In this document: piece by piece, positions 1 through 64,000 of the stretch | Layout: the number at the start of each line of letters is the position of its first letter | How positions within the stretch are numbered: position 1 is the first letter of the stretch | Origin: a virus | Strand: one strand, 5' to 3' | DNA length: 64,000 nt | IMG/VR virus record: IMGVR_UViG_3300007619_000129 | Location: 24,567 to 88,566 of that record | Position numbers and translations under genes: made by a program | Notes under the pieces: model-generated | Told to the model about the DNA's origin: nothing | Databases searched by the model: none | The model's input: the letters and a program-made list of their open reading frames with translations, nothing else

Positions 1-1010
1 TTTAGTGTAAAAGGTCCATTTAGATCTGGTCTTCCAAACTCCCCCAAAATAAATGGTCCTCTTGGGGGAATTGAATTTTTTTCACTGTTTGGACTAACAA
101 CTAAACTTAATAAAGAAACTAATGAAGCAGCAACAATTCTAAGAGAAACAATTAGAATTCCACTCAACGCAAGCATGCTTAAGGGAGCAAACCCATCAAA
201 AGGTTCTGCATAATTGTTCAATTGCCCCCATGATCCCATTCCCTTATTTTCTTTTAGATCTCCTTCTAGTCTTGATTTGCTAGGGGCTCCAAAAGCATTT
301 TCAGCATACATATCTTGTGAAGATAATTTTGTTGCTCCCAATTGTGCTTCTCCCGGAATAAGAGAGCCAACACCTGATACAAAGTCATCTGGATCTCCTT
401 CAAGAAAATTTCCAACAGCTTTTATTGCCATAGATTTGGAAACTTTGGACAATTGTTCAAATGTTATATCTTTTCCTTTAGGGTTATAAACACCAAGTTG
501 GTTTTGCTCAACTGCAACCACGTCAGGTGCTTCCCCTTCAGAAACATAGGGACTTTCACCTGATGGGTTAAATCTATTATTTGTCAAAACAGAAGATACT
601 GCTCTTTGAATCTTTCCCTTGGGAAGGGGGGCAGTATTTGAGCCGTTTTTATTTGTATTTCCTGAAATCTTTCGTAAAGTATCGTGACCATCCTTACCTT
701 TTTCAACAAAATCCGAAACTGAAGGCTTGAAAACTAACCCACTATCAGAAATACCATTTAAGTGGTGGTCATTAGGAGCAAATGATTCTTTGGCTCCATT
801 TTGTGGTTGTGAGAACGTATCTAATGTTGATTTTTTTGACCCTTCTTTGAGAACAAATCTATTATTTCCTTCTTTCGTTAAACAACTAAGATAATCCCCA
901 ATAGTTTTTTTAGTTGTTTCATGAAAATCATCTCCTTCTCTAAGAAGACCTTCAGGTCCACTACCCTCAAGAACAGCATCAACGCCGTTTATGTCAATAT
1001 CTCTAGCCAC
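1..1010 (-). CDS. Large structural protein, 5' part only (runs off left edge)
   Basis: The frame is open from a GTG at 1010 to the window edge, giving about 336 residues without a stop. The GTG overlaps the stop of the preceding gene by eight bases, so translation is probably coupled. The protein begins MARDIDINGVDAVLEG if GTG is read as Met. It is polar and Gly/Ser/Asn-rich for about 270 residues, then has a strongly hydrophobic stretch at about residues 273-305 (LALSGILIVSLRIVAASLVS) that could cross a membrane. Its place directly after the tape measure suggests a tail-tip, baseplate or DNA-ejection role. No family was recognised and the C-terminus is outside the window. Confidence 0.7.
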   Translation of the reverse strand, partial: MARDIDINGVDAVLEGSGPEGLLREGDDFHETTKKTIGDYLSCLTKEGNNRFVLKEGSKKSTLDTFSQPQNGAKESFAPNDHHLNGISDSGLVFKPSVSDFVEKGKDGHDTLRKISGNTNKNGSNTAPLPKGKIQRAVSSVLTNNRFNPSGESPYVSEGEAPDVVAVEQNQLGVYNPKGKDITFEQLSKVSKSMAIKAVGNFLEGDPDDFVSGVGSLIPGEAQLGATKLSSQDMYAENAFGAPSKSRLEGDLKENKGMGSWGQLNNYAEPFDGFAPLSMLALSGILIVSLRIVAASLVSLLSLVVSPNSEKNSIPPRGPFILGEFGRPDLNGPFTL

Positions 1011-1239
1011 CTCTCTTAATAAAATCTCCTAATGTCTTTTTTGAATATATTTTTTTCAATTCTTCTGAAACTCTGGCATTGCCAAGTGCAGTTGATAATG
1101 GATTTAATAATCCACTTTCTAAAGTTTCCATAAATCTTTTCATTTGCTCTTCTACTACTTCTCTTTCTTTTTCTGATAATCCCTCTATTATTTCTTTATA
1201 TTTGTTATCATTAAGTAGTTGTCTGTATAAATCTGTCAT
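1003..1239 (-). CDS. Small protein after tape measure, unknown function
   Basis: A 78-residue charged protein beginning MTDLYRQLLNDNKYKEIIEG. Its ATG overlaps the stop of the tape-measure gene by four bases (ATGA), and its own stop overlaps the next start, so it sits inside a tightly coupled tail operon. The composition is mostly helical, with a Glu/Lys-rich middle (EKEREVVEEQMKRFMETLES) that could form a short coiled coil. No motif identifies it. A tail-assembly helper is possible from position alone. Confidence 0.75.
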   Translation of the reverse strand: MTDLYRQLLNDNKYKEIIEGLSEKEREVVEEQMKRFMETLESGLLNPLSTALGNARVSEELKKIYSKKTLGDFIKRGG

Positions 1240-4200
1240 TTTTGCATCCTTGGCCCAGCAGCAACTCTACCAGTCTCTAAAGTAGCATCAGCTACCTTTT
1301 TTGCATCCATTGAAACATTAATATGAAAATGTTGATGAATTTGACCCTGTTTTATTGTAAACTCTTCAGTAGCACCCATCCCAAGCGCTTTTCCCAATTC
1401 TCTAAGCTTAACAGAAGCATTTAGCGCCTTTAAATTGCTCAATTGTTCTGAAACTTCATTGGCTATAGTCACCATATTCGTAATTCCTTTCACAACTGGA
1501 GCCTCTAGTGCAGATGCGTCACCAGCAAACACTGATACCTGTTGAGCAATACTATTAATCGTTGCCTCTACATCTCCTATTCTTTTTACTACTTTTTCTT
1601 TATTAAATTTTGCTCCCTCAATCGTTTTCATTGAATTGGAAATATCAGCAACCCTTTTTGCCTTATCGGACAATCCAGACCCTTCAGATCCAAACTCTTT
1701 CCCTTTTGCTACAGGTTTCTTTCCTAATGATTCTAAATTCTTTTTCTTTTCTTCTTCTCTTGCAATATTTTTAAGCTCACTATTAACGTCCATTAAAACA
1801 GTTCCGCGCTTCCTAAGCTCTTCATTTATTCTTTCTTCAATTTTTATACGATCTTCAGCACTTGCCTTTCCACCACGACCAAGCTTGATTCCTTCTCTCT
1901 CTACAATCTGTCTGCTTAATTCGGCTTTAAGCTGGTCTTGTTTGAATCGGACTGCTTGTAAGGCTATTTTTCTATCCTTTAAAGATAAATCAATGTTTGT
2001 ATTAAGAACACTTTGAATTCCACTCAATGCATCCTTTTCTTTACTTCTTAATGCATTAGACAATTCTTGATTTTTTACAATTGATGCTTGTTTTGAAATA
2101 AAATCAGGCATTCCAGCTTGCATTTTAGAAATGGCATCATTTACATTTTTTCTTAAATTTTCTGTTTGTCCAGTAATCCACCCAACCAACTTATCAATTT
2201 GCTTATCAAGCCCAGTTGCTTCAAGTAACCAAGAGGTTCCAAAATAAGCCGCCAACCCAACACCAATAGCCGATGCTATCGTAGCACCAAGAGTTCCCAA
2301 AATAGCTGTTAGTCCCCTAAATAATAATGACCCTATTGATTTACCTGCCATAAGAAATTTTCCACCAGTCTTTTTTGCTATACCAGAAAATGAATCAGTT
2401 ATTTTCTTAGCCATAGAAGAGTTTGTTATCTTTTTAAGAATCCCATCATTCATATTCTCTCCAACGACTTCTCCAATTTTTGATCCTGTTTTAGACTTTA
2501 AGACATGAGACCCTATTCCCAAAGCAACTTTTGACATCATGTGTATTCCTGAAGCTATGACAGCTTTTATAATAGATGGACCAAATAATATTAAAGATAT
2601 TATTTGTCCCACTTCATCAAAAGCAAGAAATTTCATTCCCTTCTTTATCAAGCCCCATATACCCTGATTGTCTGTTATCTCATTCCATTTTTTTATTGCG
2701 AACTTCTTAACCTTATTCCACAATATACCGAACAAAGTTTGTGTAGCATCAACAAGAGCACCCCAAGATTTTCCCAAAGCTTCTTTAATTGCATCAATAA
2801 GTTTTCCAACCATTGTTTTTGAACCATCTTTTGCCTCTCCAAAAATTTTCATAAAAGCATCTGTAAATGGTGCTGGATCTAATACAACTTTTGTTATTTT
2901 TTTTATCCAGAAAGTGAATTGATCCATTATTAGTCGTAATCCCTGTAACGCGATACTTCCGATCGCCTTAAATATCCTTTTAAATCCAGAAACTATCTTT
3001 CCTGCTGGAGTTGTTTCCTTTCCTATTAACATTTTGAATGATTTTCGTAAGTTTTCAAAGAACCTACCTAAAGCATTTGAAGCCAATTTTGGATCTCCAA
3101 GATCTGAAAATAGTTGTCTAAAGTCATTTACAAATTCTTGAAAAGGACCAATATTCATAAAGTCCCTTGAACCTTTCATGGTTGCAAAGAATTCTTTAAG
3201 TCCCTCTAAAGCAGTAGCAACACCAGGGAATAATTTTGCAAAAGCACGACCAACTCTTCGACCAGCCCTTTCGGCAGCCCATAAAGATCTTTTAATGTTT
3301 CTAATCATCTTCCAAAAGTCTCTAGTCCAAAAAAGACCTTTTCTAAATCCCATCATGAATCTTTGAAAAAACCCACCTTGTCTATTTCCTTGCTTTACTA
3401 ATCTCTCAATTGAATTAGTCAAACCTTTCAAAGCTTCAGCTTGACTTAATTGTGATTTTTCAGCATCCGCAGAAGCATTCTGCACTTCTTGATAACTTAA
3501 TGCTTGATTTTTGGCTGCAAATGTAGCTTCAAGAGAAGCTCCCTCTAATCCAGTAGTTTGTGCTAATAAATTTCTTTCTTGCCTTGTCATTCCTTCAATG
3601 CTTTTTCCAGCATCAAAAAATGACTTACGTAACATGTCAATTCTTTCTCCAGGATCTTGAGCTTTCATCATTTCAAAAGCATCAATATTGAGTCCAAATG
3701 ATTGAGCTAATTTTGCAGCACTTTCAGCTGCATCTTCAAAATTATCAAACTTATCAACAATGCCAAGAAGCTCTTTGAAATCTGCACCTAATTTTCTCGC
3801 AAAAACCGATAATGATGCCATTTGTTTGGTTCCAACACTTCCAAACGTTTTAAAATCTAAAACCATTTCCGATATGTCTCTAGCGATCACTTTTTGATCA
3901 ATTCCAAACCTCTTTCCCATTTGAAGAGATTGGTTTGCAACCATTCTTTGTGAATCAGCTAATGTTGTAAAATGTTTATTGGCAAATATAGCCATGGCGC
4001 CCATTGCCTCATTTGTCATTCCCAACCCCTTTTGGAATTGCAAAACAGCTTCAGCATTTCTATAAATTTCACCACTAAATTGGTGAGCCACTGCCCCCAT
4101 GTCCGTCATTAACTCTCTAACTAAATTTAGTCTTTCATATAAAAGACCAAAAACCCTATACGATCTAAGTCCAGTACCTTCAAGAGACCCCCTCAATTGT

Positions 4201-4814
4201 CGTGAAGCCCCAATTACATCCTTTGATACACCTGTTCGGAAATCACCAAATTGTTTTCTGATATCCTCAAACGCTTGCATTAGCTGCGTTCCGCCATGAA
4301 AAGAATTGGCAATATCTACAAGTCCATTAAATATTTTAATTGGTATAGCCAAAATAGCTTTACCAATACTAAAAACAGTACCAGCCAACTCTCCCGCAAG
4401 ACCAATAATTGTTTTAAGTGTTTTTCCAATAAATCCACCAGTCTCAAACATTCCAGAAGCAAACGCTCCCCACCCAACAGCTAAAGTGCTTGTCTCTCTA
4501 TTTGCTTGTTCTAATGACTCAACCCAATCAGAAATCGTACTAGTCTCAAAAGATTCTCTAATTTTTTCTTCTAATTCTTCGTGAAGATCTTTTTGCTCCT
4601 CAATCTTTTCAGTTCCTTCCTGTACCGATTTATTAAAGTCTCTCGTTTGTTTTGTAGAATCATCAGGAAAATTAATTTTAGAAATTGACTCCCTAATCCG
4701 TTCAGCCATATCAGATTGACTCTCAAGCTCTTTAGTTTGTTTTTCTAAAAGCTTTTGCCTTTCCCTCATTGCCTCATTAATCTGTTGCTGAAGCTTTAGA
4801 TTGTCTACTGCCAT
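1236..4814 (-). CDS. Tail tape measure-like protein
   Basis: At 1192 residues this is the longest gene of the tail cluster. The first 90 residues are strongly charged and heptad-like (QQQINEAMRERQKLLEKQTK), as in a coiled coil. Hydrophobic helices follow at about 110-175, again in the middle (LILFGPSIIKAVIASGIHMM) and near 830-880 (LGATIASAIGVGLAAYFGTS), with long amphipathic helices between. This pattern of coiled coil plus membrane-active segments is typical of tape measures, which set tail length and are ejected during infection. T4 gp29 is about half this length, so a longer tail is likely if the call is right. Its place after tube and hub-assembly genes supports the assignment. A large ejected or baseplate protein is the alternative. 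Confidence 0.7.
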   Translation of the reverse strand: MAVDNLKLQQQINEAMRERQKLLEKQTKELESQSDMAERIRESISKINFPDDSTKQTRDFNKSVQEGTEKIEEQKDLHEELEEKIRESFETSTISDWVESLEQANRETSTLAVGWGAFASGMFETGGFIGKTLKTIIGLAGELAGTVFSIGKAILAIPIKIFNGLVDIANSFHGGTQLMQAFEDIRKQFGDFRTGVSKDVIGASRQLRGSLEGTGLRSYRVFGLLYERLNLVRELMTDMGAVAHQFSGEIYRNAEAVLQFQKGLGMTNEAMGAMAIFANKHFTTLADSQRMVANQSLQMGKRFGIDQKVIARDISEMVLDFKTFGSVGTKQMASLSVFARKLGADFKELLGIVDKFDNFEDAAESAAKLAQSFGLNIDAFEMMKAQDPGERIDMLRKSFFDAGKSIEGMTRQERNLLAQTTGLEGASLEATFAAKNQALSYQEVQNASADAEKSQLSQAEALKGLTNSIERLVKQGNRQGGFFQRFMMGFRKGLFWTRDFWKMIRNIKRSLWAAERAGRRVGRAFAKLFPGVATALEGLKEFFATMKGSRDFMNIGPFQEFVNDFRQLFSDLGDPKLASNALGRFFENLRKSFKMLIGKETTPAGKIVSGFKRIFKAIGSIALQGLRLIMDQFTFWIKKITKVVLDPAPFTDAFMKIFGEAKDGSKTMVGKLIDAIKEALGKSWGALVDATQTLFGILWNKVKKFAIKKWNEITDNQGIWGLIKKGMKFLAFDEVGQIISLILFGPSIIKAVIASGIHMMSKVALGIGSHVLKSKTGSKIGEVVGENMNDGILKKITNSSMAKKITDSFSGIAKKTGGKFLMAGKSIGSLLFRGLTAILGTLGATIASAIGVGLAAYFGTSWLLEATGLDKQIDKLVGWITGQTENLRKNVNDAISKMQAGMPDFISKQASIVKNQELSNALRSKEKDALSGIQSVLNTNIDLSLKDRKIALQAVRFKQDQLKAELSRQIVEREGIKLGRGGKASAEDRIKIEERINEELRKRGTVLMDVNSELKNIAREEEKKKNLESLGKKPVAKGKEFGSEGSGLSDKAKRVADISNSMKTIEGAKFNKEKVVKRIGDVEATINSIAQQVSVFAGDASALEAPVVKGITNMVTIANEVSEQLSNLKALNASVKLRELGKALGMGATEEFTIKQGQIHQHFHINVSMDAKKVADATLETGRVAAGPRMQK

Positions 4815-4867
4815 CTATTATTACACTCGTCTGTTTACTGTTTATTATCTGTTAAAAATAAAAAATA

Positions 4868-5230
4868 TTACTTAAGGGGCCAGGGTATTCCAAGAACCCT
4901 TTCAAATTCTCTTCCCTTAAGTCTTGAAAGGTTTAGTAAATTCATTACACTTTTTACAGTTGCTCCAGGCTTTTTTAATTCATCCTGAAACCTTCTCGAG
5001 GATCTAAGAGCATTCGCAATAGCTGTAACTTCCTGTTGAGTACCACGAACTCTCAAGTTAGAGGCTTTACCCACCATCCAAGCAGCTAATCCACCTAAAA
5101 ATATCTTTCCTGTAGTGCTTAATTGAATTCCTTCTTCAATTAAATTGTTTTTTTTGTCTTTTTTAGATTCTTCTAAAGACTCTTTGCGATCCTCAACCAT
5201 TAAAAATGGAAATTCACTTGATATGGGCAT
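4868..5230 (-). CDS. Small protein with one hydrophobic segment, unknown
   Basis: A 120-residue protein. The ATG follows a clear TAGGAG ribosome binding site five bases upstream. The N-terminal 35 residues are acidic and Lys-rich, followed by a hydrophobic segment (TGKIFLGGLAAWMVGKA) and a basic helical C-terminus ending GIPWPLK. It lies between the hub-assembly genes and the tape measure. A TATTTAT box is found 17 bases before the start (5248-5254). No family was recognised; a small tail-assembly factor is the likely role from context. Confidence 0.75.
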   Translation of the reverse strand: MPISSEFPFLMVEDRKESLEESKKDKKNNLIEEGIQLSTTGKIFLGGLAAWMVGKASNLRVRGTQQEVTAIANALRSSRRFQDELKKPGATVKSVMNLLNLSRLKGREFERVLGIPWPLK

Positions 5231-5263
5231 TATTGTTCTCCTACGAAATAAATATGCCTAATG

Positions 5264-5509
5264 TCAAAAGTTAATTTGCTTCATATTTTCATAAATGGGG
5301 TTATTTTTTGGTTTTTTGTCAGAATTTTCAGAATCGTTATCTTCTGGGTTGTTTTCGTCACTATTTTGTTTTTTTCTTTCTTTCGCTATTCTGTCCAAAA
5401 ACCATCTTCTCGCATTGATCGGCAATTTATAGGCTTCTGTATACGAAAAATGTCCATATTCCATTAATAAAAAAATTGGCTCCCAAAATATTTCTTTATT
5501 CGGTGGCAT
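5264..5509 (-). CDS. gp51-like small baseplate hub assembly protein (tentative)
   Basis: An 81-residue protein whose ATG lies inside the end of the preceding gene (14-base overlap), so it is likely translated by coupling. The N-terminal half, EIFWEPIFLLMEYGHFSYTE followed by AYKLPINARRWFLDRI, has the aromatic pattern of small proteins that follow the gp26-like gene in T4-like phages and act as gp51-type hub assembly catalysts. The C-terminal half is Asn/Asp/Lys-rich and probably disordered. The match is by pattern only. A tail-assembly chaperone is an alternative. Confidence 0.6.
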   Translation of the reverse strand: MPPNKEIFWEPIFLLMEYGHFSYTEAYKLPINARRWFLDRIAKERKKQNSDENNPEDNDSENSDKKPKNNPIYENMKQINF

Positions 5510-6341
5510 TTGGATAAAGAAAGTCGATGCCTAACGGCATCACAACCTCCTCTACATGAGTACATTCAGGACATTCAACTGATTGTTTCATATCAATACC
5601 TGGTTCATTATCTTGCATATATCTTCTAAGTGCAGAGGAATCCATAGCTCTCATTCTTCTTATCTTCTTTTCTAATTGTATTTTATTCTCAATGTTACCA
5701 ATTTTTACAATAGAATATCTCAATTTATCAGTTACATTTTCTTCTTTTCGGCTTTTTCCAAGGATTTTGCGCATTCTTTCTTTTGCTGTTGATATATCGT
5801 CCTGATCTTTAACTGTCAAAAATTTGAAAATAACCTTCTCTTTAGAAACAGGAAGTGTATATTCAAATAAATTTTTTCCTACCTCTACGGGACTTATTTT
5901 TAATCTTTTAAGTTCCAATTCGTCTAATCTGAAGGTATGTTCATATATCTCTCCACAAGAAGAACACTCAACTCTTCCAGGATACTCAGAACCATATCCA
6001 ATAATTCTCAAACCAACCAAAAGAGCATTATGATCTCCTGCAATTAAGTCAGCATGATTTACTGTTTTATCTAAAACACAAGAACTAACAAGCTCTTCTA
6101 ATACTGTTCCTCTTTTCATATATGCTGGATTAGTAAGAATGTTTTCTTCTTCTGCTGTCATAACTTTTACTGGGAGAGATTCTCTTTTGTGTAATGAAGT
6201 GCCAGATTCATATATAACACCATTTGATGGTAATGGAATGTCCTCATAAGGAATCTCTTCCTCTTCACTAGTCACTTTATTTACCGGAGGAGATCCGCCA
6301 AAAGCTACTGCATTTTTTTCTTGTCGTTCTTCATTTTCCAT
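5496..6341 (-). CDS. gp26-like baseplate hub assembly protein with zinc-binding pairs
   Basis: The protein is 281 residues from the ATG at 6341, which has AAGGA nine bases upstream; a TTG two codons earlier is less likely. The first 50 residues are acidic and Pro-rich. Two Cys pairs, CSSCGEIYEH in the middle and CPECTHVEEVVMPLGIDFLY at the end, look like the halves of one zinc site. Zinc-type CxxC pairs with an Asp-Phe-Leu-Tyr-Pro ending are what I recall of the T4 gp26-type baseplate hub assembly family. It sits between tail tube and tape measure, where such a gene is expected. Confidence 0.65.
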   Translation of the reverse strand: MENEERQEKNAVAFGGSPPVNKVTSEEEEIPYEDIPLPSNGVIYESGTSLHKRESLPVKVMTAEEENILTNPAYMKRGTVLEELVSSCVLDKTVNHADLIAGDHNALLVGLRIIGYGSEYPGRVECSSCGEIYEHTFRLDELELKRLKISPVEVGKNLFEYTLPVSKEKVIFKFLTVKDQDDISTAKERMRKILGKSRKEENVTDKLRYSIVKIGNIENKIQLEKKIRRMRAMDSSALRRYMQDNEPGIDMKQSVECPECTHVEEVVMPLGIDFLYPNATE

Positions 6342-6463
6342 ATACAAAAATCCTTATTAAACAATAAATTATAGACCTACTATACATTCTATAATATTGA
6401 ATATAATCTGTTAAATCTTTTACTTTAATGACTCAACAATTCTAACTATATCAAAAACAAAAA

Positions 6464-6841
6464 TTATGGAATTTCCCATTTTATATAAGATTCTTTCTCT
6501 GGTAGTACAATAATCCCCCTCACCATTCCATTTCCAACATCTTTCATATCAATACTTTCAGGGGATAATCCAATACGAGACCAAGCACCATCCAACAAAT
6601 TTTTAAGTCCTCTCAAAACGCTGTTTTTTATAGAGACCTCTCTTCTTCCTGGTAGATGAGCGTCTTTTCTTTGTATTATTATACTATATGTGGCTGGACC
6701 CATTTCTTCAAATTTATATATGCTCCAACCATATTCATCAATAGCTAAGCCAGATTCGTCAATAGCATTTGATATTTTTTCCTGTAAATTATTCTGTTCT
6801 TTTATAACAAACCTAACAATTTTTTTTAGCGTTTCTCTCAT
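6464..6841 (-). CDS. Unknown 125-residue protein
   Basis: Begins MRETLKKIVRFVIKEQ, a basic amphipathic helix that resembles short N-terminal helices on several other proteins in this window. The rest reads as a compact alpha/beta domain (YSIIIQRKDAHLPGRREVSI, then GMVRGIIVLPEKESYIKWEI). It lies between the tail tube gene and the gp26-like gene. A hairpin with an 11-bp stem (6852-6883) lies just before the ATG and contains an AAGGAG sequence in its proximal arm. The function is unknown; a tail or virion-internal protein fits the position. Confidence 0.75.
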   Translation of the reverse strand: MRETLKKIVRFVIKEQNNLQEKISNAIDESGLAIDEYGWSIYKFEEMGPATYSIIIQRKDAHLPGRREVSIKNSVLRGLKNLLDGAWSRIGLSPESIDMKDVGNGMVRGIIVLPEKESYIKWEIP

Positions 6842-6851
6842 CTTAAAATAA

Positions 6852-6883
6852 ATAATCTCCTTAAATCAATTCAAGGAGATTAT
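6852..6883 (-). promoter_or_regulatory. Intergenic hairpin carrying AAGGAG before the 125-residue gene
   Basis: Eleven bases (6852-6862) are perfectly complementary to 6873-6883, with a 10-base loop. On the transcribed strand the arm nearest the gene contains AAGGAG, about 15 bases before the ATG. It follows the tail tube gene, with a T-rich but interrupted tail. It could stabilise tube mRNA, act as a weak attenuator, or mask a ribosome site. The structure is seen in the sequence; its function is inferred. Confidence 0.55.
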
Positions 6884-6899
6884 AGAAACTAAAAATATA

Positions 6900-7388
6900 T
6901 TAATATTGCAAAATCCACTTATCGGCTTGGATAACTAAAGCAATATCTTGAGCATCACTCGATGAATAGTCTAAATCGTTGAAATTAGCATCTTCGACCC
7001 AAGCTCCCCTTCCGTCCCACAGTTCTACAACATTGCCCATTGGATCAAGCAATTTCATTTGAATATTTCTTTTATAAAAATCGGCATAACCATCTCGTCC
7101 CGATACTGCTTCGCTTGTCAACCTTAGCCATTCCATCAATTGTTGTGCTCCTGATGGTGAAATAGCATCATACATTGTTACTGATACTGTATCAAAACTC
7201 CTTTTTCCAGCGAGCCATCTTTTATCATTGATATAATCAATTGTTATTTTTTCATGAGTAATATGTGGCCTTGCTGCTGTTTTCATCAAATAAGCATCAA
7301 TTCCTTCAATTTGAAAAATCCATCGATATTTTCTTTTTGGCTCATATCGATTAGCCAACATATCAGTAACTCCAAGTGTTTCAACCAT
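6900..7388 (-). CDS. Tail tube protein (T4 gp19-like)
   Basis: 162 residues, close to T4 gp19 in length. It forms the inner tube of the contractile tail. The pattern RWIFQIEGIDAYLMKTAARP near the N-terminus, VTMYDAISPSGAQQLMEWL in the middle and a C-terminal beta-rich DIALVIQADKWILQY fit the gp19 tube fold. CGGAG lies about 11 bases before the ATG. It follows two sheath genes, as gp19 follows gp18 in T4. A shorter, diverged relative lies at 27581-27976 in the head module. Confidence 0.88.
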   Translation of the reverse strand: MVETLGVTDMLANRYEPKRKYRWIFQIEGIDAYLMKTAARPHITHEKITIDYINDKRWLAGKRSFDTVSVTMYDAISPSGAQQLMEWLRLTSEAVSGRDGYADFYKRNIQMKLLDPMGNVVELWDGRGAWVEDANFNDLDYSSSDAQDIALVIQADKWILQY

Positions 7389-7450
7389 AATAAAAAACTC
7401 CGCTATTATTAACTAACTATCATATAATATAAAATATTACCCAAACAAAC

Positions 7451-10417
7451 TTATTGAATTTCAGCTCCTTGATTATTTACAACAAAGTCTAATGAAATAA
7501 ACTCAAGAGATCTTACCGGTTTAAGTACGATTTGTCCCCTAATGACATTATTATCAACGTCAGCTTGTGTTGTTGTCTCCGTATTAATCAAAACTCTAAA
7601 TTTATCAATTCCGGCCTGTTCTTGAATTCTTCTCAAAATAGGTCTTACTTGATTTGAGAATCTTTCAAGAGTTTCTTCTCTATTTGGCTCAAATAAGAAA
7701 GTTCGCCCAACTTCTCGAACCTTTCTTCTAACGTCCAAAAGCATTCTTCTTACATTAACCTTCTCAAGACTATTAGCTTCTGATAGGAGAGTATTCTGTC
7801 CCCAAATTGTAACTCCTGGACCACCTGGAAAAGAAACTATTGGATTAATATCCGCACTTTGAAGATCGTCCAACTTATCTCTTTTCAAACTTACTGTTGC
7901 CCTTTCAACACTTGACAATACTCCACGAGAAAATCCGGCTGGAGCGAACCATGGGTGAGATAAAGCATCGTTCAGCGCCATTGCCCCAAGAGCCACAACA
8001 GATGGTGGAGCCTGTACTAATGCCCCACTGCTTGGATCGGTCATTACAACGTCTGGGAAATATGCAGCAGCAAAGCTTGAATCAAGACTTCTTGCCGAAT
8101 GTGCTGTTACAGTATTGTTGACCGAAACATCCTGTAAAGAAGAAGTAACAACCGTATTCACTGTATCTTTCTCTTCAACGTCCATTAGATACAAAGCATC
8201 AAAACGACCTTCAGCAGTTAAAATAGCTGAATCAGTTATTACATTATGTCTAATTCCCGGAATGGCCATAAGATTAATGTCAACATCAGAAGTCTCTTCA
8301 AGAACCTCAAGAGCCTTTTTATATGTTTTAACTGTTGGACCATTATTTTGTCCTCTATCTGAAAATGACATTTCTTCTATGATTGCCCTATTGGACATAT
8401 CTGATTCATTTTTGTTGAAGACATTAACTCCATCAAAACCACCCTGTAAAAATATACTAAATTTAGCAACAGTTCTAACTGCTGGAACCGACAAATCGGT
8501 TGAAACATCAAGACCCCTGGTTTTATTCGCTGCATTGGAAGAAATTCCTCCCTGTCTAACATAGGTCCATTGATCAATTGTCTTAACGTCAGCCTTAGTA
8601 TCAGAACCGGTTACAACCTGAACATTTTCAAGACTAAAAGAATTGTTATTAAAAAGATCGGAATCAAGAACAGTTCCATTTGAATCTGCTGTTCCAGCAT
8701 TATCCCCAACGTGAACATTCCTTAATGAGGTCATGAAGTTAGGAAAATATTTAGTATAACTTCTAATGGTTTCGTCAAGCTTTACACTACTATTTGGTTC
8801 AGTAAGAGATGTTTTCTGCTGAAATTGAACTCCCCAATAGAAATTTTTATTTACTACCTGTTTCGGTGAAACCCCAACAGTCAAATTCTCTCTAAGTGGG
8901 ATTGGATATTCCACTGTCTCCTTCAGTGGAGAAGCATCACCAGGAGCGGTCATTGGATCTGAACCTGATGTTACAAGATGCCTTGGCCCTCTGAACCCTA
9001 CTGGAAGTGATTCCTGATCAATATCCGCATTTACAACATCGTCCGGTAGTTTTACTCTAATTCTATTAGATTTATTTGGATAACTTCCTTCTTCTACTAG
9101 TTTTTGAGATCCTAATGCTTTATCAAAATCAAAATAGATATTTTTATCACCAATTATTTTGGCGATAAACCGATCAGATGATGGATTTAATGACAACCCT
9201 CTATATTGTTCAAGAACAACTTTTTCGTCATCATTATCACCAAAGTCTCTAACTACAACATCAAATTTTCCATATAAATCAGTATCAGATGTTGATGGAG
9301 TTACATTTTCAATAGAAACCTTCCACTTGTCGCTAGATACTGCCCCATCTGATCTGGAAACTAGTTTAAATAAATTTACAGTGGATCCACCAAACTTTTG
9401 TGAAGTAATCCAAGGAGTTTCAGCTGCTTGGAATCTATCTTCAAAATTTTCATAGTTAGGAACTGTAGTAGTTCCGGCATTTCTTCCAGCTGATCCTGTA
9501 GTCAAGAATGCAATTTGCTCTTTACTTTCGGATATTAGGTCAGAACTACCAGTTACACCAGCGATTCCTGTACCGGTTAATACCGCCTGTGAAGTGTGAA
9601 TATCATAATGGGTATATAGTAGATATCCAGCATCTTGTAATTTTAGCGGATCTTCATTCAAGATATTTGGGAAATAATTTGGTGCAGTAGTGTCAAAACT
9701 AGCTGTAATGACATTTGGATAGCTTGGATCAAGTTCTTTATGTCCATTTAGTAATAAAACAAATTCCTGCTTACCAGCACTAAGGTCTACTGTTCCTGTA
9801 ATGTGTCCTTTTCCACCACCTGCCACCGCTGCTGTAGAAGTACTTGGATCAGCTGAATCAACAAAACTTGAAGATAGCCTCAAAACTACCCCTGAAGCTG
9901 CCATTAAAACACCCCTTACAATTGGGTGTGGAGAATCAATGGCAATGCCTGCATCAGAAAAAACTGTAGAGCCAGCTGATTCCGACATATATGCACCAAG
10001 AAAATATGTTCGCCCAAGTGGACCATTTTCCACAGCATCTGTATTAGAACCAAAATTTCCAGAATCGTTTGGTTGCTCTTCCCCAACAACAAACCCAGCA
10101 CTTTCTACGCTTCCAATATTGTTGCCTGTTGTTAGTCTTTTTTCTCCCTTTCCAGCACCAAGAACTCGAAGATACGTTCCAGCAGTTGCGTTGCGTAACC
10201 ACTCAAACATTGCCAACATTCCGTCTTTAGCGTCTGTATCTCCAAATACTGAAACAAGATCCTGCACTGAACCAACAGTTACAGGAACAAATGCTGGACC
10301 CTGATTAGCAGTACCAATTACGCCCGCTGGGACCCCAACCGGATCTACATTAGATGGACCGCTCTGATCAATCTCTCTTACGCTTACCCCAGCACTTTGC
10401 AATTTTAATTCGACCAT
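7451..10417 (-). CDS. Tail sheath protein, second copy (T4 gp18-like)
   Basis: 988 residues, much longer than the roughly 660 of T4 gp18. The N-terminus has GVSVREIDQSG and VIGTANQGPAFVPV, the usual sheath start. The C-terminal sheath core has HPWFAPAGFSRG, VNVRRMLLDVRRKVREVGRT and the final strand ISLDFVVNNQGAEIQ. The middle third is a long beta-rich, Ser/Asp-rich insertion that probably faces outward. AGGAG precedes the ATG, and a TATTTAT box lies 18 bases upstream. It sits 40 bases after a homologous sheath gene of similar size. Both look intact, so the tail may contain two sheath proteins. Confidence 0.9.
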   Translation of the reverse strand: MVELKLQSAGVSVREIDQSGPSNVDPVGVPAGVIGTANQGPAFVPVTVGSVQDLVSVFGDTDAKDGMLAMFEWLRNATAGTYLRVLGAGKGEKRLTTGNNIGSVESAGFVVGEEQPNDSGNFGSNTDAVENGPLGRTYFLGAYMSESAGSTVFSDAGIAIDSPHPIVRGVLMAASGVVLRLSSSFVDSADPSTSTAAVAGGGKGHITGTVDLSAGKQEFVLLLNGHKELDPSYPNVITASFDTTAPNYFPNILNEDPLKLQDAGYLLYTHYDIHTSQAVLTGTGIAGVTGSSDLISESKEQIAFLTTGSAGRNAGTTTVPNYENFEDRFQAAETPWITSQKFGGSTVNLFKLVSRSDGAVSSDKWKVSIENVTPSTSDTDLYGKFDVVVRDFGDNDDEKVVLEQYRGLSLNPSSDRFIAKIIGDKNIYFDFDKALGSQKLVEEGSYPNKSNRIRVKLPDDVVNADIDQESLPVGFRGPRHLVTSGSDPMTAPGDASPLKETVEYPIPLRENLTVGVSPKQVVNKNFYWGVQFQQKTSLTEPNSSVKLDETIRSYTKYFPNFMTSLRNVHVGDNAGTADSNGTVLDSDLFNNNSFSLENVQVVTGSDTKADVKTIDQWTYVRQGGISSNAANKTRGLDVSTDLSVPAVRTVAKFSIFLQGGFDGVNVFNKNESDMSNRAIIEEMSFSDRGQNNGPTVKTYKKALEVLEETSDVDINLMAIPGIRHNVITDSAILTAEGRFDALYLMDVEEKDTVNTVVTSSLQDVSVNNTVTAHSARSLDSSFAAAYFPDVVMTDPSSGALVQAPPSVVALGAMALNDALSHPWFAPAGFSRGVLSSVERATVSLKRDKLDDLQSADINPIVSFPGGPGVTIWGQNTLLSEANSLEKVNVRRMLLDVRRKVREVGRTFLFEPNREETLERFSNQVRPILRRIQEQAGIDKFRVLINTETTTQADVDNNVIRGQIVLKPVRSLEFISLDFVVNNQGAEIQ

Positions 10418-10457
10418 TCTTGTCTCCTATTACTCATAAATATAACAATCTCTAAAT

Positions 10458-13400
10458 TTACTCATTAAAAGTTACTCCGCTATCATCAATAACGAAATCA
10501 ATTGAAATCTTTTCAGCTGTTCTTGTTGGAATTAGTTCAATTATTCCATTCATTTTATTAGCTTCTTCATCTTCTGCTGAATTATTTGAATCATTAGCAA
10601 TGATATTAAATCCTTCAATTCCAGCCTGAAGTTGTACAAGAGACAATATCGGAGTAACAATAGAAACAAACCGATCTCTTTGTTCAGAAATTGGTTGTTC
10701 AAACACAAGTCTTCTTGCAGCATCACTAACGGTTCTTTTCACAGCAATTAGTAATCTTCTTACATTAACTCTGTCAAGTGCCGAAGCTGCTTGTTGTAAT
10801 GTTCTTTGTCCAAAAATAACCTTTATCTGTGGTGGAAAATTAGCAATTGGATTAATCCGAGCATCATGTAAGGTTGCACGATCATCCTTTTTCAATCTAA
10901 CATCAATACTTTCCACGAAATCAAGAGAACCACGATTAAATCCTGCTGGAGCAAACCATGGGAATCCTACCTTATCATTGAAGGCAATAGCTCCCATAAC
11001 CCCAACAGAAGGTGGAACTTTTACTGTTCTATTATTTACTGAATCCGTGATTATTAGATCAGGAAAATAAGCAGCAGAATAATTGTTGTTTATTGCCCTT
11101 GAGTCAAATTGTTCTGCTGTTTTCTCCACATCTGGCTTATCACTACTAATGTCATAAAGCCTTGTAGTAGAATCGTCATAACCAGCAATATCCATAACAT
11201 AAAATGCTAATCCATAATCCTTTGTAAGGTCTGCTACATAATCAGTAATAAAGCTATCTCTAATTCCAGGAATTGCTAATAATTGTACTCCAGGACCATT
11301 TCTCAAGTTAGCTGGACTTGTAAATGGATCTGTCATTATTTTAGCAGCTGTTCTATAAGCTACAACAGAGTTGTTATTTTTACCGGTTCCGGCTGGATTA
11401 TTAGACAATCCAGGCGCAGTAAATGCGCTAGCAGCTGAACCACCAGTGTCACTTGAAGACCCTTTGTCATTCATTCTTGCCGAATTCTTATCAAGAACAT
11501 TAAGTCCATCCCATCCACCATACATCATATTGGTAAATTTATTATATGTAGTAAACTTATTGAATTTAGCTGAACCAGTTTCAGCCACTAATGTACCTAA
11601 CGTTATTCTATTAGTAAGAACTCCGTCCGAAACAGAGCCAGAGAAATTTGGATTTCCATTTCTAATATAAGCCGCCTCTTTCATATGTGCCTGAGCGGTT
11701 CCAGTAATCTCAGAAACAGCAGCATTAGAAAATGCAACCCTTGCTAAGGTAAATTTATTTTCATTGAATGAATCGACTGTTGAGCCCGTGACAAGTACGT
11801 CTAACTTCTCAATACCAGCCAATTTAGCTAGTGAAGCAACTAATTTGTTTTGTTTCTTTGTTATATTTGGATTAAGTGGAGTAGTATTTCTTTCAAATTT
11901 AACTCCCCAATATAATCTACCATCAACCTCTTCTGATGAACCAGGATTACCAGCAAATCCACTAGTTGAAACTGAACCTCTTGTAACTTTAAATCTAAAT
12001 GGTACTGGTGGAACAATTGAGCTTGTAAGCCCAAGTCCGCTTGATCCTACAATTCCAAGCCTTGAATCGCTTGAAGCCAAACTTCCAGTGTCAACATTAT
12101 CTGGATTAGTTTTTAGAACACTAAGTCCCCTGAAACCAAATGGTAAAGCTCTCGCTGGAACTTCCCTTCTTTCTACGGCTTCGTTCATTACAACTCGTAC
12201 GATTCTTGATTTATTGGAGTATTTTCCTGTAATTTCAACCCGTCTATCATCTTCATCTTCAGCATCCCAAATATATTGAGCTTTTATGTCTCCAATTTTA
12301 GCAGCAACATAATCTTCTGATAATGGGTTTAAATTACATCCTGTATATCTTTCAATAATTTCTGGAACTTGATCAGTATCGTCAAATCTACGAATAAGAA
12401 CAGAAAAAGTTCCATATTCATTATTAGTTTCGTTTGACATTCTTACATCAGCAATTGAAACCTTCCACTTTTCATTGGTTTCTTCACCATCATCGAGAGC
12501 TTCGATGTAAAACAAATCAAATTCGGTATCACCAAAAGGTTGTGAAATAAAGTTTGTAGTTCTTGATGATCTGTATCTGGTATCAAAATGTCCATAAGCG
12601 TCTCTATATGGCATTGTGGTATTACCAGAAGAATCAGAAGTGGCAGTAGAACCCGAAACTACCGCTACAGAAATTCCGTTTGTATCTACAGTAGCAATTT
12701 GGTTATCTACAGCAAAATCAGCATATAGTAAATGCTCTTTTGATGGAAAATTTTCTGGATTAGTATTAAGAATCTTTGAAATATAATTTGAACTATCAGG
12801 ATCAAGGGATGCAGTTAAAACTGTTTGTTTAGCTGAAGACGAAACAATTAACTTAAATTCATTGTTTGACAATGAAGCTACATCATCAACATTTGATCCC
12901 AAGTTAGTTGGAGTGGCTTCATCTCCATTTAATATCATTAGTCTTGTACCACTAGCAGTAAGAACTACTGCCCTTACAAGATTAACGAAATCCGAAGCTG
13001 AAGTGGCTACAAAACTATCATTATCAGTAAATAAGGGCATTCCAATTGCTTCATTTGTTGCCAAATCATGTCGAGCAACAATAAATTGGGTCGCACCCTG
13101 ATGTCTTGGGTCTTGAGTATCAACAGTAGTTCCAGTAACTACAAAACCAGCATTTTTTACTTGTCCAGTTAGTCTAGTGTTGTTAATATCAGTAACAGTA
13201 TCGTTTGCACCACCGCCCAATACTCTCATATATGTTACAGCGCTTTGGTGCTTAAGATATTCGTTTACAGCATATGGTCCTGCTTTTTTTGGATCAAGAC
13301 CACCAAAAATTTGTTCAAAATCATTAGAAGAACCAACAATCATCGGAACAAAAGCTGGGCCTTGCTTAGCAGTGCCAATAATTCCGGCTGGGGTGCCTAT

Positions 13401-13475
13401 GGGACCTGGAGTTGGTTGTACCAATACAATTTCTCGGTCTCGATATCCTGGCGCTCTAAAAGTTTGTTCAGCCAT
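10458..13475 (-). CDS. Tail sheath protein, first copy (T4 gp18-like)
   Basis: 1005 residues. It shares the sheath framework with its neighbour: GTPAGIIGTAKQGPAFVPMI at the N-terminus, FPWFAPAGFNRGSLDFVESI, VNVRRLLIAVKRTVSDAARR, and the terminal strand ISIDFVIDDSGVTFNE. The two differ strongly in the central insertion, while the ends that make inter-subunit contacts are conserved. AAGGAG precedes the ATG. It follows the gp15-like gene, as expected for contractile-tail assembly. Which copy forms the bulk of the sheath cannot be told from sequence. Confidence 0.9.
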   Translation of the reverse strand: MAEQTFRAPGYRDREIVLVQPTPGPIGTPAGIIGTAKQGPAFVPMIVGSSNDFEQIFGGLDPKKAGPYAVNEYLKHQSAVTYMRVLGGGANDTVTDINNTRLTGQVKNAGFVVTGTTVDTQDPRHQGATQFIVARHDLATNEAIGMPLFTDNDSFVATSASDFVNLVRAVVLTASGTRLMILNGDEATPTNLGSNVDDVASLSNNEFKLIVSSSAKQTVLTASLDPDSSNYISKILNTNPENFPSKEHLLYADFAVDNQIATVDTNGISVAVVSGSTATSDSSGNTTMPYRDAYGHFDTRYRSSRTTNFISQPFGDTEFDLFYIEALDDGEETNEKWKVSIADVRMSNETNNEYGTFSVLIRRFDDTDQVPEIIERYTGCNLNPLSEDYVAAKIGDIKAQYIWDAEDEDDRRVEITGKYSNKSRIVRVVMNEAVERREVPARALPFGFRGLSVLKTNPDNVDTGSLASSDSRLGIVGSSGLGLTSSIVPPVPFRFKVTRGSVSTSGFAGNPGSSEEVDGRLYWGVKFERNTTPLNPNITKKQNKLVASLAKLAGIEKLDVLVTGSTVDSFNENKFTLARVAFSNAAVSEITGTAQAHMKEAAYIRNGNPNFSGSVSDGVLTNRITLGTLVAETGSAKFNKFTTYNKFTNMMYGGWDGLNVLDKNSARMNDKGSSSDTGGSAASAFTAPGLSNNPAGTGKNNNSVVAYRTAAKIMTDPFTSPANLRNGPGVQLLAIPGIRDSFITDYVADLTKDYGLAFYVMDIAGYDDSTTRLYDISSDKPDVEKTAEQFDSRAINNNYSAAYFPDLIITDSVNNRTVKVPPSVGVMGAIAFNDKVGFPWFAPAGFNRGSLDFVESIDVRLKKDDRATLHDARINPIANFPPQIKVIFGQRTLQQAASALDRVNVRRLLIAVKRTVSDAARRLVFEQPISEQRDRFVSIVTPILSLVQLQAGIEGFNIIANDSNNSAEDEEANKMNGIIELIPTRTAEKISIDFVIDDSGVTFNE

Positions 13476-13551
13476 TAATAATTTCTCCTTGAATTACAAA
13501 AAAGTACAGTATTCTTGTAGATAACTATGATGTCCAAATGATAAAAGCACT

Positions 13552-14781
13552 TCATCTTTTAAGTACCTGAGCAATATCGTCTATGTGGTCTGCGCCTATT
13601 ATTGTTTCTCCATTTCTTGGATTTTTAGACACCACCTTAACAAATTTAGTGGTTTGTTTTCCAGATATTCTATCTTTTACTATGACAGATTTAAAAGTGT
13701 CTTTATTGCGCCCCGTTTTAGCATTGCCCTGTACGTCTAAAGGGACTACGTCACTCAAAACAAATTTGTTGTGATCGCCACTTGGGTTTCTACTATTTGT
13801 TTCTGATGTTATTATGTCTGAATTTGACTCATAAATTCCAAATGATATTTGTGGAGCAGACACATATCTTCTTATCGCAATTGGATCAGCATCATTTCTT
13901 TGAGCATGAGAATATGCTGGAACCCTTACTTTAAAAACATATTTTAATACCCTTTCCTCATCTGCAAAATCGTCTGAATTATCATCACCACTAATGCTAT
14001 CATCAAAATAAGCCACAAACCAATATCCCTTATCCGTTTCAAGCTGAAATGTGTTTAATTGTTCGTCATAATTTGCAAAAATTCTTTCTATCATTTGATT
14101 TAAATGCTCTCTATATTGAGACCATAAAGTTACTTCATATTCACATACAAAAAAAGTAGGAAATGGAATGGTTATTATTTCAAATATATTATTTCCCAAA
14201 TTATTATTTGATAATAATTCCTCCCCAAGTCCAGGAGCATTTCTTCTTCTAGAGGCTACTCTTCCTGGCAAATTTCCTGTTTCATTAGTAGAACTTTCAA
14301 AATTATTATCACTATCAACATTGTCCTGATTTTGTATGGACAATTTATTAACAAGAGACTGATATTGTCTATCGCTTGAAGATAATCTCTTTTTTATTAC
14401 AATATCTCCAACATCAGTACCCATCCCCATACCATTATTTTCAGGTCCTACCGGAGTTTTTTGACTAATTCCAGTTCCTACTATTGATATAATTGGCAAT
14501 ATAAGTTGTCCATTCTCATCTCTAATTGGGTTTTTTCTCATCCGTGTAGCAAATCTCTCTCCAGAGGCAAAAACTACTGGTACCTTTCCAGATGCTCCAG
14601 AATTCTTTATTGGTGTTACGTGGATAGGAACAACTTCATCAAACAATTTAAATAATGCTATATCAACATCCTCTATTCCAACTGGTGCCACACTAAAATC
14701 TGTTGGAATATTAAGTCCCTCATAACCAGATAAAATTCTATTACTAAGAGGTTCTCTACCTGCTCTTCTCTGTCTCGCCAT
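13552..14781 (-). CDS. gp15-like tail sheath stabilizer/terminator (tentative)
   Basis: 409 residues. The N-terminal third contains DVDIALFKLFDEVVPIHVTP and KVPVVFASGERFATRMRK, then LPIISIVGTG. A conserved run of this type (VPV.FA..ERF, then LP.ISI) is typical of the gp15 family, which caps the tail and joins it to the neck. The middle is Asn/Ser-rich (residues about 150-200) and longer than in T4. A second domain follows with FFVCEYEVTLWSQYREHLNQ. It lies between the neck genes and sheath. No clear ribosome binding site precedes the ATG. Confidence 0.7.
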   Translation of the reverse strand: MARQRRAGREPLSNRILSGYEGLNIPTDFSVAPVGIEDVDIALFKLFDEVVPIHVTPIKNSGASGKVPVVFASGERFATRMRKNPIRDENGQLILPIISIVGTGISQKTPVGPENNGMGMGTDVGDIVIKKRLSSSDRQYQSLVNKLSIQNQDNVDSDNNFESSTNETGNLPGRVASRRRNAPGLGEELLSNNNLGNNIFEIITIPFPTFFVCEYEVTLWSQYREHLNQMIERIFANYDEQLNTFQLETDKGYWFVAYFDDSISGDDNSDDFADEERVLKYVFKVRVPAYSHAQRNDADPIAIRRYVSAPQISFGIYESNSDIITSETNSRNPSGDHNKFVLSDVVPLDVQGNAKTGRNKDTFKSVIVKDRISGKQTTKFVKVVSKNPRNGETIIGADHIDDIAQVLKR

Positions 14782-14829
14782 ATTTATAATTATTGTTGTG
14801 TTTTGATAAGAATCAAAAATACATATTAA

Positions 14830-15174
14830 ATGATGTCTTTATTGAAGGATTTCTTCGTCAGATTCCTTCTAAAGGTGTTTTTTAAAAATGAAAATAATGT
14901 TTTAATGGTAAAAATGATTAATTCAAGAAATTTTTTACCACTAAGAGTAATATTCAAAAGTCCAAAGAATGACAATATGTGGCAAATGCAAATATTTGAT
15001 ATTAATATGGAACCAAAATTAGACTATCAATATAATACGCTCTTGGAATGCATTCTTTGCCAATTAGAAATGAACTTTAAAATAAAAGAAATCCACACAA
15101 AATCACAAGCTCACACAAGCCACTCTCAGAAGATTTTATTTCAGAACATACTAAGACTAATCAATTATTTTTAA
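14830..15174 (+). CDS. Possible plus-strand gene in the tail cluster, unknown
   Basis: An open frame of 114 codons fills a gap of about 400 bases that has no minus-strand gene. The translated product reads like a protein (NFLPLRVIFKSPKNDNMWQM, and LECILCQLEMNFKIKEI), unlike the Ser/Phe/Leu-rich products of antisense frames elsewhere. Internal ATGs at 14905 and 14914 are alternative starts. No ribosome binding site is seen. It would be convergent with the 108-residue gene ending at 15181 and divergent from the gp15-like gene. If real it is the only plus-strand gene of the window. Confidence 0.45.
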   Translation: MMSLLKDFFVRFLLKVFFKNENNVLMVKMINSRNFLPLRVIFKSPKNDNMWQMQIFDINMEPKLDYQYNTLLECILCQLEMNFKIKEIHTKSQAHTSHSQKILFQNILRLINYF

Positions 15175-15180
15175 ATGGAT

Positions 15181-15507
15181 TTAGGCTACCCTTTTAGCTC
15201 CAGGGGCTACTGGCAATTCGTGCTTTGGTCCACCCTTCATTTTTTCATCCATTACTACCAATTCATCAACGATCTGATTCCACAATTTCTCTTGTTTCAA
15301 AATCCATTGCAAATTTTCAGTAGCTTTCTTTTTAATCATAGGGTTTTTAGATCTTTGAGCTAAATAAGACATAATATTACTAACTTTTGACATTCCATCA
15401 AATACATTTTTCATAGCATTATTTAATGGCTTTTCATATCCTCTTAATTCAGGAGTTTCTAACTCTTCAATCAAAAATACTTCTCGTAAACTTCTTTTTT
15501 TACCCAT
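15181..15507 (-). CDS. Small neck-region protein, unknown
   Basis: 108 residues from the ATG at 15507, four bases after the stop of the gp14-like gene; a longer start would overlap that gene. It is helical and basic (MGKKRSLREVFLIEELETPE, then MKNVFDGMSKVSNIMSYLAQ), ending PVAPGAKRVA. It sits at the downstream end of the neck genes. A tail-completion or connector role is possible from position; no motif was recognised. Confidence 0.7.
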   Translation of the reverse strand: MGKKRSLREVFLIEELETPELRGYEKPLNNAMKNVFDGMSKVSNIMSYLAQRSKNPMIKKKATENLQWILKQEKLWNQIVDELVVMDEKMKGGPKHELPVAPGAKRVA

Positions 15508-15511
15508 AATA

Positions 15512-16195
15512 TTATATATCTCCATCTCCATAAAAAGACGATCTTTTCGAATTGGCATTAGTTACACTTTTTGCCCTAGTTGAAACTTCGTCCGGTTTCT
15601 TTATTGTTTTGTCAATAACTCCTTGTTTCTCTAGATCCCGACTATCTCCAGTAGGCCCAAGTCGATTATCAGCAAAACCCCTCTGTTGTACAAAGTCTTT
15701 TTGAACTGCATCATCATCTGAATATTTCTCATCAGTAGGTCCAAATATTTTGCTCTCAAATTGACTTTTTCTTGCCTGAACACCCTTAATCATTAATCCC
15801 ATTTTATATTCAACTTGCCCATGAACAACGGTTTCTGGAACAACAGATGTAACTTCAAAAAATTTAGGTCCAAAACTAAAAAAATCACCCTCTTCTAATT
15901 TTATTTCTTTATCAATCATATCCCTTGACTGAACATAGCAAGTTATTTTGCTTTTATATTCAATTCCAAACCTGTTTGTTGAAGTTTCTGGACTTTCCCA
16001 CTTAACAAAACACTCTATTTCCAAAGGATCATCAAAAATCTTTTCTGGACTTTCTTCATAAATTTCATGGACTTTTGTTTTTGTTACTGATATCGGGTAA
16101 TAATAAATTTTCTGTCCAGCTACATCCTTAATTAGCTCTTTTACAGTATCATTAAAAAAATCAATACCTCGTGGTGTAAGAAATAATCGTGCCAT
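15512..16195 (-). CDS. Neck protein, gp14-like
   Basis: 227 residues. The N-terminal half, with GQKIYYYPISVTKTKVHEIY, ECFVKWESPE and EGDFFSFGPKFFEVTSVVPE, matches the arrangement of T4 gp14-type neck proteins: a tyrosine-rich strand, an acidic strand naming position and a GD-F-F surface loop. The C-terminal 70 residues are charged and probably flexible. The gene starts ten bases after the gp13-like gene, mirroring the T4 order 13-14-15. The match is by pattern and gene order, not by search. Confidence 0.7.
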   Translation of the reverse strand: MARLFLTPRGIDFFNDTVKELIKDVAGQKIYYYPISVTKTKVHEIYEESPEKIFDDPLEIECFVKWESPETSTNRFGIEYKSKITCYVQSRDMIDKEIKLEEGDFFSFGPKFFEVTSVVPETVVHGQVEYKMGLMIKGVQARKSQFESKIFGPTDEKYSDDDAVQKDFVQQRGFADNRLGPTGDSRDLEKQGVIDKTIKKPDEVSTRAKSVTNANSKRSSFYGDGDI

Positions 16196-16204
16196 TTATT
16201 ATAA

Positions 16205-17374
16205 TTAGCCAGGCTTAATAAAATAACCATTAGGCATTGGCAGCAACCTAAGTTGTTTTAGCAAGTTTTCAGCTTTTGTGGCTTGTATTTCCACAATTGA
16301 CTGATCTGTCAATTGATCAAGGGTTTCTCTTAGAGTTGTTATTAATTTGTCTTTGTCGTCCCTTCCACTTGATAAAAGATCTCCATAATTTAAAGTAACT
16401 TCTCCACCCGGAATTGGAATTGTATTAAATTTTCCACGAATATAACCTAAAGTTTCCATACATAACGATAAAGTATATTTTCTTATCCAATTTCTTCCCA
16501 TAGAAGTAATTTCAGTATATGTCAAATTACCAAATGGTACGTCAGAAATATTAGAAATGCCATCAATCGTATCGTCCGTATAAGAAGGGTTGAAAGGATC
16601 TGGGGGAAGCATTACACGAATCCATAATTTTTTTGTTTGTCCCTCAATAAATGTTGGCATTGGATATATTCTTATGCTTGATCCTCGTATATCATAAGAA
16701 TAATTTGATCTCCTAACCCTTTGAGACAATTGCATTTGTCCAGCCCTCAATAAATCTTCAAAAACAGGGAGAACATAAAAAATTGTCTCAGGAGTAAAGC
16801 TTTCAAAGCTAAACTCATTATTTAGATAATTAATAGCTGAAGTTGAATCAAAAAATCTATAAGCAGCAAGAGGAGAAAAATGAAAAACTTCCATAATTCT
16901 CATTTTTCCAAAAGAACCCGTGGTTTGTGTCTGAAATAGTGCCGTTCCATCACCATTCTTCAGATCCGTTAAAAGATTATAGTCTTGTTGCCTTGAAACT
17001 AAATCAATAGAACCAGAAACATGTTGTTTATAACCACTATATCCAGCTTCCATTGCATATGGTTCAGCTTGACGAATTAAATGATCAACACTTTCTCTAG
17101 GATATTGGTTTTGTACATTACTTCCTGTTGGTTGCCCTTTTAATAAATGAATTTGAGACTTAAATTGATATTCATTTACCAATTCGCTATATTGTAATGT
17201 AGCTTCCTCAAATGCTGCCCATATAGTCCTTTTAGGTAATGCAACAGATACAACATCATCTCCTAGCATCCGCCTAACAAACAAAACCATATTGTCAGCT
17301 TCAGTCTGAAACGCTGTATCTGCATCAAATATACCAAATGGTGTGGGTGTAACCGTATTCGCAAATGTAACCAT
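16205..17374 (-). CDS. Neck protein, gp13-like
   Basis: 389 residues. The N-terminus has EADNMVLFVRRMLGDDVVSV followed by FEEATLQYSELVNEYQFKSQ, and the C-terminal half has GRNWIRKYTLSLCMETLGYI and RGKFNTIPIPGGEVTLNYGD. These two blocks are what I would expect of T4 gp13-type head-completion proteins in large myoviruses. It seals the portal after DNA packaging and offers a platform for the tail. It is followed directly by the gp14-like gene. No ribosome binding site is obvious before the ATG. Confidence 0.75.
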   Translation of the reverse strand: MVTFANTVTPTPFGIFDADTAFQTEADNMVLFVRRMLGDDVVSVALPKRTIWAAFEEATLQYSELVNEYQFKSQIHLLKGQPTGSNVQNQYPRESVDHLIRQAEPYAMEAGYSGYKQHVSGSIDLVSRQQDYNLLTDLKNGDGTALFQTQTTGSFGKMRIMEVFHFSPLAAYRFFDSTSAINYLNNEFSFESFTPETIFYVLPVFEDLLRAGQMQLSQRVRRSNYSYDIRGSSIRIYPMPTFIEGQTKKLWIRVMLPPDPFNPSYTDDTIDGISNISDVPFGNLTYTEITSMGRNWIRKYTLSLCMETLGYIRGKFNTIPIPGGEVTLNYGDLLSSGRDDKDKLITTLRETLDQLTDQSIVEIQATKAENLLKQLRLLPMPNGYFIKPG

Positions 17375-17385
17375 TATGAATATAA

Positions 17386-17517
17386 TTACATGAGATAAAC
17401 TGTCTTTTTTATATTATTTATTTGATTTTTAAAAAAACGACGAGATTTACGGTTTTTGTCTTTTTTCGTATGAAACTCTAAAATCTCTTGTGAAGGTTTC
17501 TCATATAGAATGATATC
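17386..17517 (-). other. Uninitiated basic reading frame after the 335-residue gene
   Basis: The 141-base gap between two genes holds an open frame of 43 codons that lacks ATG, GTG or TTG. Its product is protein-like and very basic (LYEKPSQEILEFHTKKDK, then RKSRRFFKNQINNIKKTV). It is in the +1 frame relative to the preceding gene and overlaps that gene's stop. It could be a frameshift extension of that gene, a remnant, or a peptide with a rare start. The frame is visible; expression is unproved. Confidence 0.35.
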
Positions 17518-18523
17518 ATACAGATGGAAGATTAGACATTAAATCTTCTGGACTCATTGATACCATACTCTTTAAAGTTCTATATGCATCTGAAACAGAT
17601 GGGTGATTTGTTGCATTAACTAATCTACCTTTTGGATCAAAAGTTCTAAGTTGAGCTGAACCATCTGGCTTCTCTACCAATTGGGCTTTCCAGCCAGCAG
17701 ATAAATCATATCTTATTCCCTTTCTTGCACCCGAATCCCCAGGTACCATTTTTTCTTTCAATAAAGGTTTTGATTCAACTATTACAACTTCCATCAATTT
17801 TGTGGCTTGTTTTTTATTTAGTTTATTTTTCTGTAGTAATTTTATTACCTTTGACATTCCACTTTCAAGAAATCGAGAAGCACTTAACTTACTTTCAAAC
17901 AAATTCAGACTTTTAAAAAGTCCAGTTAATTCCCACTTTTTTACCAATTTGACGTTGTCAACCTCTTCTCTAACAATTCTCCCCAATTGCTCATCTGTAA
18001 CAACGTTCTCATTCATATTTCCCATTAAAGCATCCATTTCTTCTCTTACGAGTTTTTTCAATTCCTTCTCTGTAATAGACTCTTTTTTTATATTTTTATC
18101 TTTACGCCTATAGTCTGTACCTAAAAATGATGCAGCCATTCCACTTGGCTCTTCAACTTTATATAATTCCCCATTTTTCCCCAACCTCATAAAAGTTTTA
18201 AGAGACTTATAAGCTCTTTGGGGAGTTTGAAGTTCTTCTCCATGAAAAAGTTCGCCTTTAGGATTTTTTAAGAAAACTCTATAAACCAATTTTCCATCTT
18301 CCGACATATGATCAGTCACAGCCTTATATCCACTACCTAAATCAACTTCATCTCCCCACTTAAAATTATGTTCTTGCTGCAATTTTTTAAATGAATGTCC
18401 CTCAACATTTCCTAGTCCTGTAAATTTGCCAGAAGTGACACCACTACCATTTCCACCACCCCACGAAGCAAATCCAGGACCAAATGCAGATCCAACATGT
18501 TCTTTAATTGATTTTCTTTTCAT
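17516..18523 (-). CDS. Virion protein candidate with duplicated domain and REE helices
   Basis: 335 residues from the ATG at 18523; an in-frame GTG six codons earlier is possible. Two similar segments flank the protein: SGYKAVTDHMSEDGKLVYRV with AYKSLKTFM, and AGWKAQLVEKPDGSAQLRTF with AYRTLKSM. Between them are two helices, SITEKELKKLVREEMDALM and VVTDEQLGRIVREEVDNVKL, matching a motif seen on other likely head proteins here. The gene precedes the neck genes. A 16-base palindrome lies directly before the ATG. The role is unknown; a head-neck or internal virion protein is a fair guess. Confidence 0.75.
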   Translation of the reverse strand: MKRKSIKEHVGSAFGPGFASWGGGNGSGVTSGKFTGLGNVEGHSFKKLQQEHNFKWGDEVDLGSGYKAVTDHMSEDGKLVYRVFLKNPKGELFHGEELQTPQRAYKSLKTFMRLGKNGELYKVEEPSGMAASFLGTDYRRKDKNIKKESITEKELKKLVREEMDALMGNMNENVVTDEQLGRIVREEVDNVKLVKKWELTGLFKSLNLFESKLSASRFLESGMSKVIKLLQKNKLNKKQATKLMEVVIVESKPLLKEKMVPGDSGARKGIRYDLSAGWKAQLVEKPDGSAQLRTFDPKGRLVNATNHPSVSDAYRTLKSMVSMSPEDLMSNLPSV

Positions 18524-18539
18524 GTCTATAAATATAGAC
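18524..18539 (-). promoter_or_regulatory. Palindrome adjoining a start codon
   Basis: GTCTATA and TATAGAC form a perfect 7-bp inverted repeat around two bases, directly before the ATG at 18523. It includes a TATTTAT box on the transcribed strand. If transcribed it would form a tight hairpin at the initiation site; as DNA it could be a protein-binding site. The function is inferred only. Confidence 0.4.
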
Positions 18540-18574
18540 ACTAAAACCGTTTTTTATTTTTTATATAAAAATTA

Positions 18575-19006
18575 TTATTTTCTATTAATAATTTTTTCGT
18601 TAGCCTTTTCAAGTTCACCAATTCTTTTTTTAAGACTTTCTATTTCTATATTATTAAATTCTATAAATTTAAAATATATTTTCTTAATTTTGTCATGAAA
18701 TTTTTCCGGCAAATAATCCAAAAAATCATCAAATGACATTATTTGTCCCATAATATATACATCACTTATATTCGTGATAGACGCATGACAAAAAAAAGTA
18801 AGCCCACAAGGATGTTTAGCCTCAATTTCTACATCAATACAATTATATATCAATGATTCTGATACTTCACTGATTAAGTTCCATGGATAATCATTTATAT
18901 TTTTCGAATCTATTATAATGACATCATTTTTTTTACCAAAAAGTGTACTAATGTGCTCAACGTTATTAACGTACCAATTATAGTGATTTTTTGATGATAA
19001 TTTCAT
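18575..19006 (-). CDS. Unknown 143-residue protein of the accessory island
   Basis: Begins MKLSSKNHYNWYVNNVEHIS and ends with a basic helix (IESLKKRIGELEKANEKIIN) that could be a short coiled coil. The middle is a compact alpha/beta-type sequence with CGLTFFCHASITNISDVYIM. It starts one base after the previous gene's stop and is strongly A/T-biased like its island neighbours. No family was recognised. Its linkage to the GNAT-methyltransferase gene may be functional or may only reflect a shared insertion hotspot. Confidence 0.7.
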   Translation of the reverse strand: MKLSSKNHYNWYVNNVEHISTLFGKKNDVIIIDSKNINDYPWNLISEVSESLIYNCIDVEIEAKHPCGLTFFCHASITNISDVYIMGQIMSFDDFLDYLPEKFHDKIKKIYFKFIEFNNIEIESLKKRIGELEKANEKIINRK

Positions 19007-19007
19007 T

Positions 19008-19346
19008 TTAATTTAATGTCCTAGTTGACTTATCTTCTTTAGAAGATTCCATTATTTCCCAACCAAAATCAAGAGCTTCCTGAACTTTTATTTCATACAA
19101 TTCTAAAGAATCTAAATCCTCTTCAAATGTAAAAATTTCAAATGAACTAAATTCATGATTCCAAATAACGTTATCAATAAACAAAAGTGCTTTAGCAAAA
19201 TTAATCTCAAGACCTGTAATAGGAACAAAAGGCAAAAACAATTCCTTCGTCATAGATGTAAAAGTTTGTTCACTTTTGTTTTTCCCACCTTCCATGTTGT
19301 TGTCGTTCTTTATCTTTATCATTCTAAACAATAAACATCTATACAT
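19008..19346 (-). CDS. Unknown 112-residue protein after the methyltransferase
   Basis: The ATG lies just after the methyltransferase stop (TAATATG) with AAGGA eight bases upstream inside that gene, so the two are co-translated. Internal ATGs at residues 9 and 18 are alternatives. The protein is acidic, with FEEDLDSLELYEIKVQEALD near the C-terminus. No motif was recognised. The tight coupling suggests it belongs with the GNAT-methyltransferase gene. Confidence 0.7.
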   Translation of the reverse strand: MYRCLLFRMIKIKNDNNMEGGKNKSEQTFTSMTKELFLPFVPITGLEINFAKALLFIDNVIWNHEFSSFEIFTFEEDLDSLELYEIKVQEALDFGWEIMESSKEDKSTRTLN

Positions 19347-19347
19347 A

Positions 19348-21033
19348 TTATATTTCCTTTTTCTTCAAAATTAAAAATGGCTCCATTTTCATTAAGTTAT
19401 CAGTTCCTACCTTTTTACTTAAGTGACTCTTACTAAATCTCATATAAAACGTATCAACATGTTTAAATCCTATCGAAATAGCTATTGATTTCATTGTATC
19501 TAATATTTCATAATTTTTATGTTTTTTGCATACATTGAATATAAAAATACCATTATCATTTAGACAATTATAAATTTTTTTCACCGTATTGAACCAATAC
19601 TCATTTATAAAGTATTCATAACCATTGTTATATGCTTGTTTTTTATCATTACTATAAACTTCTTTTGAAAAATATGGCGGAGAACTCATTGCCAAATCAA
19701 CATTTTCAATGGGGTTGAAATTCTCTGACCTTTCCTCTATTAAAGATGCATTTTTCAATCCAAAATCTTCAATAATTTTTTTTCCATTATTTATTGTGGT
19801 TTCCCACGGATCTACTCCAATATATTTAATATTTCCACAAGACATTGCACCCAAAAGTCTTTGATTAAATCCTGAAGAAAAATCATAAACACTTCCGCCA
19901 TTCGGTAAGAATTTTTTATATATAAATTTTGCAACAGTAGGTCTAAAATTAGACGTAACTGGAACTAATCTCATACTTCTAAATCCTTGTCTTAACATAT
20001 TCCCCGTCATTGTAAATGGATGAGAAACTCCTCTATAATAAAAGGTTATTCCCAATCTATTTTTTATTACTTTCATTAATGTTTCATCATCATTAAATGC
20101 CTCAACCATACTTCTTGATTTTTTATTATCCTCTTTAACAAAAAAGAAATGTGGAGAATAAGTTTTAAAAATAAGGTTTCCTATTGTTGAACCAGAACTT
20201 ATAATTTTCTTTTCTTTGTCAAATATTGATTCAACATCAAAATTACACAACTTTTCCCAATCCTTATCTAATTCCTCTTTTGTATAGACCGGAAAGGGAA
20301 AATATCTAGATCGAAAATAATCAAATAAAAACTCAGCAACCTCTTCTTTTTTATTTTCACTCATTTCAAATATGTTTTTAACAGTAAGAGGAATGTTTTT
20401 ATATCTGATTATATAATCAGTACCATATCTTGATAAATCATTATTGTTTCTTGTAAATTTAGTTTCTTTTTTATTCCTTTTTAAAATACTTTCTGTGTTT
20501 GCCCTCACACTTTTCTTTTTTTTTGTTATTATCATAGGCATTTTTAGTGCATTTTTATCAAAAAATTCTACTTTTTTGCCTTCCTCCATAAACAAAATCA
20601 ACTCCATTGTATAAGTGGCATGTGTTTCCTCTTTAATAAAATTAAAACCATATTTCTTATAAAATTTTATTGCTATTTCATTAATTTTTGCTACTCTAAG
20701 ACGAATATTTCTTTTTTCTTTTTTTGCTTTGTCAATTAGGGCACTTAAAAGTTTTGAGCCAACACCTTTCCCGCGCACCGCGGAATCAATCGCCATTTTT
20801 TCAAGTAAAAAATATGGTTCCTTTTTATATCTTTTCCAAATCAAATAACCCACTATATTATCATTTTCACTAATAGCATAAATAACCCTGTCTTCATTTG
20901 TTCTTTTTACAATAGAAGAACGATATATTGGTCCCATTATTTTTTGCTTTGTATACGGTTTTGTCAAGTCAATTATTTTTTGAACCGTTTGATCGTTTTT
21001 AACATTGATTTTCTCTGAAATGTCAAAATCCAT
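19348..21033 (-). CDS. GNAT acetyltransferase - DNA methyltransferase fusion
   Basis: 561 residues. Residues about 1-150 are a GNAT domain with the acetyl-CoA loop MAIDSAVRGKGVGSKLLSAL and the usual NEIAIKFYKKYGF ending. The C-terminal part (about 350-561) is a SAM-dependent methyltransferase: SNFRPTVAKFIYKKF, then motif I-like VYDFSSGFNQRLLGA, IGVDPWE, and the catalytic SSPPYF at 450-455. An S-P-P-Y motif is typical of amino-methylating DNA enzymes, including N4-cytosine types. The middle (150-350) is unassigned. It may modify phage DNA or a base in two steps, but the substrate is unknown. It lies in a homing-endonuclease island. Confidence 0.8.
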   Translation of the reverse strand: MDFDISEKINVKNDQTVQKIIDLTKPYTKQKIMGPIYRSSIVKRTNEDRVIYAISENDNIVGYLIWKRYKKEPYFLLEKMAIDSAVRGKGVGSKLLSALIDKAKKEKRNIRLRVAKINEIAIKFYKKYGFNFIKEETHATYTMELILFMEEGKKVEFFDKNALKMPMIITKKKKSVRANTESILKRNKKETKFTRNNNDLSRYGTDYIIRYKNIPLTVKNIFEMSENKKEEVAEFLFDYFRSRYFPFPVYTKEELDKDWEKLCNFDVESIFDKEKKIISSGSTIGNLIFKTYSPHFFFVKEDNKKSRSMVEAFNDDETLMKVIKNRLGITFYYRGVSHPFTMTGNMLRQGFRSMRLVPVTSNFRPTVAKFIYKKFLPNGGSVYDFSSGFNQRLLGAMSCGNIKYIGVDPWETTINNGKKIIEDFGLKNASLIEERSENFNPIENVDLAMSSPPYFSKEVYSNDKKQAYNNGYEYFINEYWFNTVKKIYNCLNDNGIFIFNVCKKHKNYEILDTMKSIAISIGFKHVDTFYMRFSKSHLSKKVGTDNLMKMEPFLILKKKEI

Positions 21034-21085
21034 ATTTCTATATTACCACAATTTCCCCATACTTTACAAACAAAAAGTTTTAATT

Positions 21086-21505
21086 CTACCTAACTTTAAC
21101 GTACCAATTTTGTTGTTTTGATGTTTTTTTCTTATGACAATTAGCACACAATATTTGACACTTACTTATTTCTTTTAAAACCCTTTCCCAGCACCACTTT
21201 CCAATTGCCCACGAAATATTAACTTCCTTATCAAATAAATGATCAAATTCAAGACATACTGGATCAGACTCTCCACAAATTACACATGGGTGTTTCAAAA
21301 GATATTGATATAATAGTTTTTTTCTTTTGTTAGCACTATTTGTAGCATAATTTATATAATATTGTTTATTATTATTATAATATTTTTTCCTTAATTTCTT
21401 AGAACAATCTTTGCACCTATGAGAATATCCATCTTTTGATGATCTGTCCTTATAAAAATTATTCATCGTTTTTATATTTTTACATTTACTACAACTTTTG
21501 TCCAT
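21086..21505 (-). CDS. HNH endonuclease
   Basis: 139 residues. An N-terminal zinc ribbon (CSKCKNIKTMNNFYKDRSS, then HRCKDCSKK) is followed by a basic linker and an HNH nuclease core: HPCVICGESDPVCLEFDHL, then EISKCQILCANCHKKKT. The DH pair and the C..C..CANCHK zinc ligands are intact. It sits between another homing endonuclease and the GNAT-methyltransferase gene. It is probably a free-standing homing endonuclease that spreads this island by cutting phages lacking it. Confidence 0.85.
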   Translation of the reverse strand: MDKSCSKCKNIKTMNNFYKDRSSKDGYSHRCKDCSKKLRKKYYNNNKQYYINYATNSANKRKKLLYQYLLKHPCVICGESDPVCLEFDHLFDKEVNISWAIGKWCWERVLKEISKCQILCANCHKKKTSKQQNWYVKVR

Positions 21506-21510
21506 AATTT

Positions 21511-22965
21511 TTATATTTTCTTTTCATAAAGATAATTTCCACACCCATATATCCTATATACACCATTTTCTTCCGCAACTTGCTTTTCTGTTTTTCCTGG
21601 TTGGGCTCGAAACATAAATCTATTATATCTTATTGTACCATCTGTATACCAAAAATCTATACCAGTATCTGAAACCCATTCAAATCCACAAGACCTATAC
21701 ACATTGCCGTCTCCCCACCTCAAATCAGAATATGTTATTATTTTTTTATATCCCTTATCACTCATCCACTTCTCCACACTTTTCATTAATTTACTAAATC
21801 CACCTATTACCTGGACATTTAAGGCTGTTGCGAATCTTGATATTTCAATATTGTTTTTATATTTCTTATGGTTTGGCTTTCTAAGGGCTATTGCACAAAC
21901 TAATTTATTCTCATAATAAAGTCCGAAACTTATTTTAGATCTTGTATAACCCGATATATGATTCTCTTCAAAAAATAGTTTAGAAATTTTTCTATGAATT
22001 TCTCTTATTTCACATTTTCTTGCACCAATTTTTATATCGGTTAACCCTAATTTGTTTTTTATAATTGATTTTACTATTTCGTTCTTCTCAATCCATTCAT
22101 CAGAAAATATCTGAATAAGATTTATTTTTTTCTGTCTGCACAACAACATTTTATCTCTATGAGAATTTTTGTCCCAATACTTGTTTTTATTATTATTATT
22201 TTCCATATGCCAATAAAGTCCGTGATATTCAATTCCAACCATTTTATCTGGAATAAAAACATCAATTTCTTTAGGGGCAATTGATTTTCTATCACTTTGT
22301 ATTGTTTTTATGCCTAATGACTTTATAAAATCTAATACCTCCACTTCAGCCCTGGAGGTTATACAAGGATAACATTTAATACACAAAGACTTTCTCTCAA
22401 ACGCTTGTAAAGTTTTTCTTTGTTCTGTACCACACTTTTTGCAAATAATATCAAGATATTGATGTTGTCTTGAATAATATTCACTATATTTTGTTTTAAC
22501 TTCAAATTCTAAACCCCTTTCCAAAAGCCTTAATTTATACTCTTCCTCACTAAGAGACTTCTTTTTCTTAATCTTATTAATAGATTCAGGAGTATGTTTT
22601 TTCCCATAAAATCCATTTTTCTCACCATAATGAACGTGCTTTAATATTCTTGGATCGGTTTCTTTAGTTTTGTTTTTATTCCACGCTTCAGCTTTTCCAC
22701 CAATCTTGCCACCTTCTGATGACGCCTTACAAGAATGTTCCTTACAATATTTTTTATATGTGAATCTAATATATCTTGTTTCTCTTATGCAAGACCTTTC
22801 AGCACATATCGGTCTTTTGCCATTATAAAAATATTTGTTTGTATATTCTAATGATGATATTTTGTGTTTCCTAAGGTGATAAGAAAATTCTTTCAAATCA
22901 TTAAAAATAACATTACAGATATTACAAATTATTGGTGGTTTTCTTCCTTGATATTTTATAGTCAT
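21511..22965 (-). CDS. Homing endonuclease, Vsr-like nuclease with GNAT-like C-terminus
   Basis: 484 residues. Order of parts: a C2H2 finger (CNICNVIFNDLKEFSYHLRK), a NUMOD3-type stretch (GEKNGFYGKKHTPESINKIK), a zinc ribbon (CKKCGTEQRKTLQAFERKSL), a Vsr-fold nuclease core with SRAEVEVLDFIKSLGI, KEIDVFIPDKMVGIEYHGLY and FSDEW, and a C-terminal alpha/beta domain (ISRFATALNVQVIGGFSKLM) like Mom/GNAT folds. This resembles the EDxHD-type phage homing nucleases. It starts after the major capsid terminator, in a structured 200-base gap. Its target is probably nearby in phages without it. Confidence 0.82.
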   Translation of the reverse strand: MTIKYQGRKPPIICNICNVIFNDLKEFSYHLRKHKISSLEYTNKYFYNGKRPICAERSCIRETRYIRFTYKKYCKEHSCKASSEGGKIGGKAEAWNKNKTKETDPRILKHVHYGEKNGFYGKKHTPESINKIKKKKSLSEEEYKLRLLERGLEFEVKTKYSEYYSRQHQYLDIICKKCGTEQRKTLQAFERKSLCIKCYPCITSRAEVEVLDFIKSLGIKTIQSDRKSIAPKEIDVFIPDKMVGIEYHGLYWHMENNNNKNKYWDKNSHRDKMLLCRQKKINLIQIFSDEWIEKNEIVKSIIKNKLGLTDIKIGARKCEIREIHRKISKLFFEENHISGYTRSKISFGLYYENKLVCAIALRKPNHKKYKNNIEISRFATALNVQVIGGFSKLMKSVEKWMSDKGYKKIITYSDLRWGDGNVYRSCGFEWVSDTGIDFWYTDGTIRYNRFMFRAQPGKTEKQVAEENGVYRIYGCGNYLYEKKI

Positions 22966-23074
22966 AATATTTGAAGCATATCACAAACCAGGATCTAACT
23001 CCCCGAAAGGGTGTCGGTACAAATCTCTTATTTGTTCAATGTTTACAGATATATAGACTTTTTTCTGTTGTTCT

Positions 23075-23088
23075 GTGAGATTTCTCAC
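23075..23088. repeat. Short palindrome in the capsid-endonuclease gap
   Basis: GTGAGA and TCTCAC form a perfect 6-bp inverted repeat around two bases. It lies between the capsid terminator and the endonuclease start, with two weaker repeats nearby (TTTAC/GTAAA at about 23093-23107 and ACAAAT/ATTTGT at about 23020-23036). It could be an operator or an RNA hairpin limiting endonuclease expression. The rest of the 200-base gap (22966-23166) shows no gene. Confidence 0.4.
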
Positions 23089-23113
23089 TAGTTTTACAGT
23101 GTGTAAAAATAAA

Positions 23114-23140
23114 ACAAAAAAGGGGTTTGAAAAAACCCCT
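23114..23140 (-). terminator. Rho-independent terminator after the major capsid gene
   Basis: On the transcribed strand AGGGGTTT pairs with AAACCCCT around a four-base loop (23121-23140), followed by six Ts, G and more Ts. It lies 27 bases after the capsid stop. It would end the high-level capsid transcript and shield the downstream mobile island. Confidence 0.9.
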
Positions 23141-23166
23141 CTCTTGTGATAGTCTATTTCTATGAT

Positions 23167-25059
23167 TTAGATAGTATTCATGTCAAGAACAGTAACTGTT
23201 CCATAAAAATCGCTTCTTACCATCTTCTTACCATATCTCGTCATGACACCTTTGCGTGGCGTGAAATCTTCTGGTCCAAAGATTGTTGGGGTAACGATAA
23301 GTGGTACATATGGTGCATACACATATCCAGTTTCAAGATATGTTCCACCTTTGTATCCAAGTAGAACCTTATTTCGTGGGAAATATGGATCTTTATAGAC
23401 CTGGAATCGTTGAGTTAGTGAACCAACTCTTTCGGCTCCGATTGAGAATGGAGTTGCTACTTGACCATTACCATCAAGGTTATAATTACTTCGGTATAGA
23501 GTGGTCTGTTCAAGGATTGTACAGACATCTGGTGAAGTTACAACAAAGTTGGCTGAACCACGAAGTGTTTTTCTGTGAATAGTGTTAGCAGCATCAATAA
23601 TGGTCTCAACAAGAGTCTCGTACCATTCTCTAACTGTACCAGTGAATGCTGGACCTGGATCAAGAGTGCTGGTTAGCTGTACTAGTGAACCATTTTCTTT
23701 GTTCACAAACTTACCCGGCGATCTACTCCAATATAGGTTAGCTCCATTAGCTTCTGTTAGAAGATCATTAAGAATTTCTCTATCAATATCAACAGCAACC
23801 TGTTCAGATAGAATCTTAGTTAGCTCAACCTCAGCATCAAGACTGTGGAAAGCATTAAGATCCTGAGCAAGCTCTGGAGACCATCGAGCTCGTAGCTTTC
23901 GTGAAGTGGCTACAACGCTGATCTGTTCAATCTTAATGTCAATTTCAGGGATTGTTGGGGTTGGAGTCGCACCGAAGTCAGACTCAAAGCTTGGAATAAC
24001 AAGAGTGTCACCATCAGTTCCACCAATATTATTCACGTCAGACTTTACCATGCTTACGTGGATATTGTCTGAACCAATCTGTGGTACAGTTCCACCATTA
24101 GAAAGTCGTAGAACAAACTTAATGTGATCACCACCAAGTGGGTCTGGTGTCCAAGTTGAACCGTCCCAATCTCCTCTCTCGTTTAGTCGACGAAGATTTA
24201 GAACTCCAGCACCAGCCTGATATTTCTCTCCCCAAGCAACAGCTCCCTGTACAGATGGAAGATCTGTAATGGTAATTTGCTTGACTTCCTGTAGATCGCC
24301 ATTACTGATTTTGCTTGTAAGCTCAGCAGTACTGATGAAAAGGAAAGTAAGATCAAGAACGTTGTCTTCAAGATCTCTCTGAATATCAGGGTCAAAGCCA
24401 GCCAAGCGAGCATTGGTACCTGTAAAGTCAGAGGAAGTATCAACAACTGAAGCTGATGTGAAGGCTTCGCTTGCGCCAGTGAAGGCACCAAGTCCAAGAC
24501 CATCGCCAGCTACTGAACCAGTACCTACGGTTAGAGAACCGCTGTGTACTTTAGTATATCCAGTACCAACCAAGTCATATTGTCCACCTGTTGCAAGTGA
24601 ACCTGAACGGACACCAGCACCAGCTGGATTGTTATAAATTGACTGACCGGCTTGGTATGTATTGTCAGTAGCTGATGCTTCACCACCTACATTGTTACCA
24701 TAAGTGTAATCAAGGTAGAAAAGTAATCCAGCTGGAAGACTCATTGGCTGAATTGACACAAGATCATTAGCCACTAGCCCACCGAATACTCGACGTACAA
24801 TTGGGAACGCAACATTTGTAAAACCTCGGATATTGCCAGAAGATGTTAGGGCTCCTGCTCCGGTTGATAGGGATGAAGTCTCTCGAAGTAGCTCAGCAGC
24901 TTGGTTTTCAAGCAATCGAGCCATATTTTCTCGGTCATATCCCCCAAGATTTTTTAGTAGACCAGTTCTGGCCCATTTTTCAACAAGACGACGAGACTCC
25001 GCACCAACGTGCCGTTCTCTAATGTCTTCTGTTAATTTCTCTAGTGAAAACTTACTCAT
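23167..25059 (-). CDS. Major capsid protein (T4 gp23-like)
   Basis: 630 residues. The N-terminal 60 are a helical delta-domain (ERHVGAESRRLVEKWARTGL, ARLLENQAAELLRE), followed by GFTNVAFPIVRRVFGGLVAN, LVSIQPMSLPAGLLFYLDYT and a large beta-rich body, as in gp23. A gp21-type cleavage site (L/I-x-E) can be read as LRE at 58-60 before TSS. AGGAG lies six bases before the ATG, and a strong terminator follows. Arginine is often CGN here rather than the AGA common in neighbours, as is usual for very highly expressed genes. Confidence 0.92.
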   Translation of the reverse strand: MSKFSLEKLTEDIRERHVGAESRRLVEKWARTGLLKNLGGYDRENMARLLENQAAELLRETSSLSTGAGALTSSGNIRGFTNVAFPIVRRVFGGLVANDLVSIQPMSLPAGLLFYLDYTYGNNVGGEASATDNTYQAGQSIYNNPAGAGVRSGSLATGGQYDLVGTGYTKVHSGSLTVGTGSVAGDGLGLGAFTGASEAFTSASVVDTSSDFTGTNARLAGFDPDIQRDLEDNVLDLTFLFISTAELTSKISNGDLQEVKQITITDLPSVQGAVAWGEKYQAGAGVLNLRRLNERGDWDGSTWTPDPLGGDHIKFVLRLSNGGTVPQIGSDNIHVSMVKSDVNNIGGTDGDTLVIPSFESDFGATPTPTIPEIDIKIEQISVVATSRKLRARWSPELAQDLNAFHSLDAEVELTKILSEQVAVDIDREILNDLLTEANGANLYWSRSPGKFVNKENGSLVQLTSTLDPGPAFTGTVREWYETLVETIIDAANTIHRKTLRGSANFVVTSPDVCTILEQTTLYRSNYNLDGNGQVATPFSIGAERVGSLTQRFQVYKDPYFPRNKVLLGYKGGTYLETGYVYAPYVPLIVTPTIFGPEDFTPRKGVMTRYGKKMVRSDFYGTVTVLDMNTI

Positions 25060-25112
25060 TTGTTTCTCCTATTATTATTATATATTCTCCAAAAAGTTAA
25101 AAATGCATTGAT

Positions 25113-27257
25113 TTATGCATCAAAAGCGAGTTTTTGCCAGCGCTGTACTTCAGGACTGACTGACTCATTGAGTGTTTTTTCAGACGAAGCGCCTGATTTG
25201 GTTGGTTTAGATGAAGACCCTCGAACATTTCCTTCACGAAGCTTTTTCTTTCCCTTATTGCTAAGTGCTTCGGTAAGTGCCTTATAGATCTTTCGTACTT
25301 CCTTCAACGACTCAGCTCCATCGATTGCATCAATAACTTTCATGCGCATTTTCGGAGTAAGACTCTCGTTCTGGAGTAATTTGTTAGCGTGAACAATTTT
25401 TTCATTGAAAAGAGATTGCTCTGCTAGTTCTTTTCGTAGCTTGGCAGTATATTTTTTAAATTTGCCAATTGTTTCTTTAAGTTCACGATTCATGCGTGCA
25501 CTTTCTTTTAATTTCTTTGTAAGGTTTTCTGTAGTAACATCAGCGTCAGATGTATCTCTAAAGGGTTCTTTCCAAACGTCTCCGCCACCATACTGGTCAG
25601 CTTTTGGATCGGTCATCTTGTCACTAACGTCATAAGCCTCATTTTTGGCTTTTCCTTTCATTCTCTTAAGTTCTCTTCGTAGAGCAGCTTCAGAAATCTC
25701 ATAAACTTCACCTTCGCTAAGACCATCTTCTGATTCCTTAACTTCCTCCCCGTCCATTTCCTCGTCTTCCATTTCGTCAAGTTCGTCAAGCTCGTCAAGC
25801 TCAGATAGTTCTTCTGATTCAGAAACTTCCTCTGATTCGCTTGTATTTTCAGCTTCAGACATTTCGTCCTCTGATTCGGCCATTGATTCTAATTCTGCTA
25901 CAATTTCATTAACATCCATTTCTTCTTCTCCGTCTTCATCATCAAGATCAAGATCAAGTTCTCCGCCTTCACTACCACCTTCAAGATCTTCACCGGCGTC
26001 GGCATCTTCGGCAGCAGCTTGGACGTCTACATTTATTCCAGAAACATCAAGTCCTTCCTCGTCATCTCCTGGTAAATCAACTTGAAGTTCAGCATCCATT
26101 TCTCCATAAAGTCCTTCAACTTCTGGTTCACCTTCGTCTGTGTCTAAGTCTAAATCTAATTCTTCTCCGCCCATCTCGTCTCCCATTGGCTCGTCCATTG
26201 GATCTTCCATTGGAAGTTCCATTGGAAGTTCTTCTCCACTCATCCCCATCCCATCATCAACTGCTGGCTTAACTTCAACGTCAAGCTCTCCCAAATCTGT
26301 TTCGTCTGGAAGTCCCTTGAGTAGCAGGGTAAAGTCAGCTTCGCTTAATATATTTCTTGCCATTTTGTGTAGCTCCCTGTATAAGTTACTTATGTTGTTA
26401 CAAACCCTTTTTACGTCTTGTGTTTCATTAATTTTTGATAATGACTTGGTAAATTTGAACAATTTCACTGATTCTCCAAGCATTCTTCCCAATGTTAAGG
26501 AAAGCTCTTTTGAAGATTCTTTTACCAAATTATCGCCTGATGCTTTGATTAGACGATTTATACCAATAGTTCTTTTCCCCAAATTAACGAAACCCTCTTC
26601 AATAACAGAAAGTCTCGCCGGTACATATAATTTGTTAATTTCTCTATAAATTGACTCAAGTTTTTTCTCTACAATTTCACAAGTTTCAGAAGAAATTTTA
26701 TCTTCACCCTTTGATTCTTGTAGTTTTTTATACAACTTTTCAGTTTCAACCTTAAATTGTCTTATTTTTTCTGAATATTTTACACTTTCTGAAATCAAAC
26801 CTTTGTTTTTCTTAATTTTTGACAATTTATCAGAAAGCTCTAATACTCTTATTCCATAATAATCTGCTTCTGAATTAGCAATATCAACCAATGCCCTTAA
26901 GGATTCTGTCGTAAGCTCAACTGTTTCACCAGTATCTTTAGTTACATTTACAACGGGACTATCAGCACGGACATCATCAACATCTAAAGTAACTTTTCCA
27001 CTAGAGTCAGGAACATTCATTGGTAATGGTGGACCGTCCCCTGAAAGAGTGTTCAACGCATCAATATCAGACATAACATCCTGCAATACATTTTTTTCAT
27101 CCTCTTCTGAATCAGACGATTCTTCCATAAGAGTTTGTTCAATTAACCTCTTTACAGTAGGCGTAATTGACTTAATAATTGCATTTTTAGCATTGTTTGT
27201 TGCTACTTCTCTAAGTTGTTTGGCTTCTGCTAGCGCTTCCTTATGCAATAATGACAA
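25113..27257 (-). CDS. Prohead scaffolding core protein (T4 gp22-like)
   Basis: 714 residues; T4 gp22 is much shorter. The start is a TTG with GGGAG seven bases upstream; no ATG is available nearby. The protein is helical and charged throughout, with long coiled-coil stretches, and residues about 310-530 are an acidic low-complexity region (DELDELDEMEDEEMDGEE, PMEDPMDEPMGDEMGGEEL). It ends with a basic helical segment. It lies immediately before the major capsid gene and after the protease gene, the order 21-22-23. It would fill the prohead core and be degraded by the gp21-like protease. Confidence 0.8.
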   Translation of the reverse strand: MSLLHKEALAEAKQLREVATNNAKNAIIKSITPTVKRLIEQTLMEESSDSEEDEKNVLQDVMSDIDALNTLSGDGPPLPMNVPDSSGKVTLDVDDVRADSPVVNVTKDTGETVELTTESLRALVDIANSEADYYGIRVLELSDKLSKIKKNKGLISESVKYSEKIRQFKVETEKLYKKLQESKGEDKISSETCEIVEKKLESIYREINKLYVPARLSVIEEGFVNLGKRTIGINRLIKASGDNLVKESSKELSLTLGRMLGESVKLFKFTKSLSKINETQDVKRVCNNISNLYRELHKMARNILSEADFTLLLKGLPDETDLGELDVEVKPAVDDGMGMSGEELPMELPMEDPMDEPMGDEMGGEELDLDLDTDEGEPEVEGLYGEMDAELQVDLPGDDEEGLDVSGINVDVQAAAEDADAGEDLEGGSEGGELDLDLDDEDGEEEMDVNEIVAELESMAESEDEMSEAENTSESEEVSESEELSELDELDELDEMEDEEMDGEEVKESEDGLSEGEVYEISEAALRRELKRMKGKAKNEAYDVSDKMTDPKADQYGGGDVWKEPFRDTSDADVTTENLTKKLKESARMNRELKETIGKFKKYTAKLRKELAEQSLFNEKIVHANKLLQNESLTPKMRMKVIDAIDGAESLKEVRKIYKALTEALSNKGKKKLREGNVRGSSSKPTKSGASSEKTLNESVSPEVQRWQKLAFDA

Positions 27258-27318
27258 CTTAAATCTCCCTTATTCCTTACGAATAACTATTTCCCTAAAA
27301 CTAAAAAAACTAACCACA

Positions 27319-27528
27319 TCATTTAGTGAATGTTTTTATTGAAAACGACGTATTGTCTTGTGTAGTAAAATCTTCTAATTCTTCTTCAGTCCATATGTAA
27401 TCCCATGGTTTGCAACAAAATAAATCTTCTTTCTGTTCATTACTTTTTTTAGATAAATGTTTTTTGAGAAAGGACTCAAGCCTTTCTTCTCTAACTATTT
27501 TTCTTAATTTTACTGGACTTAATTTCAC
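27319..27528 (-). CDS. Small head-module protein with N-terminal REE helix
   Basis: 69 residues from a GTG at 27528 with AAGG six bases upstream. It begins with MKLSPVKLRKIVREERLESF, the clearest example of a helix motif shared by several likely head proteins here, and may mark the protein for the prohead core as T4 internal proteins are marked. The remainder contains LFCCKPWDYIWTEEELEDFT. A TATTTAT box is 17 bases before the start. The function is unknown. Confidence 0.65.
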   Translation of the reverse strand: MKLSPVKLRKIVREERLESFLKKHLSKKSNEQKEDLFCCKPWDYIWTEEELEDFTTQDNTSFSIKTFTK

Positions 27529-27580
27529 AAACGACCTTTCTTTTTATAAATAGCGCCGTAAAAATCAAAACATTAATAAA

Positions 27581-27976
27581 TTATAAAACTAAAGAAGCAT
27601 CATGTACTCTCATTTTTACCTTTATTGTAATTGATACATCCTCTAACTCATAGAGATTACCAAAATCTACTTCATATAAATCAACAATCATTTCCCACTT
27701 TTCAAGAACATCTCCATTTTCTGATAATAATCTTATTGATGCCTTTCTTTTTTTATTAGTTTTAATAATTTCAATAACCTGTTTCGAACCACTAGGATCC
27801 ACTGAGTCATACATCACAAAGCAAATATCACAAATTTCCCAATTTCCATTATTTTGTTTTATAAATCTTGGTCGAGATGTCCTACAAATTAAGTCTGAAT
27901 CAATACCGTCAACAGAAAGAGTCCACCTAAAAGCTTTTTTAAGTTCATATTTTTTTTCAATTTCTTTTTCTTCCAT
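27581..27976 (-). CDS. Tail tube-like paralogue in the head module
   Basis: 131 residues from the ATG at 27976; a TTG at 27994 is an alternative. The layout RWTLSVDGIDSDLICRTSRP, then ICFVMYDSVDPSGSKQVIEI and SIRLLSENGDVLEKWEMIVD closely mirrors the gp19-like tube at 6900-7388, including the D-PSG turn. It is shorter in the middle. A tube fold this close to scaffold and capsid genes could serve as a second tube protein, a neck adaptor or a tail-tube terminator. Homology is plain; the role is open. Confidence 0.72.
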   Translation of the reverse strand: MEEKEIEKKYELKKAFRWTLSVDGIDSDLICRTSRPRFIKQNNGNWEICDICFVMYDSVDPSGSKQVIEIIKTNKKRKASIRLLSENGDVLEKWEMIVDLYEVDFGNLYELEDVSITIKVKMRVHDASLVL

Positions 27977-27997
27977 TTCAAAAATACATATCAAAAA

Positions 27998-28642
27998 TTA
28001 TTTTCTTATTTCTTTATTTATCCTGGACTTTATAATCTTTGAAAGTTCAGATTCTGTTATCTTAATTTTTGCTTCTTGAAAGTCAAAATATTGAACTGGG
28101 TTATCCAAATCATCTTCATCAACATCACCTTCGTATGAATCCCACTGATCTTCGTCTCTTACCATTACAGACTTCAAAGTATAAGCAGGCTTTCTTCTTT
28201 TTGGTCTAACCGGATATTTTGGTGGTGTTGCTCCGGGCCAGGCATCATGACCCAAGCTATCGGGCTCAGAGGAAGCGCTACGCAATCTAAAAATATCTTC
28301 CAGTACAAGACCTACTATTTTTTTATAAGTCTCTGAAACGCCTCTGGTGCTCCCGTCAACGTAATGAAAGCGATCCCTAACCCACATACCGGCAGGATCG
28401 GAAGGAATTTTGGCATTTCCTACTTTATTTGAAAATTTATTGATGCCATCCAAACCATCAAGTCCCAATTCTTCCGGATCCCAATCGTATGCCTCTTCCT
28501 CTGGTGGTTCCCACCCATATGGAAAATCATCATGAGCTTTACCTAATTTGTCATGTCTTGTTTTTGTTGTTCCATAGCCATGTCCAGTATCGTCATCTGG
28601 ATTAAGCATATGAAAAAGATGTTCTTCAATTAGGGCTTTCAC
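27998..28642 (-). CDS. Acidic head-module protein with C-terminal IIK helix
   Basis: 214 residues from a GTG at 28642, overlapping the end of the previous small gene by 17 bases; an ATG at 28609 is an alternative. It is Gly/Asp/Pro-rich (EPPEEEAYDWDPEELGLDGL) and ends with KITESELSKIIKSRINKEIR, which matches the helix motif seen at the N-terminus of other proteins here, but at the C-terminus. No family was recognised. A prohead core or internal protein is a reasonable guess. Confidence 0.7.
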   Translation of the reverse strand: MKALIEEHLFHMLNPDDDTGHGYGTTKTRHDKLGKAHDDFPYGWEPPEEEAYDWDPEELGLDGLDGINKFSNKVGNAKIPSDPAGMWVRDRFHYVDGSTRGVSETYKKIVGLVLEDIFRLRSASSEPDSLGHDAWPGATPPKYPVRPKRRKPAYTLKSVMVRDEDQWDSYEGDVDEDDLDNPVQYFDFQEAKIKITESELSKIIKSRINKEIRK

Positions 28643-28781
28643 TATTTGTAATTATGGCTCTTTTTTTATTTCCATTGATAATAAACAGAATTTTAACACC
28701 CCAAGATTCATTTACCTCTGTTACATCAATGTCTATAATTTTTATTTCACGATTGAACTTTTCTAAAGTATATTCTTGCAT
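28626..28781 (-). CDS. 51-residue protein downstream of a terminator
   Basis: An ATG at 28781 opens a frame of 51 codons ending in TGA at 28626, reading MQEYTLEKFNREIKIIDIDV and SWGVKILFIINGNKKRAIIT. The sequence alternates polar and hydrophobic residues as a small beta domain. It fills a 220-base gap between two genes and ends inside the next start, as coupled genes do. The ATG follows a terminator T-run by two bases, leaving no normal ribosome site. It is real-looking but unproved. Confidence 0.55.
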   Translation of the reverse strand: MQEYTLEKFNREIKIIDIDVTEVNESWGVKILFIINGNKKRAIITNSESPN

Positions 28782-28783
28782 TC

Positions 28784-28818
28784 AAAAAAAAAGACAGCAT
28801 ATTTTTACTAATACTGCC
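28784..28818 (-). terminator. Rho-independent terminator after the 128-residue gene
   Basis: On the transcribed strand GGCAGTAT pairs with ATGCTGTC (two G-T pairs) around an AT-rich loop, followed by nine Ts interrupted once by C. It lies 45 bases after the stop at 28864. Its imperfect stem suggests partial read-through into the genes that follow. Confidence 0.65.
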
Positions 28819-28863
28819 TTTTCAACCCCGTCTTTTGGGCTATCTGATACGCAAACTCACTTA

Positions 28864-29250
28864 TTATACTGGAGAAGAAGATCCCTTAATAAGTTCTCCA
28901 ATTTTTTGTCTTGAAATTCTTTCCGCCCCTTCCTTGGGATCATCTGTTGAGCCCGCTCCAGATGGTTCATATTCTGGCTTTGGCTCCACCTGATCTTCTG
29001 GGTTGTCTGAACCAGGACCTGGAGAGCTTGTATTTGGATACATGTCCCCTAACTCAAGGCTAGGTGATTCATTATAATCTAAATCCACAGGCCCAGTCTG
29101 ATCATTTTCTGTAACAACACCATCTACCAAAATACTTGAATCTGGCTCATAATCCTCAGTTGGACTAGCAGGATACATAGCTACCATTCGAGCCGTATCT
29201 GATCTACCCAATCCTCTTTGAGTTTTTTTTACTCTCTTATTAAGTGCCAT
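28864..29250 (-). CDS. Disordered Pro/Gly/Asp-rich protein
   Basis: 128 residues beginning MALNKRVKKTQRGLGRSDTA, a basic tail, followed by a long low-complexity acidic region (SSPGPGSDNPEDQVEPKPEY). GGGA lies about nine bases before the ATG. It is almost certainly unstructured over most of its length. It lies between the protease and scaffold genes, where T4-like phages keep core and internal proteins. No family was recognised. Confidence 0.7.
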   Translation of the reverse strand: MALNKRVKKTQRGLGRSDTARMVAMYPASPTEDYEPDSSILVDGVVTENDQTGPVDLDYNESPSLELGDMYPNTSSPGPGSDNPEDQVEPKPEYEPSGAGSTDDPKEGAERISRQKIGELIKGSSSPV

Positions 29251-29258
29251 TTATTTAT

Positions 29259-29621
29259 TTATTTCCCTTGCTTTTTTGGTGTTTTTGGCTTTGGATCATT
29301 ATTAAGTTTGCGTGTAGTCGAAACCTCTGAAATCAATTTCCGTAAATGTACTCTTTTATTACGTGCTTCTGCCATTTTTACAGCATATGATTTCATTTTC
29401 TTTTCAAAAGCCTTTTCTTCAGCCATTAACTTTTCATCAACTTTCTTTGCAGCTTCTTTTACCTTAGCAGCCTTTTCCCAATCAACACTTTGCTCAAGAG
29501 TTTCAGCATATTCATCAGCTTCTACCTCTTTAGTTTTATTAGTTTCTGCATTAATCTCTTTTTCATATTGCTTAACGTGTTCATAAATCTTTTTTTCTAG
29601 TTGTTTAACAGAAAGTTTCAT
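29259..29621 (-). CDS. Coiled-coil protein of the prohead module
   Basis: 120 residues. The start at 29621 (MKLSVKQLEKKIYEHVKQYE) is preferred because AAGGAG lies nine bases before it; an earlier ATG would place that site inside the coding region. The protein is a near-continuous charged helix with heptad pattern (KAAKVKEAAKKVDEKLMAEE) and a Lys/Pro tail. A scaffold-core component is likely, by composition and by place between protease and capsid. Confidence 0.72.
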   Translation of the reverse strand: MKLSVKQLEKKIYEHVKQYEKEINAETNKTKEVEADEYAETLEQSVDWEKAAKVKEAAKKVDEKLMAEEKAFEKKMKSYAVKMAEARNKRVHLRKLISEVSTTRKLNNDPKPKTPKKQGK

Positions 29622-29680
29622 TTTTAAAATTCTCCTTGCCTCCAATTGGCATAATCTAAAGTTAAGTATGTTTGTATTTG

Positions 29681-30205
29681 TTATTGTTCATCAAAAAAAG
29701 CAACAGTAGCCCAATGACTATCACCATCTATATCTGCACCCGAACCAATTGAGGCAACTCCTGCTGAATTCATTAAATTACTTTGGGGAATTGGGGCATT
29801 TCCATAAGCACCACCATACCCATCAAAACCTTCTTGTACATAACCCCCTTCACCTCCACCAGGGACTGAAAGCATCTCCATTGGTCTTGCACTCATTTCT
29901 CCCTTAGAGTTTTGATCTTCCATTGTTGATTTTGCTGAAAGTATCATCTCAGTCATTGTTGGTGGACTAATATGATTATGTTGCCTATGAATCGGCTGTC
30001 TACCTGCTATATTGGGATTTTTTACATTTCCCTTTTGCATTAGTGAGTTTAAAGATCTTTTATTGTTTCTTACCATTTGTTGAGTGGAACCTTTATTAAT
30101 AGCAGAAGACATCATTTTCCTTTGGTTTGTCTCGCTTAAAAGAACTTCTCCAAAAATTTCAAGAAGACATTCTTTCACTATTGCTTTAAATTCTGATCTT
30201 TTCAT
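29681..30205 (-). CDS. Gly/Ser-rich head-module protein with N-terminal helix
   Basis: 174 residues. It begins MKRSEFKAIVKECLLEIFGE, related in pattern to the N-terminal helix of other genes here. The rest is basic and Gln/Ser-rich, then Gly/Tyr-rich (EGFDGYGGAYGNAPIPQSNL), ending SHWATVAFFDEQ. It looks largely disordered. It follows the 138-residue protein by five bases. An internal virion protein is possible; the function is unknown. Confidence 0.7.
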   Translation of the reverse strand: MKRSEFKAIVKECLLEIFGEVLLSETNQRKMMSSAINKGSTQQMVRNNKRSLNSLMQKGNVKNPNIAGRQPIHRQHNHISPPTMTEMILSAKSTMEDQNSKGEMSARPMEMLSVPGGGEGGYVQEGFDGYGGAYGNAPIPQSNLMNSAGVASIGSGADIDGDSHWATVAFFDEQ

Positions 30206-30210
30206 AAAAA

Positions 30211-30627
30211 TTATCCAATATTTGGAACAAATTGATAATTTGAACCAGTTGTTCCCTGTAAAGAAGTAGAACCACTAATGTCAGGAAATGCATTTCTACT
30301 AATATTAGTTAATCCAGCAAGAAAATCAAATGTCGTTGAACCGTCCTCTGGCAATAAGTAAACATCTCTAACTCTCAAGTCAAAATCCATAATAGTACCA
30401 GTTGGAACAGTCATAAAATTACTTCCTGTCACACCATTAAGGGTAAACCCAACCCTAAGATCTGAAGCCCCTAAATTTCTAACTGAAAAATATTTGCAAA
30501 TATGACTCAACTCCATTTTTTTAGTTTCATTAAGAGAAATTGAAACAGAACCAGTTACCCACGGAACTCCTGGCACATGATATGCCGTGAACCAATTCAT
30601 TCCACTATTTGGCCATTGTAAAGTCAT
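30211..30627 (-). CDS. Beta-rich structural protein, unknown
   Basis: 138 residues. GGGGGA precedes the ATG. The sequence is beta-sheet-like with few charges (MTLQWPNSGMNWFTAYHVPG, then LRVGFTLNGVTGSNFMTVPT) and lacks long helices, as in capsid decoration or head-completion domains. It starts four bases after the protease stop. A head decoration protein would fit both composition and position, but there is no identifying motif. Confidence 0.72.
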   Translation of the reverse strand: MTLQWPNSGMNWFTAYHVPGVPWVTGSVSISLNETKKMELSHICKYFSVRNLGASDLRVGFTLNGVTGSNFMTVPTGTIMDFDLRVRDVYLLPEDGSTTFDFLAGLTNISRNAFPDISGSTSLQGTTGSNYQFVPNIG

Positions 30628-30630
30628 ATA

Positions 30631-31287
30631 TTATTTCCCCCACGATAGAATGTCATTTGCAATTCTATCTATTCTGTCAGATTTTGTAAAAACTTTGTTA
30701 AGATATTCATCAATGCCTTCTGTCAAATAAACAAAAGCACCTGGAGTAGAAGGTTCAGAAACAACATCCCAACAAACAAGTTGAAAGTCTTCCTGAACAA
30801 CCTGATATCCGTTTGAGTCAGATTGTGTTGAACCAACCCCCCTTGAAGATATTCCTACAGTTATATTTTGTTTAATAAGTCCTTTTAACTCTTTACCGTT
30901 TGTAGTATGATTTAAAATCTCTAAACGTCCCCTAATAATACCTTTGTTGTCCATCTCTGCCTCAACAATAACATGAGAAGCAGTTTTCAATTCAATTATT
31001 GAGTTGTCAGTATGGTCTAGTGCACCAAGTGCCCTTCTTTCTCTTATTAATTTTTGATAATTTCTTAGTTCTTTCTCCAGAATATCTCTTGGATAAATTC
31101 TTCCATTTTGATTTAGGGTATCTGCTCTTTGTAAAATTCCCTCTAGAAACATTACCTCTTCACCGTTCACCTGTTCCACAATTACTTTTTTGTCCTCTAA
31201 AGTACATCCCTCAATCAAAACACCTCTCTCTATTGGAGCAAAAGAAAGGTTAGACGAAACTGTATTAATTGTCTTTATTAACGACAT
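30631..31287 (-). CDS. Prohead core protease (T4 gp21-like)
   Basis: 218 residues, close to T4 gp21. Key features are the start of the protease fold MFLEGILQRADTLNQNGRIY, the His block RRALGALDHTDNS, and the Ser block KQNITVGISSRGVGST, a herpes-protease-type pair. It matures scaffold and capsid within the prohead. A GGGAGG ribosome site precedes the ATG, which overlaps the preceding gene by 10 bases. It sits between portal and scaffold genes, as in T4. Confidence 0.9.
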   Translation of the reverse strand: MSLIKTINTVSSNLSFAPIERGVLIEGCTLEDKKVIVEQVNGEEVMFLEGILQRADTLNQNGRIYPRDILEKELRNYQKLIRERRALGALDHTDNSIIELKTASHVIVEAEMDNKGIIRGRLEILNHTTNGKELKGLIKQNITVGISSRGVGSTQSDSNGYQVVQEDFQLVCWDVVSEPSTPGAFVYLTEGIDEYLNKVFTKSDRIDRIANDILSWGK

Positions 31288-32111
31288 TCAATTTCCTCCC
31301 TTAGTTTAGATATGTCTAAAAACCTATCTACAACCTCATCATTTACAATATCAGTATTTACTTCCATAATTTTTTCTTTTACTTGACTTAATTTTTTAAC
31401 AAGGTACTTATCCGTTCCTTCGCTTAATAAATACCTATCTAAACCTTCAAGAATAGAATCTTTAAGTGATTTAATGTGTTTTTTTACCTTTTCATGATTT
31501 TCTTCAAAAACATAAGACCTAATCAAGTCTTGAGATTCTTCATTTAGAGTGCCGTATCTCTCATTTATTTTTTTTGTCATTAACTTTACGACTAAAGCAT
31601 CAGAGGTAGTATCAATATGTTCTCTAATGTTTTCCCTCTTCTTTTCAGCCATTAGTTTCTTTTTAAGTTTATCCTCATACTTCGCCAATACTGCTAAGTC
31701 TGAACCTTCTCCATTTCTCCACTCATTCAAAAGTGTCTGAACCGTAGCATAATCTGTATAATCCTCTACTATTTGATTATAAAAATTTGGATCGTTCAAT
31801 TCATGATTAATACTTCTTATCAATAAAGACTTTTCATAATCAAGCTTTTTTTTATCGTAATTTCGTGCAGCACTCTTTGCTTCAGTCAATATACTATTTG
31901 CTACCGATTCCGAACTTACTGTAGTAGAAACTAAAGCATTAAAAAGTCTAAATTCTTTATATAATTCAGTACCCTTTTTAAAGTGTTCCTTTACAATATT
32001 AAAAGACTTAAGTCTCTTTTCTTCATCTTTCTCTACGATAGCATTGGCAATACACCTAGCAAGCCATTCATATAGTAGCCCAGTATTTCTTTTTTTGTTG
32101 TGTTTGGCCAT
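31278..32111 (-). CDS. Conserved head-module protein between portal and protease
   Basis: 277 residues, mostly charged helices. It begins MAKHNKKRNTGLLYEWLARC and contains long coiled-coil-like stretches (KYEDKLKKKLMAEKKRENIR). GAGGA precedes the ATG by about 11 bases, and it starts four bases after the portal stop. A protein of this type in this slot could help couple portal and scaffold during prohead initiation. That role is inferred from position; no motif is diagnostic. Confidence 0.75.
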   Translation of the reverse strand: MAKHNKKRNTGLLYEWLARCIANAIVEKDEEKRLKSFNIVKEHFKKGTELYKEFRLFNALVSTTVSSESVANSILTEAKSAARNYDKKKLDYEKSLLIRSINHELNDPNFYNQIVEDYTDYATVQTLLNEWRNGEGSDLAVLAKYEDKLKKKLMAEKKRENIREHIDTTSDALVVKLMTKKINERYGTLNEESQDLIRSYVFEENHEKVKKHIKSLKDSILEGLDRYLLSEGTDKYLVKKLSQVKEKIMEVNTDIVNDEVVDRFLDISKLREEIECR

Positions 32112-32115
32112 CGTT

Positions 32116-35100
32116 TTATTCTTCCTCTTTTTCCTCTTTTATAATGTGATCTAACTCATTTTCCACAATCAGATCATCTAATTTTTTTTCTCCCTCTTCT
32201 TCAAAAATTATCTCAATATCATCAACATCTCTACTTTCTGATTCCTTAAGAATATTCCTCTTATTAATATTTAGGTCCTTTTTCATTGAATTAAGAGCTT
32301 TTTTAATTTCTTTAGTCATTCGTGCCTGCTGAAACATCATCTTATCTAAGACATCCCTATTCGTTCTAGCATTAATTTCGTGAAAAGGCCCCTCTGCTTC
32401 AAACCTTTCATCATTAGCATCATAAGAATCACTCTCAAGAGAATTCATTCTTGACAAATCAGGCATAGAAGTAGCATACGGACCCTTACCATGCTTTAGT
32501 CTTTTTCTGTTGTATTGAACTCTTTGTGATTGACTTATTGGATTTCTTTTTACAGGAACTTTTTCCTCTTCGCTTTCATCCAAATCAAATTCATCATCTT
32601 CTTCTTCAATGTCTAACATTAATGATTTTTTATTTTTTTCTTCTCCAGCGAAAAGGTCTTCTTCTTCCTCTTCTTCCCCTCCCTCTTCTTCTCCACCACC
32701 TGGACCTTCTTCACCGCCTAATCCCCCTAATCCACCTTCTTCTTCACCACCAATTTCTTCTTCTCCACTCCCAAGAGCCTCTAATCCTGGACCTCCACCA
32801 CCACCAAGTCCTCCACCCCCAAGTCCTCCACCACCGCCTTCTCCACCAAGTGCTCCAGGTTCAGTAATTTGATCAAGGATTGCTTGTCTTTGTAGATCTT
32901 TTATCTGTTCTTCTTCTACTTTTTTAATTTCTTCTTTGGTTAAGTTAAAAACTTCACGATAAACATATCCATTTGATAACAAATTCTCAGGCTTTGATTG
33001 TGCAATCTCAAATCTACGACCAACAAGCTCCAATTTTTGTTGTTGTGCTGTATTAGACGGATTAGATAAAGCAATTTTAAAATCAATTAAATCTTCTTCA
33101 TCATATCCGTTAGCTGCTAAGTGAATTGCTGCTATTTTATTTAATTCTGAAATTATAACTTTCTGAATAGCTTGTATAGCACGCGAGAATCTAACGTCCT
33201 CCTGAGCTAAATTCGCCTTCGAACTGTTATGAACAATGTTTCCAGAAGAAGTGGCAAAATTATGCCATCTTTTAACGGTCAAATCATAAACCTCAATTGG
33301 AAATTTTAAATTAATGTCTCTAACACTTATAACCTTATGGTTATTTGGGGTTTTTTCTTTAAGTTTTGGAATTAAAATTTCTTTTTTAAAATCTCTCCAC
33401 CCACTAAAACCATTTTCCTTTAATAAAGTTTTTACATGTCGTAATCCAACTGGTGGAACTAAATCAAATCTTCCATCTCTATACTTGAATACGTCTCTAT
33501 GAGTAAGATCATTTTCTACGCAGTAACCAATTAACCAATCATAAGTGTAAGTTTTATACTTCCTCTTACTATGATGATTTTCTCCAAAAATTTTAGCCCT
33601 AACTTCAGGTCTTTGAAGTATTTCTTTATTTTGTTTAGTTTTAATTTTTCTATATTCAGAATCTTCCCAATTTTTCTTCATAACTTCAGACATAACATCT
33701 GAAATCTCATCTCCATGAATCCATTCATATAGTGGCCTACCAGGAGTTGTGGTTTCATATTTCATTTGCTTTGAAGACATTTCCTTATGATCTTCAGAAC
33801 TAAGCCATTTTCTGTGAGCCTTTATACTTTTTTCTTCAACCCGAATATTCCTTAATAAATCATGACATTTCTCGCTATTAGCCCATAAAAGCTGATTTTT
33901 TCTTCTTCGCTCTTCTATTTCAGGATTGCCCATAATATGAGTCATAAAATGGTTGGCATGATATTCAAAGTGTTCTTTCTTCCCCATTTCAACTAATAAA
34001 TCAGGATTATTATTTCTTTTATTAAAAGAAGAATGATGAATAACTCTATCATTCAAGGGCAATTTATAATTTTGTGTTGATTCAAAAACTAATTTATGGG
34101 TATAAATCCATTTTCCGTCTTGGAGAATTTGTTCATAACCTTCAATTTTATCTCCTTTTTCTTTAGAAGAAATTTTTCTATAAAGTGGCATCAAAGACTC
34201 TCCAACCATAATCTCATCTGCCCTTTTATATTGCCCATTTCTTAATAAAAATGGATGATTTTCTGTACACAATATTTTTTCACCATTATCTAAAACAACT
34301 TCAGTTAATTTATTAACTGTTTTTGTTGGTCCTGCCCATTCAATTTCACCTGGTTTTATATTTCCCTGTAAATCAGATGAATAAACCCAATTTTTAATTC
34401 CATTTCTATATTCTTCAGAGATTTCTTTAATTGACAATTCTCTACCGTCTAATAATGGAATTTTAGTGTCGGGATGTAAACAAAGCTGTTCATCAAATCC
34501 AATATATGCTTTTGGAACTTTAAGAGCAGCAAATAACTTTTTCTGAATATATTCAACATCATCAATAGCAGTAGTGTTTGTACCACCGGGTAATGTGTCA
34601 ATTCTTGTACCTCCTTCAGTACCTCGAATAGGAATAAAATAATCAATATCTACTGACCAAGGATTATAACGAAGGTCTACTCGACCGGTATCTTTATCAA
34701 TAACTTCTTGTGACTTAAGCTGTGTTCTTGCATTCTCAATGACATTTGGAACATCATCTGGCGGAATTCCAGCAACATCAATATAGAAAACTCTTCTTTC
34801 TGGAGCTCTGATAACCCTATAAACAAGCATTGCATCTTCAATAAGAATAAGTTGTCTCCAAATTCTTCTAGCCGATTCCAAAATAGAAGAACCATAAGGT
34901 AAAAATGCATCATTCCCTTGTAATCTAAAGTGTGCAACTTGCCAATTTTGAAGAACTTGGTTTCCCACAGTTACCCACCTAAATCTTACGGACATTGGAT
35001 CGTTTGGATCCCAACCCTCTTCTCTTTCTATCTCGTTTACAGGAATTGGATAAGCATTTATTACACCATATCCATCAGTAACATCAATAAAGATGAAAAA

Positions 35101-37896
35101 ATCTCCATATTTGCATAAATTTCTCACCCAACCCAACAGTACGAATTCAATATTAAGTGTGTCGTAAAACAGTTCCTCAAGTAATTCTTTTATTTTAGCA
35201 TTTTCTGAAAATATGTGAAGAGAACGACCCTTTTCATCAGGCGCTACCGATTCTTCCGCATGAACCTGAAGGGCTGATGCTATCTCAGGTGTATATTCCA
35301 TTTCCGAATTTTTTATTATTACAAATTTTTGTGGTTCACAACTAAAATTCTCATAATTTAGATCGCAATCAGAACCAGCTGCAAAATTATGGTATTTATC
35401 TACAGTAAGGTTATAAACCATTTCCTTTTTATCTAAAAAATCTACACTTATAACTTTATGATTATTATAGTTTTGAACCCAATCATAATAAGACCTAAAT
35501 CCTTCTTTAATAATTCTTGCTAAAATTTTATTTTGACTAGTTCCAACAGTGCTTGCCAATTCTCTATATGTCATTCCCTCTTTATAAGAATTACAAATAT
35601 CCTGATAGGAAATTGATTGATCAATTAATTCTTTCCTTCCCACCCCTTCAACAACACTAAATCCATTATCTTCTTTAAGATTAGACCATGTTCCATAACC
35701 ATGGGAAAAAATTCTTCTACGTATTGCATTTGGAGTACAAGATAATTTTTGACATAATTCATAAATGTTTTGACAATCTTTTGATTTTTCAATAATATCT
35801 TCTATTTCAGGACTTGTAGATTCTTTAATAATGTTATTGTCAGTTATGTGTTGTTGTATTTCATTTCTTTTTGACTTAAAGTCAACCCAATTTTTAAAGC
35901 CCCTTTCTCTTAATCTTCTTTTTATAACATTTTGATCAACCTTAAGAGCTTTTTTTACCTTGCTCATTACAAAATTAAGCTCTATTGCTAACTCAAGAAT
36001 TTTTTCAAAAGTAATATCAGTTCTTTTTGAAGGATTATTTTCTCGCATCCATTTTGAATGCTTATTATTTGGTTTACCAAATTTATTTTTGTTATTAAGT
36101 TGAGCATGATATTTGTAATGCTCAATCCTATCCATTATCATTAAATTTTCAAGTTTATTATTATCTTTATCAAAATCAATATGGTGAACAACCTCATTAT
36201 CCTCTATTTTTCTTACAAAATGCTCTATAACAAATCGATGTTCTCTCTGCCACCCCCCATATTTTTCCATTGTATAAATGTATTTGTATCCATTAGAATC
36301 TAATTTTTTAATTGTAAATGGCATAAGTGCCATTCCTGATTTTAGATCTTTTGCCTGAACATAATCTCCACCTCTCAATAAAAACTTATGGTCTAATGTA
36401 GAATCAATATGTCCTCCATCAAAATGAACTCTAACTAATTTTTGTTTTTCTCCATTTCTTGAAAGTCTAGGACTATGAGCTTCTGCTATAACAATTTTGT
36501 TATTTTCATGATCGTAAGAATAAACATGAAATCTTTCACCATTTTTATATTTTTCCGAAAGCTCTTTAATGGTAAAAATACCATTAGTAGTATAAATTTT
36601 TGTATCTCCCCTTACACAAAAATCCGAATATCTTGAATTATGTACAATAATGCTATCTGTTGCGAAATTTTCATATCCATCTACTGTTAAATCTCCAACT
36701 TCTAATTGGTTAAATTTTTCAACAGAAACAACTTTATGATTATTTAATCTCAATTCTTTTTGTTTAAAATCAGACCAAGATTCATATCCCTGTTTTTTCA
36801 AATACTTACATAAAGTAAGTGGATTTATATCAAGAATTTCAGAAGCTTCTTTTTGGTTTAATGTACAACCATATCCAAAAACAGAAATAAGATTCTCAAA
36901 AGAACATACTAAATCAAAATTCTTATTTTTTCTTTGTTTTGCCTTTTTTGATATTTTATCTCTAATTTCACTTAAATTTGTTGGATTATTTTTTAATAAA
37001 AATTCTCTTCTTTTTTTGATTACATCTTCTCTTGAATTATTTTTAGCTACATTTTTTGCCCTAGATCCATCATCTCTTTCCCAGGCTTTTTTAATCCCAT
37101 TTATCATTCTTTCTCTAATTTCTAAATTTTTCCATTGTTCTTTAGTATTTTTTCCATGTAAAATTAAATGATCATGAGCATCCATAATTTGAAGGTTTTC
37201 TGGATTATTGTCTTGAGACAAAAAATTTATATGATGAACATGTTCACTTTTTTTTATTTTTCTTTTAAAGAACCATTCAGCAATTAATTTGTGTTCTGAC
37301 TGCCAACCATTCCAATTATTGTCTTTTCTATTAAAAGTTAATATACTTCTATAACCAAAAAATTTCTTTCCATCTTTATCCGATTTTCCTTCAAACCTTT
37401 TTCTATAAAAAGGCATCATAGAATCACCTGAACTTAAATTTTCCGCATCCTTATATGAACCATCTCTCATCATACACGGATGATCAGATGTACAAATCAA
37501 ATATTTCCCATTATCAAAAGTAATTTTTACAGTATCTTTAGTGCCTGAAATTCTTGGAGTGTGTGCCCATGCTGGAACAATACATCTCTTTTCATGATCA
37601 TAAGAATAAACAATAAATTTTTCTCCATTTGGATATTTTTCTATTAACTCTTTTAATGTCAAAAACCCTTCAGGTCCAGGAATGGCTATTTTTGTATTAA
37701 TATCAATACACAATCTATCGTATTGACCGTAAGCATTTAGTGCATTCCCGTATACACCAGTAGTAGATTTTCGGAATACATCAAGGGCACTACTTGTGAT
37801 TTCGCCTGTTCTAAAGCCTCTTACTTTTCGCTTTACAATAGGTCCGGACCTAAATAGTCTTGTTAATCTTTTGAATAAATCGTTTTTTTGAGCCAT
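32116..37896 (-). CDS. Portal protein (T4 gp20-like) interrupted by three inteins
   Basis: The precursor has 1926 residues; removing the three inteins leaves 712. The mature protein reads through TGVYGNALNAYGQYDRL, SRYSDF, EMEYTPEIASALQVHAEES, and FVLLGWVRNLCKYGDFFIFI to KVPKAYIGFDEQL and AQEDVRFSRAIQAIQKVII, matching the gp20 wing and clip. The C-terminal end adds a Gly/Glu low-complexity stretch (about residues 1670-1735) that T4 lacks. The portal forms the DNA channel at one vertex. AGGAG precedes the ATG. Splicing is required for function. Confidence 0.9.
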   Translation of the reverse strand: MAQKNDLFKRLTRLFRSGPIVKRKVRGFRTGEITSSALDVFRKSTTGVYGNALNAYGQYDRLCIDINTKIAIPGPEGFLTLKELIEKYPNGEKFIVYSYDHEKRCIVPAWAHTPRISGTKDTVKITFDNGKYLICTSDHPCMMRDGSYKDAENLSSGDSMMPFYRKRFEGKSDKDGKKFFGYRSILTFNRKDNNWNGWQSEHKLIAEWFFKRKIKKSEHVHHINFLSQDNNPENLQIMDAHDHLILHGKNTKEQWKNLEIRERMINGIKKAWERDDGSRAKNVAKNNSREDVIKKRREFLLKNNPTNLSEIRDKISKKAKQRKNKNFDLVCSFENLISVFGYGCTLNQKEASEILDINPLTLCKYLKKQGYESWSDFKQKELRLNNHKVVSVEKFNQLEVGDLTVDGYENFATDSIIVHNSRYSDFCVRGDTKIYTTNGIFTIKELSEKYKNGERFHVYSYDHENNKIVIAEAHSPRLSRNGEKQKLVRVHFDGGHIDSTLDHKFLLRGGDYVQAKDLKSGMALMPFTIKKLDSNGYKYIYTMEKYGGWQREHRFVIEHFVRKIEDNEVVHHIDFDKDNNKLENLMIMDRIEHYKYHAQLNNKNKFGKPNNKHSKWMRENNPSKRTDITFEKILELAIELNFVMSKVKKALKVDQNVIKRRLRERGFKNWVDFKSKRNEIQQHITDNNIIKESTSPEIEDIIEKSKDCQNIYELCQKLSCTPNAIRRRIFSHGYGTWSNLKEDNGFSVVEGVGRKELIDQSISYQDICNSYKEGMTYRELASTVGTSQNKILARIIKEGFRSYYDWVQNYNNHKVISVDFLDKKEMVYNLTVDKYHNFAAGSDCDLNYENFSCEPQKFVIIKNSEMEYTPEIASALQVHAEESVAPDEKGRSLHIFSENAKIKELLEELFYDTLNIEFVLLGWVRNLCKYGDFFIFIDVTDGYGVINAYPIPVNEIEREEGWDPNDPMSVRFRWVTVGNQVLQNWQVAHFRLQGNDAFLPYGSSILESARRIWRQLILIEDAMLVYRVIRAPERRVFYIDVAGIPPDDVPNVIENARTQLKSQEVIDKDTGRVDLRYNPWSVDIDYFIPIRGTEGGTRIDTLPGGTNTTAIDDVEYIQKKLFAALKVPKAYIGFDEQLCLHPDTKIPLLDGRELSIKEISEEYRNGIKNWVYSSDLQGNIKPGEIEWAGPTKTVNKLTEVVLDNGEKILCTENHPFLLRNGQYKRADEIMVGESLMPLYRKISSKEKGDKIEGYEQILQDGKWIYTHKLVFESTQNYKLPLNDRVIHHSSFNKRNNNPDLLVEMGKKEHFEYHANHFMTHIMGNPEIEERRRKNQLLWANSEKCHDLLRNIRVEEKSIKAHRKWLSSEDHKEMSSKQMKYETTTPGRPLYEWIHGDEISDVMSEVMKKNWEDSEYRKIKTKQNKEILQRPEVRAKIFGENHHSKRKYKTYTYDWLIGYCVENDLTHRDVFKYRDGRFDLVPPVGLRHVKTLLKENGFSGWRDFKKEILIPKLKEKTPNNHKVISVRDINLKFPIEVYDLTVKRWHNFATSSGNIVHNSSKANLAQEDVRFSRAIQAIQKVIISELNKIAAIHLAANGYDEEDLIDFKIALSNPSNTAQQQKLELVGRRFEIAQSKPENLLSNGYVYREVFNLTKEEIKKVEEEQIKDLQRQAILDQITEPGALGGEGGGGGLGGGGLGGGGGPGLEALGSGEEEIGGEEEGGLGGLGGEEGPGGGEEEGGEEEEEEDLFAGEEKNKKSLMLDIEEEDDEFDLDESEEEKVPVKRNPISQSQRVQYNRKRLKHGKGPYATSMPDLSRMNSLESDSYDANDERFEAEGPFHEINARTNRDVLDKMMFQQARMTKEIKKALNSMKKDLNINKRNILKESESRDVDDIEIIFEEEGEKKLDDLIVENELDHIIKEEKEEE
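33226..34482 (-). mobile_element. Intein 3 in the portal (HNH-like, possibly degenerate)
   Basis: 419 residues, precursor 1139-1557. It starts with Cys (CLHPDTKIPLLDGRELSIKE), has block B TENH and ends IVHN before Ser, so splicing residues are complete. The HNH region (VIHHSSFNKRNNNPDLLVEM) keeps the His pair and the Asn, but the usual Asp or Asn after HH-I is Ser, so the nuclease may be decayed. One GWRDFK module is present near the end. Confidence 0.92.
35308..36618 (-). mobile_element. Intein 2 in the portal (HNH-type, unusual end)
   Basis: 437 residues, precursor 427-863. It starts with Cys (CVRGDTKIYTTNGIFTIKEL), has block B TLDH, an HNH nuclease at 569-597 (VVHHIDFDKDNNKLENLMIM) and three helix modules of the type GFKNWVDFK. 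The end differs from the other two: an extra stretch of about 17 residues after NFAAGS and IIKN in place of IVHN, so the penultimate His is Lys. It starts only six codons after intein 1. Confidence 0.9.
36637..37710 (-). mobile_element. Intein 1 in the portal (HNH-type)
   Basis: 358 residues, precursor 63-420. It starts with Cys (CIDINTKIAIPG), has block B TSDH, an HNH nuclease at about 219-247 (HVHHINFLSQDNNPENLQIM) and one WSDFK helix module at 365-380, and ends IIVHN before Ser. All residues expected for splicing (Cys1, block B His, penultimate His, terminal Asn, Ser+1) are present. The endonuclease ligands look intact. Confidence 0.92.
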
Positions 37897-37937
37897 TTTT
37901 GCTCCTATAGTGAATAGAAAGCTCTTCTATTTCAATT

Positions 37938-37946
37938 ATTATATCA
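37938..37946 (-). promoter_or_regulatory. Extended -10 element before the portal gene
   Basis: TGATATAAT on the transcribed strand lies 42 bases before the portal ATG. It gives a leader of about 35 bases with a 7-bp hairpin (37913-37931, AATAGAA/TTCTATT) and a normal AGGAG. No convincing -35 is seen. Extended -10 promoters can act without one. The function is inferred. Confidence 0.4.
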
Positions 37947-37971
37947 TATATGTAGCAATCAAATTTAATTA

Positions 37972-39660
37972 CTACTCAAGTAACCATTTCCATTTTTTTC
38001 CTAATCTTCCTTGGACCATACCTCTTTTGTTCAAGGAGCCGATTTTACTTGCCCCACTACCTGGAAGTGGTATAAATATTGAGTACTCTTCTTGTTTTCC
38101 TGTTGTAACGTCCGTATTTGATTTGATATCTTCTATTTTAGTAGTTTTAACACCCATTGAATCAAGCATTATTTTTTTTGTTTCTCTTGCTCTTTTGTCA
38201 ACTGTTCCACTTTCCCCAATAAGCCAAGAACCAATAGCATAAGACATAACTAAATCATCATTATAACCCCTCATAGCTTCTGCTTTATCCGGGTTAGTCC
38301 AAACAAAGGTTCTCAGCTCTTTCAGTAGCCTTGTGCTGTATATTTTTATGGTTGTATTCCTAAGGGACTCTTCTAATTGAGAGATGGCCTGATTCCTTGT
38401 GCGTCCATTGGTGTCAAATCCTGCTTTATCCAAATCTTGTCTATATGTAAATTCGTTTATTGAAATAATTTTGCTATCTCTATAAAAAATATTTGGATAT
38501 TCTAAATCTCGTAACTTTATTAAGGATGCATGCCCATGCTGATTTCTTTCGGGTGCTACTAGTGCATTATTATATTTTCTTCCTACTTCATCTAATAATT
38601 CAGCAAATCTATCAGGGGCAATTTTTCCTTTATATTCAGCAACACACTCACTTGAATCAAGATCTATAACAGGAAATGCTGAATAATCTTTTCCATATCC
38701 ACTTGCGACATCTGCTGAAATCACATAGTAATGACCTTTTACTGGATAATTCCAAATCCACAACCCACCATCTGATCCTTCTTTTCTAACTGGGTTTTTA
38801 GTTGATTTCTCAAGCATTTTCATAATGTGTGCACTTACCAAAGTATCACCAGACGATAAGAAATCACATTCGTATTCTTGTGCGATTTCTTTTTCGTCCA
38901 TATCTTTCGTTTGACTTTCAAACCATGCATCGTCTCTAGCGGGAACGCATCGCCAATCCAATTTGATTCCATTAAAGTTATTACACCCATCTTCTCCTGG
39001 TTTTTGGTTTTCCCATTTTTTTGCTGAGCTTTCATATAATTTATGAAAAAGATTACCTACTCCTCTAGGTGTTGAAAGTAAAATACACCTACCTCCAGTA
39101 GAGATAGTTGGTTTAAGTCCCAACCACAGTTTATCCATATTTTTAATAATGGCTGCCTCATCAACAATCAATAAGGAAAGGGCCTCTGAAACCCCTACAT
39201 CATCCGATGTTGCTACAGCTTTTATAATTGATCCCCTGGATGATTCCATAGTATGTACAGATTCTTTTTCAACTTTCAGATATTGACGCATCCATTTAGG
39301 GAGGTTTGAAATAACAACCTTTACTTTTCTCAAAAGATTTTTTGCTACATCCTGTTTTGTAGCTACAATTAGTATATTTGCTGGTGGATGAAACAAAAAC
39401 ATCCAAGTAGCATATGCTGCTACAAGGGTTGACATTCCAACCTGTCTTGATTTTAGTATAATATTATTTTTATATGTTAGAAAATCATTAATGCAATCTT
39501 CCTGAAATTGCCAAAGCTTAAATGGCCTTACAGACATAACATTTTCGTAGCCATTTTTACTAACAAACGATACTACTTTACAGTATTCATTTATAAAGTA
39601 TATTGGATTTCGAGCACACTTAATGAGCTCTCCTGCTTGTTTCTTTTGTACTTTTGCCAT
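37972..39660 (-). CDS. Terminase large subunit (T4 gp17-like)
   Basis: 562 residues. The ATPase has SRQVGMST at 71-78 in place of Walker A, LLIVDEAA as Walker B (163-170) and LLSTPRG as motif III (194-200). The nuclease has ISADVAS (Asp317), APERNQHG (Glu371) and RGYNDDLVMSY near 475. It packages DNA into the prohead via the portal. The canonical Lys of Walker A is replaced by Met; a nearby Lys/Arg may serve instead. The gene starts directly on the stop of the 125-residue gene and precedes the portal gene. Confidence 0.9.
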   Translation of the reverse strand: MAKVQKKQAGELIKCARNPIYFINEYCKVVSFVSKNGYENVMSVRPFKLWQFQEDCINDFLTYKNNIILKSRQVGMSTLVAAYATWMFLFHPPANILIVATKQDVAKNLLRKVKVVISNLPKWMRQYLKVEKESVHTMESSRGSIIKAVATSDDVGVSEALSLLIVDEAAIIKNMDKLWLGLKPTISTGGRCILLSTPRGVGNLFHKLYESSAKKWENQKPGEDGCNNFNGIKLDWRCVPARDDAWFESQTKDMDEKEIAQEYECDFLSSGDTLVSAHIMKMLEKSTKNPVRKEGSDGGLWIWNYPVKGHYYVISADVASGYGKDYSAFPVIDLDSSECVAEYKGKIAPDRFAELLDEVGRKYNNALVAPERNQHGHASLIKLRDLEYPNIFYRDSKIISINEFTYRQDLDKAGFDTNGRTRNQAISQLEESLRNTTIKIYSTRLLKELRTFVWTNPDKAEAMRGYNDDLVMSYAIGSWLIGESGTVDKRARETKKIMLDSMGVKTTKIEDIKSNTDVTTGKQEEYSIFIPLPGSGASKIGSLNKRGMVQGRLGKKWKWLLE

Positions 39661-40038
39661 TTAGTCCAAGTCTATTATAGCCTTAAGCCTAAACAGGGCT
39701 GGACCTGGAACTCCATAATATGGCTCTACTGAGGCATCTGAATGTTTCGTTTCAGCTTTCAGTGTTCTACCCGATTGTTCTTTAAACTCTTTTTTTATCT
39801 CAGACAATTGATTGTTCAAAATAGTTGTAGCTTCTTGAGTATATCTATCTTTTTCTCTTCTCAACTCTTGTGGCGCACTCAAGTGTACTACCATACTACA
39901 AGTAGCGATTAACTGATCTTCACCCAAAAGTTGCCATTTTATACCAACAGAAGCTGGTTTCCCTGAAATAGCTGACGATCTACACCAAGTTGTATCTATT
40001 ATTCCACCAAGAACATTACTTTCTTCTATTGTTAACAT
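39661..40038 (-). CDS. Unknown protein in the small-terminase position
   Basis: 125 residues from the ATG at 40038, with AGGA eight bases upstream. It sits next to the large terminase gene, its stop abutting that ATG, where a small terminase would be expected in T4 order. The sequence (GGIIDTTWCRSSAISGKPAS, then LSEIKKEFKEQSGRTLKAET) shows no HTH or typical gp16 pattern. A small terminase of unusual type is possible but unproved. Confidence 0.65.
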   Translation of the reverse strand: MLTIEESNVLGGIIDTTWCRSSAISGKPASVGIKWQLLGEDQLIATCSMVVHLSAPQELRREKDRYTQEATTILNNQLSEIKKEFKEQSGRTLKAETKHSDASVEPYYGVPGPALFRLKAIIDLD

Positions 40039-40127
40039 AGACAATTTCCTATAGATAACTATTCTCTATCTTCTTTTTTATCAATTTAAGATAGTCTATT
40101 GTTTATATTAATAATGTTTATACTTTA

Positions 40128-40382
40128 TTATTTATTTTTGCTTAAAATAGGTCTCCAACCATTTTCCCACTTTTCTCTGTTTCCCTCCGCATATTCTATT
40201 CCACAACGAACACAACACTCAAATTCTCTATAATATTTAGAATCTTCAACATTTTTCATTTGCCCCTTACAAAGTGGGCAATATAATGGTATTGGTGAAT
40301 CATAAACCTCTGGAGTAATGATTAGAAATCCTCCAGAGTGTTTTGTTTGTAGCCTACCGTCCTTTATTTTTTTTACTTTCAA
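40128..40382 (-). CDS. Zinc-ribbon protein
   Basis: 84 residues from a TTG at 40382 (MKVKKIKDGRLQTKHSGGFL). Two Cys pairs, CPLCKGQM and CCVRCGIEY, form a typical Cys4 zinc ribbon with a 19-residue spacer. The rest is basic. A TGATATAAT box ends 10 bases before the TTG, so transcription may begin very near the start codon. It lies between SbcCD and the terminase genes. DNA or RNA binding is likely; the partner is unknown. Confidence 0.7.
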   Translation of the reverse strand: MKVKKIKDGRLQTKHSGGFLIITPEVYDSPIPLYCPLCKGQMKNVEDSKYYREFECCVRCGIEYAEGNREKWENGWRPILSKNK

Positions 40383-40391
40383 ATCATGACA

Positions 40392-40400
40392 ATTATATCA
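40392..40400 (-). promoter_or_regulatory. Extended -10 element before the zinc-ribbon gene
   Basis: TGATATAAT on the transcribed strand, with TTGGTA 18 bases further upstream as a weak -35. The predicted transcript start is within a few bases of the TTG start codon, giving little or no leader. The same geometry occurs before the primase gene. Confidence 0.4.
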
Positions 40401-40453
40401 TATATATAAAATAAATACCAATTTAAAAAAGCTCAAGAAATAAGGAGATTATT

Positions 40454-43400
40454 TTAAGATTGACATACATGAGAAAATTTTCCTTTTTTCTCAATTTCTA
40501 TTAAGTGATCAACCATATTTTTTAGTTTTTCATTGTGAGAAATAACAATAATATTTTTAAACCATCTTTTTAGGAAAGAATACATTTTCGCACATTTTGG
40601 CAAATTATCTTGGTCAAGAGTGTCGAATGCTTCGTCAATAATTAGAACGTCGGGCCTTGGAAGTGTTGAAATATTGATCATTGCTACTCTTAAAGCGATT
40701 GAGGCAACAGTGCTTTCCATGCCACAATTTAATTCAATTGGTATTCTATACCCGTCTTCTTCAAGAAAGATGTCAAGGTCATTGGAATTAGAGCTTTCGT
40801 CTATTTCAAGAACAATTTTGAAATCAGCTATACCACTTAGTATTCTTTCAACTTCTTTATTTACATCTGGCAATCTTGATTTTATAATCAGTGCTGGTAT
40901 GCCCTTTTTAGAGAAGGCAAATAGCAATTTTTCATATAATAACCATTTAGCTCTAATTTGTTTATATCTCTTTTTTTCTTTTTCATTTCTTTTTAGTTCG
41001 TATTCTATTCCCCCTACCTCACTTGCCACAGCAATTCTTTGTTTGTCCAGATTTTTTTCTTCTCTTCTTAACTCAACCAATTGTTCAGATACAGAATCTA
41101 ATTCTTCTCTATCATTTTCATCGATTACTTTAGTCAATAGGTCTTTTAATTTTTCTTTCCCATTTTTAAGTTTATTATTTAAGTCGTCCCTTTTTCTTTT
41201 GTTTTTTGATATTTCGGTTTCAATATTAGCAATTTTTGCTTCTATTTTTAAACCCTTTGTCATTATTTTTTCATATTTTTCTATTTTCTCTTCTATTTTA
41301 TTAGAATCAAGACCTTCAAGTTCCTTTTCTTGCTCTTCAACTTTTTGTAATATTTTTTTTATCTTCTCTTTTTGTGCTGGTAATGATTTCTTATCTAAAT
41401 GAGAATCTTTTATGAATCTGCAAGAAGGATATTCCTCTCCACAAGGAACTAGGGTCAATTTTTTGACAGACTTTTTCTTGTTAGATAATTCTGTTTCTTC
41501 TTGCTGAAGATCGTTTTTTAGTTCTCCTAGTATCTTTTCCATTTTTCTGATTGATTTCAATCTTTTTTTATTTTCTTCTACAGAAAATTTTGTTTTTATC
41601 TTTTCAATCTTAGATAAGTCAGTCTTTGCCTCTGTTAAGGCTATTTCATTTCTTTTTATTTTGTTGTTGATTCTTTCTATTTTTTCTTCAAGATCTTCAA
41701 CTTCCTCTTCTTGATCTTCAACGTCAGATTTAGTAATAATATTTTCAAAAGATTCTTTCAAAACTGAATGCTTCTCTCTTATTTTTTCAATTTCTTTTCT
41801 TTTTGACTCAATACTACTTCCTAATTTTTTTACAATTTTTTCCTTGTCTGTTTTTTTCTTTTCTAATTCTTTTATTATATCTTCCCAATCAATACTTGAC
41901 ATATCTTTGAATTCCCTTTGAATTCCCTTTGAATCCTCTTTTATAAGACAATTTATGTCTTCAATAATCCCAAGATCAAGAAAACGAGAAAATATTTCTT
42001 TTCTTGCTGTACTTTTCTTCTCAATAAAAGCTTGCATGTTACCAGCAGTAGCCATAGCAGTCAAAATAAAGTCCTCTGGTAACCCAATAACAGATCTTAT
42101 TTCCTTTTCAGTGTCCTGTCTTTTAATGTCGTTTCTTGACCTATCACCAACCTCAACAAAATCTAAAGAATTTGAAGTTGATAATTTCCCGGTTTTTTTA
42201 GAAAGTTTATTCTTTGTTGATCTCTCTATTTTATAATTTGTTCCAGAAGAACTGAATTCTATTCTTCCGTAACAAGATGACCTTCTTTTATTTACAACTT
42301 CCTTACTTTTTACTGCACCTTTATGGGTAGTATTGTATAGTGTATAAAGAATTGTTCCTAGAATTGAAGATTTCCCATTTCTATTAGGAGCGAATATCCC
42401 CGAAACACCTGGGTATTTTTCAAAATCTATGACATTATCTTTTCCATAACAAAAAGTATTGCTAAATTCTATCTTTCTTAATGACCACTCAGTATTGCGT
42501 GCAATATTTTCGTTTCCTGATATCTTTGACATACAATTTTCTATTATCTCTTTAGATTCTTTCCATTTCTCTTCTGAAAGTTCCTCTTCTTTATACAAGT
42601 CTCTAAAGAGACTATAAACAACTTCTGGATCTCTTAAATTTATTTTTTTCTTAACAAGGTTGTCATAATTTTCTGTAGAAAATTTTCTTGGGTAAAATAC
42701 AACCTCCGTTCCACCAAGTGTCATCAATTCGTTTTCTAAGTGTGACTTGTCAACATGTGTTAATTCTTCGTCTGACTTTATTCTAAACCTTGAGCTTTTT
42801 GGGTATTTTTTTGACTTTTCAACTGTTTCTTCAACACTTCCACTCCAGTCTAAAGTAATAAATGGAAAATTATTCTTTACCTTATGAAAGGTAACATCAA
42901 AATCTTTTTTAGATCTTATATCCCAAAAAAGAAAACCCTTTTCAGTAATTTCTCCAAAATTCTGTTGTATTGTAGATCCAGGATATGCTATTGTTTTTCT
43001 TTTGTTTAGGAATTGCTTTTTGTGAATATCTCCCAATAAAGCAAAATCATAATCATCAAAAAAATTTCCCGGAACTTCTGCACCCAACGGATAATCTTGA
43101 TCTGTTACTGCCCCCTTTACACTACCGTGAAACAGGGCAATATTAATTAAGTCTGGATCAGGACAAACATTTTTCCACCCCTCTTCGTCACAACAAGAGA
43201 AGACACAAAGATTTGCTTTTAATCCTAAATGTTTTAAAAAATAATTACCACTCTGTTTAAATAGTATTACTTTTTCATTATTCATTGCATTAACGATTGG
43301 AGAAATTACATCTTGTCTTGATTTGTTGTTTAAATTTAAATCATGATTACCCAAAATCAGATAAACAATAGCAACCTTACTAAGTTCATCTAAAAACCAA

Positions 43401-43585
43401 ACAACTTCCTCAATCATTTCTGGAGTTATTCTAGATGTTTTACAGTGGATTATATCTCCAGAAACAACAATTATGTCTGGACGTAATTTTTTAGCCTGTA
43501 CGAATAAGTCTTTGAAAGATTCTCTGTATTCTCCATGGCGCTCAAGGGGCCTCCAATGAGTATCTGCTATATGAATAATTTTCAT
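40454..43585 (-). CDS. Mre11-Rad50 fusion (T4 gp47-gp46 / SbcD-SbcC in one chain)
   Basis: 1043 residues from the ATG at 43585, which follows the primase stop by 29 bases. The N-terminal third is the Mre11-type metallophosphoesterase: IIHIADTHWRPL, DIIVVSGDIIH and YLILGNHDLN. The remainder is Rad50: a Walker A variant (FAPNRNGKSSILGT), long coiled coils, a hook region (LVPCGEEYPSCRFIKDSHLD), a signature region (NCGMESTVASIALRVAM), Walker B LIIDEAFDTLD and VISHN. T4 and bacteria keep these as two genes. It processes DNA ends for recombination-dependent replication. The extended-10 box at 43598 may drive it. Confidence 0.93.
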   Translation of the reverse strand: MKIIHIADTHWRPLERHGEYRESFKDLFVQAKKLRPDIIVVSGDIIHCKTSRITPEMIEEVVWFLDELSKVAIVYLILGNHDLNLNNKSRQDVISPIVNAMNNEKVILFKQSGNYFLKHLGLKANLCVFSCCDEEGWKNVCPDPDLINIALFHGSVKGAVTDQDYPLGAEVPGNFFDDYDFALLGDIHKKQFLNKRKTIAYPGSTIQQNFGEITEKGFLFWDIRSKKDFDVTFHKVKNNFPFITLDWSGSVEETVEKSKKYPKSSRFRIKSDEELTHVDKSHLENELMTLGGTEVVFYPRKFSTENYDNLVKKKINLRDPEVVYSLFRDLYKEEELSEEKWKESKEIIENCMSKISGNENIARNTEWSLRKIEFSNTFCYGKDNVIDFEKYPGVSGIFAPNRNGKSSILGTILYTLYNTTHKGAVKSKEVVNKRRSSCYGRIEFSSSGTNYKIERSTKNKLSKKTGKLSTSNSLDFVEVGDRSRNDIKRQDTEKEIRSVIGLPEDFILTAMATAGNMQAFIEKKSTARKEIFSRFLDLGIIEDINCLIKEDSKGIQREFKDMSSIDWEDIIKELEKKKTDKEKIVKKLGSSIESKRKEIEKIREKHSVLKESFENIITKSDVEDQEEEVEDLEEKIERINNKIKRNEIALTEAKTDLSKIEKIKTKFSVEENKKRLKSIRKMEKILGELKNDLQQEETELSNKKKSVKKLTLVPCGEEYPSCRFIKDSHLDKKSLPAQKEKIKKILQKVEEQEKELEGLDSNKIEEKIEKYEKIMTKGLKIEAKIANIETEISKNKRKRDDLNNKLKNGKEKLKDLLTKVIDENDREELDSVSEQLVELRREEKNLDKQRIAVASEVGGIEYELKRNEKEKKRYKQIRAKWLLYEKLLFAFSKKGIPALIIKSRLPDVNKEVERILSGIADFKIVLEIDESSNSNDLDIFLEEDGYRIPIELNCGMESTVASIALRVAMINISTLPRPDVLIIDEAFDTLDQDNLPKCAKMYSFLKRWFKNIIVISHNEKLKNMVDHLIEIEKKGKFSHVCQS

Positions 43586-43597
43586 GTGACCTAAATG

Positions 43598-43606
43598 ATT
43601 ATAACA
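43598..43606 (-). promoter_or_regulatory. Extended -10 element before the Mre11-Rad50 gene
   Basis: TGTTATAAT ends 13 bases before the ATG at 43585, with AGGT between. No clear -35 is seen. It is one of a small set of TGNTATAAT boxes close to the starts of the non-virion genes in this window. Confidence 0.35.
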
Positions 43607-43614
43607 CCAAAAAA

Positions 43615-44583
43615 TTAAAATTTGTGTCTTTTTATTGATTCTGCTTTTTGTTTTATTACAGAATATTTGTCCCACTCAATAGCCCTTTCTCTCAAAGAAA
43701 GGAATTCTTTTTTTGACAAATCACCAACATCTCCAAAATTGCCTAATGGTAGAACCCTTGTCTTTATTCCATATGAGTTCAACATTTTTACTTGTTTTAA
43801 TAATTTTGTATATTTCATATCAGGATCAATAGCAACAAGGACGGGGGTTTCATTTTCTACTATCTTCATAAGCAATAAAGAATCGTCTGATAAGTCGGAA
43901 CCACTCAAAATGGTAGTATTTTCATTACACTTCACCATATCAAATGGTCCTTCAGTTATTGTAAGTTCCTTTGACCAATTGATGTTAATTTCATTAAAAA
44001 CAATTTCTTTTTTTCTAACTTTTGGTAAAATATATGGAATGACCCAATCATCATCTCTTATGGATCTACATGAATAGAAATTAAGATTACCACTTCTATC
44101 AAAAGATGGCATAATAACTCTATCATACCATTTTTTAGATGTTCCAAATTTATAATACCAAAGATCTCTATTGGAAACTCCTCTTTTTTTCAAATATCTT
44201 AATGCCCTTTTGGCTAGAAAGCCATCTGATTCAGACTGTAAGGACAATAATTTAAAGTCATTTGGAAGTGTAAGAATTTCTGTCTTTGTACTACCATAGT
44301 CTATTATGGACTTTCCTTCAAAAAATGTATTGATATATTCTTCAATTATTTGTTGTGAACAATATTGCCTAAGAACCTTGATCAGCCTTCCTGAATAACC
44401 ACATGTCCAGCATTTGAAAATGTCATTTTTATAAATGTTGATCGCTAATTTTCTTTTTCCTTTCTTTTTTCTTGACCAACAATTCAGAACTGGGCATCTT
44501 ACCTGAACATTACCATCATTATATCTGTCTACTCTTCCAAAGGTCTTTTCAATAAATTTTATTTTTTCACTTGTAGTATACAA
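43615..44583 (-). CDS. DNA primase (DnaG/T4 gp61 type)
   Basis: 322 residues from a TTG; no ATG or GTG is available before the zinc site. The N-terminal zinc ribbon is VRCPVLNCWSRKKKGK with FKCWTCGYSG. The TOPRIM core has ELTITEGPFDMVKC and PVLVAIDPDMKYT, followed by a metal-binding region near GNFGDVGDL. It makes RNA primers for lagging-strand synthesis. No helicase gene is within the window. A TTGAAA-N16-TATAAT promoter lies just upstream, and the Mre11-Rad50 gene follows, so the two may be expressed together early in infection. Confidence 0.88.
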   Translation of the reverse strand: MYTTSEKIKFIEKTFGRVDRYNDGNVQVRCPVLNCWSRKKKGKRKLAINIYKNDIFKCWTCGYSGRLIKVLRQYCSQQIIEEYINTFFEGKSIIDYGSTKTEILTLPNDFKLLSLQSESDGFLAKRALRYLKKRGVSNRDLWYYKFGTSKKWYDRVIMPSFDRSGNLNFYSCRSIRDDDWVIPYILPKVRKKEIVFNEININWSKELTITEGPFDMVKCNENTTILSGSDLSDDSLLLMKIVENETPVLVAIDPDMKYTKLLKQVKMLNSYGIKTRVLPLGNFGDVGDLSKKEFLSLRERAIEWDKYSVIKQKAESIKRHKF

Positions 44584-44591
44584 ATCGCCAA

Positions 44592-44619
44592 ATTATATCA
44601 CCTATATCACTTTTTTCAA
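44592..44619 (-). promoter_or_regulatory. Sigma70-like promoter before the primase gene
   Basis: On the transcribed strand TTGAAA (44614-44619), 16 bases, then TATAAT (44592-44597) with TG one base before the -10. This is the best sigma70-type promoter seen. The predicted start is next to the TTG at 44583, so the transcript would be nearly leaderless. Confidence 0.5.
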
Positions 44620-45288
44620 TAATTTATCTTGTAAATCTTTGTATGGAGATGGTTTGTCCAGCATTTTTTTAACCAACCCCTTTATTGGAAGCATAAAATA
44701 ATATTTCTTTCCAGTAAAATTTTTTACGTATGCTTCCATTCTATATTGTCCATATCTTTCTAAATTTCTTCTATATGCACGGGCTTCAGCTAAAGCTCTA
44801 AAAGGGGCTGGCCATGGCAATAATGCCAATAACCACCAATTAGAATAAGGTAAGGACAATAAAGCAAGACATTGTGGAAAAAGATATAAAATATTGAATA
44901 TCCAATTATTTATAAGTGAATACAACTTACTAACAAGTCCCAAAAGAGTTTTTTGATCAATGGAATGAATTTTTTCATGTTCAAAAGAAGAAAATGAAAA
45001 TTTTTCTTTGTCTGGTAAATAGATTTTTGACTTACTAACAAGCCCAAAAAGAGTTTTTTGATCAATGGAATGAATTATTTCATGTTCAAAAGAAGAAGTC
45101 GAAAATTTTTCTTTGTCTGGTAAATAGATTTTTGGCTTATACCCAAGACTGAATGAACTATATGTCTTCATATAATTTGTGAAAAATAGAATTTTCCCTA
45201 AAAATTTTGACAATTTATGTTTACTCTTTTTAATAATTGTTAAATCTGGAATAATTTTTTTATATTCTTGTATTAATAAGTCTAACAT
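44602..45288 (-). CDS. Zinc metalloprotease-like membrane protein with duplicated HExxH
   Basis: 228 residues. Residues about 51-120 are a tandem repeat of 35 residues with HEIIH in the first copy and HEKIH in the second, each flanked by SSFE and HSIDQKTL. A hydrophobic stretch follows (YLFPQCLALLSLPY, WWLLALLPWPAPF), then FRALAEARAYRRN, whose Glu could be the third zinc ligand. The layout (HExxH, then hydrophobic loop, then E-A-R-A-Y) fits a membrane-associated metallopeptidase. The ATG overlaps the RuvC-like stop. Which copy is active is unknown. Confidence 0.7.
   Translation of the reverse strand: MLDLLIQEYKKIIPDLTIIKKSKHKLSKFLGKILFFTNYMKTYSSFSLGYKPKIYLPDKEKFSTSSFEHEIIHSIDQKTLFGLVSKSKIYLPDKEKFSFSSFEHEKIHSIDQKTLLGLVSKLYSLINNWIFNILYLFPQCLALLSLPYSNWWLLALLPWPAPFRALAEARAYRRNLERYGQYRMEAYVKNFTGKKYYFMLPIKGLVKKMLDKPSPYKDLQDKLLKKVI
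44926..45135 (-). repeat. Tandem 105-bp duplication inside the metalloprotease-like gene
   Basis: Two direct copies, 44926-45030 and 45031-45135, differ at about seven positions and keep the reading frame (105 bases = 35 codons). The seam is exact. The few differences suggest a recent event. It doubles the HExxH metal site. Confidence 0.92.
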
Positions 45289-45830
45289 ATTCCCTTATTT
45301 CCCCTTAAACTTAGGTATCCAGCTAATGCTATTATATAGCTATCAAGCTCATCCAATACATAGTCTTTAAGTTTCCCTGTTCTTTTTCGTGGCCATTCCT
45401 TATCTTTAAAAACTTCTTGTTTTGACAAAAAGTCAAAAACTTGATCCTTTGCATTAATTCCATTTTTTCTAATAGTTAATCCACACTTTTTTCTTGCTGT
45501 TGAAGCCACAATATGTTCTGGCTCTTGACAATATGTACGATACAAGCCATAAGAACATTTTGAATTAAAACTAACCAATTTGTAAATTGTTTCTGCTGTT
45601 GATTTATTGTATCTATATGCAGGCTGTTCTATAAAGATAGCGTCTGGTCTTCTATTTATTTCTATAAATTTAGAGGAAATATGATCTATTACAGTCTCTG
45701 TCTTCAAGTAAAGATTTTTTTCTTCTTTAGAAAGATCAATATGATCATTTACTATTAATTTTTTATCTTCTAGTATTGTATATCCAACTATTCTTGTTGA
45801 AATATCAAGTCCAAGAACAACTAATCCCAT
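45282..45830 (-). CDS. RuvC-like Holliday junction resolvase
   Basis: 182 residues from the ATG at 45830, nine bases after the previous stop; an earlier start would overlap that gene. The RNase H fold is clear: VVLGLDISTRIVGY (Asp9), PDAIFIEQPAYRY (Glu), then YVLDELDSYIIALAGY (Asp pair). It would resolve branched phage DNA before packaging. T4 uses endonuclease VII (gp49) for this, so a RuvC-type enzyme replaces it here. It overlaps the metalloprotease-like gene by seven bases. Confidence 0.88.
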   Translation of the reverse strand: MGLVVLGLDISTRIVGYTILEDKKLIVNDHIDLSKEEKNLYLKTETVIDHISSKFIEINRRPDAIFIEQPAYRYNKSTAETIYKLVSFNSKCSYGLYRTYCQEPEHIVASTARKKCGLTIRKNGINAKDQVFDFLSKQEVFKDKEWPRKRTGKLKDYVLDELDSYIIALAGYLSLRGNKGIC

Positions 45831-45838
45831 ACTTTTAG

Positions 45839-46645
45839 TTATGTAGAGCCAATATCTTTTTTGTCTTGACGAATCCAATCTTCGTCTTCATCGTGACTAT
45901 GTAAGAAGATTTCCCCACTATCAGCCATAAATTCTTCTGCTCTAGTTTTTAGAAATTTAACTTCATTATTTTTCAAAAATACCTTCATTTGTTCAAGAAA
46001 TCTCTTGTGTCTCTCTTCTAAATTTCTAATGTGTGAAACCTTTTCTTTAGAAAAGGATTGATCTAGTGGGGCATATCCATAAACTTCACAATCTGCATCA
46101 TTTTTTGGGTGAGCACCCTTTTCGTTTTTAAATCTTTTCACTTTTACATCTTTTCGTTTAGCCGAATAATATGTCCACAATTCAGAAGCATTTTTTGACA
46201 TCTTCTCCCGATTAGGCATAATGGGAGAATGGTTGTGAAGAGCTACATCAAACATAAATGTTTCATAACCATCTCTAGCATTAACGTCAACAATTTCATT
46301 TGCACCATAACAACTTCCAACAAGACCTTTCAATCTTCCTTTATGAACTTCAATATATCCAAAAATTCCACTGTCATCTCTAAAAATGTCTGCTAAGTTA
46401 GCAAAACTATAATAATCTTTAAATGTGTCATCTTTGTCCTTAAATGTAACAGACGCATAATGCTCTTTTGCTTTTTTTACTTGTGATTTTATTTTTTTAG
46501 CATAATAAGAAGGCTTATAAAGAGTGTATGCTGTAAAATACAGTCCTCGGTCAACCAAAAGAGCCATATCGTCTACAGACGAATAAACACCAGGATTTAC
46601 ATCTTCAGAAATTATATTTCTTATGTATTTCCTTATGGTTTGCAT
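45839..46645 (-). CDS. Conserved phage protein with N-terminal IRKYIR helix
   Basis: 268 residues beginning MQTIRKYIRNIISED. The central part contains GYETFMFDVALHNHSP, MPNREKMSKNASELWTYYSA and an acidic Cys at NDADCEVYGY. Proteins with this arrangement (a GY..F..DVA helix, then an MxxR...S..A...W.YY block) recur in large phages and may have a GNAT-like fold. The recall is from pattern, so no function is assigned. The ATG overlaps the preceding stop by 13 bases. Confidence 0.7.
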   Translation of the reverse strand: MQTIRKYIRNIISEDVNPGVYSSVDDMALLVDRGLYFTAYTLYKPSYYAKKIKSQVKKAKEHYASVTFKDKDDTFKDYYSFANLADIFRDDSGIFGYIEVHKGRLKGLVGSCYGANEIVDVNARDGYETFMFDVALHNHSPIMPNREKMSKNASELWTYYSAKRKDVKVKRFKNEKGAHPKNDADCEVYGYAPLDQSFSKEKVSHIRNLEERHKRFLEQMKVFLKNNEVKFLKTRAEEFMADSGEIFLHSHDEDEDWIRQDKKDIGST

Positions 46646-47064
46646 TTATCTAATTCCTTATAAATCCAATCAACTATTTCATCTTTCTTTATATTATTAG
46701 ATAATACTTTAGCAGTAACGGATTCTTTAAGTTGTGAATTATTATTAGGTTTTATGTTGGCATTTATTTTTGTGTCCCTAATAAATTTTGCACTAAATTC
46801 AATTGGAGAAAAATATTTCTTTTCATCAATAAAAATTTCTAACCTTGATGGATAAGAGCCCTCTTTTATTTTATTTAACATTGGGGGAATAGTAATCTTT
46901 GCTATTTTTCCACTTATTTCTCCCTTAAATGAATATCCAATATCATCGGCTTCACACATAAGCCTAGCTGATGTCTTTCCAATAGCAGTATTTGATTGAA
47001 TCTCTATTTCAAATTCAAGACTATTTTCTTCCTCTAAATTTAGGTTTACTTCTTTAGATGACAT
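46633..47064 (-). CDS. Unknown 143-residue protein
   Basis: The ATG at 47064 is preferred over a TTG two codons before. The sequence is an antiparallel-beta type domain (LEFEIEIQSNTAIGKTSARL, then GEISGKIAKITIPPMLNKIK), ending in a short helix DEIVDWIYKELDKCK. A TATTTAT box ends five bases before the ATG. It is co-transcribed with the two unknown genes around it. No family was recognised. Confidence 0.7.
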   Translation of the reverse strand: MSSKEVNLNLEEENSLEFEIEIQSNTAIGKTSARLMCEADDIGYSFKGEISGKIAKITIPPMLNKIKEGSYPSRLEIFIDEKKYFSPIEFSAKFIRDTKINANIKPNNNSQLKESVTAKVLSNNIKKDEIVDWIYKELDKCKP

Positions 47065-47092
47065 CAACAATAAATATCAATTATTTATAAAA

Positions 47093-47536
47093 TTATTGAG
47101 AATCTAATAAAATTTGATTATTTTCATTATTTTTTATTTTTTTCATTCCATAATTTTCAATTAATTGCTTAGCTAATCTTTCATCATCTAATTGAATTGC
47201 TAAATTGGGATTCTTATTGAGAAAAATATCATATTCATCTAAACAATCAATGATAAGCTCTTCTTTCAAATCATTAAAATCAGGATCTGTTACGATTGTA
47301 AATCCAAAGTAATTTTCATTACAAAATGTAAAAGCAGCACCAATAACCTCTTCACCATTAGTAATAAAAAACTTTAAATCTTTTTCAGCTGTTAAGTTTA
47401 TCCCAACATCTTCAACAAGATCCATCGCTCCATTCCAAATATCTTCTTCTTCATATAAAGAATTTGGAAATACTTCTGTTATTTTATTTCTTTTGTCTTT
47501 TTCAAGAATAGAGCGTATAAATTCCCTTATCATCAT
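47093..47536 (-). CDS. GNAT-like protein with N-terminal IREFIR helix
   Basis: 147 residues from the ATG at 47536, which overlaps the upstream stop (TAATG). It begins MMIREFIRSILEKDKRN, then has a GNAT-like layout: EEVIGAAFTFCNENYFG, FTIVTDPDFNDLKEELIIDC and, at the end, ERLAKQLIENYGMKKI. The usual RxxGxG acetyl-CoA loop is not clear, so it may be inactive or a structural relative. It follows a large structural gene. A virion-associated role is possible from the N-terminal helix. Confidence 0.6.
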   Translation of the reverse strand: MMIREFIRSILEKDKRNKITEVFPNSLYEEEDIWNGAMDLVEDVGINLTAEKDLKFFITNGEEVIGAAFTFCNENYFGFTIVTDPDFNDLKEELIIDCLDEYDIFLNKNPNLAIQLDDERLAKQLIENYGMKKIKNNENNQILLDSQ

Positions 47537-49899
47537 TACCAATCCATCTTTGATTTAAAAGTTATTTTTTCATCAGTTCTTTTCACTACAGGTTGACTCA
47601 AATTTGTTTTCATTACAACATTTAAATTATCGTCTAAATATAAAATATCTGTTATATAAACAAACTTAGAATTTTTGTCATTAGCATTAACTGATGCCGA
47701 AACTTCTGTATACGATGGATTTGATGAGCTATTAACAAGTCCAGCTGGAGCTGTTGTTGTTATTTTCATAGTGTGAATGCTTTGCTCACCCTCTATTTTC
47801 ATTTTCCACTGATCTTCACCAAAAAGTGGAATATTAGGACTTTTTATAACCATAATACCTTCATTATAAAAAATATTTCCTACACTATTCCATTTAGCGT
47901 GTTTTGTCAAGGAATCTGCTCTATATAAATTTCCTCTTCCGTCATCTTTAAGTTTAATAGAAACTTTATTTGACGAACCAGATAGATTAGAGTCTGTTAA
48001 TTCTATTGATCCAGGATTAATTCTTTCTCCATAAAAAAGGTTACTCATATCAAAATAAACAACTTCATTAGAAGAGTTGTCTCTTGTTCTTTGGTAAATG
48101 GTTAAAACATCCGCTGGAGCAACCCCAATCCTCTCAGGAGAGGCTCCCATTATTTGCTGAGCCATTGACCCTGTCTCGTCAAAAATAGCCCTGCGAAGAC
48201 TTGAGGTTGCTATTAGGTTATTTAGCGATATCAAACTTAAATCTAATACACCCAAATCATTAACATATTTGCTTAATAAACTTCCTGTTCCAGGAATTTG
48301 TGGTTGAGCAGTATTGGTTCCACTCATAAGCCAACTAAAGTTAGGGGTAAATTTTCCATTATCACAAGGAAGAATTGAAAGATTCCTTTTGATAACAGAA
48401 CCAGTCCTGTATAAGAAAGTATTTGCACTTAAAACTTCGCTAGTTGTTGAAATTTCACTTCCGGTCAAGTTAAACCATCTTGGATAATTTCCTGTTACAA
48501 AATCTCTTCCAAAATTTTCATTATTCAAATAATGCCCACCAACACCAAACGACATATCAACATTAAACGAATCGTCTGTAGACGAATCTATAGCAAAAAA
48601 CGGTGTTTGAAGAACCCCACCAAAATTACCAACAGATTTTCTTGTGGGAGATTCTTTTGTAAAAAATGGGGGAACATAAAATTTTAATCCACGCTCACTA
48701 AGTGGAGGTCCAACATCTCTGATTTCAGAATCATTTATAAATCTATCATAGATTTTAATGTCATGTAATTCGGCATTCAAAGGATGGGTAAGATTTAAAG
48801 AGGTTGGTTCATCAATTCCAGACACCGACGTAAGTGTTGTTAATCCATCTCTTTTCGCCGGATCATTGGCAAAAAATACAGCCATAGCCCCATTTCCCGT
48901 ATTGCTTCCAACATAAAAATTTCCCAACATAAGAACAGATGGGTCTCCTGAACCTACATGATTTATTGCTGAAGCAGTTACTACAAATCGTCCCTTTTCT
49001 TCTCCGTCAATTACGAAAGAGCCAGTTCCATTATTTATAACCCGACCCCATCTAATAGTAACATGATGCCAACGATTAAACTCTAACGAATTATCACTTG
49101 ACATAAATGATAAATCATGTGGAGACGTTCCTGTGAGAACAGATGATGGTGCATAGCCAGCTGAATGACTTAATTGCAATAAAAGCCTAAAGCCTACTGG
49201 CTTACCACGAGAATCAACATTTGAACCAGAAACTACAGAAACAGCATATGAAGAAGACAAATGCATAATAGTGCCAGCTTTATATCCTGACACATCATCA
49301 TCTGATGTATATCTGCAATTAATCCAAAAGTCAAAAGTAAATTGTTTTGAAACATCATACGGATCAGAAGACGAACCAGAAGCATTAGGATAAATTATTG
49401 CACTATCTGATGGAACGGTTGATGCTGTAAAGAAATTTAAAGTGTGATAATTTGTGTGAGCCCAATGAGCAGATGGATATACCGCCCTATAATATGGCAT
49501 CAATACATTCCTTATTTGATGCTTTGTTATTGTATTGTCAGTATATGTGAAACTTGGAACAAATCTATTAATATTTCTTGTGTGAGATTTTCTTGAAGAA
49601 GTTGACAAAGCCTCAATTGTTGAAATATATTTCTGAGCCTCACTGCTTATATCTCCCTTTGTTCTTGCAGCATGTTGTAATGCCCTAAGGTCAACATCAA
49701 TATTCGTTGAGTCATCTAAACGTGTTCCGCTAAATGTAGAAAGTGGAGCAACCTCCTTTTCAATCATAGAGCCACGAGGAAATAATGAAACAGACCCTGT
49801 AGTGCCAACCCCTAGAGTTCCAGACGAAAATACTCTTTCGGGATTTGCAACAATTGTGAAAAAATCAAAATCATCTCGTGTAATTCTAAATAAAGACAT
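47536..49899 (-). CDS. Large structural protein with LamG-like lectin domain
   Basis: 787 residues. Residues about 165-390 read as a concanavalin/LamG sandwich (QFTFDFWINCRYTSDDDVSG, EFNRWHHVTIRWG, SFVIDGEEKGRFVV). The C-terminus ends YLDDNLNVVMKTNLSQPVVK and ITFKSKMDW, a short domain shared with the protein at 50993-52231. A sugar-binding role in host recognition is likely for the middle part. It is separated from its relative by a homing endonuclease gene whose TAA directly adjoins this ATG. Confidence 0.82.
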   Translation of the reverse strand: MSLFRITRDDFDFFTIVANPERVFSSGTLGVGTTGSVSLFPRGSMIEKEVAPLSTFSGTRLDDSTNIDVDLRALQHAARTKGDISSEAQKYISTIEALSTSSRKSHTRNINRFVPSFTYTDNTITKHQIRNVLMPYYRAVYPSAHWAHTNYHTLNFFTASTVPSDSAIIYPNASGSSSDPYDVSKQFTFDFWINCRYTSDDDVSGYKAGTIMHLSSSYAVSVVSGSNVDSRGKPVGFRLLLQLSHSAGYAPSSVLTGTSPHDLSFMSSDNSLEFNRWHHVTIRWGRVINNGTGSFVIDGEEKGRFVVTASAINHVGSGDPSVLMLGNFYVGSNTGNGAMAVFFANDPAKRDGLTTLTSVSGIDEPTSLNLTHPLNAELHDIKIYDRFINDSEIRDVGPPLSERGLKFYVPPFFTKESPTRKSVGNFGGVLQTPFFAIDSSTDDSFNVDMSFGVGGHYLNNENFGRDFVTGNYPRWFNLTGSEISTTSEVLSANTFLYRTGSVIKRNLSILPCDNGKFTPNFSWLMSGTNTAQPQIPGTGSLLSKYVNDLGVLDLSLISLNNLIATSSLRRAIFDETGSMAQQIMGASPERIGVAPADVLTIYQRTRDNSSNEVVYFDMSNLFYGERINPGSIELTDSNLSGSSNKVSIKLKDDGRGNLYRADSLTKHAKWNSVGNIFYNEGIMVIKSPNIPLFGEDQWKMKIEGEQSIHTMKITTTAPAGLVNSSSNPSYTEVSASVNANDKNSKFVYITDILYLDDNLNVVMKTNLSQPVVKRTDEKITFKSKMDW

Positions 49900-50988
49900 T
49901 TATATAATATATTTTTGTTCCAGTTTATTAATTTCAGATTCAGTCCACACATCAAACTCTAATTCATTAATATAGCAATAATTATATCCTGCTAAAATTT
50001 TAAGTTTATTAGTTTCGTCTTCTAATAAAGATTTTGGTTTGACTTCAAGTAGAGTTTTTTTATTAGAACTGTTAAATTTTACTAAAAAATCCGGAATATA
50101 TCTTCTGCCATTTGAATATTTTATTGAAAATGGCTCATAATCATAACAAACAACGTCCGTCCAAGAATCTAAAATTTTCATTACCCTAAGTTCATAAGAA
50201 GATCTATAAAACATAGTGTATCCTGTTTTAATGCTTGTATAATATCCGGTCTCATGCCTTACTTTAAGTCCAGAAACTCCCTCCATAATTCTTTTTGATG
50301 CTGCCCTAGAATAATTTTCTAATTGTTCTGGTGTCCTTTGATCTCTTGTTTTTCCATAATTTGGGTTTTTTGAACCATGATGAGACTTTTCTCCAGTAGA
50401 AAATTTCTTTTTTAATAACTTAGATATTTTTTTCCCAAGAGATGCAACTTTAGGGTCGGTTTTAGCTGTTTTCCCCTTAATCCAAGGAGAAATTCCAGAT
50501 AATGGATGTTCTTTTCCTGTTTTACCATAACAATAATTGTTTTCTCCCGAATTAGCACATGATTTTGAACAAAATCTTCTTTTTCTTTTTGCGAATTCTA
50601 CTTCAAAAAGTATTTTACAATATTCACACTGCCTCTCTATAATTTCACCTAAATCTCCCCTTACATTGTTTATAAAACAATTATAAGAACAAAATTTAGC
50701 ATTATTTTTTCTACTTCTAATAACTCTAAAATCTTTATTACATTGTTTACAATATAATTTAATCTTATTGTCATAAGTAATGCTAAAATATTTTCCTAAA
50801 CATTTTTGATTACAAAATTTCTGGTCTCTAAACCTATAAGAAACTTTAAACTCTTTAGCACATAACTTGCAGATTAATATCAATGAGTTATCTCTTGAAG
50901 AAGAATAACACTTAAAAGAGCAAAATTTTTTATTTTTTTTATGATGTTCAAATTTTTTTTTACAATATTTGCATTGATATAAATACAT
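49900..50988 (-). CDS. Homing endonuclease, zinc fingers plus PD-(D/E)xK nuclease
   Basis: 362 residues. The N-terminal half has four zinc knuckles of the type C..C...F...FC...C (CKYCKKKFEHHKKNKKFCSF and three more). A NUMOD3 stretch follows (EKSHHGSKNPNYGKTRDQRT), then a nuclease core: FYRSSYELRVMKILD, RRYIPDFLVKF and TLLEVKPKSLL, a PD-(D/E)xK arrangement. It fits exactly between two structural genes: four bases after one stop, stop abutting the next ATG. It has no virion role and is a mobile gene. Confidence 0.87.
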   Translation of the reverse strand: MYLYQCKYCKKKFEHHKKNKKFCSFKCYSSSRDNSLILICKLCAKEFKVSYRFRDQKFCNQKCLGKYFSITYDNKIKLYCKQCNKDFRVIRSRKNNAKFCSYNCFINNVRGDLGEIIERQCEYCKILFEVEFAKRKRRFCSKSCANSGENNYCYGKTGKEHPLSGISPWIKGKTAKTDPKVASLGKKISKLLKKKFSTGEKSHHGSKNPNYGKTRDQRTPEQLENYSRAASKRIMEGVSGLKVRHETGYYTSIKTGYTMFYRSSYELRVMKILDSWTDVVCYDYEPFSIKYSNGRRYIPDFLVKFNSSNKKTLLEVKPKSLLEDETNKLKILAGYNYCYINELEFDVWTESEINKLEQKYII

Positions 50989-50992
50989 TTTT

Positions 50993-52231
50993 TTAAAAGT
51001 CCAAGCGAATACGAAGAGTTATATCCTTCTCTGGGTTCTTTTCCACCGGACGTGAAAGTTTAGCTACAGCAAGCAAGCTATTATTTGCATCATATAAACC
51101 TAAAGAACTAATCATAGTAAAAGATTGTTGGTTTTCTTCCTGACCTTCGTCAATAACAACAATTCTGTTGTTTGAATCAATATATGTTGGATTAGACGAA
51201 TAATTGAATTCGTCAGCTTCAGCTCTACAAAAGACTAATGAGGAATGAATATTTGTAAGATTCTGAAATACCACTCCCGAATTCGTCCCACTACTCATTC
51301 TTGCACTAGCTAAATGGTCTACTATATCATCAATTGAACCAGAAACCAAAAGATCGGGAATAAATTTAGCCTGTGTATTGTTTCCACCGCCAATAATTGT
51401 TTGACCAGCAGAAGCGTTCTGTTGTGCACCGGCCGAACCAGTTGAGGCATTACTCATTGCACTAATAACACCATGAGCGTGCTCACTTCCACTAAGAATC
51501 TTTTCTAAATCAAATACAGCTATTCCTTGATCGTAAAATAACAACCCAACATTTCTTGAAGTATCAGAAGAGTCTACAAGGTTTCCTACATTACCACCAA
51601 ATGTTTGTTCTTTATTTGCAGCCGAATTGGCATCAGTATAGATTTTTAGCCCCCTTTCTGAGGTAACAACCAAGTTGTTCGGACGGCCATTACTTCCGTC
51701 AGAAGATACCGAAGCACTCTGGTACCATTGCATGGCAAACGTTTCTCTTTTAAGGCTATCTCTATGGAAGAGCCTGTTGAAATTCATAAATAAAGCATAA
51801 TCAATGTCGTTAGAAGAATCTGACGAATTAAATGGAGCTCTAAATTGTGAAGCATTACTACCCAATAATGTTTGGGCATATTGTTCATATATGTCAACCT
51901 TTTCTCTCATCATTAATGTTCGAGATGGAAAAAGAATTTTTCCTGATGAATCATCTCCTGTTTTATTGTCTTGTACAGCAGATGAGCTTACATAAACTCC
52001 TATTGTCATATCAAAAACAGGGTTTGCTGTTTGTAAGGAAAAGTCTTGATCATAAATTGTTTGCCACAAAGATGACGTAACCCCAGGTCCAATACCACCA
52101 GTTACAAAATGTTGATATGATTTTCTTGAAGAAGAACCACTAATATCTTCTTGTATTATATCAATAATTTGTTCAAGCGATACTGTAGCAGACTTAAAGT
52201 CATTAGCTGATAATTCTTTATATGTTGACAC
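50993..52231 (-). CDS. Structural protein of the fibre region
   Basis: 412 residues from a GTG with AGGAG ten bases upstream. It is Ser/Asn-rich and beta-like. The C-terminal domain, LYDANNSLLAVAKLSRPVEK with ITLRIRLDF, is shared with the 787-residue protein downstream. The middle has NFNRLFHRDSLKRETFAMQW. It lies with fibre and baseplate-side genes. A fibre-associated or baseplate protein is likely. Confidence 0.8.
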   Translation of the reverse strand: MSTYKELSANDFKSATVSLEQIIDIIQEDISGSSSRKSYQHFVTGGIGPGVTSSLWQTIYDQDFSLQTANPVFDMTIGVYVSSSAVQDNKTGDDSSGKILFPSRTLMMREKVDIYEQYAQTLLGSNASQFRAPFNSSDSSNDIDYALFMNFNRLFHRDSLKRETFAMQWYQSASVSSDGSNGRPNNLVVTSERGLKIYTDANSAANKEQTFGGNVGNLVDSSDTSRNVGLLFYDQGIAVFDLEKILSGSEHAHGVISAMSNASTGSAGAQQNASAGQTIIGGGNNTQAKFIPDLLVSGSIDDIVDHLASARMSSGTNSGVVFQNLTNIHSSLVFCRAEADEFNYSSNPTYIDSNNRIVVIDEGQEENQQSFTMISSLGLYDANNSLLAVAKLSRPVEKNPEKDITLRIRLDF

Positions 52232-52250
52232 TTTCTACCATCTCCTAATA

Positions 52251-52958
52251 TTAGTCATTTTTGTTTATCTGTACTTCAAATTCGGTTTGTGCACCTGAAT
52301 TTACTCCACTTACACTAACAAATGTTCTAATTCTATTTTTGTTACTAGTAATTCCAGAAACATCAAATTCGGCATCAGAAATTGACTTAACTTGTAATGT
52401 AAATGTTACCTTTGAACCACCAACCGAATTTTCCCCAGCATTCTTAAGTAAGAGATATGTAGCATTTCTATTATTATCAATACTATCTGGAGACGTATTT
52501 GCAATTTGTAAAAACTTATTATCTAACTTTACTATAAATGCCTGATCCCTTAACTCAACATCAATTTCATCTTCGTTCTGAATATCTTGAGATACAGTCA
52601 ATTCTCTTGTTTTTGTAGTTTTAGCTCCAATTGACAAAACTGAACTAACAAGACCCTCTCCTGTTAGGGTAAAGTTGGGGAGTCTAATCAAATTTGGGTT
52701 TGAAACAGTTATTAGCCTATGTTTTTGTGAAAATTTTGAATTAGTTAATGCTTCAAATACTGGAGTATTCTTCTCAATTTTTTCTTTACCTACAACTCGC
52801 CCAAATTCCTTTATGATTCCATAATCAACATCATCGTCTCCAAATGCAAATTTTACAATTGAAAATGATCCATCATTTCTCGCCAATGCTGCTCTGCCCT
52901 CATTTGTAAGGACTGCATCTAAAATAATATTGTTTGTACTGCTATCAAGATAACCCAT
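52251..52958 (-). CDS. Structural protein with conserved GRAAL-type N-terminus
   Basis: 235 residues. The start, YLDSSTNNIILDAVLTNEGR and FAFGDDDVDYGI, has the ILD..LT.EGR then F..D layout also found in the 307-residue protein at 61680-62603. The rest is beta-rich and ends FEVQINKND. Proteins of this type occur in marine T4-like virions, by recall. A GAGGG site precedes the ATG. Exact position in the virion is unknown. Confidence 0.78.
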   Translation of the reverse strand: MGYLDSSTNNIILDAVLTNEGRAALARNDGSFSIVKFAFGDDDVDYGIIKEFGRVVGKEKIEKNTPVFEALTNSKFSQKHRLITVSNPNLIRLPNFTLTGEGLVSSVLSIGAKTTKTRELTVSQDIQNEDEIDVELRDQAFIVKLDNKFLQIANTSPDSIDNNRNATYLLLKNAGENSVGGSKVTFTLQVKSISDAEFDVSGITSNKNRIRTFVSVSGVNSGAQTEFEVQINKND

Positions 52959-53067
52959 TGATTTCCCTCGTTTTATTATATAATTTTATAACCCTCAATA
53001 AAGTTATATCATCTACTAACTTATAAATAGCACTAATGCCAAATTTGTGATCATTTATTTCAGACAT
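52945..53067 (-). CDS. Possible 40-residue protein
   Basis: An ATG at 53067 opens MSEINDHKFGISAIYKLVDD, TLLRVIKLYNKTREINGLS and a TGA at 52945, overlapping the next gene's start by 14 bases. The helix-rich content looks natural and it fills a 127-base gap (52959-53085). No strong ribosome site is seen; a TATTTAT box lies inside it (53023-53029). It may be real or chance. Confidence 0.45.
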   Translation of the reverse strand: MSEINDHKFGISAIYKLVDDITLLRVIKLYNKTREINGLS

Positions 53068-53085
53068 ATAATGTTCATCCAATAA

Positions 53086-55170
53086 TTAGCTTGAACCCAA
53101 CTTCAAATTCCAAGAAGAGTTTATAGTTCTGGAAGGTTTCTCAGCCGATCCAATCTTCAAATTAGTTGGCTTAATTAATCCAGAAGACTTTTCCTTAGTT
53201 AAAATAGGTACTTGTCTCGGTTTTCTTATTATTCCCCCCAATCTTCTTTCTTCAATTCTGTTTCCTTCATCTGAACGATCATCAACAATTATATCAAGAA
53301 TTGCACTTTGTTGTAAATCGGTGTTAATAAATTGCATTTTATATGAACCGCCATTTTGATTAGTTGCTAACAAATTCAAATTTTCCCTTCTGCGAGGGAT
53401 TCCTCTATCACCTATACTATTCCTAACAACCGTTTCGCTATTGGTAATGGAATAATATTCCGGATCAAAATAAATAGACATTCTTGTATGTCCAGAATCC
53501 TTGATAACGTCAACAAATGTATCTCCATCTAAAAACATATTTGGGTATGACTTTGGAGCACCTGAAGATGATATCAATTTCTTTTTTATATTATTTTTAA
53601 ATCTATCAAACTGTACCTCAAATTGAGTAGAATAATTTGATGTCAACCCATGAGCATCTATTGAACAAACAGAATATATAAATTTATTTCCGTCCCTATT
53701 CAGTTCATTATCTAAATAAAATGTCTTTGGACTTGACAATCTTTCTACCAAATTTGCACTTGGGGTTTCTAATCCATGTGTTTTAACAAAACTGTTGTCA
53801 AAATCATATTCTTTAATAAGTTGAAATGGTTCATTTATTGAAGATCTTCTGAATACCTGAAATCTTTTTATGTCCCTTTGCAAATTAAGGGGAAATGACC
53901 ATAAAAGTCTTGCAGATTTATTATTATGATCCCAACTAACATCAAAATCACATGGTGGAGGAGGGGGAACATTTTCAACACATTCAACTATTTGTCGGGG
54001 ACTAGGAGATGAAGAAATTAATATTCTCGCTGCATAAATTTCATCTGTCTCATCACTTACCAATATTTCTGTATCAACAACAGATCGTATTGAATACGAA
54101 TATGTGGAACCATACGAAACCTTAAAATCTATTGTAGATTTAGCAGATTCATTTTCCACAACAATTGGTTCATGTTCAACAAATCTTCCATCACTTGCAA
54201 TTTCATATTTGTCAACTATATAACCAATAACCCTATGATTAGGAACAAAAGATAACGAAGAAACCCTTCTTCTTCCAATAAAACTAACTGTAAAATCATA
54301 TTCCGTGCTATCAATTGAATCAGGCTCTGAGTCTCTAATAGATTGTTTTTGAGAAGATTCTGCCGATGCTAACAAACCACTGACTTCATCAGTAAAAATA
54401 CTCAAAGGATCACTCGTAATCGTTTTCAGTGCAGAAGCAACAATTTTATTGTTTATTTTTGACTTAATGTCAACATTCTTTATTTCTTTAAATCTTGCAT
54501 TTATTAATTCATCTTTTTTTGACTTGTCAATAAATTTAGCCCCTAATCTACTCAAATCATTTAATGAATCAAAAATAAATTCTGCCGAAACAGCATCATC
54601 TGTATTTCCATTCAAAAATCTAACTGCATCAGCCAAAGAAATTTTATCATTATTATATTCATCAATTAACTCAGATGTCTCATTATCAATTTGTCTTTTA
54701 ATCCTTTCGTTGTTTGAATTTATTTTCCTTGCCATTGAGCCAGACGTTAATAAAAACAACTTTCCGTCAATTCCCGTATCCTGAAACCCTATGGCAGTAA
54801 ATGCTTCATTAGTAAACTGTCTCTCTGAATGTACACTTTTTAAATTGTCTTTTATTGAAATGTTGTCTTTTGGTCTTGCACCCAAAGACAATTGGTGTCC
54901 AGTGGTTAAGTCTTTAGACTTAATAGGATTTGTTATTGTTACTGGATTAAAATTAATTTGAACAAATCTAGGTATTTTACTGTCAAATACATCTATAAAT
55001 TTTTGATCAAAATTTCCTACATTATTTTCTAATATTTTTGGGTCAATCTCCCCACTATCGTTTACCCTTTCGTCTTTAGTGAAATAATTGTAAATAAATT
55101 TGGCACTAAAAACCTTAACTTCAGGAACGTCAACATTAATAACTGGTCTTGATGGATATGATTCTGTCAT
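53086..55170 (-). CDS. Large structural protein with FN3-like domain and LKLGSS tail
   Basis: 694 residues. The ATG overlaps the upstream stop by four bases. Residues about 395-535 have a fibronectin type III look (CDFDVSWDHNNKSARLLWSF, RFQVFRRSSINEPFQLIKEY). The C-terminal tail is basic and flexible and ends with NLKIGSAEKPSR then WNLKLGSS, a motif that also recurs in the two upstream proteins. It is part of a three-gene block of very large proteins. A baseplate or tail-fibre connector role is likely from position. Confidence 0.78.
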   Translation of the reverse strand: MTESYPSRPVINVDVPEVKVFSAKFIYNYFTKDERVNDSGEIDPKILENNVGNFDQKFIDVFDSKIPRFVQINFNPVTITNPIKSKDLTTGHQLSLGARPKDNISIKDNLKSVHSERQFTNEAFTAIGFQDTGIDGKLFLLTSGSMARKINSNNERIKRQIDNETSELIDEYNNDKISLADAVRFLNGNTDDAVSAEFIFDSLNDLSRLGAKFIDKSKKDELINARFKEIKNVDIKSKINNKIVASALKTITSDPLSIFTDEVSGLLASAESSQKQSIRDSEPDSIDSTEYDFTVSFIGRRRVSSLSFVPNHRVIGYIVDKYEIASDGRFVEHEPIVVENESAKSTIDFKVSYGSTYSYSIRSVVDTEILVSDETDEIYAARILISSSPSPRQIVECVENVPPPPPCDFDVSWDHNNKSARLLWSFPLNLQRDIKRFQVFRRSSINEPFQLIKEYDFDNSFVKTHGLETPSANLVERLSSPKTFYLDNELNRDGNKFIYSVCSIDAHGLTSNYSTQFEVQFDRFKNNIKKKLISSSGAPKSYPNMFLDGDTFVDVIKDSGHTRMSIYFDPEYYSITNSETVVRNSIGDRGIPRRRENLNLLATNQNGGSYKMQFINTDLQQSAILDIIVDDRSDEGNRIEERRLGGIIRKPRQVPILTKEKSSGLIKPTNLKIGSAEKPSRTINSSWNLKLGSS

Positions 55171-58100
55171 ATTACGTGTCCCCCAACTGTACTAACCGTA
55201 ACAAAATATTCGTCCATAATAACAGAGCTATCTTGTGTTGATTTTGGGGACATCTTAATAATAGAGTCACCATTTTCGTCTGTTAACGATATAAATTCTT
55301 TTGAATTGAGCTTTTCTGTAAGTTCTGTAAATGACCAATTAGTCTTTACTGTATCTACTTCAAAATCAGAAGGGTCAACAATTATATTAAAAATTCTTTC
55401 AAATAATTTGGGAGAAGTTATTTGATTTCTTTTTGCGGATGGACCAGATAAAAAAGAATTCGGTCCAAATAACTTCATTAAGTTTATTAGATTTTCAGTC
55501 ATTTCAATAGAGACCGACTCAGGAACGTCTTCAATAAGAACATTGTTTATTTCTTGTAATGACGATTGTGTTACAGATATATTCTCCAATTTATCCAAAA
55601 GATTTTTTATTTGGCTACTTGAATTTGCTAGATCCTGTAACGTCAAGGTTTTTCCTGCTAATTCTCCAATATGTCCTAACAATAAGTCAACAAATAAATT
55701 CTTTGACTCTTCATCAATGGGATTTTGTCTAATCTCATCATTTATTAAATATTCTTCTTCAGAAGTTGATAGTCCAGTAAATATTTTTATATAAAGTCCC
55801 AAAAGGTAATCAAACATATGATTATCTAACATTTCTCTTTTTTCAGGACCAGATAAAAAGTCATAACTTTTATCATTTATTAGGTCACCAGAGTTTACAA
55901 ATGCCAAAGTTTCATTAGAAAAATTCTTTTGAACTAAATGTGGCTGCAACAATATATCCCCATTGGCAGAAGAAACCCTTTGTCTTGACATAAATCTTGA
56001 CATTTCAAATATATATCTTTTTGGCTTAAAAACAATATCTTCATATTCTAAATTTTTTCTATAAACATTAACTGAAACTACATCTATTTGTTGTTGAGAA
56101 ATATTAATATCTTCAACTTCAGAAACCTCAACTCTTCTTCTAAGATTTTCCATAAATCCAGTTGGTATTCCAACTGTTAATATTTTTATATCAGTTGAAT
56201 TTTCTCCTGACAATTTTTGATCATTTAGAAATTCAAATAATGATTCTCTAGCCTTCTTTGAAATGTCCGAATCATCCAAGAAAGGTCTCCACATGCTTTT
56301 TGTTCCTTGTGACACCTTTCTTTTTTGTTCAATTGGAGTTTTTTGACGACCACCAGAAACAACATTATCAACCAATGTCTCAGACAATAATGCTCTTGAC
56401 AAATTAACTTGAGCATCATCTAAAACGGCAAATTTGTCATTTGAATCAACTTGATTTTCTAATTCATCTATTTTTTTTCTATTTGGACTATTTCTTCCAA
56501 AAAATTCCTCTAATCTTTCTACAGACCGATCAATTCGATCAAACGTTCTTTTTAATAAACTAATACCATCCCGAAGGAAATCATCTTCAGCCTTTAGCTT
56601 TCTAATAGCTTCTCCCATTGATTTTTTTGTATTAGATAAAAGTCTTTCCTGCTTACTTGACAATGCAGAATTGTCAACTTTTAGCTCTAGTTTGTTTAAA
56701 CCACTCAAATTTACAGGAGAACTTCCAAGCCTTAATTTAGGTCCCCTTTGAGGGTTTCTAGTTGTTTTCCCAAAATTCTTTATTACGTCTCCTATTCCTT
56801 TAGACCTTAATAGAATGTTTGTTCTATTAGAAGAAACTTGGACCTCATGAGAGAATCCAGATGTACCAGTTTTTCTTCTTATTTTTTGTGAAAAGAACGT
56901 ATGAGAAAATCTGGACAATAAAGAAATATATAATTCAAATGCCATTACTGATCTAGTTGAAACGCTAAATAAATTAAACTTACTTCTTCCAGTAGAATCA
57001 TTTACTATTCCTTTTCTATCAATTAAATCATCAACAAAATTTATAAACTCAATTATTCTAACGAGAGCATAATTTGACTCAACGCTTGTAAGTGTATCCG
57101 CTATTGATTCAACAGAAAAATTTTCTTTTTCAATATTACTATCTAACGAAAGCCCAGAATAGGTCTTTATTTCACTTAATATCACTCTACTCATTTCAAA
57201 CGCCAAAGTTCTAGCTTCAGATGCTACAGCAGTTTTTTCAGTTACCTTTATCTCTTTAGGGTTCTTGGAAGATTCTGGTCTTTGCCTAACTTCGGTAAAA
57301 TCAGTTAAATCGTCAAACTCAAATCTTGACATTCTTTCAAAAGCACTTCCGCGAACTTCATCAGACAATCCAAGAAGAACGATATACTGAAATAACATTG
57401 ACTTAAGTCTTGCATTGGTACTAACCATCGAAATAATAGCTAACATAATATAGTCTCGAGTTATTTTTTCCTCTTCTGTTGCTCTATCTAAAATGTTTGA
57501 TATATCTTCCAAAACATGAATTAACAAAGATTCCGAAAAAGAAGGATCGTTTTCTATTTTGTTTATTTTTAAAAGAGTATTAAATAAGCTCGTTGTACCC
57601 TCAATCTTATTTTCAAAACTTCTTTTAAATTCTCTAATTTTTCCAAGATCAAAACGGGGCTCATTTTCAAGAATTGGATCTATCAAATAAGTGTTCCCAG
57701 GAACATATGTTCTTCCATTTTCATCAGTTAAGAAATATTTTTCAAACGGTAAAACAACAACATTATCATTTCCAACAAACCGCCCAATAGAAGAAATCGA
57801 TGATTCTCCAAGAGGAATGTCTGTAATTTTTTCCCCAGGCTCTCCCATTATATTTTCAAATGGATTTCCTGTATTGTTAGCCCCAAATTGAGAAAGATAT
57901 GTTTGAGACTCTGTTGCTCCCAACCCATTTGAAACCCTTATTTCTTTTGAAAGTGTTATTGTTAATAATTTTATTTTATCTTCAAAATTAGTCGGAAGAG
58001 ACCTTATTAATGTTTCATGTTCTGCTTGGTTTGACATATGAATTATGTCTGAGTTTGAGGATTGAAAATTTCCAATATTGAAAGAAAATTTTCCATCATT

Positions 58101-58955
58101 TAAATTAACGGTCTTGTCTAGCTCAATTGGGTCCCTGTCGCCATTTCTATCACTATCTGTAGCATCAAATAACATTGGAGAATATTGTGAAGAAGCAATC
58201 TTTAAATCAAAAATTAATTGAAGAAATAATTTTGTATTTGAAAAGTTTTTAAACCCATTTTCAGTGAATTGAAGTTCGTTAGTAAAATAACTTTTATAAG
58301 TCCTAATCCCTCTTGCTACATCAGAACCAAAAAATTTCCTAATGTCCAATGAATCTTTACTTGACTTTATAACAGAAACAACAGATCTCAAAAACTCAAC
58401 TTCTTCTATAGCCAAATCCATTTGTTTGTTCCAGTTTTTTCTTATTTTTTCAACTATTCCTATAGTTGATTCACTTTCGCTAAGTTGTTTTATTAGATTT
58501 ACCAATTCTTCATTTCTTAAATCTCTAGCAGACATTAAGACATCTAAAAATTTGCCCTCTGAGGTTAGTTCTGTTGAATTTTTTTCATATATTGGCTTAT
58601 AATCAACCATAAAAATTAATTCAGGTCTTTGGTTGCTAATTCCAGCCAACTGAACTGGTTTATAGTTATTGTTTGTACTACTTGCAAGCTTTAATTTCGG
58701 TCTATCAACCCTTCTTCGTGGATTTATCGGTTGTAATGGTGGAGTAAACCCAACACCATAGGTAATGTCCAATGGGGGCAATCCCGTTTTTTTAGGGGCT
58801 GTTGTGGTAGAAGATAATTGCCCACCAGCCAAAGCTAATGTTATGGGTTGTTTTGTGGCAGAAAGTTTAAGTTCTGACTCTTTTGTTTCAACCGGTTGGA
58901 CACTTATGTTGCCAATCTTTATAGTACTACCACCTAATTTTAATCCTGTTGCCAT
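55167..58955 (-). CDS. Giant structural protein with N-terminal LKLGGS motifs
   Basis: 1262 residues. The N-terminal 110 residues are low-complexity and carry GLKLGGSTIKIGN, ELKLSA and KLKLASS, then a mostly helical, charged body with coiled-coil-like stretches. A second linker near 735 has GPKLRLGSSPVNLSGL. The ATG directly follows the upstream stop. No enzyme motif was recognised. It may span the baseplate periphery or act as a scaffold for fibres. The helix content is unlike its two FN3-bearing neighbours. Confidence 0.78.
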   Translation of the reverse strand: MATGLKLGGSTIKIGNISVQPVETKESELKLSATKQPITLALAGGQLSSTTTAPKKTGLPPLDITYGVGFTPPLQPINPRRRVDRPKLKLASSTNNNYKPVQLAGISNQRPELIFMVDYKPIYEKNSTELTSEGKFLDVLMSARDLRNEELVNLIKQLSESESTIGIVEKIRKNWNKQMDLAIEEVEFLRSVVSVIKSSKDSLDIRKFFGSDVARGIRTYKSYFTNELQFTENGFKNFSNTKLFLQLIFDLKIASSQYSPMLFDATDSDRNGDRDPIELDKTVNLNDGKFSFNIGNFQSSNSDIIHMSNQAEHETLIRSLPTNFEDKIKLLTITLSKEIRVSNGLGATESQTYLSQFGANNTGNPFENIMGEPGEKITDIPLGESSISSIGRFVGNDNVVVLPFEKYFLTDENGRTYVPGNTYLIDPILENEPRFDLGKIREFKRSFENKIEGTTSLFNTLLKINKIENDPSFSESLLIHVLEDISNILDRATEEEKITRDYIMLAIISMVSTNARLKSMLFQYIVLLGLSDEVRGSAFERMSRFEFDDLTDFTEVRQRPESSKNPKEIKVTEKTAVASEARTLAFEMSRVILSEIKTYSGLSLDSNIEKENFSVESIADTLTSVESNYALVRIIEFINFVDDLIDRKGIVNDSTGRSKFNLFSVSTRSVMAFELYISLLSRFSHTFFSQKIRRKTGTSGFSHEVQVSSNRTNILLRSKGIGDVIKNFGKTTRNPQRGPKLRLGSSPVNLSGLNKLELKVDNSALSSKQERLLSNTKKSMGEAIRKLKAEDDFLRDGISLLKRTFDRIDRSVERLEEFFGRNSPNRKKIDELENQVDSNDKFAVLDDAQVNLSRALLSETLVDNVVSGGRQKTPIEQKRKVSQGTKSMWRPFLDDSDISKKARESLFEFLNDQKLSGENSTDIKILTVGIPTGFMENLRRRVEVSEVEDINISQQQIDVVSVNVYRKNLEYEDIVFKPKRYIFEMSRFMSRQRVSSANGDILLQPHLVQKNFSNETLAFVNSGDLINDKSYDFLSGPEKREMLDNHMFDYLLGLYIKIFTGLSTSEEEYLINDEIRQNPIDEESKNLFVDLLLGHIGELAGKTLTLQDLANSSSQIKNLLDKLENISVTQSSLQEINNVLIEDVPESVSIEMTENLINLMKLFGPNSFLSGPSAKRNQITSPKLFERIFNIIVDPSDFEVDTVKTNWSFTELTEKLNSKEFISLTDENGDSIIKMSPKSTQDSSVIMDEYFVTVSTVGGHVI

Positions 58956-61649
58956 CTATACAATTACCTTATTAGTTTTAGATTCAGAACCATGTTTATA
59001 GTTATTATATACTGGAACTATTCTGTAATCCATTTCTCCAATTTCGTCTTCTTCCAATAAATCTATAAATTCTAATAAATTTGAATCTGTTATTGGATGA
59101 ACCGTCCCAACAATTTCTTCCATTCTCATTCTTCTTTGTATAATAATAAAATGGTCAATTAAATTCTTGTCACCACGCACATTCCATGTGACCACATTTT
59201 TTTTCCCTCCTATATTTTTAACTTTTGCATTAGATATTTCTGGGAAAAGAGACTCTAATGAAACAGATACCTCGTGTATATTCCCAATGTTTCCAAATCC
59301 AAATTCGTCTTTTGAATGATTTCGCAATATAGAATTTGTGTTTACTATTGCCCCAGTAGATAAAATCAAAGGATGCAAAAATCTATTTGGCTTAAATGTG
59401 TATGTCCTTCCTCTAGAGTCCGTAACTTCTTTTTCAACATCTTCAAACATTGTTTCAGGAACTCTTAGTAAAGTAGAAATAAAATATAAATAACTATTTC
59501 CTGACTCAAGCGGAGAAACATTTCCCCTTTCCCTCAAAAATTCATCCGAAAACCTTTTTTCAGAAAATGTAGGAAAATGCTCAATTGCTCCTGTAGTAAG
59601 GTTTATTCTTTTTATCTTGTGAGAAATTAAACTTTGCAGTTTACCTCTTTCCTTCTCTAATGAAGTTTCAAACAAAGACAAAAGCCCCTGTCTCTCTAAT
59701 GCCTTTTTTACACGATCAAGATTTGACTCTTCTATTATTGACTCTATGTCAAATTGAACATCAACAGAACTAAACGAATTTATTATTTCAGGTTCCGATG
59801 TCACAATTTTTACTAAACCTTCAGAAAATGGAATATATTCAATAGTGTCACACCCGGTAGATATCTCTTCCTTTCCGTCAGGAAAAATAAATACCGCACA
59901 ATATTCATATATGTGCCCGAATTTAACTTCGGTATCAACAAAAATTTCACTTGGACTATTTTCTCCCACTTTAATAATCTTGTTTCCCGAAATCTTATGA
60001 GATATTGTTGTAAACTGTTTTTCGTGTAATGTTAGATCTTTTCTGAAAACCTTTAGAAATGATACCTCAGATGAAACATTAGACACCCTAACATCTATTC
60101 CTGATAATGATGGTTGGGCTACGACAACAGAAAAAAGATGTTTTTTATTTTTTTTACTTCCCTTAAAAGGTGCAGGTACAGCTACTATGTTTGAAAATAT
60201 AGACCCAACCTGATCATTTGGACCAATTGGTATTACTCTATATATTATAGTTGTTCCATTATTAACAACGTCAATAAAATTAATGGTGCCATCTGATTCT
60301 TCAAGATCTATTTCTTGTACAAATTCATAATTTGCTTTTCTTACTTGTGAATCAGGACTTATTCTTTTCCTGTAAATCCTAATTGATGTTGCAACTGGAT
60401 CAATTTGTCTAATTTCAAGTGAATTTGCTCCAATTTTTCTAAAATCAACCAACCTAACTTCGGGAGGAAAATTTGGAGTAAAAAATATTTTTATAATTTT
60501 ACTATGCTGAACTCTTTTAATAGATTGTTCAACAATCACATCATTCAAGTCAAAAAGTTCAAATTTTACATAAAAATTATCACCCTCAATAAGGTTGTCA
60601 GGAATAATAAATGTTGTTATTGTTTCAGTGTTGGGCTCTTGTTCTCTTACTACAATTGGAACAAATGAGTTTAATTCTAAATCTTCACTATCTCTAACTT
60701 CAGGACTGTCTAAAATTAACTCTTGTAAATGAGATAGTTCGTCTGGAGACACCTTCTTTCCAGACCCAATTTTTAATTTATTTTTCTTTTTCTTTTTTCT
60801 TGAACTTGATAAAGATCTAGGTCCAGAAGTTTTGTCTTTAGTTCCTAATTTTAATCCAGACCTTCTTCTCGAGGAAGAAGGATTAGTCATTCCAGAAACA
60901 GATCTGAAAGTGTTTCTTACAAAATTAGACGTTAATCCCTGTGTAGGATCAACCCCTTTTGAGATTAAAGATAAAGATAGCTTTGAAGTTGTTTTTTTAG
61001 AATTGGACAATGAAGACAACTTCAAAGAATTTGTTTGAAATACTGGAGTTGCTGTTCTTGATGAAAAATTTCTTAAATTTGGTTGAACCAATTTCAATTT
61101 TATTGAACTTCTAGTTCTTGAAGATGAAAAAGACAAATTAGAAGAAAATGTTCTGCTTTTATTCGAATTTGCTTTAAACGATACACTATTGTCTAAATTC
61201 GCTGTAGGATCACTAAAATGAGATTTTATAATCTTTTTTTTATTATTTTCTTTCTGGTTCTTTAAATCAGAAGAACTAAGCAAAATATTGTCAATAATTG
61301 TATTTGCCTTGATTGTCTTTGATGATGATGCCCCAAGAGATAATGACTTAGACGAAATTTCTCCAGCTCCTGAACTTACCCCCGATGAAAGCCTTAAATT
61401 CCTTGGTGGAACCGAAGATCTTGGCGAATTTCTAGGTACTGTTGTAAAAATTGTTGGTTCTGGATCAGGAATTTCTGACAAAATTGATACCTTAACCCCC
61501 TTCAATCCCCTTGAAACAACATCTTCCGAGTTTATTACATATGATATATCATAAACAAACTTATTGTCTTGTACGTCAACCAAAGTAGCAAAACTGTCTT
61601 CGTTTATAGAAAGACTTTTTAAAGATAGATCTGTTGAAATTCTTGGCAT
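58956..61649 (-). CDS. Large structural protein with Ser/Lys linker and FN3-like domains
   Basis: 897 residues. Residues about 80-300 are a Ser/Lys/Arg-rich linker with NLRLSSG, SLSLGASSS, SLKLSSLSN, GLKLGT and KLKIGSG. The rest reads as several fibronectin-like beta domains (IRIYRKRISPDSQ, FLKVFRKDLTLHEKQFTTIS, FIIIQRRMRMEEIVGTVHPI). No ribosome site is evident. It heads the three-gene block. A tail or baseplate adornment protein is likely; domains of this type often bind surface sugars. Confidence 0.78.
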   Translation of the reverse strand: MPRISTDLSLKSLSINEDSFATLVDVQDNKFVYDISYVINSEDVVSRGLKGVKVSILSEIPDPEPTIFTTVPRNSPRSSVPPRNLRLSSGVSSGAGEISSKSLSLGASSSKTIKANTIIDNILLSSSDLKNQKENNKKKIIKSHFSDPTANLDNSVSFKANSNKSRTFSSNLSFSSSRTRSSIKLKLVQPNLRNFSSRTATPVFQTNSLKLSSLSNSKKTTSKLSLSLISKGVDPTQGLTSNFVRNTFRSVSGMTNPSSSRRRSGLKLGTKDKTSGPRSLSSSRKKKKKNKLKIGSGKKVSPDELSHLQELILDSPEVRDSEDLELNSFVPIVVREQEPNTETITTFIIPDNLIEGDNFYVKFELFDLNDVIVEQSIKRVQHSKIIKIFFTPNFPPEVRLVDFRKIGANSLEIRQIDPVATSIRIYRKRISPDSQVRKANYEFVQEIDLEESDGTINFIDVVNNGTTIIYRVIPIGPNDQVGSIFSNIVAVPAPFKGSKKNKKHLFSVVVAQPSLSGIDVRVSNVSSEVSFLKVFRKDLTLHEKQFTTISHKISGNKIIKVGENSPSEIFVDTEVKFGHIYEYCAVFIFPDGKEEISTGCDTIEYIPFSEGLVKIVTSEPEIINSFSSVDVQFDIESIIEESNLDRVKKALERQGLLSLFETSLEKERGKLQSLISHKIKRINLTTGAIEHFPTFSEKRFSDEFLRERGNVSPLESGNSYLYFISTLLRVPETMFEDVEKEVTDSRGRTYTFKPNRFLHPLILSTGAIVNTNSILRNHSKDEFGFGNIGNIHEVSVSLESLFPEISNAKVKNIGGKKNVVTWNVRGDKNLIDHFIIIQRRMRMEEIVGTVHPITDSNLLEFIDLLEEDEIGEMDYRIVPVYNNYKHGSESKTNKVIV

Positions 61650-61679
61650 TAATTTATATTATATAATAATAGTTAGGAA

Positions 61680-62603
61680 CTAAGAAAAAATAAGGGTAAA
61701 AACATTTACAAATGTATGACTACCATAATTGTCAGTAAATAATTTCCCAACAAAAAATACTCTTTTTTCTGGAAAAATAGGATCGTTTGACAAAAAACTA
61801 CCAAAATCAATTACTTCTAATTTTTTAATTTCATTAGGCATTATTTCAAAAAATTGAGCAGCAACATTATTTTCTCTTGACGTCAATGAAAACTCAATTA
61901 CTTCCTTCGTATCAGGTAACTCACTCAATAATTCTTCAAATGTTAATATTTCTCTTTGTCCAATTGGTAAATAATTCCCCAAAGAAGAGCCGTTTGGCTC
62001 TTCAATGGTTGGCTTATTTACTGGTGGCAAAAATTTAAAATTTGGCAAATGTGACAATCTATTGTCCTGAAACAGACTTTCTGTATCATCTATTGACACT
62101 TTTTTTGGTCTGTCAGGTGATATTGGAGAATTATTGGTTGCTGAAAAATTCACTACATTATGACTCAATCTAAATTTTTCATCATCTAAAAATGGATCCG
62201 ATGAACCAATTACTCTTAATTTGTCAAAACTATCTAAAGAAGAGGATAAAACTGTTGATGCCAAAGTTGAAAAGTCACTTCCTGTGACATAAGTCAAATA
62301 CTTTACATTACTACCAGATAAAACCTTTCCCCCTAAAACTCCTAAATTTCCCCCCTTAAATACTGACAATTTCCCCGAATCATCTGACTCAAAAGTAATT
62401 TGATCTTGTGGTAAATTCGCTGCCTCTAAATAAACTCTAGACTGAGCATCTGCCGATCCACTAAGGTCAGACTTGTAAAAAGTTTTTGAATCAGAAAAAG
62501 CAACAAAACTTATATTTAAACCTCCAGTAGAAAGTTTCTTCCTCCCTTCTTGGGTAATAATCGTATCTAATATACGAGATTTCTTTTCAAGAATTCCAGA
62601 CAT
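61680..62603 (-). CDS. Structural protein sharing the ILD..IT.EGR N-terminus
   Basis: 307 residues. It begins MSGILEKKSRILDTIITQEG then has ISFVAFSDSKTFYKSD, aligning with the start of the 235-residue protein at 52251-52958. The rest is beta-rich with a Pro-rich middle and ends TFVNVFTLIFS. It lies between the fibre gene and the three giant proteins. Virion location is unknown. A shared assembly or anchoring domain at the N-terminus is suggested. Confidence 0.78.
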   Translation of the reverse strand: MSGILEKKSRILDTIITQEGRKKLSTGGLNISFVAFSDSKTFYKSDLSGSADAQSRVYLEAANLPQDQITFESDDSGKLSVFKGGNLGVLGGKVLSGSNVKYLTYVTGSDFSTLASTVLSSSLDSFDKLRVIGSSDPFLDDEKFRLSHNVVNFSATNNSPISPDRPKKVSIDDTESLFQDNRLSHLPNFKFLPPVNKPTIEEPNGSSLGNYLPIGQREILTFEELLSELPDTKEVIEFSLTSRENNVAAQFFEIMPNEIKKLEVIDFGSFLSNDPIFPEKRVFFVGKLFTDNYGSHTFVNVFTLIFS

Positions 62604-62626
62604 TTAAAGCTAATTAGCTAAAAACA

Positions 62627-62812
62627 TTAAATTGAGTCTTCTTTATTGTTTTGTTTTTCTCTTTCATTGTTTCTGACCGAAACTGCTTCCACTACCTTTT
62701 TCTGGAAAAAAAGTGCATTTTGAGCTCCGTTCAATCCTGTTTTTTTAACATATTCATCAAGAATTTCTAAAAGAACTTGTGCTTGCTCGTCTGTTAGCTC
62801 TAATTTAAGCAT
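62627..62812 (-). CDS. Small helical protein after the fibre gene
   Basis: 61 residues from the ATG at 62812, with GAGG nine bases upstream; a start five codons earlier would put that site in the coding region. It reads MLKLELTDEQAQVLLEILDE then a helix-rich, charged tail ending REKQNNKEDSI. A TATTTAT box lies 13 bases before the ATG. Its position next to a fibre gene suggests a small chaperone or regulator; no motif was recognised. Confidence 0.65.
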   Translation of the reverse strand: MLKLELTDEQAQVLLEILDEYVKKTGLNGAQNALFFQKKVVEAVSVRNNEREKQNNKEDSI

Positions 62813-62871
62813 ATTAAATAACCTCATAAATAGTTTAACATAACTATTGTTTTTTGTAAAAATGTTAGTTA

Positions 62872-64000
62872 TTATGTTACTAAACTAGTCCAACTTCCTG
62901 AAAGTTTCATATACATTGCTCCATTCCCAAAAGAACCATCAGCACGAAAATAAAAATCACCATCATTTCCAGCATCGTCTGAAGGTTCTCCCACCCCTCC
63001 TCGTAAAGCTGGAGTGCTACCAGCAGAACCAAACGTAAATGAGCCTGATGCATTAGCAACCTGATCAAGAGCGACTTCTGGAGAACCATCACTTCCATTA
63101 CCCACTGTCAATATAGGAGAAGAAGACGTCAAAGACAAGTTAGCTTCAATGTTTATGTCACCATCACTTTCTGCTATAAATAAAGAATCAGCCTCAAAAA
63201 CTCCATTGTCATATCTTTCTATTACAAACCCAGGAGAACCACCAGACGTTTTCTTAGCTAATGACCAAAACTCTGTTCCCCCCTCTCTAAACCTTATGTC
63301 AGCATTGTCAGATGATGAATCAAGTACAACCTCAACCGCCCCTGTTCCATCTCCTACCGTCAGTGTCGGAGCCGATGACGTCAGAGATAAGTCCGCCTCT
63401 AACCGCATCGTCCCGTCGTCCACATCCATCGTCATGAACGTGTGTTGATCTCCCCCTGCGCTATTGAGCCTATTCCAAATTAAATCTTCATTCGTGTGGT
63501 GTTGAATTCTCCAACGCACGACACCATTGTCCATAAAATCCCAACGTGCGACATCTCCGTTAGGCTTGTCAAAAGCAATTCGGGGTACCCCACCAGTTCC
63601 ATTGCCAACTGTTAATGTTGGTGAATCACTATCCAGTGTAAGATCCGCCTCCATTGTTATATTTCCAGATCGATCAATGTCCAACGTAGTCGCTTGGAAT
63701 GAACCGTTAATATATCTCAGTACCCGAAGATTACTACCTGCACTTTCGTCCTGTTGAATTGACCATTGGTGGGATCCAGTAGTGGCAAATCGAATAATCG
63801 GATCGTTGCTTCCATCTTCGCCACCATCCAAATAAAGAATAGGAGAACCACTTCCGTCGCCAACTGTCAGCGTTGGAGATGAACTTGTTAAGTCTAAATT
63901 TGCTTCAATCTCAATGTCACCAGTGTCATCATCAATGAATAGTGATGTTGCTTCAACAGAACCATTCTCATATCTTTGCAATAAAAATCCAGGATTTCCA
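62872..64000 (-). CDS. Tail fibre-like repeat protein, 3' part (runs off right edge)
   Basis: The frame runs to the window edge, with no start in view; an internal TTG at 63981 is not a real start. The visible 375 residues contain four copies of SSxPTLTVGDGxG-type strands, spaced about 70-100 residues apart and separated by FxxxGxxxWSL-like and RYxNGxxEAxxL segments, ending with FYFRADGSFGNGAMYMKLSG. Such repeats are typical of trimeric fibre or adhesion shafts. It heads this block of fibre-side genes. Confidence 0.82.
   Translation of the reverse strand, partial: GNPGFLLQRYENGSVEATSLFIDDDTGDIEIEANLDLTSSSPTLTVGDGSGSPILYLDGGEDGSNDPIIRFATTGSHQWSIQQDESAGSNLRVLRYINGSFQATTLDIDRSGNITMEADLTLDSDSPTLTVGNGTGGVPRIAFDKPNGDVARWDFMDNGVVRWRIQHHTNEDLIWNRLNSAGGDQHTFMTMDVDDGTMRLEADLSLTSSAPTLTVGDGTGAVEVVLDSSSDNADIRFREGGTEFWSLAKKTSGGSPGFVIERYDNGVFEADSLFIAESDGDINIEANLSLTSSSPILTVGNGSDGSPEVALDQVANASGSFTFGSAGSTPALRGGVGEPSDDAGNDGDFYFRADGSFGNGAMYMKLSGSWTSLVT

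Follow-up and report, generated by a model that had tools for sequence, protein, structure and literature searches.

The window, a stretch of 64,000 nucleotides taken from an 88.6-kb IMG/VR virus record, encodes a precursor of the T4-type portal (gp20, the ring for DNA entry) that very probably carries three full-length HNH inteins at separate homing sites (a, b and e), is converted by class 1 splicing into a portal of 712 amino acids, and acquired its inteins in separate arrivals. The relatives of this portal are metagenomic contigs, and compared loci are denoted below by L numbers.

The portal gene and its three inteins

The gene 20 precursor (32116..37896, minus strand, stop codon included; 1926 amino acids) is a single open frame with zero internal stops that belongs to PHROG 213 (portal); over the whole ORF, Pfam reports Portal_T4 at 208.8 bits and Intein_splicing at 162 bits in three stretches. 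Upstream lies the terminase large subunit gene (gp17-like, 37972..39660, minus strand), in which no intein was found, and the portal gene is followed by those of a head maturation protease (gp21-like, 30631..31287, minus strand, PHROG 207) and the major capsid protein (gp23-like, 23167..25059, minus strand), so that terminase, portal, protease and capsid succeed one another in the T4 gene order. Profile, T4-like gene order and portal fold all identify the product as a T4-type gp20, the fold being taken from a modest AlphaFold model of an intein-free portal (pLDDT 64) that is too weak for the placement of sites a-c in three dimensions. When the viral record was searched with the splicing profile or intein a as query, the portal inteins were the sole matches. 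Beyond the capsid gene are a Mom-like/acetyltransferase protein (window 21511-22965) and a protein with acetyltransferase and weak methyltransferase matches (window 19348-21033), both possibly concerned with DNA modification.

The boundaries that the first-pass annotation gave for the three inteins are exact to the residue: intein a (residues 63-420, 358 amino acids; 36637..37710, minus strand) is inserted between extein residues 62 and 63, intein b (residues 427-863, 437 amino acids; 35308..36618, minus strand) between extein residues 68 and 69, and intein e (residues 1139-1557, 419 amino acids; 33226..34482, minus strand) between extein residues 343 and 344. The span 33226-37710 runs from the start of the first intein to the end of the third, and the gene is longer. 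With splice points marked by a slash, the junctions read YDRL/CIDINT...IIVHN/SRYSDF for intein a, SRYSDF/CVRGDT...FVIIKN/SEMEY for intein b and FDEQL/CLHPDT...NIVHN/SSKAN for intein e. Scored singly, inteins a, b and e match Intein_splicing (PF14890, curated cut-off 35.8 bits) with 56.5, 49.3 and 68.0 bits, and the intein N-terminus model TIGR01445 has three matches in the portal ORF; at an E value of 1e-47, chance is not an issue.

Removal of the three inserts leaves an extein of 712 amino acids in four parts: the N-terminal part (37711..37896, minus strand; residues 1-62, ending in GQYDRL), which can be aligned with intein-free relatives; the micro-extein SRYSDF (36619..36636, minus strand; residues 421-426), which is the sole portal sequence separating inteins a and b; the portal core (34483..35307, minus strand; residues 864-1138), with which a scan recovered 80 relatives at 71-81% identity; and the C-terminal part (32119..33225, minus strand; residues 1558-1926), which has a Gly/Glu-rich tail. 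The G+C content is 27-30% in the inteins versus 36-38% in the long exteins.

All three inteins have Cys at position 1, a TxxH block B (TSDH in a, TLDH in b, TENH in e) and Asn before Ser at the downstream junction, as had been noticed at first pass, but intein b ends in IKN/S and not in the VHN/S of inteins a and e. Asp or Cys at F:4 and His at F:13 of block F are common, not obligatory, in class 1 inteins; the residues at these two positions are Asp and Glu in intein a (GDLTV, with the His replaced by Glu in YENF), Asn and His in intein b, and Asp and His in intein e (YDLTV and HNF). In intein b, some 16 additional residues also separate block F from block G, forming an extra loop before block G, and G:6 is Lys, the resulting KN/S end being a known kind of variation (PMC4031507). 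These departures recur in part at site b elsewhere (Asn at F:4, the extension and a terminal Gln in L092b and L108b; the extension and KN/S in the site-b intein of L149) and are thus lineage traits rather than fresh damage.

The catalytic His/Asn/His residues of an HNH endonuclease are present in each intein, which supports the original designation of all three as HNH inteins as far as these residues go; the HNH_3 profile (cut-off 24.8 bits) is passed by intein b alone (36106..36186, minus strand, HHIDFDKDNNKLENLMIMDRIEHYKYH, 30.4 bits), the motifs of intein a (37156..37236, minus strand, HHINFLSQDNNPENLQIMDAHDHLILH, 14.8 bits) and intein e (33958..34038, minus strand, HHSSFNKRNNNPDLLVEMGKKEHFEYH, 15.5 bits) scoring under it. 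The AlphaFold model of intein b (mean pLDDT 86) predicts a HINT fold, with HINT parts mostly at 93-98 and an HNH-like part and helical repeats sitting between them; the extra stretch is a loop with pLDDT of about 49 near block G, and the final strand is at 93. The best matches of this model among solved structures are the inteins NrdJ-1, Ssp DnaB and PI-PfuI. The profile of the intein family matches solved inteins and, weakly, the HNH homing endonuclease 1u3e. For structure prediction, an alignment of the a+b tandem was abandoned, as individual inteins became divided between its two copies.

Predicted splicing and homing

We infer splicing, endonuclease activity and order of arrival along the following lines. 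The entire precursor would be translated through, each intein would fold as its own HINT domain, and class 1 excision would proceed from an acyl shift at Cys1 through transfer to Ser+1 to cyclization of the terminal Asn, with joining of the flanks into the 712-amino-acid portal. By sequence alignment, site e corresponds approximately to residues 390/391 of T4 gp20 and falls inside the portal tunnel loop (T4 residues 374-398, PMC4493910), a location at which an intein left in place should keep the subunit from forming a functional ring. In a mixed infection, each HNH domain would cut the matching empty portal allele and repair would copy the intein in, and each intein of the window would have come from a lineage already resident at the same site in other phages.

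Between the window's site-b intein (W_b) and L092b, pN and pS are 0.27 and 0.80 in the splicing part and 0.23 and 0.71 in the HNH part, and at site a pN is well below pS in the splicing part, all of these being rough ratios because synonymous changes are near saturation. The endonuclease parts of inteins a and e vary more between alleles. The low pN versus pS at site b, endonuclease part included, fits a working element.

It is possible, if unlikely, that at least one of the inteins, most likely b, no longer splices efficiently and that slow or conditional splicing sets the amount of working portal. Intein b combines Asn at F:4, Lys in place of the penultimate His and a loop of low model confidence beside block G, and the loss of such residues accompanies slow splicing in some inteins (PMC4031507). 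Some inteins without His at G:6 or ending in Gln splice well, however (PMC4031507), the lineage of intein b retains its departures in several phages under constraint, and selection would act against an unspliced essential portal.

Occupied and empty sites in related portals

Inteins have entered the gp20 gene repeatedly, at about 14 places, which makes it a hot spot. Relatives were gathered by scans with alignments of the inteins of sites a, b and e; inteins b and e as single-protein queries had given no IMG/VR relatives, whereas the alignment queries succeeded. Close relatives of the inteins lie mostly inside T4-type portals, and the portals fetched have up to four inteins per gene. Numbered on the window's extein, insertions are found after residues 62 (a), 65 (i), 68 (b), 73 (c), about 88 (h), 132 (k), 208 (f), 221 (g), 285 (d), 310, about 314, 334, 343-346 (e) and 349 (n), with sites a, i, b and c all within residues 62-73. 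Of the 129 distinct portal ORFs that were fetched, an intein N-terminal domain is absent from 63 and occurs once in 34, twice in 17 and three times in 15; these figures do not measure prevalence, since for many loci the inteins served as bait. The truncated portals of L112 and L153 each have one further intein, recognized by its C-terminal end, which brings them to four. The a and b pair with its six-residue extein recurs on the separate contigs L092, L108 and L110, and in L108 a site-c intein is added after SEMEY, resulting in three inteins in a row, six and five residues apart. Three inteins are also present in the portal of the huge phage LR756508, and at two of the sites concerned the window has none.

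A stronger proposition would count gene 20, with some 14 sites in about 290 residues, as one of the viral genes most densely packed with intein sites, and would hold that the runs with exteins of five or six residues are not independent, ordered splicing or cross-pairing taking place between neighbours and overlapping homing targets forcing a stepwise invasion; we consider this quite unlikely.

Several of the fetched portals have features of their own. Within a single clade, the boundary of the site-e intein lies at either 343 or 344, a shift of one codon (window 33226-34482 versus L086, L087, L112, L116 and L118). The intein after residue 208 of the L153 portal (L153:1772-2854) has LAGLIDADG-like motifs, read by eye, in place of HNH, and more than one intein type therefore seems to invade the gene. 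A site-a intein with Ser instead of Cys at position 1 is found in L124 (4048-5157), and inteins ending in Gln without a penultimate His are found in L092 (5640-6956), L108 (4672-5985) and L087 (6861-8069). In L149 and L150 (approximately 7200-7250), the portal frame changes just past the site-b intein (SEMETMAEI...), which may be an indel, an assembly error or a real break. In L124 (9282-11030) and L125 (9900-11567), an intein N-terminal region is also present in a gene that lies downstream of the portal and may encode the prohead protease. A putative portal intein of Streptococcus phage GXN1 was rejected, this intein being in the DNA polymerase.

In a phylogenetic tree, 59 splicing domains cluster according to insertion site well beyond chance, with 22 label changes versus 42 in shuffles. 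The site-a intein of the window (W_a) clusters with seven other site-a alleles (support 100/98), W_b clusters with L092b and L108b (99/94), and W_e clusters with L113e (100/95) and L086e (99/91); the three window inteins are not each other's nearest relatives. A constraint placing W_a, W_b and W_e together is rejected (p-AU 2e-46, a cost of 216 log units). In the tree with cellular inteins, a single clade of all tested portal inteins is rejected (p-AU 0.011), as is a clade of sites a, b, c and e (p-AU 0.011); a clade uniting sites a and b is tolerated (p-AU 0.11). When cellular inteins are added, the window's site-b lineage stands beside inteins of gyrase, RtcB and dCTP deaminase (88/84). In the tree of the 59 splicing domains, site a stands beside site c (96/87), and the Pro-first inteins of site d stand beside those of site k (99/93). 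The deep branches of the intein tree are weakly supported.

The best reading of these relationships is that the three inteins would have arrived separately, by homing, at three established sites. The first-pass annotation had taken them for copies of one lineage that spread within the gene, a proposal that the same-site grouping and the rejected constraint do not support. Duplication of one intein into new sites inside this portal gene is very unlikely: it could appeal to the homology of all three inteins (a and b share 42% identity across 190 alignment columns), to the tolerated clade of sites a and b, and to the sister groups a/c and d/k, which suggest movement between sites, but each window intein has its nearest relatives at the same site elsewhere, and both the three-intein clade and the broader portal clades are rejected. 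The blocks originally quoted as common to the three, IKE(L/I)xE(E/K)Y-NG and SxxLMP, fit loosely (intein a has LKELIEKYPNG and DSMMP), and the motifs in common also occur outside portals: the SLMP block is found in GyrA, GyrB and RtcB inteins too, and is thus a mark of the family, not of intragenic copying. On this comparison recent copying is strongly disfavoured, although the inteins of sites a and b may have a deep kinship, and some movement between portal sites (a/c and d/k) is plausible.

A widespread family of portal inteins has Pro at position 1 and occupies the site after extein residue 132, and also site d (L086:4006-4614, L102:7569-8210, L112:804-1328, L153:245-1516 and L179-L258). 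Pro replaces Cys/Ser at position 1 in 73 of 76 parsed copies, Cys is present at block F:4, and the parsed copies have Cys at +1, most with an SN/C end. These inteins resemble class 3, but without the Trp (mostly Tyr or Phe) and the Thr of the WCT motif, and their Ser at G:6 recalls class 2 (class definitions in PMC4031507 and PMC7664689). In the tree, the first four of them are placed amid the Cys1 inteins of portals, and the family may therefore represent an independent change of splicing mechanism. This Pro-first family with its block-F Cys may be a more novel lead than the three-intein portal.

Empty sites are exact in the relatives: 72 intein-free portals align through all three junctions without a break, in agreement with the earlier claim that removal of the inteins leaves a continuous gp20-like protein. 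L005 aligns gap-free (76% identity over 457 amino acids) and has DRLSRYADFSEMEYTPEI and EEALSSKANLAQED at positions where the window has inteins. These alignments fix the splice junctions and rule out the reading of the inserts as normal domains; homologues with the segments as normal domains had been named at first pass as an observation that would count against inteins, and the 72 relatives are without them. In intein-free relatives the residues of SRYSDF are contiguous with their flanks, and its Arg and Asp do not vary across 50 intein-free portals.

Inteins a and b are homologous and six residues apart, and L108 repeats the pattern with three, an arrangement in which the N-half of a might pair with the C-half of b, removing both inteins together with SRYSDF and leaving a portal minus six residues. 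Such cross-pairing is highly improbable, since a product that skips the invariant Arg and Asp should be harmful and each intein has complete N- and C-parts of its own. One could also suppose that the inserts belong to a longer portal as domains that work without removal, or are an assembly artefact; the one long open frame alone would permit this, but it is hardly credible in view of the relatives without inserts, the complete splice-site residues and the presence of the same junctions on contigs from different metagenomes.

At site a, the +1 residue is Ser in all 8 occupied alleles and Ala in 56 of 85 empty alleles (L005-L084, extein position 63; Fisher p 8e-5, a contrast confounded by kinship among the phages). 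Ala is unable to act as the +1 nucleophile, and is found there as if protecting site a from intein a.

Significance and comparison with known systems

Gene 20 is essential and serves as a standard marker when T4-like phages are surveyed in nature. The one to four inteins in gene 20 of many uncultured relatives would break gene prediction, and marker surveys could miss them. Native tandem inteins with six-residue exteins are ready substrates for minimal-extein studies, and inteins 15-18 bp apart are a natural test of homing with overlapping neighbour targets; inteins at neighbouring positions in haloarchaeal MCM interfere with one another's homing (PMC10643990).

The portal extein is of the same family as T4 gp20 (3ja7, 6uzc; PMC4493910), with a fold match and the same gene order, but T4 gp20 has no intein and the extein described here has a Gly/Glu-rich C-terminal extension. 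Inteins of the same family as those of the portal are found in bacterial and archaeal GyrA, GyrB and RtcB (HNH inteins; L161-L178; NCBIfam NF052663), which have the SLMP block and are 28-39% identical to intein e, but they occupy other host genes and sites and fall on separate or neighbouring branches of the tree.

Among archaeal genes with multiple inteins, haloarchaeal MCM has four intein sites and Haloquadratum walsbyi polB has three large inteins, the latter an example of a gene with three endonuclease-bearing inteins (PMC10643990). Like the portal, these are essential genes that each accommodate several endonuclease-bearing inteins at separate sites, with movement between species (PMC10643990); MCM differs in being an archaeal replication gene with LAGLIDADG inteins, whereas the portal is a phage structural gene with HNH inteins, two of its sites being 18 bp apart. 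A report on mycobacteriophage inteins (PMC5050341) describes seven insertion sites in TerL, and inteins in portals (PORT) as well. According to that report, inteins are enriched in packaging genes, portals included, with many sites per family, as observed here; the seven TerL sites it describes are spread across phages, whereas three inteins are found here within one T4-type gp20. The TerL of crAss-like phages also has more than one intein in one packaging gene (two in one ORF), but differs from the portal in the gene, the Hint-Hop type of intein and the smaller number of inteins (PMC7886860).

No description of multi-intein T4-type portals was found in the open-licence literature. Genes with multiple inteins and inteins in portals are already known; as far as the open literature was searched, what is new is that the T4-type portal offers inteins many sites, and that inteins lie five or six residues apart.
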